From Triparma columacea (lineage: Eukaryota; Sar; Bolidophyceae; Parmales; Triparmaceae): a DNA stretch of 43,070 nt. Positions within the stretch are counted from its first letter, which is position 1. Each line of letters opens with the position of its first letter. Under the pieces are notes generated by a model. The model was given only the letters and a program-made list of their open reading frames with translations, was not told where the DNA came from and ran no database searches. Positions 1 to 43,070 of this stretch are shown here, in pieces. The position numbers and the translations under genes are program-made. The DNA is taken from positions 1 through 43,070 of the forward strand of contig BRYA01000331.1 of assembly GCA_030267965.1 (NCBI GenBank), read 5' to 3'.

Positions 1-816
1 AGACCGGCGGCGTCCTCATGACCATTTTCAGAGTCTGCGGTAATTGCGATTATGACGTTTGTTAGTCAAAATAAAAAAGAATTCCACTCGATGATGCATG
101 TGGTCGCCGTAGAAGCGCCCCACGCGGTCGCCCAGACGGACCCCACGCGGTCGCCGCAGACGGAAACCATGCGGTCGCCGGGGACGGATCCCATGCGGTC
201 GCCGGGGATGGTTCCCATGCGGTCGCCAGAGGCAGATCCCATGCGCTTGCTGCAGACCAGCGTGTGCACGCGTGCGCCGCGGCTGCCGCCCGTCGAGCTT
301 GGCGCCGAGGGCCAGGCCCTCCGCAAACGGCTCCGCGCGTTCCGCACGCAGGCAGAGAGAAAAAACTACAAAGTTTCAACGCGTCCTCCCGCGACTCTCC
401 CACTCTAGCCTAGAGTATTACTATGTTCTTTTTCTTATCCGGCTCTCAACGCACAACTCACCTCGTCCGGCGTCCTCATGTGACATTTCAGTTGCTGCAG
501 AGGAAACGACAAAGAGGGGGAAGTTAGCAAAAGTGACAAACTTCATCTTGTCCTCCGACACATCTCTGGCCCTCTACTGAAGTATAAAAATGTTCTTTTC
601 CTCCTCGAGCGCCCGACGCTTACTCACCTCGTCTGGCTTCCCCATGATCATTTTCAGAGTCTACGGGTTTGGCGATTATGATGTTTTTTGAGATTTTTGA
701 TAACAATTCAGCACGCTCCTCAACCATCTCTCCTTTGTTCACTGATACATATGATCGGCGCTCTTCCAACTTCACCCCTGACGCGAAACTCACCTTGTCC
801 GACGTCTCCATGAGGC
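1..816 (-). CDS. 3' part of a gene made of repeated 33-nt micro-exons (partial)
   Basis: I do not recognise the product. On the minus strand, three short exon-like blocks end in GAC-GAG or equivalent followed by GTGAGT, and begin after a pyrimidine-AG: 660-628 (33 nt), 494-462 (33 nt) and 34 to beyond position 1. A fourth, 816-794 (23 nt, or longer upstream), ends in the same type of donor. All introns are phase 1, so the blocks join in frame as D-S-E-N-D-H-G-E-A-R-R, then A-T-E-M-S-H-E-D-A-G-R, then D-S-E-N-G-H-E-D-A-A-G. This is an acidic repeat of about 11 residues around a central His-Glu/Gly. The introns between them resemble each other too. The upstream exons (about 816-1565) are not resolved and no start codon is assigned. 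The gene runs off the left edge. It could also be a decayed repeat locus. Confidence 0.35.
100..266. repeat. 24-bp minisatellite, seven degenerate units
   Basis: Head-to-tail units begin at 100, 124, 147, 171, 195, 219 and 243. The core is GCGGTCGCCGGGGACGGATC followed by CCAT. All units are 24 bp except the second (124-146), which is 23 bp, so open frames through the array shift once. It sits inside the long intron between the micro-exons at 494-462 and 34-1. The plus-strand reading gives a Met-Arg-Ser-Pro repeat, but I regard that as incidental. Confidence 0.8.
413..660. repeat. Diverged direct repeat (exon-intron unit), two copies
   Basis: Positions 413-494 and 581-660 align along their length. 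Both carry a TATTA/TATAA-ATGTTCTTTT stretch, then ACTCACCTCGTCYGGC, then a copy of the 33-nt block. Positions 1-57 carry a third partial copy beginning with GGCGTCCTCATG, including the adjoining ATAATCGCAATTACCGCAG intron end, which matches 661-690. The unit is a micro-exon plus flanking intron, not a transposon; no terminal inverted repeats are visible. Confidence 0.6.
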
Positions 817-1635
817 CTATCAACACCCGATGTTGAGATAATTGTCCTGTCACGGCTTATATTAGGTTCGTAGAGTTGATTCTCAGACACTGAGGCACTG
901 ACTTGTGGCATATTAGTCTCCCCTACGCCCACTTCGCTCCCCCCTCGGGGTTCATTCTCCACGTCCATGTGCGGTTGCTCAACTCGTGTTGTATCTTGGA
1001 ATCTGAGCGGTGGGTGTACGGTTTGGTGAAGGTTAGAAGAAGAGTGTATAAGCTTGACAAGGCTGAGAGTCAATACAAAAAGGACAGGCCCGGCGTTGAG
1101 ACCACCGTGGGGATGTTGAAGCCTTGGGTAGTGTCGCAGTGTAGAGACCATGGGAACTCTCTCGGCTCCCTGGTCATTTTGGTGACATCTTGTGACCGCC
1201 CCGTCATCCCCTGTAGTTAGATCCCGGAAATCTTGAAGTAAATCGACGTTGACGCCCAACAGGAGATGTCAGATCCTGGTTGTGAAATCTTACATCCGGG
1301 AGCTAGGATCGCATGAGGAAAATTGTTTGGGATTATGGCCCACTCTCGCCCATTTGGTGCGTTATTATTATCATCAATCCCATCTCTCGTACACGAATCG
1401 AGATACTTACCCAGAGAAGCTCCGTGAGGTTTGAAAGTCCTCTGTTTCTGTTGCAAAAATCCTCGAAGCAATGAAATCCGAAGGAGATCGAGTGTCACTT
1501 TGATCTGAAGCTAATTCATTCTGAGCATTTCTCCCCACCTTCACCTCATCTGGCCCCTCATTATATCCTCCCACCAAACCCTACATACACTTTGGTTACC
1601 TATCTTCGAGGTCCTCCCCAATTGTCAGACTAATA
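817..1635. other. Unresolved stretch upstream of both flanking genes
   Basis: No complete gene is supported here. A minus-strand frame is open from 1259 to 720 and another from 1498 to 1217. Both probably contain pieces of upstream exons of the minus-strand micro-exon gene. A donor-like GGCCAGATGAG|GTGAAG lies at about 1562-1545 on the minus strand, and GCTTCTCTGG|GTAAGT at about 1420-1405, but exon joins cannot be fixed. The stretch 1565-1635 is the likely promoter and leader of the plus-strand FYVE-C2 gene. Confidence 0.4.
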
Positions 1636-4600
1636 ATGACTTCTTCTCCTCTCTATCACGACCCTCTTTCAACTAATCCTCCAGAGCCGTGTATAATAGA
1701 GATACAGCGTAGTCGTGGCCCAGGATCTCCCCGAGTGGACTGTACATACCTCCATGTTTATGGGAGGAATGGCAAGTCAATACGAAAGGTGCTTCTGTCA
1801 AAGTTTGGGAGCGACAGCAAGATCGAGGTGCACGTTGCACCTTGTTCATGTGCAATAGATTCTTCGTTCTTTGCCTTTTCTGATTCAGTCACATCTCCAG
1901 ATAGGTGAGTAGTAAAAGCTCCTCCTCCTCGTGAAGGCTCATATCATTGAATGTCCTCCTAATGTCTATCTTTCGCTACTGTGCCCCCATCTAAACCCTC
2001 CTCCCCATCTCACGACTCCCTTCTATGCCATACAGCGTGAACTCGACCTCCACAACCAACACGGTCCGTTCCCGGCGCGACTCCCGCCGTGACACATTAA
2101 CAGCCTCTGCTCCCCGGCAGTCAACAATAGCTAGCCTCCACAAGTTCACCGTGGTCGGGACCTCTGAGGGACTTCCCGTGACGCTCATGTTCGATACCCA
2201 TGAAGAGATGGAGGGCTGGGTGGGGAGGTGAGAGAGAATGATAACTCCTTTATGATGCCCCCCCCCCTTGAGATAAAAATTCCTAAGCATATCCCCCCCC
2301 ACCCCAGAATCAACGTGAAACGGAACAACGGCATCTGTGTGATCCCAATGTCCCCCAATCCCCTCCTTGCCGACTTCAAGGTGAAGGCCGGCCCTTCCGC
2401 CCTTCTCCCCCCCTCCTCCCCCATGCCCTCCCGAAATTTCTTCGCCTCTTCACCCGCTCGGTCTCCCCTCCCCTCCCCCGCAATGACCCCGCCTCGCCCT
2501 TCCTCTCTCCCTCGCCACCCCCGGAAGCGCTCCCTGACTCCCACCACAACCCCTCTCCATTCTTCTCGCCGCCAGTCCACCCTCAACTCCTTCCAGCTCC
2601 AGTACCTGAATAAGGCTACCTCCCCCTCCCCACACCGGGTCGCCCTGAATTCCTCCGACCGCACCAACTGGAAGGACACCTCGTCGTGTGAGATCTGTGA
2701 CTCTCCCTTTGCCATCCTCCACCGCCGGCACCACTGCAGGTCCTGCTCCAGGTGCATCTGCACTGACTGCTCCATAAATTTATACATGCCTGGTGTCAGG
2801 GAGAAGGTCAGGATGTGCAACAGGTGCGAGCATGAGGTAAGTAGTACGGGCGGAGGAAGGAAGGCAGGGCGTCGAACCTATAACTTATGAAACCCTATTT
2901 CCCGCTCTCCCTGTCTCCCCCCCCCACCCCGCCTCAGTATACAAACCAGCTAACGGAGATTAATGAGACTGGCAAGAAGACATCCCTCGACCTCGCTGGA
3001 CGATGCCATCCCAACCTCTCGAAGCTCGGAGTGAAGCCTGGGAAGCCCTTCCCGTCCTGGCGGTCCTACCTTAGCGCGTTCTCCTCCCCCTCCCGCCCAG
3101 CGGTCGGGAGGATAACGGTGCAGGTCGTAGAGGGAATGGCTCTACCTAGCGCCGATGCCAACGGGAAGGCCGACCCTTACTGCAGGGTCGAGGTCACGGG
3201 CTATAGCAGAGTCCCGGAGAAGCCAAGCGTCGTCGCAGAGTGGCGGAAGGAGGCCCGGTACACCATGGAGACGACTTACGTATCCGCGACCCTCTGCCCA
3301 GTGTGGAGAGGGGCGGTCATGACACTTCCTATAACTCGCTCCTCAGATGCCATCCTCCGACTGGAAGTTTTAGACTACGACGCGATTGGAGCGCACACGC
3401 TCCTGGGGACCTGTGAGATACCGATCGAAGACCTGCCCCTTGCCGAAAATGACTTGAAGGGGCCTTTCTTGGTGGATAACTGGTATGAGATGACGCTCCC
3501 GGGGGAAGTCAAGACAGGGTATGGGAATAGAAGGTGAGAAGATAGGGAAGAGATGAAAGCTGCGCCGAGACGACATCTGGACGACCGCCACCATACTTAC
3601 GCGGCCCCCAACTTATCGCAGGGTTGAGCCCTCGAGGCCTGTGGATGTCAGCGGGCTAGGGAATGGACGCCCAAAGCGGGTTGTGGGATTGAACTCGGCG
3701 AAGGAACTCGCAGGTGAGAATGGACAAAATCGAAGCAGCCAGTGGCGACGACAATTGGACTGTACAGCACTTACTAATGCCGCTCCTCACCTGCAGTTTT
3801 TGCCAGCAATGCCCTCTCAGAACCTATCTTCTTCCTCTCAAAGCTTACAGGGGCAAATCTGAAGAGCACGCGGCTCCCCACCAAAAAGGCGGCCGAGAAG
3901 AAGAGCATCAGGCCAAAGATCAGGTTGAAGATCAAGCTCTGTCTCAATCCTGTTGCCGACGTGCTCTCCCACACTTTCCTTCCCCCCACCGCTCCGATAC
4001 CCCGCGACAAGTTCGACCTCCAGTCTCTCATTAGGTACGGGGTGAAGTTGGAGAAGCTCGTCGACCCCCATATCAAGTTCATGGTCAGCTTCGTCAATGC
4101 TTGCCGTTGGGTTGAAGTTAACCCTGACAACGGCAGCATTACCATCAGAGCTACTCCGGAAGACGTCAAGACATACATCAAGTGGTTCGCTATATACCTC
4201 GTCCACGTCCTGCTCGGCTTCAAAATCTGTTCAATCTTGCTCCACTGTTACCTAGTCAGGTTCTTGGTCAAGGTGAGAATTGGGTGGGGGTAGAAAATGG
4301 TGAAAAGGGTTATCATCCAAGATCAAAGAGACATTCGATGGAAGATCCAAAACAACTGACCCAAAATATCCACGACTTACTTCGCTCCTCGCTCCAGGTT
4401 AAGACCAAAACCCGGAACCCCAACCCCTCAACCGTCAACCTTACTTCAACCCCCAGCGAAGACAATCCTTTCCTTCCTCTGTCTCGAGGTTCTTCGTTCG
4501 CCACTGCCACGGATGAACAACCCCCTCACACAAACACCACCAACCCCACTCCTACTAACTCCAACAACCAACCTGCAGCCAGCACTGAACCGCAGCTCAA

Positions 4601-4955
4601 CAATCTGCTCAACTGGATTGCCAAGAAGTTCGGGAACAAGGCTGTGGAGAACGTCCAGAACTCCCTCCGGATTTATATTGACATCGTTGAAGAGTTTCAC
4701 TCCATATACGACGGCACCGACCTAGAGAAGACCAATGCGTGCCTATTTTCTCTCTGTGTCAGCGCCTATCTAATTTTCACCCTCTCGACCACCTCCGTCG
4801 TCGTCCTCTACAGCTTCGTACTCCTTTTCGTTGTTTCCCCTCTGTTTCCTCGTACGATACGAATCGTCAACGGCACGACCAACGGAATCAAAACCTACAC
4901 CAATAGGAAAAGGATCCTTCTCGCGTATAGGGAGTTATACGAGGCTGACGAATAA
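1636..4955 (+). CDS. PH-like / FYVE / C2 protein with C-terminal membrane segments
   Basis: Seven exons join in frame to 903 residues: 1636-1904, 2036-2227, 2308-2836, 2938-3533, 3622-3713, 3797-4272, 4398-4955. Exons 1-2 encode a PH-like beta-rich region ending in an amphipathic helix (EEMEGWV). A Ser/Pro-rich linker follows. A FYVE zinc finger at about residues 275-325 has the WxxD, RRHHCR and RxC signatures and the paired cysteines that bind phosphatidylinositol-3-phosphate on endosomes. A C2 domain lies at about 387-520, with Asp residues in NGKADPYC and LDYDAIGAHTLLG suited to calcium or lipid binding. Hydrophobic segments at about 688-718 and 831-868 flank an Asn/Thr-rich spacer and look like hairpins, as in MCTP-type tethers. 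Inference: an endosome or ER contact protein. The start ATG follows a pyrimidine-rich leader. It converges on the next gene with a 72-bp gap. Confidence 0.85.
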
Positions 4956-5027
4956 TATTTTGTTGTTGTTTTGTCTCAATTTGTTATCTTATTTAATCCG
5001 CACTGTAGTGCTTCCCATCTCCCCCCC

Positions 5028-8000
5028 TTACACCTTCGGGGGAGGAGGAGGTTTCTTCTTGGGTGGCGGGGGAGGTCTCTTCTTGGGAGGTCCCGGCGCC
5101 TTGACTTTCTTCCCACTCTTGCTAATCAATTGCTCTGGGTGGTCCAAAAGATCTTTGTCCAACCCAGCCGCCTCAAGCCTCTTGATCAACTGCGGCAACG
5201 GAACTCCAAGCTTCAGCATCTTGAATATCTTTGCGTAATCGGGGTGGTCTTGTGCCATGACCAAATCGTCGTCATCCTTCTCCGTCTCTTTTTCCTTCTC
5301 CCCCCCCCCTCCCTCCTCCTTAATCTCCATCTTCCCGACATCCTCCCCGACATCCTCCACCACGTCCGATTTCTTCTTCTGAGGTGGCGGAGGCGGCGCT
5401 TTCTTGCTCGGAGGGGGTGGCACTGTCTTCTCGCCGACTCCCTTGCCCTTCGGGCTCATCGCCGACGGAGGCGGAGGCGGCGGCCTGCTGGCCTGCTTGA
5501 CCTTGGCAGGAGGAGGGGGGGGCTTCGCCACTTTACTCCCTCCATCACTCCCTTCCTTCTTCATTGGAGGGGGTGCCGGAGGAGCCACGCTACCCCCGGC
5601 CTTACTCTGACTCTCACTTATGCTCTTGAATGTAGAGCTTATGTCCTGGCTTCCAATCACAAAGGCGCTTCCCAACCTATCCAACCTGCTCAACCCCCCG
5701 AAGCTCCCCACGCCGCACACCGCGTAGTTTCCTGCTGCCGCCTGGACCATTTCCAAACTAGCCTTGTAGACCTTGTCACTCGTCGTTGGGAGCTTGTTGA
5801 AGGTATTCTTGGTGCTGCTCATTACTAAGTTGCCCAATCCGCTCGCCAACTCCTCCTGACTTGCGCCCTTTCTCAAGCACACCGCGCCCAAATGCAGCAG
5901 GCTAGAGACGGTCTCGGTCTTACCGTACTTGACGGCGGTCTTGTAAGCCTCAACAAAGATGTCCGTGTGATTCTTCAATTCACACTCCTCCACCAACCAA
6001 GTTGCCACCTGTTGGTACAAAGTTTCGACCTCCATGCCCTCCAGGTATCCCTTCAAAATAGGACCCAGTCCCTCCCCGCCCAGCAAACTTCCCTTCCCAC
6101 ACTCGCTTTGCAGCGACCTGCAGACAGCAACGCTCTCCACCGTGGGGGGGCAGCCACCATTCTCTCCCAGGAAGGGTGTTAGAACAATCATGAGCCAGAC
6201 GAACCTTAGGTCCTTCTCGCATATGCCCTCGCTTGGCTTGGCCTTGGTCAAGCTGATCAAGACCTCCCTTGTCTCGCTCGCCACCCTCCTGTCCTTGCTC
6301 AGTAGTCCAGGCACCAAAAGCGGTACGACCCCCTTGAAGCCCTCCGGTCCGTACTCCTTTGTGCTGGCCACGAGGTTCTCGAACACCTTGTCCACGCCGC
6401 CCTTACTGTTGAGCAGCCTCGCGAGCAAACCGAGCCCGTACTCGAAGAACCTCATGTCATATCCACTAGTTCCACTCCTGAGAAGCGTAAGGCTGATCCA
6501 AATGAGGCTGGGGCTCACCGTGCTCGCCTCAACCTTCTCTCCCATCACCACAGTCAGCGTAAATAGACTGCTAAGCGCTGCAAAGCACTTATTCATGAGG
6601 TTGAACATTGCTATGGATTTCACTCCACCTATTCCCCCGTCCATCTCCTCTTCGAGCATGCCGAACAAAAAGGCGCACTCCTTCGTGAGGCCGTTCAACG
6701 TTCCGATACCAGCTGGCGTCCCGATAACGCTGTACATGACGTGGGCCTTGAGAGTGGAAGAGTAACTGTCATTGCAGTGAAGGGCCCAGTTGAGCACCTC
6801 CTGCCCAGTCTTGGCCCTCAAATCCGCCAGACCGTCCGCCAAACAATCCAACACCTCAATGACAAATGACCTGGGGTCCACAGCGCCGAAGCTCTTGGCC
6901 TCGCAGATGTCGGCCACTTTGGTGGCTCCCTCCTTGATGGTTACTCCGGGGTTGCTCAACATGGCAACCGACGAGGACCAGTCGAGGACCATGTGTTTGT
7001 GCTCCTTCCCCGCCTTGAGCAGGGCAATCAGCCCGTTCGTTTTCTCCGCCATCTCAGCACTAGGCTCCTTCCTGCTGCTCTTGAGGGCGAGAGGCTGCAA
7101 GCTGGAGAGGAGGTTAAGTAGCAGCGTGGGGATGTTCTTGTACTGGACACTTGCGACGCCCCTGCTCGCTGCGCTCTCGTCTCCTGTCTCAACAAACCTA
7201 GTGGCAGTCGGGTACTTGAGTAGACTGAAGCAGATAATGGAGGGGAGAAAGGGGAGAAGGGGGTTGAGGTCCACCTTGCACAGGCCTGCCAGGAGAATCA
7301 CGACACTCGTGGCCTGCAAGGCCCGATCCTCGTCGCTGTAGACCTTAGCTGCCTCCCCGTACTGCATCTCGAAGGTGAGCGGGAAGGTGAACCAGCTAGC
7401 GCACTGCACAGGGAAAGCCTTGTAGCAAACGAGAGCAATCTGCTGACAGACACCCATGTTCTCCCCGCTCTTGGCGGTCACGTAGAGAAGGAAGCTAACT
7501 ACGGCGTGGACGTTGGGGTCTGCGGCCTTTCCTCCCCCTTCGGCGCCTATCTTCATGAGCGGCTTCCACATGAACACGCACTCGTTGTTGTACTCAACCG
7601 GGATCCTGCAGCTCAGGTCAAAGAGATTGTTAACGAAGTTCTCTCCTGTCTCTGTCAGCTGTTCCTTGCCCTCCTCCGTGAGATTAATCTTGGAGCAGAA
7701 GGGGCCGAGGAGCAAGGCGGTCCAGTGGTATCCGCCCCATTCACTCCTCGGTTCCTCACTTCCAAAGACGGCCTCAAAGAAATCGTCGATTTTCCCGACG
7801 CTATTCAGACACTCGGCAATCTGGGTACATATTTCAAGCCCCTCTTCATCCAATGCGGCCGAGCTCTCGGCGCTGAAGGACATGTGGTGGATCTCCATGA
7901 GCTTCGCGAAGTCCTGCTTCATCGCGGTCATGTAGTCAACTTTGCTGCCGTCTACGGTCCTGAGCTTCGCGATCTCCCTCTCCATGAGGTTGAGCACACA

Positions 8001-11000
8001 GACCCTGACGACCCCGAAGGCCCTGTTCCTGATAACGTAGTCGGGGTCCCTGAAAGCCCTCAAGCACATGAATAGGAGGTCCATCTCAGAAAGCTTCTCG
8101 CAGTCGCCGCAGGTAAAGTTCTGGGCGCCAAAGACCCTTCCCTCGGCGACGGCGCTCGCCTCGACGGTGTCTATCTCTCTCTCTTTCATGCTTCCGAGGT
8201 CCCTGCTGTTCGCCCACTTTGAAATCTTGTTGTAGTAGGCCGTGCTGTCCTCTGTAACACTTGTCCCGGGGGGCTTGGGCAGCCTGAAGGAAGGAACAAT
8301 CTGGTCGGCGAGTCCGTTAAAGATCCACTTCATCTCCTCCCTCCCGGTGCTGTAACAGCGTTTGATGAAAGGGAGCCCGAGCTGTTCCGTGTGGTGCGCC
8401 AGGAGCCAAGCGAAGCAGTCCTCTCCTCCTCCGCTCTTTTCCGCGGCGAGGAACCAACTCAAATGGAAAGGGGACTCCTCGGAGAGAAGCTCTCGGACGA
8501 GCCTATCCAAGCCGTTCTTGGTCATCACAGGGCCCATCTGAGCCATCTTCCCCACCGCCCTGCAGGCGTAACGGAAACAGGCCTTCTCCTCCTTCCTCGT
8601 CAACTTGATCCTGGCCCTTACAACAGGCAACGTGGAAATGCTCCAGCCCCGAGCGTCATAGTCGTCGTAATCGAGGTCCTCCGAAGGCCACGTGTGGCAG
8701 CTGCGCAGCCACTTGTAGAGGAGCTGGAGCTGCTCGGGGCTGTACTTGCAGTAAAACTCGAACTGAGATTTTCTTGACTCGCCCTGGTTTAGGTAGTTGG
8801 ACTTGAGGATGGCGGTCGCTACTTTGTCGACGAGGATGCAAATATTGAGGACGGTGCTCCCCGGGGTGCAGTTGACGCCAGGTTCCCACTTCAAATCGAG
8901 TACGTCGCCGCTCGTTGTGATGGTCAAGTAAAGGTTCGCAAGCTCCTGGTCCTTGACGAGAGCCTCGACGAAGCCGTCGCACTCGCTTAGAATTCTTAGC
9001 ATCTTGATCACCACCGTGATGTTCATGACCTTGATCTTGTCTTTCTTGGAGGTATACCACTTCCAAAGGGAGCGCGTGACGGGGCCAACGGCGTCGCCAG
9101 AGGCTGCCCTCACAGCGTTCTCGAATTTGGAGACCCACATGTCCACGGGGTCCGATCTCTCGAGGAGAAGATCCCATATAGTGTTAAGGTACTGCTCGAG
9201 CTTCTCGAGGGGGTTCGCGTAGTAACCTAGGGCCCATTTTCCCCCCCCGGTCGCTCCGGCAATGTCGAGGTGCTCTCCAGTCTCGTTGGATATATTGTTG
9301 GCTAGTGAAAGAGTGAGCTCAATCTGCGACGCCCATAGCTCGCTGTTCTTGATGTGCTTGCTGAGTGTCTTCTCCCTCACCCCTCCGTCAGTGAGATGCA
9401 TGTAGAGCTGTCTCCTTGTCTCCTCCATGACGCTGGGGTGAGCCTGCTGCACTACCCTCTGGGCAATGACGGGGAGGGCGAATCTCCAAATGGTGAAACT
9501 CATCTGGCTGACCTTCTTGAGAGGAGGGGCCGTGGTAGCAAAAGCGGTGGCAAATGGGTCCTCGATGCCAGCCGCGCTATCGACCATGTACCTGTAGAGG
9601 GCTCTCTGGACAATGTCGCTGCCCTCCTTCTCGAGGAATTCCTCCACGCAGTAGCTCGTCTTTCCGGTAAGGAAGTCGCTCTCGCTAATCCTTTTTTCGT
9701 TGTCAGCGAATTTCACGGAGAAGATGAGCTTGAACTGGGCCTGGCGGAGGTTTCCAACCTCTTCCAAAACGTTGAGGGCGAGGGATCGGATGCTTGCCTC
9801 TTCGTTGCAGAGGCAGATGACGCACGCTGCCTCGGTACGGGCGGTCCACTGGGGGTAGGCGGCACCATCCAATTCAACGACACCTTCGTCATCAGCGGCG
9901 ACGTTTTTGGTTCTGCCGTCTGTGCCATCCTTGACAAAGGACGTCCAGAGCTTGAGGATATCGTAAATGATTGTGAGCATGGAGGTCACCTTCACCTTGT
10001 CATCGAGCGGTGTGTCAGCCAAGTTGAGGACGAGGTCTGTGAGGAGATTAGTCCTCTTTTCTGGTTTGGCCTTGAGAAGGCGCTGGAGAGACTGCGAGAA
10101 GGAGGGGGGGGGGGATTAGGATTAGTTTCATTCAACTTCAAGGCGTATTTCAACCCAAATATTCTCACTCGCCACTCTGCAATCTTACCTTGATGAAACC
10201 CTTGGAAATATGGCTGTACGCGTGGTGCATGAGCTTTGCCTTTATGAGGGTAGTCGTCAAGGAGTAGTCAATGAAGGGCAGGGCGTTGGTGATTTCCTGG
10301 AGAATCTGGAGCTTGTTGTTGACGTCTTCCTTGAGGCTTGAGGCGCGGAGGATGTCAACGTACTCGCCGGAGTCCAAGATGGAAAAGGTGCCTGAGGGAG
10401 TCTCCGCGTACCCGACGTTAGCGCATCCGACGTCCTTGAGGAGGAGGGGTAGCACCTCGGGGATGGAGCGCGAGAGGAGGGAGGAGAGTTCGTGCTGGAT
10501 CCCGGCCATGGCGTCTAGGAGTGCGTTGGTACGGGTAGTGGCCGCATACTTGGCAAAGCCGGACATGGGATCCAGAACGATCCTCACGGTGCGCACGCCA
10601 ACGGCGAAGAAGTCGAGGAACTTGTGTGCCTTGTAGTCGAGAATTCCGCGGATAAATGAGGGTGAAAGGGAGTTGGAGGAGATGGTGAGCATAATCTCGG
10701 CGCACAGGTTGGCGACAGTGCACATTCCCTTGACCTTTTTCATGACCTTCTTGTCAAAGAGTTGCATCTGAATCCATACCAAGCTGTCGGGGCGAAAGAG
10801 GGCGTCCTTGTACTGTTGTTTGGGGGGGGGGGGGGGGGGGNNNNNNNNNNNNNNNNNNNNNNNNNNNNNNNNNNNNNNNNNNGTCGTGATTGCGCTTGCA
10901 CAATACTCGTTAAATTGTATTTTCTTCTCTCACTTACCTCCTTGAATTCAGGCATGATGCAGGAGTACTTGTGAGCAACTTCCCTGACGCCCCGCTTGAA

Positions 11001-12726
11001 CTTAGGCGCAATATCCTCGGGTCCGGCGTAGGGGAGGCGGGGGGTAAGAATATTGACCTTCCCCTGAGCCTCCGCGTAGCGGGGACCGCGAAGGACGCGG
11101 AGGATGCAGTGGAGAGAGTTGTCCCGGGTCCTGGCATCGTAGGCGAGGGGGAGGATGCGCTTGGTGAGGAAGAGCTCCAGATTCGCGCCGTAGCAGTTAA
11201 GGGAGGAGCGGACGAGGAGGGCGGACATAAGGAGGTTCGCGTCTGGACCCAGCGTGGCATGAGGGTACTTGACGGGGGAAATTTTGAGGTTGAGGTCGCC
11301 GAAGAGGGCCTCAATCTGTGGGGAGTGGTGAGAGAAAGGGGCGTTAGCAGTGATTGGTGGTTAGTAGATTGGTGGTTAGTAGATTGCAATTGGTGAACTA
11401 GCTGTTAGGGTTTAGCTCACCTTGACCATGACCTCCTTCTCCGCTTCAGTCTCCGTGTCGGTGATCTTGCTCTCCTCAAAGTTCCCTCCCCTCATGACGC
11501 TATCAATTAGCTTTATGTAAGCAAGGGAGAACTGCGTCTGGAGGTCATTCGACTTCTTGATTGCTGCCACTGAGTTCGAGAGGAGCTGCGTAACGAACGA
11601 TATCCAGGAACTAAACTCTTTCAGGGTGTCGCCATGCCTAAAGTCCATGGAAATACAGGAGAGGGTCTGGCAGAGGAAGAGCTTCTGGTCGTCAGAGGGC
11701 TTCCCCCCGGTCCCGCGGCCGTCCATACGTGAAACAAACATACCAAGCGCCGCTGGGGCGTAGTGGGGGCACATCTGACCCAGGAGGGAGGTGAGGAGGG
11801 GGATGCGGGCCTTCTGGAAGGCTGCAAAGAGGGGGGCGTTGCTATCGTGAACGACCCTCATGATGCCGGCGTACGCGGCCTGGATGGTGCGCTCGGCTGT
11901 CTCTCCGCTGAGGTTCTCGCCCCCCTTGTAGCTGGTCGCTATGAGGAGGAGCTCGAGGCCGATGGCTTCGACGACGCACTCAAGGGTCTCGCAGAGGGAC
12001 TCGTTAGTAGTACTGTAACCGTTGATCTTGTGGACGAAGGTGTCGAAGGTGGGCTGGCCCTGGCCGACTGACTTAACCCCTGCGAGGCCCTTGTGCGCGA
12101 GAAATGCGGGAAGCCAGGGGAGGATGGTAGACGCGACAACATCAGAGTGTCCAGATGCTGCCAGGCTCTCAAGGGTGAAGACGGGCCCTGCGAGAATGGT
12201 GGAAGAGAGGGATACCCATGGATCGGGGTCCGTAGGCTTCTTCTTGTTGAATTTGTAGGACTCGGAGGCTACCATAGGGTTCATGGTCTCTGCCAAGGCA
12301 GACTCAATCTCCGTGAGGGCTGAGATGGCAACTATGGAGACAAACGAGCGAAGTGGGTGGGTAAGTGGTTGAAAGAGGGGGTAAAGGGGGGAGGGAGGGG
12401 TCATTTGAGCTGGCGTTCTTTCCAACATCGAGCCCAAACCCACCTGTGCCAGCCATCTTAATCGCCTGCTCGGTGTGTTGTGAGGGCATATTGGGAGTAG
12501 GAGCATCTATAGCAATTGGATGTTCCGCCTTCTTCTTAATAGGCTCTTCCTTCTTCTTTGGTGTCGGATTAGGAGGAGGAGGAGTTAAAGAGGCTGTAGA
12601 AAGGGGCCTCTCAGAAGCACTCGAAATGACGGACTTGGTAGATGCTTGGGATAACAAGGCAGGCTTCGACACCTCTGACAGCAATTTCGGAGGTGCAAAG
12701 CCCGTCTTGGGCGGAGGATCGGACAT
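5028..12726 (-). CDS. Giant helical-repeat protein with polyproline tail (possibly Furry/Mor2-like)
   Basis: Five exons join in frame to 2419 residues: 12726-12444, 12331-11421, 11315-10938, 10812-10189, 10091-5028. The last exon alone is about 5 kb. After a Pro/Lys-rich N-terminus (about residues 1-95), almost the whole protein is predicted alpha-helical and HEAT/ARM-like. The last ~190 residues are low-complexity polyproline runs. Within them a helix (HPDYAKIFKMLKLGVPLPQL, about residues 2343-2362) resembles the motif in CCDC53/WASHC3-type actin-nucleation proteins. Size, architecture and stretches such as ACVICLCNEEASIRSLALNV recall Furry/Mor2/Tao3 scaffolds of NDR-kinase signalling. That family call is from memory and uncertain. 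The intron 10937-10813 contains a sequencing gap, but phases on both sides agree (phase 0). The start ATG is at 12726, 207 bp after the stop of the upstream gene on the same strand. Confidence 0.7.
10822..10882. other. Assembly gap: poly-G run followed by 42 Ns
   Basis: A run of 19 G residues (10822-10840) runs directly into 42 Ns (10841-10882). It lies in the intron between exons 3 and 4 of the giant helical-repeat gene, just upstream (gene sense) of the AACAACAG acceptor ending at 10813. The true gap length is unknown; an additional small phase-0 exon inside it cannot be excluded. Confidence 0.95.
11337..11395. repeat. Intronic 15-bp direct repeat
   Basis: TTGGTGGTTAGTAGA occurs twice in tandem, with a partial third copy, inside the intron 11420-11316 of the giant helical-repeat gene. 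It is short and probably slippage-derived. Confidence 0.6.
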
Positions 12727-12933
12727 CTGGGGCTATTAGCTCAAAGTTGGCGGTGTAATTGATGGGGTTCCAGTTATTATCTCAACTGGAGAACACCCAA
12801 ATCTTTTCAGGGGTTCCAGGTTCCATGGTTCTTCCATAATTAAAAATATTACCACGACACGTTGACATTAATATCTCCACATTTACATCTCAACATGAAT
12901 ATCTTACACCTAGCAAATGTATATTACATTCCC

Positions 12934-15900
12934 CTATCGAAGAACGTCGCTCACATACTGCTTAATTTCTTTCCCTATGTCGTCCCCTTCAGTTTCCTCC
13001 CAGTGAGGCTTCCTGTGTCTTATCGTCTTGGGCGACAGAAAATCTTGGCACGCAGTAAGCCTCGCAATCAAAGCAGGTTTGCTCCCCGCCGTTGGCAGCC
13101 CTCTGGCAGCGAGCTCCGATTTGATTTCAGATGTGCCCATGCCCCTGATCGCCTTGGGGCTCAAGTACTCCAGGGCTCCAATGTCCTCCATGGTGGGCGT
13201 CCTCTCCCTCGGCTTCACCACCTCTTCCCTCTCTTCCCGCCTCCGATGCCACCTGCCCCCCCCATCGTTCAACCCGTCTTGGCTATTCTCCTCATCGCTT
13301 CCAAAGAACACCGTCGTCCCATCTTTCCGGTGGACGGGGGAGGAAGATACCTTCCTCGCGTCCCTCAGGAAGTCCTGCCACTCCCCCTCCTCCACCGCCC
13401 TCGTCTTCGTGGCCTTCTTTATCCTCGCCTTGACGTAGTTCTCCCAGCTCTTGAATATTTTCGTGACGAGCTTGTTCTGCCATTTGAGGACAACTCTCTG
13501 CATGAGCGTCTTCCTGTGGGACATTCCCGTGACGAGGCCCTTCCAGGCGGAGAAAACTTTCAGCAGGCCCTTGTTCTGCCAAAGAGCGATGAAGTTCTTC
13601 ATGGCCTTTTGCGCGGACGCCATCTTCTCCGACTGGAGGGACTCGATCTGGTTCTTGTAGAAGTCAAGGTCTTCCCTGAGGGTGACGATAGTATTAGACT
13701 GCTCTACGCATATGCCCTCGAGTTTTTCGATAACTGCATGCTCCTCCCCTTCCTTGTACCCCCTGACAGAGTCGCACCAAGTCCTGAAGCCCGCGGATAA
13801 GGCCGCAGCCTCCTTCCCCCCAAACACCCGGTGCAAGAGCCTCCTGAGGAACTTCCTCTCGTGAACCACCTCCTTCCAGCACTGGATGGCCTTCATTGCG
13901 CCCCTGTACCTCATTCTCTTGGCAAACTTGAGCCTGATCTCCTCGTTCTTCTTCTCCTTGGCGACGCAGTCCCTCCAGAACTCGAACGCGACCACCATGT
14001 TCCCGTTCAAAAGCTTGAGGATTACCCTCTTCGCCTTGTCCTTTTTTGCCCTGATTTCGACCGCGTACCTGGCCTCGTACATTTCCAAGACGTCCTGCAT
14101 CTCACTGATTTTGTCCTCAAGTTCATTGATGTGATCCTCGGTCTGATGCTCCCTCAGGTACGCCGCGGCCTCCTTCCAAGCCCTAAGTCCCGCCATGAGA
14201 AGCTTCTCTCTCTTGCCCCCCGTCATCTTCCTGACGAACTTCCGCAGGAATTTCCTCTGGTTGGCGTTCTCCCTCATGCTGTGGAAGGCCTTGTTGGCAG
14301 AGGACAGCCTGATCCTGTTTCCGAACTTGCGCAGGATCTGCTCGTGGTACTTTTGCTCCTCAATGTTGGCCTTCCACGCGTTGAAGCCGGCGTTCAGCTG
14401 CGAGTGAAGCATCTTGTGCAGAACCTTGACGGCCTTCTCCGTCTGCTGCCCGAAGATTCCCCTTATGTGGGCCTCGAGGTCCTCAATTTGTTCGAGCTGG
14501 GCTTCGAGCTTCGTCGTGAGCTCGCTGTTCAGGGAAATGAGCCTGTCCACCTCGTCTTGGCCAAGCGAAAGCATGAAGCGCTTCCAGGAGGAGAACCCCA
14601 TGGCGAGCATCTTGCTCTCGTGGCCCCCAATCATTCTGTTGCAGATTCTCCGCAGGAACTTGCGGGTCGACACGAGCTCCCTCCACGTCACGATGGACCT
14701 CCTCACGCCCCCCATCCTCATTTTCGTCACGAACTTTTTCACAATGTCCCTGTTCCTCCTAATCTCGGTCGCGTTCTCCCTCCAGCCGTTGAAAATCCTA
14801 AACAGCCTCGCGTTCATCATCTTTGCCAGGACCGCCCCCGCCTTCCTCTCAAACGTGTTGTCCTCATCCCGCTGTTTCACCGAAACCTCGACAAAGAGCT
14901 TCCAGGACTCCATGACCTTCGAAGCCGTCCGGTAAATCCACTTCTTTCCAAACCTTTCGAGCAGCGCCTCGGACTTTCTCTCAAAGACTACAAAGGCCGT
15001 CCAGCACTGGAACGGCGAGAGAAGCTTCGAGTGAACCATCTTCTTCATGAATTTGCGCATGATGGCCTTCTTCGCTCGCCTATCTGTTGTGTAAGACTTC
15101 CAAGACACCATGGTAGTGAGGAGGCACTTGTTTTGCCACATTTGGACAAACCTCTTCATTGACTTGGTCGACTGTTCCAACTTTTGCTTCTGGAGAGTGA
15201 GGAGCATTACTTCAGAGGCGGCGTGTTCCTCCTGGAGGCTCGCAAGGCGGCCCTCTGACTCTTCGAGAAGGGACTGCAGGAGCTGGCTTTGGGCGACAAG
15301 CCTCTCCTCGCTGAGCTTCTCAGTGTTGGTGATCCAGGTGCGCCACGCGATGTTGAGCATCTTGGCTCTCTTGTTAAAGATGTTTTTGTTGATGAAGCAG
15401 CGCAGGCTCACGCGCTGCTTGGCGTACTCTGACCAGCTCCGTAGGCATCTCACGGAGCCCGCGTTCTTTATCCTGAGTGCAAACTTCTTCACAATGGCCT
15501 CGTTCCTCGTGGCCTCCTTGACCGTGTCTAACCAGGTCTTGAAAGCCACCGCTTTCTGTCCATTAATAATCTTGGTGAGCGCCTTGACGGCAACCCCCCT
15601 CCTCTCGCCGTAGATGTTTTCAATTGTCCTACGGAGCGATTCGATCTCCTCCTCCTTCTTCTCTAAAATCTCCGCCTGGGCTTTGCTGGCCCTTCCAAGG
15701 TCCTCGATCGTGTGCTGAAGCGTGGTGGTGTCAAAGCTGTACATGAAGTGCTTCCAGGATCGCATCGCCGAGTCCATCATCCTGTAGTGGGACTCGGAGA
15801 AGGCCCTCATCATTACGTGCCTAAGGCGGACCCGCGTTTTTACGAACTCCTTCCAAGAGTGAATGCAGGACAGGGCGGACATTAATTTCCACCTACCCAC

Positions 15901-18126
15901 GAACTTGCTCATAAGGATGTTCCGCCGGCGGTCCTCGTCCACGTGCTGCTTCCAAAGGGCAACAGAGCTGCGGAGGGAGGCCCTCATTAACCGCGAGAGC
16001 ACGGCGATTGCCCTGTCCTGGTTTGCAAGAAGAATCTTCTCCTTGAAGTTATTCAAGCTCCTAACCTCGACGGCCATCTCTGCCATCTTATCCTCGACAT
16101 CGTTGAGTTGGCGCTCTTTTTCGTCGAGGAGAGACTTGAGCATGAAGTGGTCCGTCAGGCCCATGTATATTTTCCACGAGTTGAAGGCCGCCACCTTTTT
16201 CTTATGCGACCCATCGGAGAAGGCCCTTTGGACAATCTTCCTAACGCGCTGCCGCTTCTCGACCCACGCCGTCCACTTGAAGATCGCCTTGGCGCATGGG
16301 CGCAGCCTCCATTTTGATACTATCCTACTTTTGACGTTCTCTAACCTAACGATTTCCGCCACCTCCTCCTTCCAAACCCTCCATGCGGCGAAGAGCTGCG
16401 AGTGCATGATCTTGTTTAGCACACCGATCGCCCTGTCTCTCTCCTTGCTGAAGACCATGTCCTTGAACCTGCGGGGGGGGCAGCGAAGCGGCGACCGAAG
16501 GAGGGTTAGCGACGACAAAAACTTGTTGTACTTACTTCACCCCATCATGACTCGCCCCCCCCTCCCCTCTCACCTCTCTAGGTTCGCAATCGTCGCATCC
16601 CTCTCCTCGATGATTGCCTTCAACCCGTCCTGTTCCTTGATCCACTCCTCATCGATACAGAAGGCGATGTAATCCTGCCACTTTTTGAACGCAGGACGAA
16701 GATTCTTATGCCTCCTAAAGTTCAGGCACCTATTGATGCAGCGCCTGAGGAAGCGCCTACTTTCCGCAAAATGCTTCCACTGCAAAAGTATTCGCTGTTC
16801 ACGCGCATTCGTCCAGTGCCTCAATATCCTGCGAGTCGTTATCTCGACGTGCCTCATGTGTTCCACCTTGTCGGCCCAGACCTGGAAGGATCCCTTCACC
16901 AACCCTTGAAACCATATCTCTAGAATATTCGTCGCGAGCTTTCCGAGATTTTCCTGTTTCTCGGACATGCTCCTCGTTACGAGCTTGAACTTGTTGAAGC
17001 CGCGGAAGAGTACATGAGAGGACCAGCGCTTCTGGAACGTCGACAGCTTGTCCTTGCGGCTCTTCGCCCCGGCGTAAACCTGGAGCCAGCCGTCGAAGAC
17101 GAGCCTCACATGACGGTACTTCCAGTGGAGCACGAACCTGGACATTTTCTGCCTCTGGGTTTTGGTTAGCTGCACGTACGACCGCCAGTGGTTGAGGCAA
17201 GTCCCGATCAGCTTCCTGTTGAAGGAGTTGAGGAAGTAGGCAAGAGAAGACTGTGCCTTGACGGATTTCTTCTCGCTGACGCTCTTGGCCACCCTAAGGC
17301 GGGCCTGCAGGAGGTCGTTCTCCTGCTTGAGGAGGAGATTGCTGTTCGAGAGTTTCTTCATCTTAAAGTGGTGGCTGTTTAAGGAGTTCGTCTGCCTGTC
17401 GAGCGTCGTCTTTAGCTCGACGTATTGTGTCTGCAAGTTAACGAAGTGACCGTAAAGCTGCAATGGGCGGGCGTTAGTTAGTGGTCAGAATTGTCATGTG
17501 CAACCCTACTTCCCTGTACATGTTCTCACCTTCTTGGCGAGAAGGAGGGGACGCCGGCGCTCATCATCGACGTTAACGGAGGTTGTGATGGTAGGCTTGA
17601 AAATTTCCCCAGAGTCATTGGATATGAAGCCGTTCGATTTGGTCGGAGGCGGGGAGGAGAACCTGGTGGGAAGGGAGTTTTTGGGGGTTTTGGCCCAGGG
17701 AATGGGAGAAGACCGGGAGGGCGTTGTTGTCGGTCGGGGAGTATGCGCAACCATTGCCTTGGACTTTCCCTTCGGCGACGACGGTGCCTTTGACCCATCC
17801 TTCTGGAGTCTCTTTCCGTCCTTTGCCCTCTTGGACCTCCTCTTTTTTCCTATTGGAATCTTTACTGTCGATTTCGGTGTTTTCTTAGCCAAGTTTGGGG
17901 TAGACCTATGGTGGGGAGATTTACTTTTAGTTGCAGCGGGGGACATGTAACCCACAATTCTTCTTGGTTGAGAGGGAGGGTGGGCCGGAGGGGAGAAGCT
18001 CTTCTCTATTGAATCGACTCTCTGCTGCAGAGAATACAACTCTTCCATGACCAAATCCACATCCGCGGTAGTCGGGGTTTTTTCGCCCCCTTTGGGTCTC
18101 GCCGTCATGGTGAGGGGAGTTTCCAT
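12934..18126 (-). CDS. Sfi1-like centrin-binding repeat protein with C-terminal SAP motif
   Basis: Three exons join in frame to 1671 residues: 18126-17530, 17457-16574, 16468-12934. The N-terminal ~200 residues are basic and Ser/Pro-rich (disordered). The body is a long series of helices, each with a Trp in a hydrophobic context followed by basic residues, such as AFKTWLDTV, SWKEFVKTRVRLR, IFNGWRENATEI and SWENYVKARIKK. This is the pattern of Sfi1 repeats that bind centrin along centrosome or basal-body filaments. Short coiled coils separate blocks of repeats, and a higher-order unit of three or four helices plus coil recurs. Near residues 1600-1640, SPKAIRGMGTSEIKSELAAR is a SAP-type helix-extended-helix motif, normally DNA-binding and unexpected here. 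Inference: a structural component of the basal body or spindle pole. It is divergent from the LEA2-like gene, with a shared promoter. Confidence 0.75.
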
Positions 18127-18339
18127 GCCCCAAAAGTTTGCCCCCCATGGTGGCCCATCTGTTTATAACTGGCAGATTTGATTATTGCCTTTAGCTCTTC
18201 GGTCTCCACCTCTTTGCGTTTCCTGTGTTTCTCCTCTTCAGATTCCGCCGTATTATCCGTCCGGCATATCCGCAAGTCGAAGAAATTACTTGTCACTCCC
18301 TCGGAACCCTACCAAAGTCCCTTGGTAGTGCCTCCACAA
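18127..18339. promoter_or_regulatory. Shared upstream region of a divergent gene pair
   Basis: This 213-bp region separates the start of the Sfi1-like gene (minus, 18126) from the first usable in-frame ATG of the LEA2-like gene (plus, 18340). The LEA2-like frame stays open back to 18178 without an ATG, so part of this region is probably its 5' leader. No clear TATA box is seen apart from GTTTATAACTGG at about 18160-18171. Confidence 0.4.
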
Positions 18340-19041
18340 ATGCCACAATCAAACCCTCTGCACGTTGAATTCGGAGATCCTGAAAATGATGACATTGCCC
18401 TGAACGAGTCTTCCGAGAAGAAGTCTAAGAAACCTTGTTGTCTATGTTGTTTCTACCGGAGATGGCACTGCGTGACCTTCTTCCTCACCATAGTGGGCGC
18501 TCTGGCGTTCGTGCTGTACCCTCGCGAGGTGCTAGTTACCTTCAAGGAGGACAAGTGGTTCGAAATGCTCCACAAGGACAACAACGACTTCTACTTTGAT
18601 TTTACACAAAAGTTTGTCTTTGACACCAACGTGCCGTTGGAGATCGCGAACAAGAACTTCATCCCTCTATTAGCAAACCTCGATGTCGACTTTTACTACC
18701 CACCCTCCAAGACTGACGGCTACAAGATCGGTAAAGCAGCTGCCAAGATCAGGGTGCCTCCGTTGAAGACTGTCCTCGAGTGGAGCGAGCTGACCACGTT
18801 CTCCATGACGCCGACGGAGACGGTCAGCGTAGGGACGGGATTAGCTGGGGATTGTTTGGGGAAATGCCTGAATCCTTTTGTAGAGTGCGAGGATTTTGCG
18901 ACCTTCTTCATGGATGTCAAAATGGTGCCAAAGTACATATCGGAAGAGTTCTGGGATGACTTCGTCGGGGCGGTGGGGATTGGTGTAGAGGTGGAAATTG
19001 CCTGCGATGTCGTTTACAATAGCGGTGACGATGACGAGTAG
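18340..19041 (+). CDS. LEA2-like single-pass membrane protein
   Basis: Single exon of 233 residues from the first in-frame ATG (MPQSNPLHVEF). An acidic N-terminus is followed by a Lys-rich, Cys-rich stretch (KKPCCLCCFYRRWHC) directly before one transmembrane helix (FFLTIVGALAFVLY, about residues 100-117). The remaining ~115 residues form a beta-sandwich-like region with the LEA_2 rhythm (FDTNVPLEIANKNFIPLLAN...LDVDFYY), as in plant NDR1/HIN1-like and water-stress proteins. The cysteines next to the membrane are good candidates for palmitoylation (inference). The C-terminus is acidic (GDDDE). The downstream MutS2 gene converges with a 59-bp gap. The function is not known precisely, and the family assignment rests on motif rhythm only. 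Confidence 0.6.
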   Translation: MPQSNPLHVEFGDPENDDIALNESSEKKSKKPCCLCCFYRRWHCVTFFLTIVGALAFVLYPREVLVTFKEDKWFEMLHKDNNDFYFDFTQKFVFDTNVPLEIANKNFIPLLANLDVDFYYPPSKTDGYKIGKAAAKIRVPPLKTVLEWSELTTFSMTPTETVSVGTGLAGDCLGKCLNPFVECEDFATFFMDVKMVPKYISEEFWDDFVGAVGIGVEVEIACDVVYNSGDDDE

Positions 19042-19100
19042 AAATGACATCAATATATATACAGAAACAACATCTATTAAGTACTCAAATAATCCCCTCC

Positions 19101-22073
19101 TCAAATAATCCCGTCTTTAAGGGTGACCTCCGTGAAGGCGTCTCCTCCATCCTCATCCTTGGCCTTGTTGAATTTCTTCACCACCCCCTCGCTCCTTAGA
19201 GCGTCCCTGATCTTCCTCTTGAGTACCCCCTTGCTCCCGTGTCCGTGCAAAATGAATACCGTGCCCCTCCCCGCCCTCATCTGCGTTGAGAACATGTCCC
19301 TGCACTTCTGGATGCCGTCCTCGACGTCGAGCCCTCGGACGTCGCAAGTGTTCGAGTCCATCCTCATCATCGTTCCGTCCTTCCTCTTCCCGCTCCTCAT
19401 GTCCAGCAGCCCGGAGTCGCCCGCGGACCTGAGGTCCTCCTCCACCCTTTTGCTGATGCCCTGTTTCCGACCCTCCTTAACCCTCGTCCCTCCGTCGTCG
19501 CCTCCTCCCTCCCCCCCTCCACTTTCGGCCCTTCCCAGCTGCCCCTTGCTCATCCTCGTGCTGATCCCACCGAACTGAAGCTCGACGTTCTTCCCGTTGT
19601 CCTTGACGACGGTCCCCGTCCTCCCCGCGAAAGCTCCCTTGAGCGCAAAGAGTGCTTCCCCCATGCTCACCTCCTCCGTGTCCTTGAGTGGTTGAACTTC
19701 TCTCGTTTCTCCAACTGCCCTCCCCACCCCTGCCCCCACGACGCCCCTCTCTGGCCCTACGTCCCTCTTCATGACCCTTAGTTCCCTCCAAGTGTTCCCC
19801 ACAACCTTGACCCCGTTCCTCTTCCCCCCCTCCGTCATCTTCTTCATATCCTCCATGATGCCCTCAAGGATTTTCTCCTTCTCCTCCAGCTCCCTCCTGA
19901 ACTCCTTCGCCACCTTCTCCCTAGCGTTCCTCTTCACCCTCGCCAGCTCGGCCCTCTCTGCGCCCAGCCTCTCCTTCTCCTTCTCCGCCTCCCTGACCTT
20001 TTCCCGAAGCTCATTCCCCCCCTCCACCGCCTTTATCCTCTCCTTCTCCAGCTCCTCCAGCACCTCCCCTATCCTCCTCCCCTCCACCCCCATGAGATCC
20101 TCGGCCCTCCTTACTACCCTCTCCCCGAGCCCCACCCTCTCGGCAACCTTGATGGCGTAGCTCTCCCCCACCCCCTCCAGTAGCCTGAAGGTCGGTCCGT
20201 CCGCCCCAAACTCCATCCTCCCAACCCTGAACCTCTCATCCTTAACGGCCAAGTCCTTAACCATTTCAAAGTGTGTAGTAGCCACGATCCTCGCCCCCTC
20301 GTTGCTCGCGATATCTTCCAGCACCGCTCTCCCAATCGCTTCCCCCTGTCTCGGGTTAGTCCCTCCTCCCACCTCGTCCAGTACAACCATCCAACTTCCC
20401 CCCCCCCCCGCCCTCCCCAAAGCCTCAGCCTGTCTCCTTAAGCTCCCTTCATAAGTACTCTCCCCTCTCTCAATGCTCTGTTGATCCCCCACATCACCCG
20501 CAACCCCATCAAACCAGTCAACCCTACCCCCCGCTTCCCCCAGTACCGGTATCCCGTCTCTAGCGCATAGCGCTAGTAGTGCAAAGGTTTTCATAACCAC
20601 CGTTTTACCCCCCGCGTTCGGGCCCGTAAGTACAAGTCCTTTATTCCCCTCCCCCACATTTAAGTGGTTACCCTTTGCGCCTTTAATAAGAGGGTGTCTA
20701 CAATCCCTAACGCTCACAACCCCCTCATCCCTAACCTCAGGTATACACCCGTTCTCCCTCTCCATATACCTCCATCTACCTCTCGCACTATCCACCTGTG
20801 ACATTGCTTGAACGTTCCTTTCAATCTCATCTCTCCCGTCTAAAACCTTCCTAGTAAGCGTAGTGAATATCCTGTTAATCTCCCTCTCTCTCTTCACCCC
20901 TAATTCCCTCCCCAAATTCCCCAGCTCAACGACTTCATACGGTTCAACATAAACAGTTAAACCAGTCTTCGATCTACCGTGTACGACACCGATGGACCTC
21001 ATTGTTGTGGGGTTAACGGATACACACGTCCTACCGTTAACCATGGTTACACCTGAACCTACACCTTTCGAAGAGGAGGAGGAGGAGGGGTTGGATTTTG
21101 AGAGGTCCTTTATTACACGGGTTATCGTGTCTTGGATTTTACGGGTGTTGGACTTTATACGGATCTCTATGTCTGCTAGGTCCTTGTATTTTTTACGGTT
21201 TATTTCACCGCCTTCAAAACTCTCCTCCAGAAGTTCCACTAGACCTACGTCTACTGACATTATAGAACCAGCACGATCCCACAATACGGGTGAGTTGGTA
21301 CGGTTTTTAATAAGGAACTCACACCATGCTTTGAAGTGTAATAACATGTCGAGCACATCTGTGAAATCCTGTACCTCTATTATCGCTCGGTTCTTCAACC
21401 TTGCTGACTGAATAATCTTAACCGCTGAGAGGTCGTTTGTTGATTTAGGTAGTTGATTCGATGGTTGGTTTGAGGTGCTGAAGGTCCCGTATTCCTGTAC
21501 CATTTGGTAGAGTTGTGAGGCCTGGTCTGGGGTACGCGAGGTTTGTAATCTGTCTGTTATTAAGGTCTTCCCATATGAGGTTATGCAGTTTGAGGCTACG
21601 ATTGAGAGGAGGGTGTTGTAGCCTAGTACGTTGTGGAGGAGGGTGTCTTGGGTGCTTGTGTTGGGGTTATCATTGTCTCGTGCGTGGGTTGTGTTCGCGT
21701 CAGTGTTTACATCATCTCCTCTTCCATGCTCTCTATCCTCATCTCCTCCTCTTGTTCCTAAATCCTCAATAGTTTTTAATGTACCTCCTATTTCTGACAT
21801 ATTCTCATCATAACCAACGCGCAGATAAGTTTTATAACGTCCATAACCCAAGTCATAAGGCGATTTAAGTGGAGGTTGTGGAGATTGAGGAGATTGAGAG
21901 TGAGGTGAGAAGCTACCTCGGGGAAATGATGAAACACTTTTAGGCCTTAAAACACTATTTAGGCCTATACTTGATGATCGATACAAAGTATTATCAACAT
22001 TTGATGATAGGAACAAATTGAAAGCAGAACATGACGATAATAGAGAACTTAGGGACACAATCAGGAAAACCAT
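19101..22073 (-). CDS. mutS2: MutS2 family ATPase/Smr protein, probably plastid-targeted
   Basis: Single-exon gene of 990 residues starting MVFLIVSLSSLLSSCSAFNL. This is a signal peptide with Phe just after the likely cleavage site, the hallmark of plastid import in secondary red-plastid algae. The MutS core lacks the mismatch-reading N-terminal domain, as MutS2 does. The Walker A TGPNAGGKT is at about residues 482-490, the ABC-type signature region (STYEGSLRRQ) at about 540, and Walker B VVLDEVGGGTNP at about 560. A coiled-coil clamp region follows, then a C-terminal Smr domain (about 905-990) with CDVRGLDVEDG and HGHGSKGVLKRKIRD. Bacterial and plastid relatives act in suppressing recombination or splitting collided ribosomes; which applies here is unknown. 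The 5' third is AT-rich and the 3' two thirds GC-rich with G-runs. The first ~47 codons and the promoter are duplicated at 26962-27425. Confidence 0.92.
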   Translation of the reverse strand: MVFLIVSLSSLLSSCSAFNLFLSSNVDNTLYRSSSIGLNSVLRPKSVSSFPRGSFSPHSQSPQSPQPPLKSPYDLGYGRYKTYLRVGYDENMSEIGGTLKTIEDLGTRGGDEDREHGRGDDVNTDANTTHARDNDNPNTSTQDTLLHNVLGYNTLLSIVASNCITSYGKTLITDRLQTSRTPDQASQLYQMVQEYGTFSTSNQPSNQLPKSTNDLSAVKIIQSARLKNRAIIEVQDFTDVLDMLLHFKAWCEFLIKNRTNSPVLWDRAGSIMSVDVGLVELLEESFEGGEINRKKYKDLADIEIRIKSNTRKIQDTITRVIKDLSKSNPSSSSSSKGVGSGVTMVNGRTCVSVNPTTMRSIGVVHGRSKTGLTVYVEPYEVVELGNLGRELGVKREREINRIFTTLTRKVLDGRDEIERNVQAMSQVDSARGRWRYMERENGCIPEVRDEGVVSVRDCRHPLIKGAKGNHLNVGEGNKGLVLTGPNAGGKTVVMKTFALLALCARDGIPVLGEAGGRVDWFDGVAGDVGDQQSIERGESTYEGSLRRQAEALGRAGGGGSWMVVLDEVGGGTNPRQGEAIGRAVLEDIASNEGARIVATTHFEMVKDLAVKDERFRVGRMEFGADGPTFRLLEGVGESYAIKVAERVGLGERVVRRAEDLMGVEGRRIGEVLEELEKERIKAVEGGNELREKVREAEKEKERLGAERAELARVKRNAREKVAKEFRRELEEKEKILEGIMEDMKKMTEGGKRNGVKVVGNTWRELRVMKRDVGPERGVVGAGVGRAVGETREVQPLKDTEEVSMGEALFALKGAFAGRTGTVVKDNGKNVELQFGGISTRMSKGQLGRAESGGGEGGGDDGGTRVKEGRKQGISKRVEEDLRSAGDSGLLDMRSGKRKDGTMMRMDSNTCDVRGLDVEDGIQKCRDMFSTQMRAGRGTVFILHGHGSKGVLKRKIRDALRSEGVVKKFNKAKDEDGGDAFTEVTLKDGII

Positions 22074-22395
22074 TTTTATGACTCAATTTAGGGCACTGAT
22101 TTGGCACCTGGAGGAGCATTTGAAAGACTAATTTCAGCGTGAAAATGCGACGCGTCGTGATAATATTTTCAATTATCAGTAGAAGTATAGCAGCGCTTTC
22201 GTGGGTTTTTTCGCAATTAATTTCTGAGGTCGTGAAAGTATCTAAAAATAGTAATAAAACAAGAGATGGGGTCGAATAGACCATGCGCAACGACGTAATT
22301 AATATGACTTTTTTGGAACTAATAATGACGGAGCTCGTTTTATATTTCCCTGCCGTTTTGAGATGGCGACTGCAAGATTATGGGCATTCATTTGT
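21932..22395. repeat. 464-bp direct repeat, copy 1 (MutS2 head and promoter)
   Basis: This segment matches 26962-27425 at a constant offset of 5030 bp and roughly 90% identity by eye. Several small indels cancel out. It covers the first ~47 codons of MutS2 (minus strand), the intergenic region, and the first ~37 codons of the plus-strand small ORF at 22283. The match ends sharply after GGGCATTCATTTGT. No terminal inverted repeats or target-site duplications are evident. Confidence 0.95.
22074..22282. promoter_or_regulatory. Putative bidirectional promoter upstream of MutS2
   Basis: AT-rich 209-bp region between the MutS2 start (minus, 22073) and the small plus ORF at 22283. It is well preserved in the second copy at 27104-27312, including GGGTTTTTTCGCAATTAATT and AAACAAGAGATGGGGTCGAA. 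Conservation of non-coding blocks could reflect either recent duplication or constraint. Confidence 0.45.
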
Positions 22396-22495
22396 CCCTT
22401 CATTTGCTCAAGTGACCGTTGAAACTGCTTTTGATAGGGATACTTCTGGTGAGGCCTTCTATAATCCCATTTGGTTCATCGACGTCGCAATTTAG
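22283..22495 (+). CDS. Small hypothetical ORF, 70 residues
   Basis: Reads MRNDVINMTFLELIMTELVL and continues to a stop at 22495. I do not recognise it. The first 37 codons are duplicated at 27313-27423 with five amino-acid changes (N3D, N7D and VLY to IPH). All coding differences I see are non-synonymous, which does not suggest purifying selection on the protein. It may be a first exon, a diverged small gene, or an incidental ORF in the duplicated promoter. It ends 170 bp before the exon-array gene. Confidence 0.3.
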   Translation: MRNDVINMTFLELIMTELVLYFPAVLRWRLQDYGHSFVPSFAQVTVETAFDRDTSGEAFYNPIWFIDVAI

Positions 22496-22666
22496 GGTCT
22501 CTTACTTTAATCGATGCCTGTGTTTCGTGTATTAATGTAGTATTAATGTAGTAGGACCTTAGTAAGAGAGTAAATTCTCCCTATTCACACCTCTTTCTCG
22601 TCGAACTCAAAATCTCTCTCTCTCCTAACACTAGCCTCCTCCCCCTCCCCCCAAACATTGCATAGT

Positions 22667-24442
22667 ATGCCTCGAGAATCACAGCGCACACATGTTCCAT
22701 CAACTCGGCTAGAGGGGTTCGACTTAGCAGACCACAGGAGGGGGTCGTCAGACAGAGTACGTATCCCCCCCCCCTTATTCCTAATCGTCAAATACTCACC
22801 CCCCTTACTCCTTCCCCACGTTTCCTCTAGGCTAAGGGGAGGAAGACTATTAGGAACAAGGCGAAGAAGAGGGCCTATGATAAGATACGCTACCAGGTAT
22901 GTATTCCCCTCTTTTCATCCCTTATCGTCAAATACTCACCCCCTTGCTCCTTCCCCACGTTTCCTCTACAGACCGATGCGTATAAGGCGAAGGCCAAGGA
23001 AAGGAGGGAGGTACGTATCCGTTAACATATCCCCCCTCCCTTCCCACATTCAATCGTCAAATACTCACCCCCTTGCTCCTTCCCCACGTTTCCTCTACAG
23101 ACCGATAGGTATAAGGCTGTGTCAAAGGCATGGAGTAAGGTGCGTATCGTGTAACATATCCCCCCTCCCTTCCCACATCCAATCATCAAATACTGACCCC
23201 CTTGCTCCTTCCCCACGTTTCCTCTACAGAAACGTGCTGCTAACCCGGAAGTCAGCGCGAAGTTCAGGGCGAAAGACAAGGCGAGGAAGGAGGTACGTAT
23301 CCTTTAACATATCCCCCCGCACTTCCCACATGCAATCGTCAAATACTGACCCCCTTGCTCCTTCCCCACATTTCCTCTATAGACCGCGGAGTCCAAGGCG
23401 AAGGCCAAGGAGAGGAGTAAGGTGCGTATCGTGTAACATATCCCCCCTCCCTTCCCACATCCAATAGTCAAATACTCACCTCCTTGCTCCTTCGCCACGT
23501 TTCCTCTATAGAAACCGGGTAACATTGCCAAGGCCAAGGAGAGGAGTAAGGTGCGTATCGTGAACATATCCCCCCTCCCTTCCCACATCCAATAGTCAAA
23601 TACTCACCTCCTTGCTCCTTCGCCACGTTTCCTCTATAGAAACCGGGTAACATTGCCAAGGCCAAGGAGAGGAGGGAGGTACGTATCCTTTAATATATCC
23701 CCCCTCCCTTCCCACATTCAATCGTCAAATACTGACCCCCTTGCTCCTTCCCCACATTTCCTCCACAGAAACGTGCTGCTAAAGCGCGGAAGGAGCTCAC
23801 CGAGAGGCTCGAAGTCGGGGTGCAGCGCAACGTTGAATGCGGTGTGGAAAAAGGTGACGTCCGTCTTGATGCTTATTGGCGGTCTACGTCACCGTCTTGC
23901 GCATGTTGTTACACATCTTCGTCCTAAGCTCACTAAACGCAACGCTATTCACTCCCCACAGGAACCGCGAAGGCGAGGCAACATCTTAACAGCGGGTACG
24001 CGGTGATCGTATTTAGCTCTTCTCTTCTTACCCGCGCGAATGAGATCAGGTTGAACACCAACAAATTGGAGGCGAATTGGGACGAGATTTATGGAAGGGG
24101 GGCATGGGCCCGTGAGATGATGAAGAACGAGGTGAGAATTCGCAAGAAACGGGAAAACACGGGGGAATCTTAACTCACATCTGGTATTTGTCATTACAGG
24201 TCGAAAGTGTATTTTTTCACGTGTTCGAATTGGATGGACACAACGGGGAGTATCAGAGTGGTACTGGAGGCATTGCCTCCTTGGAGCCATGCGGGTTCGT
24301 TCTCGGCCGCAACGCGGAGAAGGACATCGTTGCCGCTATTGGGAAAGATGTCCTGGTGAACGCGTATGCTGGTGGCGCGGGGAAAATTCCTATTGACACC
24401 AGGTACGGGGCGGTTGAAATCCTTGTGGTGAAGCTGAGGTAA
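22667..24442 (+). CDS. Unknown basic protein encoded by a tandem exon-intron array
   Basis: Eleven exons join in frame: 22667-22756, 22831-22896, 22972-23010, 23101-23139, 23230-23292, 23383-23421, 23512-23550, 23640-23678, 23769-23853, 23962-24131, 24200-24442. Total about 303 residues. Exons 3, 4, 6, 7 and 8 are each exactly 39 nt (13 codons) and exon 5 is 63 nt; all array introns are phase 0. They encode a Lys/Ala/Glu/Arg-rich helical repeat (T-D-A-Y-K-A-K-A-K-E-R-R-E and variants such as K-P-G-N-I-A-K-A-K-E-R-S-K). The C-terminal ~160 residues are ordinary globular sequence ending GAVEILVVKLR and I do not recognise them. The ATG at 22667 is the first in frame. An alternative last splice (donor 24439, acceptor ending 24530) would add nine residues. 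Basic helical repeats suggest nucleic-acid binding, but that is inference only. Confidence 0.75.
22757..23768 (+). repeat. Tandem array of eight related introns with 39-nt exons (unit about 129 bp)
   Basis: Introns at 22757-22830, 22897-22971, 23011-23100, 23140-23229, 23293-23382, 23422-23511, 23551-23639 and 23679-23768. The last six are 90, 90, 90, 90, 89 and 90 bp. They share a donor GTACGTATCC or GTGCGTATCG, TAACATATCCCCCCTCCCTT, a branch-point-like AAATACTSACC about 40 nt before the acceptor, and CCACGTTTCCTCTACAG. Neighbouring introns differ at about 7 of 90 positions, while neighbouring exons (for example exons 3 and 4) differ at about 11 of 39. The first two introns keep only the 3' half of the consensus. 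Confidence 0.95.
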
Positions 24443-24702
24443 ATCAAGTTGTTTGTAGGTTTCGATGTAAAACCTTGAGACATTTTTTATTTATATAGCT
24501 TTAAAAGTCCCTCAACTTGTTGTTTTTCAGGGAGAGCCAAAACCGTCCTTCTGGGTGAAGGGTAGGACCTCGGCTGTGTGGTACTGCTCGGCGTTGAGTG
24601 TGGGGAGACGGTTATGGTAGGGATCGAAGAGTCCAGGTCGTATGTTAGGGAGTAGACGAACCTGGACGTGTAAGACTTGTCGTTTATTAGGGGTGCGTAA
24701 CC
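24443..24702. other. Convergent intergenic region with possible alternative terminal exon
   Basis: This 260-bp space lies between two convergent genes. AAGCTGAG|GTAAAT at 24438/24439 and TTGTTTTTCAG ending at 24530 form a plausible intron that skips the TAA at 24440-24442. The array gene would then end at a TGA at 24556-24558 with the added residues E-S-Q-N-R-P-S-G. Nothing else is recognised here. Confidence 0.35.
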
Positions 24703-26762
24703 TCACCTAAGAACCTCCATCCCGTTAACGATCCTGCTCTTGTACTTCCTCTTCGCCCCTTCCCCTCCTACCTCTGTCTCCTCGCCAGCCGCCGGTTCTT
24801 CGTTGGAGATTATCTTGCGGTGTCTCGCGGCCCTCATCCTAGCCAACGTCTCCTCGTCTACCTCGTCGCTAACCCTCCTCTCTGAAACCCTCATAACCCT
24901 GCTCGTAGCTATCGTCGCCCTCCTAACAATCGTCCTCCCCCCAGCCGCGTGGTCTGCCTCCTCAGTGTCCAAGCTGTCTACCGTCCTCAGTCCCCCCGGC
25001 CCCGGGGACCTTCCCCTCTCCCTCTCCATCCTCTCTTGGAGGTGCCTATTGTACCGCTCGCAACTGACGGACCTCCTTCGGTTTTCCTTGAATTCCTTCC
25101 CTACCCCTATGTAAACTGATCCCTTAACGACTATGAACGCGTACTTCGCCTCCGACCCCTTCGTCCAAAGGTACTCCCCCGGGTCGTACTCCGCCCTCTC
25201 CTCGCTTAGCGCCTCGAGGTGACGTTTCTGTATAGGCGTCAACCTACGAAGGGTAGAGTTCGTCTCAAGCAGCTCGGTGAAACTACTCTCACCCTCCGCA
25301 ATCCTTAGGGGAGACCGGGACTGGACGCGACGGTAGGATAGGTAGAGAGGTGAGCCCTCTTTGAGGACGAAGTCGAGCTCTGATACGTAGATCTTGATAA
25401 CCTTAACCCCATTAATTGAGTTCGCTATGATGTTCCTCCGTGGCGTATCGTTGGGTTCAGAGCTACGCTCAAGGTCAGGCTGGAAGGTAAGGGGACCCGT
25501 CCAATCCCCAGCGTGCCAAACCGCGTAAACCCTCTCCTCCTCCCCCCCTACATCGTCATCCTCCTCGTCCCCCCCATCGCTCGGTACTGACTTTAGAGTC
25601 TCTGTGTCAAGCGTCCCTTCAAACGATCTTGACTTACTTAACATCATGGACTCCGTTAAACCACCCTCCCAAACGATGCAGACGCATAACTTCCGCTCTT
25701 CCGCCGTCAAAACCACCGCACCTTCATGGAACGTCTGCACCCTAGCTAGCGATAACAACTCCATTGTAGAGCAGAACGGTAAGTCCTGAATGAAGGGTAC
25801 GGAGGAGAGTAGGTTAAGCATGAACCAGGCGTCTGTTGATGATGTGGGTCTGAGGGATAGTCCGGGCGTTGGGGGGGGGGAGGAAGAAGGTGGTGGTGAT
25901 GGAGTAGAACGATCGAGATCGATACGACCGGTGGTATCGGAGATGGATACAAAGTTTGGGGAGGTGAACGTTATACCGGGCAGTTTACGTAGACGGGATG
26001 TCACATCGGTGAAGAGGGGGGGGGGATTCGAGGTTTCCATAACGATGTCAGTCTGACCTAAAACGTCAGCCGCAGAAGCGGACCTTTGGAACTGTGACCT
26101 CTTGGAGGAGTTTCGTGAGTCCGTTGGTGTGTACTGGTACATGCTGTCGTTCTTCTTCAGGCTGTTCCTCCTCTCTGTGATTCTCGGTAACCCCGCTCTG
26201 GACTTGGCGTAGTTCGTGTCGTCTGTGACTTCTCGTGATGACGGTTTTGATACCTGCTTCTTCCCGTCTAGCCTTATAGTACCAGCCGTCCCCGTCGGCG
26301 CCATCCTTAAAGTAGATTCCTTCGGTAGGTTAGAAGTGTGAACCACGTAAAGCCGCTCCTTCACTCTCTCAGGCAGCTTCTCCAACACCGCAAGAGGCGT
26401 GTGTATCGGGGGTACCCCGGCCTCGTGCAGGAGGAGGTCCGTCCTCTGCAACGGCACTGAGTTAAGGAACTCAGCCCTGGCTTTCGTCATCACCCCCTTC
26501 GCCGACAGCTCGGACATCACGGAAGGGTCGTTCAGGTGGTCTCCCGTGAAAGCCATGGAGCGGCCCCTCCAGTCTACCCTGAAGCCTATGCAGGGGATAG
26601 TGTGGAGGGTGTAGAAGAAGGAGAAGTCGGCGCCCTGGAGACGGAGGGGGGTACCTATCAGGGCGGCGCGGTGGCGGTGGGAACGCTTGAGGAACTGGGG
26701 AGATATACCGGAGAGGGCGGCGTACTTGCGGATGAAAGAGTCGTAGATTGTGGGAGTCGTTA
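24703..26762 (-). pseudogene. 5'-truncated metallo-beta-lactamase / cyclic-nucleotide-binding protein
   Basis: One open exon (26762-24703, about 685 residues) begins after a strong acceptor (CCCCCCTCCTCCTCAG) with no ATG and no plausible upstream exon. Residues 1-175 match the second half of an MBL-fold hydrolase: TTPTIYDSFIRKYAALSGIS, FFYTLHTIPCIGF, FTGDHLNDPSV, LLLHEAGVPPIHTPLAVLEK and KERLYVVHTSNLPKES. The first half, which should carry the HxHxDH metal site immediately before TTPT, is absent. Two cAMP/cGMP-binding-like beta-barrels follow (about 320-480 and 503-575), each with weak signatures, then a Ser/Arg-rich tail. Upstream (27425-26962) lies a copied MutS2 head instead of the expected exons. 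An internal ATG at 26556 (MAFTGDHLND) could still give 617 residues. Rearrangement, assembly error or a very distant first exon are alternatives. The frame is intact throughout, so decay must be recent or expression retained. Confidence 0.65.
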
Positions 26763-26947
26763 CTGAGGAGGAGGGGGGCGTTGGAGAACGAGAGGTGAGT
26801 TAGTGGTAATATTTTGTAAACCACTCAACAAATCACAAAGATGACTGTCCTTTCGAGGTTGTCACAGTAGTCCTAGCACACGGCACCGACATTTCGGGAG
26901 GATGAGGACGAGGAAGAATATAAAAAAAGTCCTACAAATATGCTAAA

Positions 26948-27103
26948 TCAATGATCAAATGAGACACTTTTAGGCCTTAAAACACTATTTAGGCCTATAA
27001 TTGAAGACCGATACAAAGTATTATCAACGTTTAATGACAGGAACAAATTTAAAGCAGAACATGACGATATTAGAGAACTAAATAACACAATCAGGAAAAC
27101 CAT
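26948..27103 (-). pseudogene. Duplicated fragment of the MutS2 presequence (51 codons)
   Basis: An intact frame from ATG 27103 to TGA 26950-26948 reproduces the MutS2 N-terminus as MVFLIVLFSSLISSCSALNL. The Phe after the signal peptide is replaced by Leu and no MutS2 sequence follows. The fragment points toward the truncated MBL/cyclic-nucleotide gene on the same strand. It is probably non-functional, or at most a captured leader. Confidence 0.8.
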
Positions 27104-27425
27104 TTTTATGACTCAATTTTAGGGGACTGATTTGGCTCTGGAGTGAGCTTTTGAAGACTAATTTCAGCGTGAAAATGCCGATGTGTCGTGCTAATATTTT
27201 CAATTGTCGGTAGAAGTATAGCAGCGCTTACGCGGGTTTTTTCGCAATTAATTTCTGAGGTCGTGAAAGTATCTAAAATTGTAATAAAACAAGAGATGGG
27301 GTCGAATAGACGATGCGCGACGACGTAATTGATATGACTTTTTTGGAACTAATAATGACGGAGCTCATACCACATTTCCCTGCCGTTTTGAGATGGCGAC
27401 TGCAAGATTATGGGCATTCATTTGT
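26962..27425. repeat. 464-bp direct repeat, copy 2
   Basis: Copy of 21932-22395 in the same orientation, about 90% identical. It begins within GAGACACTTTTAGGCC and ends at GGGCATTCATTTGT. To its left (26763-26961) is about 200 bp with no gene, which separates it from the truncated MBL/cyclic-nucleotide gene. To its right, 76 bp lead to the Elp1 ATG. It may now serve as the Elp1 promoter. Confidence 0.95.
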
Positions 27426-27492
27426 GAGCCATTCTCCACCCTCCTTCCCCTCCCTTCTTCCCTTCTTCCTAAACCCACCAAGGAGAAGATAA
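27313..27492 (+). CDS. Small hypothetical ORF, 59 residues, paralogue of 22283-22495
   Basis: Reads MRDDVIDMTFLELIMTELIP and continues in frame to TAA at 27490-27492. After codon 37 (GHSF) it loses similarity to the first copy and becomes Ser/Pro-rich. A donor-like TTT|GTGAGC sits exactly at the end of the homology. It stops 9 bp before the Elp1 ATG, so it would act as an upstream ORF if it lies in the Elp1 leader. Confidence 0.25.
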   Translation: MRDDVIDMTFLELIMTELIPHFPAVLRWRLQDYGHSFVSHSPPSFPSLLPFFLNPPRRR

Positions 27493-27501
27493 GAAGTTGA
27501 T

Positions 27502-30500
27502 ATGGTGGCAACGTATTGTACGCTTTCTCCTACACGTCATACAGCCTCTATAGGTCCTAATATAGGCTATGATGCTTATAAAAGTAGCTCAAATGTATCT
27601 GTGGATGAATATACTCACATTGCTTCCCTTCCATTCGGCATCCATCTTTTGAGAAATGGTACTCTAAGCTTTAATCACCGTCCTGAAGGATTAAATACCA
27701 CTAACGAGACTAACAAAACTGATAAGAATGGAGATAAACACATCCCAAACTACATGACACCTCTCCCACTGAACATCATCACACTAGTATCCGAGCAAGA
27801 TGAACAAGTCTCACAAACAAACAACACCAATGAACTCATCATAGCATCCTCGCACAAACTCCTCAACACAGACGTATTCGAACTAACGTCCGTAACAACC
27901 ACCCGTGTCCTCCACACAATCATAACCCGTATACAGTCCTCCCCTACAAACTACCATTATTACGCAGCCTCTTCAGAGTTCGGTGATTTCGACTTCCACG
28001 TTACGCACTGTATCCTCACCTCTGATTTCATAGCATGCGCATCAGGGGAGGGGAGGGTTATTGGGTTGACTAGACCTAGATCCAACCTCTCCAACAGTAC
28101 GTTACCTGATGATGAGGTGGATGATTATGATGACGGTGAAGAATACATCGACAGTATAACCACCGGGTGCGATTTATGTTACGACTACAAACTCGGTTAT
28201 ACACCCGTCGACTTAAAGACAGACGGTGGTGATAGGATATGTTTCATCGGTCACCCTTTTCACTCCTCCTCTGATTCGGTTGTGTCGTCGGAGGAAGGTT
28301 TCGGGGGTGAGTTACGTAGTATACGCTCCGGTTCCTTATACGGGTACTTAAGACCCACTGGTGTTGACGATGGTGATGCTCTGCAGAACAGGAGAGTACA
28401 AACAAGACAGGCTATAGTTGATTCATCTAAAGACACTACTCAAGGTAGCTCAACAGGTTACTTCGGTTACAAATTCGTGCCAAGTACATTAACAATGTCA
28501 ACAGGGGAAAGCTTAAGCTTAACAAGTAGGAACGCGGGTGTAACGGCAGTTATAGGGAAGGAGGGGAAGAAGAAATTCTGGATATACATGTACGAAAAAA
28601 ACGGCATGGAAAGAAGGAAGGTTAGAGTTTCGAAAACTTGGACTGCCACTACGAACATAGAGGACAAAGGAGAGGTAGAGTATAAGGATATGAAATTCAG
28701 TAAGGAGGGTGAAGTCCTACTACTAACTACGGGGATGGGGGGTGGGGTTACAAGTACAGCGGTACTTACATGCGATAACTATCAGTGGACTTGCTCTTTG
28801 AAAGTTAAATGGGGAGGAGGGGTTAGGGAGTACGGTGGTTTTGAAACCATTGTGAAGGGAGCTGTTATGGAGGTTTTTGGAAAAAGGAAAGACGGGAGTA
28901 TCGAAGTTTGGGAGGTTAAGGAAAAACAGGTGGGACCGATTGATGGGGGGATGGTTACGTGGATTGATGGGGACGAACTTAAAGGGACGGATATGGGGAG
29001 AAACGTTATACCGAGCCCGATGGCGGAGATTGGGATTAAGGATAAATCAGGGATCTATTACGTTAGAGGGTGGAGGATGGGGAAGGAGGAAGGGGTGGTG
29101 GAAATGGAGGATGGGGTGGGGTGGATCAAGGATGGAAAATTTAACGGAGTTTTAGAGACTGGTAGGGTTAGAGGGTTGGAGGTCGACCGTAGGACCAACG
29201 CTGCGGTGTACATAAAAGAGGGTACAACCAAGTCCATTGTTGTCAGGGATCTTACCACAGGGGAAGTCAGGGCTACTTACGATGGGAATATGGAGGACGT
29301 ATTCGAAGTCGTTGACGGGAGCCACGCGGTAAGGTGGGGGGAGGGTGAGGATAAGAAGGCCGAGGTATTCGAGCTTGAAACGAACCAGACACTGCACGAG
29401 CTCATGGAGGAAGGCGTACCCATCAAGATTGAGGTCCTATACCCTGACCCTAACGACCCTGACGAGCGTAAAATGGTGCTCTCCTTGACTTCGACCTCGA
29501 GGCTTTACCTGAACGACAGGATCCTCTCAACCAGCGTTACGTCCTTCGTCGTTTCTAGGTCCCACGGGTTCCTTGTCTACTGCACAAACGACGGGAACCC
29601 CCTTCTCCACTGCGAGGACGTCACCAGGCTCATGAGGTCGGACGAAATGGACGGGGTTGACCAGGACGAAGGATCCGGCTGGAGGGAGGAGGGAAGGACG
29701 ATCGAGAGGGACACGGTTGTGGTGGCGGTTACGGAGGACAAACCAAACGTCATACTAAGACACCACAGGGGGAACTACGAGGGAGTCACGCCGAGACCTA
29801 TCGTACTTAGGACAATCAGGAAACTTATCGGAGACAGGAAGTGGAGGGAGGCGTTCGACCTTTGCAGGAGACTCAAGGTTGACTTCAACTTCCTCTGCGA
29901 CTACAAACCCATGGAGTTCATGGAGGACATCGGGGGGTTTGTCAAGGGGGTTAAGAAGGGGGACTGGATCAGCCTCTTCGTCGCGACGCTGCAGGGCGCG
30001 GACTTCAGCCGGTTCAAGTACCCAGACTACCTGAACCCACCGAAACCAATGGAGCATGAGAGCGAAGAAATTCAGAGACATTTCCAAGACAAGACCAACA
30101 TAATATGTAGGGCGCTCAGGGCCCACATGATATCCTTGGACCCCTCCAGGCACCTTAAGCCCATACTCTCAACCTACGCTAAGCAGACCCCTCCCCTCCT
30201 CCCTGATGCCTTGGCGTTGATAAAGTCGACTTCACCATCGGTCACGTCAAAGGAGGCACAGGCAGCCATCAAGTACCTGGCGTTCCTTTGCACGTACGAG
30301 GTACTATACGAGGAGGCCATAGGAACGTACGACTTCGAGCTGGCGAAGGGGGTGGCTATGGGAAGCCAAATGGACCCCAAGGTATACTTGAGGGAACTGG
30401 GGACGCTAGAGAATGAGGAGGAGTTAAGGGGGAGGTATCTGGTAGACGTTAGACTAAAGAGGTGGGAGAAGGCCGTACGTAACCTTGCGGCTAGCGGGGG

Positions 30501-31623
30501 GTCGACGGAGGATGTTGTTAGAATGTGCGAGAAACACGCCCTTTACAGCGTCGCTCTTGAGATTTACAAGGACGGGGCAGAGCGAGGCAGGGTTATGGAG
30601 GTCGTCGCCGAGAAGCACGTTAAGGACGGGTTCCCAGGGGCCGCGGTTAGCCTGCTTCTGGGGCTAGGGAAGTTCGGGAGGGCGGTGGAGATTGCCAAGA
30701 TTGAGAACGACTGGGAGGCCGTCATGACGTACTTTGGGAGCGTGGATGAGGAGGAGAGGGAGGAGATGGCAGACGTCGTAGAGGAGCTCGTCGAGTACAT
30801 GGAGGTTAGCAAAAAGAGGCTCGACCTGTGGCGGGCCTCCACCCTACTGCTGCAGTACGACCCGACGAACGACAACCAAGAGAGGGCCATCAAGTTGCTC
30901 ACCTCGGGATGCTACTTCATCGCGGCAGCGAGGGAGTGCGGGAGGCTCAACTTGCCAAAGGCGCTGCTCGGGAGCGTGCTGGATAGCGCGAGGAACGCAG
31001 CGAGGATGGTCAGCACGGATATTGAGGAGAGGAGGGTAAAGTTCAAGGTAAATTTTGAGAATTACTTGAAGAGCAAGGAACTATATGACGAGAATGAGAG
31101 GAGGAAGGAAGAAGAGGGCTTCAACGAGGGCGAAGGCTTCGGCACTGGGGGTAACGGAAGCGAATATTCTGCGGCTACGAGCTTCTCGAACATTAGCATG
31201 AGCTCAAATCTTTCGGCCAAGTCGTACACGAGCGGCTACTCCGGTACGTCCACGGCTTTCACGTTCAACAAGGGTGACAATCAGTCGGGTGGTAAGTTCA
31301 AGAGCAACAGGGAGGCGAACAAGATCAAGAACAGAGAGCGGAGGAACGCCAAGAGGCTCGCCAAGAAGATGCAGCCCGGCAGCATCGAGGAGGTCAGGTA
31401 CTACAAGGGCGTGCTGGTAGAGTGCAAGGTCGGGGAGGAGGAGAGGGACAAGATCGTGGACACCATCAACTACCTCGTCAGGGAGGGAGAAGTTGAAGGA
31501 CTTGCGAAAAGGCTCTGGAAGAGCTACGAGGGCATGAGGGACGAGGTCGGGGAGGGCGGGTTAGACTTTTTGGAGATGGACCAATTACCTGGCAACGTCA
31601 ATGCGTTGTTCGAACTGCTTTAG
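27502..31623 (+). CDS. ELP1: Elongator complex subunit 1 (Elp1/IKI3/IKAP)
   Basis: Single-exon gene of 1373 residues; family members are about 1300-1350. Elp1 is the scaffold of the Elongator complex, which modifies uridine 34 of tRNA wobble positions in the cytoplasm. The N-terminal ~750 residues are beta-rich and match the WD40 propeller region, though diverged and Asn/Thr-rich at first. From about 770 the helical TPR-like part is characteristic: VLRTIRKLIGDRKWREAFDL, RLKVDFNFLCDY, YEEAIGTYDFELAKGVAMGS and GRYLVDVRLKRWEKAVRNL. A Lys/Arg-rich segment at about 1260-1290 (ANKIKNRERRNAKRLAKKM) fits the tRNA-binding basic region, and the C-terminal dimerisation helices follow. In-frame stop TAA lies at 27490, so the ATG at 27502 is well supported. 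The 5' third is AT-rich and the 3' half GC-rich. It converges on the next gene with a 58-bp gap. Confidence 0.93.
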   Translation: MVATYCTLSPTRHTASIGPNIGYDAYKSSSNVSVDEYTHIASLPFGIHLLRNGTLSFNHRPEGLNTTNETNKTDKNGDKHIPNYMTPLPLNIITLVSEQDEQVSQTNNTNELIIASSHKLLNTDVFELTSVTTTRVLHTIITRIQSSPTNYHYYAASSEFGDFDFHVTHCILTSDFIACASGEGRVIGLTRPRSNLSNSTLPDDEVDDYDDGEEYIDSITTGCDLCYDYKLGYTPVDLKTDGGDRICFIGHPFHSSSDSVVSSEEGFGGELRSIRSGSLYGYLRPTGVDDGDALQNRRVQTRQAIVDSSKDTTQGSSTGYFGYKFVPSTLTMSTGESLSLTSRNAGVTAVIGKEGKKKFWIYMYEKNGMERRKVRVSKTWTATTNIEDKGEVEYKDMKFSKEGEVLLLTTGMGGGVTSTAVLTCDNYQWTCSLKVKWGGGVREYGGFETIVKGAVMEVFGKRKDGSIEVWEVKEKQVGPIDGGMVTWIDGDELKGTDMGRNVIPSPMAEIGIKDKSGIYYVRGWRMGKEEGVVEMEDGVGWIKDGKFNGVLETGRVRGLEVDRRTNAAVYIKEGTTKSIVVRDLTTGEVRATYDGNMEDVFEVVDGSHAVRWGEGEDKKAEVFELETNQTLHELMEEGVPIKIEVLYPDPNDPDERKMVLSLTSTSRLYLNDRILSTSVTSFVVSRSHGFLVYCTNDGNPLLHCEDVTRLMRSDEMDGVDQDEGSGWREEGRTIERDTVVVAVTEDKPNVILRHHRGNYEGVTPRPIVLRTIRKLIGDRKWREAFDLCRRLKVDFNFLCDYKPMEFMEDIGGFVKGVKKGDWISLFVATLQGADFSRFKYPDYLNPPKPMEHESEEIQRHFQDKTNIICRALRAHMISLDPSRHLKPILSTYAKQTPPLLPDALALIKSTSPSVTSKEAQAAIKYLAFLCTYEVLYEEAIGTYDFELAKGVAMGSQMDPKVYLRELGTLENEEELRGRYLVDVRLKRWEKAVRNLAASGGSTEDVVRMCEKHALYSVALEIYKDGAERGRVMEVVAEKHVKDGFPGAAVSLLLGLGKFGRAVEIAKIENDWEAVMTYFGSVDEEEREEMADVVEELVEYMEVSKKRLDLWRASTLLLQYDPTNDNQERAIKLLTSGCYFIAAARECGRLNLPKALLGSVLDSARNAARMVSTDIEERRVKFKVNFENYLKSKELYDENERRKEEEGFNEGEGFGTGGNGSEYSAATSFSNISMSSNLSAKSYTSGYSGTSTAFTFNKGDNQSGGKFKSNREANKIKNRERRNAKRLAKKMQPGSIEEVRYYKGVLVECKVGEEERDKIVDTINYLVREGEVEGLAKRLWKSYEGMRDEVGEGGLDFLEMDQLPGNVNALFELL

Positions 31624-31681
31624 GGTTAATTAAATTGTTGCTTTTCGACATGAATAGATGAAGGTCTCTTTAATTTAGCTA

Positions 31682-34600
31682 CTAGTAGTGGTTTGGCGAA
31701 GAATAGTTGAATGGAACACTCGAACGCACGCTCGTTTTACTTGCTGCCATTTTCTTCCCTCCGCTTCCTCCCTTCTTGACCCTTTCCATTATGCTCTCGT
31801 GCACAGGCAGTTGGACAGGGACCGTGCCCATGTCTCTCTTGGCTGTCAATCTCTTAATAGTCATGTTCTGCGCTCTGAGGTGGGCGCTAGCGGCCTCCTT
31901 GAACCTGACCAGCTCAGACATTTCCCTCTCCTTCTCCCTCTCGACCTCCCGGATGCGGTTCTCCATCATTGCCTTCGACCTCGAGAGCTCTTCCCGCAAT
32001 TGGGCCAATTCGTCTTGGGAGGGTTGGGGGGATTGGTAGTAGGGCACCGGGGGTGGGTAGGGAGTGGAATAGGGCTGCATGGCTTGGTTTTGCTGCTGCA
32101 CTAGCGGTTGAACGGGTGGACTTGGTTGTTGTGGTACTGGCTGCTGTTGCTGCTGTTGCTGCTGTACTCTCTGCTGCTGCTGACTCAAAAGCAGCGAAAG
32201 GAGCTGTTGCTGTACGTTGCTGTCATTGCTACCGTTACTGTTGCTGGTCTGGCTCAGGGTAAGTGCACTTAGAAGAAGGTTATTGAGGTCGGGGGTGGGC
32301 GCAGGAGCTGCAGCGAATTGACCAATATTATTGGCCTCCATCGTTGAACCTGCAACACTCTCCTCCTGTCCTACGGCATCTTTCCTCCTCGCCGTTATCA
32401 GCCACTTCCTTACCCACCCCTGAATCACCTTTGCTGCCGTTCGATTGATGATGGTGTTGGAGAAACTTCGGGGCTTGACTTGTTTCTTACTCGCCGCCGC
32501 CACGAGCGTCGCCTCCTTCACCTGCGATTCCACCTCTTCGAATCCCTCCTCCTCCGCTTCTGCCGCATCGTACCGCCTGTAAGGTTTTTTCCTCTCTCTC
32601 CTCCCCCAAGCCATCTCCTTCTCGCTCTCTGTCTCCATTTCGTCCATTGCTGCTGCCGCCCCTCCTCCTCCGATCAATACCACATGTTCTTTCTCTCCAA
32701 GGAGTTCCTCCCTATCCTGGTTGCTCAAGTAACCCTGCTTAATGCGCTGATCGCGCACCTTCATATTATGAGCGCTTTCTTTGGCCTGTTTTGCCTTTGC
32801 GATGAATGCTTGGAGGTCGTGGATAGCATTCTCTTCGACGGCCTCGTCCGTAATTGTTTGGAACGAGCTTTCGTTGTTTCGGGGAACCGTGAGGTTAGAG
32901 ATGAATGAAGCCTCCTGCATTAAATTGTGGTTCTCCCCGTGTCGCTTCTCCCTCAGGGTGGTATTATTGGCCACCGCATGGTGAGAGAAGTTGGACGAAA
33001 TGTCCGTTGGGGCTACAAAAAAGAATTCCATCTTTTCAGGCGAGAATGGATCCGTCCTAGGTGCCTCATCCCCCGACATATCCATCTTCAACAGTGCTAT
33101 GCTCGCCTTTCTGGAGCTCCTTGCATTTTCCCCCAGCTTGTCCAATCCCACACTCTCGACAAACTTCTCGACAGCAGTGGTAAATCCAACGTCGTCGACG
33201 CTGTTCTTGAGCAAAACTGAACTGAGCAGACCCTCAAAGACTGAACGCCGTACGTTCTTGTTGTCGTTGTATTTGTGTATTAGGGCGAAGGCTTGTTGCG
33301 CCTCCTCGACCGTATACCGCGGAGTTATGCACTTAGCCAGGTGAAATATCTGCGACGAGCGTGGGTTCGCGCTTAGATTGTTGTCTTTGCGAGTTCAACT
33401 AGTTTTGCTTTTCACTCACCTCCTCGAGCTCCACTCCCCCCGTTTCGCTGCACATGAGGACGCGAAGGGCACCGTCGATAATTCTGCGCCTGTACTGAGA
33501 TCCTCTCACGGCGGCAAGGTAACCCTTGCCCATCTGGGAGATTTTTTTGTCATCAAGAACGCCGAGCCTTCTCCCGCAGAAAACGAGAAAGTTCTGCTCG
33601 GAGAGCTCCGACCCGACGTTGTCTCCGTCTAAGATGTATGCCGAAGAACTGTCATCGTAAGTGAGGGCCCAGTCGAAGCCAAGGTACTGTCCGAAGTGCT
33701 TTACTACCTTGGGGGCTAGAGAGTTCATGGGGGACTTTGGCATAACGCGAAATGCCGCCCTCACAAAGTGCGAGGTCTTCGCAGATGGCTTGGGGAAGCG
33801 GGAAGAATGACTCGACGTGGAATGGGCGATAGAATTGGTGAAGGAAGCGAAGGAGGCGTCGCCGGGAATATCCTCTGCAGGAGCTGGGGCGTCTGTGGCT
33901 GGGACGTTGAGTGGCTCCGGCTCCTTGGCAGGGGAGGGGGGCGCCGTCTGCCTCAAAGGCGACTGCAAAATCCCAGCGTTTTGGCCGACGATTCCCTTGC
34001 TGCCCTCTAGTTCCTCCACGACGGCCATGAAATCGTGCACAGAGTTTGCGACCGCTTCGTCGGTGTAGTCCTCGACGAGGCGCGACAAAAATCCAAGGAG
34101 GACCTTCTCCCTAACCTTTTCGTCGTCGTCGGACCTGAGGAGGGACATCTTGATCTCGTTGCAGTCGTCCCAGGAGAAGCCCTTCTTGAGGCAATGCCCC
34201 AGGTGGTAAAGGTGGAGATAGTCTACACTGGACAGCGGTGCTTGCTCCCTGGTGATGAGAGCCGCACTGTTGAGAAGCTCTCTCTTTCTTTCGCTCGTCG
34301 TCTTGTACGCGATGAAGCCCTCGATTAGGGAAAGGAGATTCCTGTATTCGAAGGACTTTTGGGTGATCTTCCCGTTCACAAAGGATACAAACATTGAGTG
34401 GTCGACCTTGTTGACGCTCTTGAACTCCAAGTGGCTAGCGTGACTGGCAACCCCGAGGGTGAGGAGCTCTGACTTTAGCTTGGTGACGTCCCCGGCCCAC
34501 TCCAGCCCCAAGAACCTTCCAAAGTCGACGAGAGCTGCGAGCCGTATCGTCTGGGACGGTGCATTGGAGGAGGCTGTGGCAATGACAGTGAATGTCCGCG

Positions 34601-36028
34601 AGAGGAGCGTTTTCAGAGGGCCTGTTAGAGGGGATTGGGGAGGCAGAGGGATCGGCTGGAAATCCTTCGCGAGTTGGTTTATTTGTTCTTCCGTCGGGTT
34701 GAGAGATGCCGTGAGGGGGACGGTGGGGGCGGGGGGGGCGGATGACGAGTCGAGCTGTGCGGCGTGTGCGGCCAGTCAAGCGAGAAAAAAGGGGGCTGCG
34801 TTAGTTTGTAGTATATGAGGGGAAGTTCTCCGCTTCTTGTCCCATTATCTTACCTGCTGATCATGCGCCTTCTGCTCCTTCTTCGATAGGATGTAGTTGT
34901 ACCTCATCTTAGCCTTCTTGATCCCGTCCGCGGGGCTGACGACCTTGGTCTGCTCGATGGTAGGCTCGAGGGGCGCGTAGTCCCTCAAGCCTGCGCTGTA
35001 CCCCTTCTGATGAGGGTCGAGGATGGTGTTGAAGACGGCGGGGTTGGGGGTGTTGGAGGTCGACATTAGGGGACGGGGGGCGCGGGGGGTACGGGGCTTC
35101 TGCTTGGCGGACTCGTCTGTACAGGTGATGTTGAGGAGGACCTTGGAGGGCTTGGCATTGGCGCCCTTTACATTTATCTCAGAGTCAAAGTGGGAGCGGG
35201 TAGGGTAGAGGTTGATCCAGACGGTCTTGCTTTCGACGTCGGGTTGGGTCTTTGGTGCTCCGCACCAGTTGAGGTAGTCATGCAAGGGGAGATAGCCTGC
35301 GCCAATGAGCTCCTCGGTGCCCGACTTAGTGTTGTCTATGACCATGACCTGAAGGCAAGGGTCCTTGTACTCTAAAGAGTGCGAACCCGCCTGGTTGGAC
35401 ATGTCGACGCTATAGTCCTGGTTGTATATCGGATCAGTCGTCTTGAACTTCTTCTTGGTTCTCCAGTGGGTGGGAGCGTTGAGGGTGAAGGAGGTGGAAT
35501 TCCGAGATGCTGACATGGATTGGGATTTGCTGCGTGTGTGGAGGAAAAGGGGGAGGGGGGAGGGGGGAGGCTGTGTAAGCGTTTTGCCTTGCAAGCATCA
35601 ACCTCCTCTCTCACTCATCAAGCTCACCTTATGTCACTTCCTTCAACCAAATGAAGAAGGACGTACGTAGAGGGCGGTATGGTCTCATAGGCCGATAAAG
35701 GGAGATTACTCGCCTGACTGACGGTTACTTTGAGGGTATCAGTCATCAGAACTGGCTTGGTAGAGGAGGCCGGGGTTCGAGCAAAGGATGATTTGGTTGG
35801 AGATTGAGGCTTGGGGCGCTTCTTGGTCGATGAGCCATTAGTTACCGTCACCTGTTTGACCATTGGAGAAGGAGATAACGATGAAGGAACGTCTATTGAC
35901 TCGTGAAGGAGATCAGAAGGATAAGTAGGAGACTCCCGCCGTGGAGACGAGGATGATAAAGAGTAAGGACTGGAGGAAGAACCCTTGCCGTGCTTGGCTT
36001 TCTTGCCCATGGTATTGCTGGTGGGCAT
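31682..36028 (-). CDS. C2-domain and IQ-motif coiled-coil protein (unknown)
   Basis: Four exons join in frame to 1359 residues: 36028-35628, 35529-34854, 34754-33420, 33349-31682. Ser/Pro/Lys-rich N-terminus (about 1-100), then a C2 domain split over exons 1-2 (TLKVTVSQASNLPLSAYETI; DYSVDMSNQAG; DPCLQVMVIDNT; GYLPLHDYLNW) at about 100-260. Exon 3 encodes two helical modules (SSSAYILDGDNVGSELSEQN and flanks) I cannot name. Exon 4 carries an acidic region, one IQ motif (AAKVIQGWVRKWL, about residue 1110) expected to bind calmodulin, a Gln/Pro-rich tract (about 1165-1235) and a final coiled coil. A second in-frame ATG lies at 36010. The order C2-helical-IQ-polyQ-coil suggests a calcium-responsive cytoskeletal or ciliary protein, but that is inference. 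It is divergent from the small gene at 36160. Confidence 0.7.
32098..32240 (-). repeat. CAG/CAA-type trinucleotide tract (poly-Gln)
   Basis: Imperfect CAG/CAA repeats encode two Gln-rich runs separated by Leu/Ser and Pro in the C2/IQ protein. The codon mixture (CAA interruptions) suggests moderate stability. It lies in coding sequence. Confidence 0.8.
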
Positions 36029-36159
36029 TAAGGGGGTTGGGCGGAGCTATTCGCCGGGGGGGGGGAGGGGGGGATAAAACCTTGATGCAACTGGACAGAC
36101 CGGGGAGGCCAAGGGGCTCAGACAGGGACAATTTTCAGGGTTTTTAAGGTTTTCTCAAA

Positions 36160-36687
36160 ATGCACATTCTGCGCTTTGTGTGCCCCTCTTCGTTCTTCGG
36201 TGGCACAATTCATGCATCAAAACCGACTTGTTTAGTGTCAGTATCTCGTGAGGCATTTTCATCGCCGCTAATCTTGCCAATCGAATGCGGCTTCGATTCT
36301 CTTGTTGAGAATTTGGAAGAATCCTCGCTCGCTATCATATCCTGCACAAACAGTGAGGGTGATTTACTTTCATCCTCGTCGGTGACATCTAAAAATAGAC
36401 TCATCACGACGATCACAGTGAATAGAATGTCTCAATCAAATTTAATGCCACCGACAGGACAAATACTTCCTCCAATACTTCTTCTCTCCCTGTTCCTGTC
36501 GTTCAAGGCGCACTTCAGGCCGCATCAGTCTTCGAGAAGACGAAGGGCGCCAATCACGCCGTATACCCCCGATCTCAATTCTCCAGAGACACCAGCTGAG
36601 GTTCACAGAAGGACCAAGATCAAACTTACTCCAACACGCCTGACTTACAACGATCCAGCGATGTCGACAAATCCGTGGGAGTACTAG
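36160..36687 (+). CDS. Hypothetical 175-residue protein with one membrane segment
   Basis: Single open frame from MHILRFVCPSSFF to MSTNPWEY. I do not recognise it. A mid-region hydrophobic helix (ILPPILLLSLFLSFKAHF, about residues 101-118) is followed by a strongly basic, Pro/Thr-rich tail (SSRRRRAPITPYTPDLN). That pattern would fit an N-out/C-in membrane anchor with positive flanking charge, or a bipartite leader if the true start were ATG-MSQSNLMPPTG at about 36427. It lies between a divergent gene on the left (131-bp spacer) and a convergent HDAC on the right (43-bp spacer), so the position suits a real gene. Confidence 0.5.
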   Translation: MHILRFVCPSSFFGGTIHASKPTCLVSVSREAFSSPLILPIECGFDSLVENLEESSLAIISCTNSEGDLLSSSSVTSKNRLITTITVNRMSQSNLMPPTGQILPPILLLSLFLSFKAHFRPHQSSRRRRAPITPYTPDLNSPETPAEVHRRTKIKLTPTRLTYNDPAMSTNPWEY

Positions 36688-36730
36688 AAATATGGTGCTA
36701 GAAATAAGCCTTCTCTTTTTTCTCACAATT

Positions 36731-39700
36731 TTATGCACTTCCCTTGCGTTGATCCCCCCCCTTTAATTTCTTGGCATCCTCTCCTTCCTCCTCCCCCCCA
36801 CCAATCTCCTCCATTTTTCTCTTCGGGCTCACCTTCCCCTCAGCCTCTGCGCCCTCGTCCCCTTCGCCACCACCTATTCCTCCCCCCTCCTCCCCCTCAA
36901 ATCCCCCTCCCAGTCCCCCCCCCTGCCCCCCCCTCGTACTCCCTCTCCCCCCCTCGTAGCTCACCCCAAGCCGTTCCCCCAGCTTCCCAACCACGCTCCC
37001 GCTGCTATATTTCCTACTCACGGTCCCGAGGTTGACGTTGGCCTTGCTCCTCCCCGTGATCCCCACTAGCGCCCTCGCGCAGGCCCCCGCGTTGCCCGCC
37101 AGGTCACTCAGGTTCAGGCCGCTCGGGCTCTCCGGTGTCTTGCCCGGCTCCGGGGTCTTGGGGGCCGAGGAGGACCCTCCCGTGTCGTCGACGGTCTCCC
37201 CGCGGGCGAGGGCCTCCAGGCGGGCGCGCTCCCGAGCCTTTCTCTCCATGGCCTCCTTGGCGGCGCCGCCTATCACCTTCTTCTTCTTGCCCCCCCCCCC
37301 GATCTTTATGGATCCCCCGCTCCCCTTGTCCTTCTCCGTCTTTCCGTACCCTCCCTCGAGCACCGCGACCATCTTCCCCCCGCAGCAAACGTCTGAGATC
37401 TTCCTGATTATCCCCACCGCCCACGCGTAGTCCTCCTTGCTAAGGTCCAGCCCCACGCTCCCGCTCCTGTTGGCGTCCCTCTTGTTGCCGATGTCCCCCT
37501 TGCTTCCGTCGAAGCCCATGCTCAGCAGCACGAGGTCTGGGTTGAAGGCGCGGAGGCTCGGCGCGATCCGGGACACCAGCTCCCTCCTGAACGCCGCCTT
37601 ACCGTACTGGTCCTCGAGGACCTTGTTGTGACACTGCGATGAGCGGGGCGATGAGGGGATTACGTTAGTGGGTTAATTTTGTTGCGTGGGGTTGGTTGGG
37701 GCAAACATTTAGTTGAAGAGTACCAGTCAGATGCGGGAGCATTTCGATGCTCGTGACACCACCGCCGCTGTTGCTCCGTCTGATTTCGTTCCGTATCTCT
37801 CACCTCCCACATCGGCGGGATCCCGCAGTTGACAATGTTCTTCTCCAGGTCGTCGCAGGCCCCGCTGCCTGGGTAAAAGTTGGGGTCGTAGATGTGCGCG
37901 CTGGCGAAGAAGATATTCTCCGGAACGTCCATGTGTCTCACGATCTCCTCCGTCCCGTTCCCGTGGTGAACGTCGAAGTCAACAATGGCCACCTTCTCCA
38001 CCCCCCCCACGCACTCGAGGGCGTGGAGGGCCCCGACAGCCACGGAGTTGAAGATGCAAAAGCCGCAGCTCGTGCTGCTCGCGACGTGGCCCTTCCAACC
38101 GGCGTGGTGCCCGGGGGGGCGGACGACGACGAAGGAGTTCTTGTACTCGCCGGCGCACACCTTGTCAATGGCGTGGATGACACCCCCCGCTGCCCTGAGG
38201 GCGGCGTCGAGGCTTCCAATTGAGAAGCTGGTGTCGCAGGTGCTCTAAGAGCGGCGAGTAAAGTGAGAGCGAAGAGCGGAGAGAAGCGCGTTGGTAAAGG
38301 TCTTGTTGTTAGTGTTGCCTCTCGTTACATTGCCTTCCCTTTTTCCCTTCCCCATCTCCTCACCTCCTCCTTGAGCCTCGTCAGTCCCTCGACGTCCTTC
38401 TGGACCCTCGGCGTGAGCGCCTCGATCTTCATTTGGCTCCTTGGTGTCTTGGCGTAGAAGTCCCTGCTCATCTTGTGCACCATGTCCACGTAGCTCCCGT
38501 GGTGCGCCCTCCTGATCTGGAACATCGTGGCCCTGTCAAAGTCGGAGGAGAACTCCAGCTCCCCCTTCTTGAACTCGCCCCGGAGGCTCTTCATGATGGC
38601 CGGGATCCTGGCCGGGGCCTCCTGGTGCCCCTCGACTGTGATGTGGCGCTCGCAGTCGGGATGGCTGAGGACGAGGGTCTTGCAGGGGGCCTCCGCCCAA
38701 AAGGGGGACCTGTCGCCGGTGCAGATGTCGACAGCGGCCTCGCCACGCCGGTTCCGGGCCCCGACCCCCATCTTCAGACCCAGCAGGTACTTGATAACCT
38801 TGGACTGGTTGAGGATGGCAGCCCTGTGGAGGGGGGTGTCCCCGTTGGAAGCCGGGCCGTCTAGCTTACCTCCCGCCGCGGCCCAGAGCTGGAGGCCCTT
38901 GACGCTGTTGACCGCCGCGAGCCAGTGCGCCCCCGTGAAGCCCATTGTGTCGAAGGTTGACACCATGCCCACCACCCTGCCCTCGTGCTGGAGGAGGAAC
39001 TCGAGCATCTCGAGGCCGCCTGAGCCCTCGACGAGGCTGCAGCAGACGACGAGGGGGGGCTCACTAGAGTTGTCGTCAGGAGAGGCATCGCCGCTCACAG
39101 GGAGGCAGACAGGGAGGGTGTCGGCCTGGATATCAGATAGGAGCTTGGAGACTCCTTTCACGTTAAGCTTCTTCACCTCAGCGTTAATGGCTATGCGCTG
39201 CTGAATCTCCCCAAAGGTTAAGGTGAACGTTGAGGGAGGTGTCTCGGGTACTGCTGAGGCGATCCTAATGCCCTGTGTTTGGAGGTTTGAGGGTGAATAA
39301 GGGGGTTGAAAAGGGGTTGAAAAGGGGTTGAAACGGGGATGGAGAGGGAATGATGGTGACGGAAAGGGTGGTGGTGATAGCAAGGGTGGTGTTGATGAAT
39401 TTGGTGATGAAAATGTCGTGAATGGGTGAGTATAAAGGGGGTTAGGGAGGGGGGTGGCGTTGGAGTGTTGTGTTTTGTTCAATTTTTGGACGAATTTGAC
39501 GATAAAATAGAGAAAAAATACGATATTATGAAATATATCTATACATATCACCATCAATATACATAATATTACTCACCCCTACACCCTGGATGCCAGGAAA
39601 GCGAGGACTTGGAGGCGGGGGCATAAGGCTGGCCGAATTTTGGGAGGAGCTTTCTGATGTTGCAGAGGACGGGCCCGTTGAAGATGCATTAGAGGAGGAC

Positions 39701-39759
39701 GGTAAGCCACTTTCGTAGCTTTGGGGGATTGAGATATGAAGCGCTGAACCAGGCTTCAT
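36731..39759 (-). CDS. Ankyrin-repeat histone deacetylase (class II-like)
   Basis: Four exons join in frame to 811 residues: 39759-39577, 39272-38364, 38244-37804, 37633-36731; all introns phase 0. The N-terminal Ser/Pro-rich leader is followed by an ankyrin region with one clear repeat (NGDTPLHRAAILNQSKVIKY, about residue 200). The deacetylase domain spans about 245-610: HPDCERHITVEGHQEAPARI entry motif, catalytic RPPGHHAGW (about 404), CGFCIFNSVAVGA, zinc-site VDFDVHHGNGTEE (about 450), PDLVLLSMGFDGSKGD (about 545, with SMGFDG in place of the usual SAGFDA), and LEGGYG (about 602). The zinc-binding Asp-His-Asp set is present. A 200-residue Gly/Glu/Lys-rich tail ends in a basic motif (SPKRKMEE), a possible nuclear signal. 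The substrate is presumably acetyl-lysine on histones or tubulin. It is divergent from the EEP gene. Confidence 0.9.
39301..39340. repeat. Intronic 11-bp tandem repeat
   Basis: AAAGGGGTTGA is repeated about three times inside the 304-bp first intron of the HDAC gene (39576-39273), the longest ordinary intron in the window. A purine-rich GGTGATGA-type tract follows. Confidence 0.7.
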
Positions 39760-40076
39760 TGAACCCTTATATATATGGGCTTTCCGCTCTCCTCTGGGTC
39801 AGGAGATTTTTACCTCATTAATTTTTACCTCATCAACGTAAGCAACGAGAAAGTCCTTTAATTAATAGCGATTTATATCTTTCTTATCCAAATTATCACA
39901 TTCGTGGTCCCTAACACTCCCCCAATCACCCAATTAACCACCCCTTTCCCACCGCTTCTCCCATCGACAGTCCTTAAACTCCATCCACAAAACAATTCAT
40001 CATTATTTCGTCCTATCTGTCGTCCCGTCTCCCACCATTTCTCCTCTTCGTTGTCTTTCTATTAACATCATCCCAA
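39760..40076. promoter_or_regulatory. Divergent promoter of HDAC and EEP genes
   Basis: AT-rich 317-bp spacer. CCCATATATATAAGG on the minus strand (39778-39764) lies only a few bases upstream of the HDAC ATG, too close for a normal TATA box unless the leader is very short. A duplicated TTTTTACCTCATYAA (about 39808-39835) is also present. CT-rich sequence precedes the plus-strand ATG. Confidence 0.4.
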
Positions 40077-41343
40077 ATGTCAGCCCTAAAGCCCTCCTCC
40101 CTCCGAGTTTACACCTACAATGTCCTCTCCTCCCACCTCTCCGAAGCCACCCACTTTCGCAGTTGCCTTCCCGCCAACCTAGATCCTGAGACCCGTTTCT
40201 CTCGCTGCCTAACCAAGCTCGACAAGGAGTGTTCCAGGGGCTCTGTGATCTGCCTCCAGGAAGTCTCCCGCACCTGGGAGGGCCGCCTGCACACTTTTTT
40301 CGACGAGAGGAAGTACAGCCTCGTCACTGGAATGTACGGCCGCCGCTTCAACGGCTACATGGGTGTCGGGATCGCCTACCCCCGTGAAATGTACGCCATG
40401 AAGGCGTGCGAGGTTGATGTCTTAGCGGACCGTGAGAAGTGGCCCCTGGACCCTCGTCCCCCCCCCCCCGGGTTCCTCCGCAGGTTCGTGAGGTCCGCTC
40501 TCTCCCTCTTCCCCCAGCGCCTCCTGGGCTCCCTCCACCCCTCCTCCAAGGGCCCTGAGTGCCCCTTCGAGCTGGCCTCCAGACGCTCCAACATCCAGGT
40601 GTCCCTACACCTCTCGCCCCCGACCTCCCCGGAGTCATCCTTCGCAATTTCAACCTACCACATGCCCTGCGCCTTCCGCACCCCCCAAATGATGGCGCTC
40701 CACTCTTCCCTCTCCGTCCGCAACCTCCAGGAGCGCGCTAAGGAGTGGGGGGCGGGGAGGGCGGTCCTGGCGGGGGACTTCAACCTCAAGCCGGACAGCG
40801 GACTTTACAGGATGATTACCACGGGGGAGTGCCCGAAGGACGATAAGGAGACCTACCCGCTGAAGAAGGGAGTTGAAGGTGAGAGGGCGGTGGGGTGGGG
40901 AGGGGGCGGGGGGGGAGCGAGGATTGCAGCGAGGAGGATTGCAGCGAGGAGGAGCGCAGCGAGGAGGAGCGCAGCGAGGAGGAGCGCAGCGACGGCTTTG
41001 ATATAACCTCGCTGTCGATTCACCTTTCAGCCGACCTACCACTCAACCCCCCTCCCCATCCACCTTAACAGACATAGGCTGGTCGCCTCGAATTGGAACG
41101 GGCATGCAAAGCTGCTACGCCCTCGCTCACCCTGGGGGCGAGCCCCCCTACACGAATTACGCCCAATGCCGGAACGATCCCGTCTTCATCGACACCCTCG
41201 ACTACGTGTTCATCAGCAAGGAGGGGTGGGAGGTGGTGGGGGTGGATGGGGTGGGGAAAGTGGAGGACGCAAACGGACCGCTACCGAACGATAAGGAACC
41301 AAGCGATCATATTGCGATCGCGGCGGACTTGAAGATCGCTTGA
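40077..41343 (+). CDS. Endonuclease/exonuclease/phosphatase family nuclease (CCR4/PDE12-like)
   Basis: Two exons (40077-40878 and 41072-41343) join in phase 1 to 357 residues. EEP catalytic landmarks appear in order: RVYTYNVLSSHL (Asn, about residue 15), VICLQEVSRTW (catalytic Glu, about 61), FAISTYHMP, AVLAGDFNLKPDSGLY (Asp/Asn, about 236) and EPSDHIAIAADL (Asp-His, about 345). EPPYTNYAQC followed by FIDTLDYVFIS is typical of CCR4-type deadenylases, Nocturnin/Angel and PDE12. The likely substrate is RNA poly(A) or a related phosphodiester (family knowledge, not proven). There are no leucine-rich repeats or obvious targeting peptide. A Pro-rich insertion (PRPPPPGF) lies in the middle. Confidence 0.85.
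40917..40992. repeat. 15-bp minisatellite inside the EEP intron
   Basis: GCGAGGAGGAGCGCA and GCGAGGAGGATTGCA units repeat about five times in the 193-bp intron 40879-41071. Because units are 15 bp, intron retention would read in frame as an Ala-Arg repeat (R-S-A-A) before a stop at about 41004-41006. Confidence 0.8.
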
Positions 41344-41456
41344 GAGGGGGGGGCGCGCTGGGACAAGGGGAGGCACGGGCGCTTGGTGTGGTGGGAAAAC
41401 TGAGATCTGGGCAGGGTAAATAATTGTAGAGCTTGTATAGATCAAAGCGGGGCCTT

Positions 41457-42458
41457 ATGGCGGGTATTTTTTGGATAATTGTGCTTCTATTGCCACAATT
41501 ATCCCTCCAATTTCACCTTTACCCTAATATCGCGTTTCATCTGTCCCAAAAACACATGTGCCCCCGATCTCCCCGATGCTCGCTCGAGGATGGGTCAACT
41601 TATTCAAAGAGTGATTCTCCTACGCAACGATACGAGGCACAAATAGGTCATCAGCAACGGTATAAGTGCGAAGTGGCATATGATGGCACGTATTTCTCAG
41701 GTTGGCAAGTCCAAAGGAACGCGAAGCACAGGACCGTAGCAGGAACCCTTGAGTCTACTCTCTGTACTTACTTCTCCCTCGACCCCGCCAACTTCTACGT
41801 CCTCGGATCCTCCCGCACCGACTCTGGGGTCCACGCTAGGGGTCAAGTCTGCCATTTCACCCTCCCCAACCCCTGCAAGCCTGAGGTTGCCCTCCCGGAG
41901 ATCAACAAATTCCTACCACAGGACCTAAGGATCCTGAACATGGAGCCCGTGAGTATGGACTTCCACGCCATCGCAAGCTCTACGGCCAAGCTTTACTGTT
42001 ACCGAATGTCAATCTCTGACGTCCCACAGTCGCCGTTCAAAAGGCTTTACAGGAGCCAGGTGCAGAGGGGGGTGGATCTGGGGGTGCTTGAGGAGGCGGT
42101 CAAGGCGTTTGAAGGGACACATGACTTCAGGGCGTTCGCAGGTCAGGTGGAGCAGAAGCAGAAGGCCTCGGGCAAGCCTGTCTCGACGGTCCGGACAGTG
42201 CACTCTGTTAAGATCATCCCGTCGCCTGAGGGGGATGTGGAAATCATGTTCCTCCTCGAAGGCGCACTGTACAAGATGGTCAGGAACATGGTTGGGACAA
42301 GTGTGGCGTGCGCAAGGGGGGAGATCGGGATAGAAACGTTGAAGGGGATGCTAGAAAGGGGGTTGCAGAGAAAAGAGAATAGAGCTAAACCGGCGAAACC
42401 GGAGGGATTGACGCTGGAGAAGGTTTGGTTCAATGAAGGTTGGGTTGATTTGTTATAA
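41457..42458 (+). CDS. truA: TruA-type tRNA pseudouridine synthase, probably plastid-targeted
   Basis: Single exon of 333 residues from ATG 41457 (MAGIFWIIVLLLPQLSLQFH). The first 20 residues form a signal peptide with Phe at or near the cleavage point (LQ-F), matching the bipartite plastid leader of ochrophytes. The mature part begins near RYKCEVAYDGTYFSGWQVQ. The catalytic Asp lies in SSRTDSGVHARGQV (about residue 122), and AKLYCYRMSI, FEGTHDFRAF and LYKMVRNMVGT are conserved TruA blocks. Bacterial TruA converts uridines 38-40 of the tRNA anticodon arm to pseudouridine; this would be the organellar version. No cytosolic Pus3-type insertions are seen. Confidence 0.93.
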   Translation: MAGIFWIIVLLLPQLSLQFHLYPNIAFHLSQKHMCPRSPRCSLEDGSTYSKSDSPTQRYEAQIGHQQRYKCEVAYDGTYFSGWQVQRNAKHRTVAGTLESTLCTYFSLDPANFYVLGSSRTDSGVHARGQVCHFTLPNPCKPEVALPEINKFLPQDLRILNMEPVSMDFHAIASSTAKLYCYRMSISDVPQSPFKRLYRSQVQRGVDLGVLEEAVKAFEGTHDFRAFAGQVEQKQKASGKPVSTVRTVHSVKIIPSPEGDVEIMFLLEGALYKMVRNMVGTSVACARGEIGIETLKGMLERGLQRKENRAKPAKPEGLTLEKVWFNEGWVDLL

Positions 42459-42702
42459 TGCTGCTTGTTGTTGTTTGAATGAAAATCATTTTGCCCTCAA
42501 ATTTACAATGAGTACTTAGCGAAGATTGGCACATGGTCGCTCCATCCATTGCACTTGTCCTTGTCATCACATATCCCAGTCCCTTCCGGAATCTATCTTA
42601 AAAACTTCAATTCACTCTACAATGCAGTGGTACCTTTTCTCCTTACTCCGAACCTCCCCCCCACGCGCGCCCCCTCTTTCTCACTTCCACAAACTTTGTT
42701 GT
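42459..42702. other. Convergent intergenic spacer
   Basis: 244 bp between two convergent genes. I see no gene, tRNA or repeat, only AT-rich 3' flank with AATGAAAATC near the TruA end. Confidence 0.6.
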
Positions 42703-43070
42703 TTAAATGTTGCTAACTCGTTTGCGTCTCCCCCCAACTTCCTTCTCTCCTTCTTCATCATCGTTCTCCACAACGTCACCTTCCTCCGGTTTCTTCCTCT
42801 CCCCCTTTCCCACCCACCCCATATCCCTCTCGTCCTCCCCGTCGCAGTCCTCCTCAAGGTCCTCGTCGTTCCCTGTCCCCAGCCACTTTCCGTAAACCGG
42901 AAGCTTGGCCTCGATCTTGGCAGCCCTCCTCGACGCTCCCCCCCTGCTCTCGTCCACCGGCTTCATGGTCGCCCAGCTCATCCCCCAGTGCTCGTAGACC
43001 CTCTGCTCATGCTCCACCCCAGTAACTGAGATCTGGAACGCCTTCTTCAACGTGTGGGCGGGGTCACCGT
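42703..43070 (-). CDS. 3' end of an unknown gene (partial)
   Basis: The last ~121 codons of a minus-strand gene that continues beyond the right edge. The visible part begins GDPAHTLKKAFQISVTGVEH, continues EQRVYEHWGMSWATMKPVDE and a basic stretch, and then becomes very acidic (EDLEEDCDGEDERD; ENDDEEGEKE), ending GGRRKRVSNI. I do not recognise the family. Frame, GC content and the well-formed stop support a real coding region. Confidence 0.6.
   Translation of the reverse strand, partial: GDPAHTLKKAFQISVTGVEHEQRVYEHWGMSWATMKPVDESRGGASRRAAKIEAKLPVYGKWLGTGNDEDLEEDCDGEDERDMGWVGKGERKKPEEGDVVENDDEEGEKEVGGRRKRVSNI

Follow-up and report, generated by a model that had tools for sequence, protein, structure and literature searches.

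Introduction

Near-identical introns lying between repeat exons that differ from one another are a pattern known mainly from spider silk genes. In the flagelliform silk gene the introns are reportedly more homogenised within species than the exons, and Hayashi and Lewis (2000) are said to have ascribed the exon change to mutation and recombination inside the repetitive exons. In Argiope MaSp2 the mean identity is 97.6% for introns and, in the MaSp2.2 paralogues, 93.5% for coding units, and the authors of that study state that they were aware of no other eukaryotic gene with two alternating types of homogenised intron (PMC9779670). Introners, or introner-like elements, are a second related class and represent near-identical spliceosomal introns in several copies per genome (e.g. 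PMC4457414).

This study was concerned with TrCOL_g5288, a gene of Triparma columacea, a marine unicellular alga and stramenopile of the order Parmales. The window, meaning the whole stretch of DNA that was analysed, is 43,070 nt long, and the gene lies at 22667..24442 on its plus strand. The original prediction placed a series of tandem exon-intron units at 22757-23768, and these coordinates are exact, since intron 1 has its donor at 22757 and intron 8 its acceptor at 23768. Our favoured reading, to which we assign a probability of about 0.58, is tandem exon-intron duplication with concerted evolution, in which old exon variants were retained. Nothing about such an intron array in Parmales was found in open-licence papers, and the paper on the Parmales genomes (PMC10328945) does not use the word "intron" in its main text.

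The closest described case is that of the iterated homogenised introns of spider silk genes. TrCOL_g5288 resembles the flagelliform gene in its tandem exon-intron units and is nearer to the pattern reported for that gene than to MaSp2, although the flagelliform exons are large glycine-rich repeats and the exon variants of TrCOL_g5288 look old. MaSp2 (PMC9779670) is similar in that repeat-coding exons alternate with near-identical introns in one gene, for which unequal crossing-over was proposed, and in the partial alternation of two intron types, which in TrCOL_g5288 run A B A B B A and concern the 5' end only. It also differs in several respects. First, MaSp2 coding units are homogenised too, whereas the exons of TrCOL_g5288 are far less alike than its introns. 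Secondly, introns 3 to 8 of TrCOL_g5288, at 86-100% identity, are less alike than the 97.6% of MaSp2. Third, MaSp2 is a silk protein, whereas TrCOL_g5288 is a protein of basic 13-aa modules from a unicellular alga. Because its A/B types are seen only at intron 5' ends and the alternation is broken at unit 7, we do not claim a second case of alternating introns.

Gene model and protein

The product spliced by hand from the GT/AG ends is 303 aa long and equals the deposited protein model. According to PMC10328945, T. columacea was annotated with BRAKER2 using protein hints and without RNA-seq, so this match is an agreement of predictions only. The spliced translation begins at the ATG of exon 1 (22667..22756, 30 codons). 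Downstream of the array, exon 9 (23769..23853, 85 nt), whose first 14 nt are those of exon 5, is followed by intron 9 (23854..23961, 108 nt), exon 10 (23962..24131), intron 10 (24132..24199, 68 nt) and exon 11 (24200..24442), which includes the stop codon.

The protein consists of an N-terminal row of basic 13-residue modules and then a C-terminal domain, which begins in exon 10 and is common to a paralogue, TrCOL_g4245. No Pfam family matched it at E up to 1, the HNH nuclease domain being absent at that threshold, and the sole match in a PDB sequence search was the glucosidase 2 beta subunit (E 0.17). An AlphaFold2 model from a two-sequence input had a helical repeat part but a mean pLDDT of only 49, too low to support a fold search. 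The modules are probably helical. Basic helical modules of this kind suggest nucleic-acid binding.

Other features of the window were also recorded. A long MutS2-like ORF with MutS domain V and an Smr domain lies upstream of the array gene in the opposite direction (19101-22082, minus strand). A 1,695-aa ORF (5028-10115, minus strand) has a Pfam match to CCDC53, a WASH complex subunit, and a proline-rich end. Short-period tandem repeats unrelated to the array are found at 97-257 (24 nt), 39302-39395 (11-22 nt) and 40926-40992 (15 nt).

Introns of the array

All eight introns had been predicted to derive from one sequence. This holds for introns 3 to 8, which are 86-100% identical. Intron 1 (22757..22830, 74 nt), with a mostly distinct 5' part, and intron 2 (22897..22971, 75 nt) share the GTAYGTAT donor with the rest and are otherwise clearly similar to them only in the last ~48 nt. 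Introns 3 (23011..23100), 4 (23140..23229), 5 (23293..23382), 6 (23422..23511) and 8 (23679..23768) are each 90 nt long, and intron 7 (23551..23639, 89 nt) is intron 6 minus one base. The 5' ends of introns 3, 5 and 8 are of type A (GTACGTATCC in intron 3) and those of introns 4, 6 and 7 of type B (GTGCGTATCG in intron 4). From introns 3/4 to introns 7/8, adjacent introns differ at 7, 9, 11, 0 (plus one deleted base) and 12 sites, and this mean of 7.8 of about 90 agrees with the predicted 7 of 90. Introns 1 and 2 depart further from that figure, differing from each other at 10 of 73 sites, with intron 2 differing from intron 3 at 12 of 75 plus a 15-nt gap. Tandem Repeats Finder gave the array scores of 589-717 (three rows).

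Every array intron has GT...AG ends and a TACTSAC motif followed by 31-32 nt, which we take to be the branch point by analogy with yeast TACTAAC. In-frame stops are present in six of the eight (introns 3 to 8) and frameshifts in introns 1 and 7; intron 2 is the only one both open and divisible by three in length. Because seven of the eight thus carry an in-frame stop or a frameshift and all eight carry TACTSAC, the array blocks are likely to be spliced introns, judging from these sequence signals. The motif is absent from introns 9 and 10 of the same gene, and neither of these resembles array intron 4 better than shuffled sequence does (102 and 113 of 200 shuffles scored at least as high). Noncoding RNA within the introns was considered and rejected, the four Rfam matches all lying on the minus strand and far below the gathering score.

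It is very improbable that the array contains no introns and is an uninterrupted tandem coding repeat of 43 aa (129 nt). An unspliced frame from the same ATG (22667-23467, plus strand) does stay open for 266 codons and encodes 43-residue repeats, probably fortuitously, given a unit length divisible by three. However, this frame stops in intron 6, and intron 7, with its 89 nt, disrupts the frame of the units. Variation at the 16 variable intron sites is not concentrated at third codon positions of the unspliced frame (4, 6 and 6 at positions 1, 2 and 3), and the C-terminal domain conserved in the paralogue is reached only by the spliced frame. The GT...AG ends and TACTSAC in all eight blocks also speak against a coding repeat.

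Exon and intron divergence

The predicted exon lengths, 39 nt with one of 63 nt, are correct for exons 3 to 8 (39, 39, 63, 39, 39, 39) and miss exon 2 (22831..22896, AKGRKTIRNKAKKRAYDKIRYQ), which has 66 nt. Exons 3 (22972..23010, TDAYKAKAKERRE), 4 (23101..23139, TDRYKAVSKAWSK), 6 (23383..23421, TAESKAKAKERSK), 7 (23512..23550, KPGNIAKAKERSK) and 8 (23640..23678, KPGNIAKAKERRE) each encode one 13-aa module, exon 5 (23230..23292, KRAANPEVSAKFRAKDKARKE) is longer, and all are bounded by introns. Because the exon is 39 nt long with phase-0 borders, units can be gained or lost without a frameshift. Copy number is therefore frame-neutral as predicted, by virtue of the exon and not of a 129-nt unit, since intron 7 has 89 nt.

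The five 39-nt exons are 46-95% identical. With unit 5 left out for its 63-nt exon, the mean pairwise difference in units 3, 4, 6, 7 and 8 is 0.32 for exons and 0.08 for introns, a divergence gap of 0.15-0.33 (bootstrap 95%, by column), which bears out the prediction that the introns are more alike than the exons. Exon difference is 0.46 in the first 18 nt and 0.20 in the remainder. Among 129 circular shifts, the exon frame has the highest 39-nt mean, tied with four others.

Similarity drops abruptly across the 3' splice site, from 93% mean identity in the intron ends to 50% in the next 14 exon bases. The upstream intron ends are identical at 39-45 of 45 positions in all 21 pairs, while the exon 5' ends (14 nt) agree at 12-14 of 14 positions in three of 21 pairs and at 4-9 of 14 in the other 18. 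Because the exon pairs split in this way, the exon starts represent discrete types.

Adjacent exons had been predicted to differ at about 11 of 39 sites. This is the case for exons 3/4 (11) and 6/7 (10), whereas exons 7/8 differ at only 2. In exons 7/8 the contrast is even reversed, the exons being 95% identical and the introns after them 87% (12 of 89 sites differ), and the introns after exons 6 and 7 differ by one deleted base only. These anomalies are due to one duplication, 23401-23546 / 23530-23674. Because the duplicated block spans mid-exon to mid-exon, comparison in the exon register inflates the exon difference.

Duplication and exchange between units

The stretch 23401..23546 and its other copy, 23530-23674, are identical at 145 of 145 aligned bases with one deletion, and they overlap by 17 nt of exon (23530-23546). 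This is the one clear recent duplication, an unequal one, and it ends within exon sequence. In addition, five sites (exon positions -3 and -2; intron positions 3, 10 and 12) share the pattern A B A B B A in units 3-8. The block of A/B variants crosses the 5' splice site in all six units, or in five if the recent duplicate is counted once. The proposal of gene conversion restricted to introns is thus not supported, because the duplication broke inside an exon and the linkage of variants extends over the 5' splice site.

A four-gamete test covered each intron together with the last 9 nt of the exon before it and 12 nt of the exon after it. In the full region 58 of 153 informative site pairs fail, 46 of them involving the poorly alignable next exon. 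Without the next exon, 12 of 55 pairs fail against a mean of 39 after column shuffling (0 of 1000 as low), and with unit 7, the recent duplicate, also removed, there are 12 failures among 28 pairs, the shuffled mean being 16.7 (80 of 1000 as low). Since failures are fewer than in shuffled columns but present, the blocks are linked and yet mosaic; recurrent mutation may explain part of the failures. Similarity of exon ends was positively, though not significantly, related to similarity of the adjacent introns (Mantel P 0.086 and 0.096).

An assembly artefact, with collapsed or invented copies, is highly improbable. Tandem unit number is prone to mis-assembly, above all in the near-identical stretch of exons 6 to 8, but many sites distinguish most of the units. 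The same units are present in the deposited protein, whose scaffold is listed at 108,071 bases (the contig here has 106,902), which is weak independent support because that protein probably comes from the same assembly.

Modules and their relatives

A profile of the two Triparma proteins, used to search public sequence sets (scoring covered the 7,993 candidates that had the most words in common with it), reached four further proteins at E 3.4e-4 to 6.5e-3. These have 13-residue repeats and then a cysteine/histidine-rich part, and one of them matches Pfam HNH below the threshold (E 0.0035). Another search, with P0005, one of the four, yielded 486 proteins (P0005 among them) at E up to 1e-6. The HNH-linked set used below (P0003-P0124, mostly from metagenome sources) draws on the 120 of these 486 matches that were listed. 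We know of no family name for such HNH-linked 13-aa repeat proteins. In 65 of the 122, those whose HNH start was located by script, agreement was 0.36 at lag 13 and 0.05-0.13 at other lags from 5 to 15. P0005 itself had no match in the 37.85 Mb of T. columacea genome searched.

The module consensus of the HNH-linked proteins, xPE[NY]KAKxKERxx, is in register with the 39-nt exons. Exons 3, 4, 6, 7 and 8, which are related and not independent, all scored best in register 0 (shuffle P 0 to 0.0075), and three modules of TrCOL_g4245 gave the same register (P 0 to 0.0015). The register was poor at the end of exon 2 (P 0.12), the end of exon 5 (P 0.25) and the start of exon 9 (P 0.58), and an inner stretch of exon 5 fits the module (P 0.0055). 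These scores may owe something to a lysine/arginine bias common to both sets. The five exons have a mean mutual identity of 6.5/13, and the within-protein family mean is 6.0/13 (62 proteins, 1,088 pairs), raised by the choice of family units with a P[EGD] anchor that fixes one residue. The likeness thus lies in basic 13-residue modules in the register of the 39-nt exons. TrCOL_g5288 differs from the HNH-linked proteins in having no Pfam hit and in its C-terminal domain, which was found elsewhere only in TrCOL_g4245.

A viral origin of the 13-aa module was considered and rejected. P0005 alone had no relative among viral contigs, and TrCOL_g4245 had none there. An alignment of 14 HNH proteins, from among the 120 listed, found 78 loci in viral contigs. 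Of these, 32 were checked, and in 16 of the 32 the part ahead of the first C..C was of measurable length. None of the 16 had a 13-residue period above 0.2, so the repeat was not traced to viruses; lag 13 was the best in two of them, at 0.11 and 0.16.

The paralogue and the age of the exon types

Of 182 candidates, two proteins carry the C-terminal domain, TrCOL_g5288 itself and TrCOL_g4245 (256 aa), and no further one was found. TrCOL_g4245 is 64% identical to TrCOL_g5288 over residues 150-303 and 54% overall. By eye it contains TDAYKAKAKARRK (TDAY), AVSKAW and KPENIAK in the order of TrCOL_g5288, where AVSKAW is in exon 4. The context of AVSKAW differs, being a KPEN module in TrCOL_g4245 and a TDRY module in TrCOL_g5288, and sequence alignments of both proteins leave the two AVSKAW stretches unpaired.

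From these protein sequences, the exon types seem to predate the split of the two genes. The array introns are about 92% alike and would therefore have been homogenised, or have arrived, after that split. The introns look unusually young or homogenised because the exon diversity is close to that of the HNH-linked modules and the exon types recur in the paralogue. A strict count in codons for the same residue found 11 differences over 31.3 synonymous sites (0.35), compared with 0.08 in introns, a contrast that is not significant (bootstrap P 0.12; 13 codons only). It is suggestive only of exon synonymous sites being older than the introns, and for this reason the claim of older exons rests mainly on the paralogue protein.

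After KAKK, TrCOL_g4245 also has PLQI in place of the lone R of TrCOL_g5288, and the ends of introns 2-4 (CCTCTACAG) would, if translated, read PLQ. Perhaps, as a hint and no more, PLQI reflects a mis-predicted acceptor or an exonised intron end. A search for TrCOL_g4245 DNA in 37.85 Mb returned four matches in TrCOL_g5288 and, on contig C676, a weak one interrupted by two stops; the 25.7-kb scaffold of TrCOL_g4245 probably lies outside the sequence searched.

Selection on the exons

If whole exon-intron units had simply been duplicated in tandem not long ago and the exons had then changed quickly under positive selection, tandem units with shared introns would also result, and the stretch of exons 6 to 8 did come from a recent duplication. 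Codon listing confirmed that seven of the eight differing codons between exons 3 and 4 change the residue, as this reading would have it. However, about 80% of the sites in that pair are nonsynonymous (31.3 of 39), so seven of eight is near the null expectation. Pooled NG86 estimates over nine of the ten exon pairs, with exons 7/8 dropped as recent, were dN 0.41 and dS 0.78, the latter drawn from a small number of sites and from codons that had changed more than once. Because dN is below dS, positive selection is unsupported, and the predicted selection for exon diversification is also at odds with an exon diversity about that of other 13-aa-repeat proteins. In addition, the exon 5' ends fall into discrete types and not into graded mutation, and the types appear older than the paralogue split. 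We regard duplication followed by selection as quite improbable.

Origin of the introns

Copies of the introns were sought in 37.85 Mb of the T. columacea genome in 789 contigs, about 88% of the published 43.0 Mb (1,858 scaffolds, BRYA01000001-BRYA01001858; PMC10328945). These DNA searches scored the best candidates only and skipped very common words. With intron 4 as the query (87 nt), all eight matches were within the array; with a 27-mer of the 3' core at up to three mismatches, all seven were; and the six matches of a query from exon 1 to intron 2 were all in the array gene. A 21-mer of the 5' end had five matches in the array and two three-mismatch matches on other contigs, against three for a reversed control. 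At the protein level, the matches of the C-terminal half (three) and of the repeat part (four, E up to 1) in 37.85 Mb were all inside TrCOL_g5288.

The genome search called for by the original prediction thus found no convincing copy outside the array in 37.85 Mb, which points to a local origin. By their sequence signals all eight introns are spliceable GT-AG elements, and they resemble introners in being near-identical. They differ from them in that the copies found lie in one gene, at repeat borders. Since such borders recur themselves, any target-site duplication there would be difficult to distinguish. The array is not a genome-wide introner, because no convincing copy was found elsewhere in the 37.85 Mb, and an introner in the multi-gene sense, with copies in unrelated genes, is not borne out.

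One intron may instead have been copied recently into the borders of an intronless 13-aa coding repeat in this gene only, by gene-conversion-like copying or as an introner yet to spread. Several observations agree with such local gain. The similarly diverse 13-aa-repeat proteins are continuous predicted proteins in metagenome contigs, the exon types are common to a diverged paralogue although the introns are about 92% alike, and fresh insertion would also give a sharp border at the 3' splice site. However, no convincing further copy was found in 37.85 Mb, and repeated insertion at the same codon border needs a site-specific mechanism. Introns 1 and 2 share mainly their 3' half with the others, unlike whole-element copies, and the linkage of variants on the two sides of the 5' splice site suggests that blocks of exon and intron were exchanged together. 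We rank local gain second among the readings and hold it to be unlikely. Its stricter form, site-specific copying or overwriting of one spliceosomal intron at each border of an ancient intronless repeat in a single gene, is doubtful; if true, introns could be faithful to protein-module boundaries without a genome-wide introner.

We infer homogenisation over recent insertion, and under duplication with concerted evolution the history would be as follows. The modules would be old and would have split into TDxY, KPxN, AVSKAW and AKAKxRR types before TrCOL_g5288 and TrCOL_g4245 separated. The exon-intron unit would then have multiplied in TrCOL_g5288, with unequal crossing-over or gene conversion moving sequence between its copies. 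The tracts exchanged would have spanned the introns and, in many cases, the 3' portion of an adjacent exon, which is why the introns would have become near-uniform through concerted evolution while the 5' exon blocks kept their old types. The 13-codon exons with phase-0 borders would have made the gain or loss of each 39-nt unit frame-neutral.

Conclusions

TrCOL_g5288 is a compact case in which introns seemingly evolve in concert but the intervening exons, here of 39 nt, do not. Its host, a unicellular stramenopile, is distant from the spiders in whose silk genes such introns were described. It also indicates that the contrast between exons and introns can be inflated by duplicated blocks that span mid-exon to mid-exon. 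Lastly, a diverged paralogue in the same species makes the question of homogenised versus newly inserted introns decidable by sequence alone, and this question bears on how introns come to mark protein modules.
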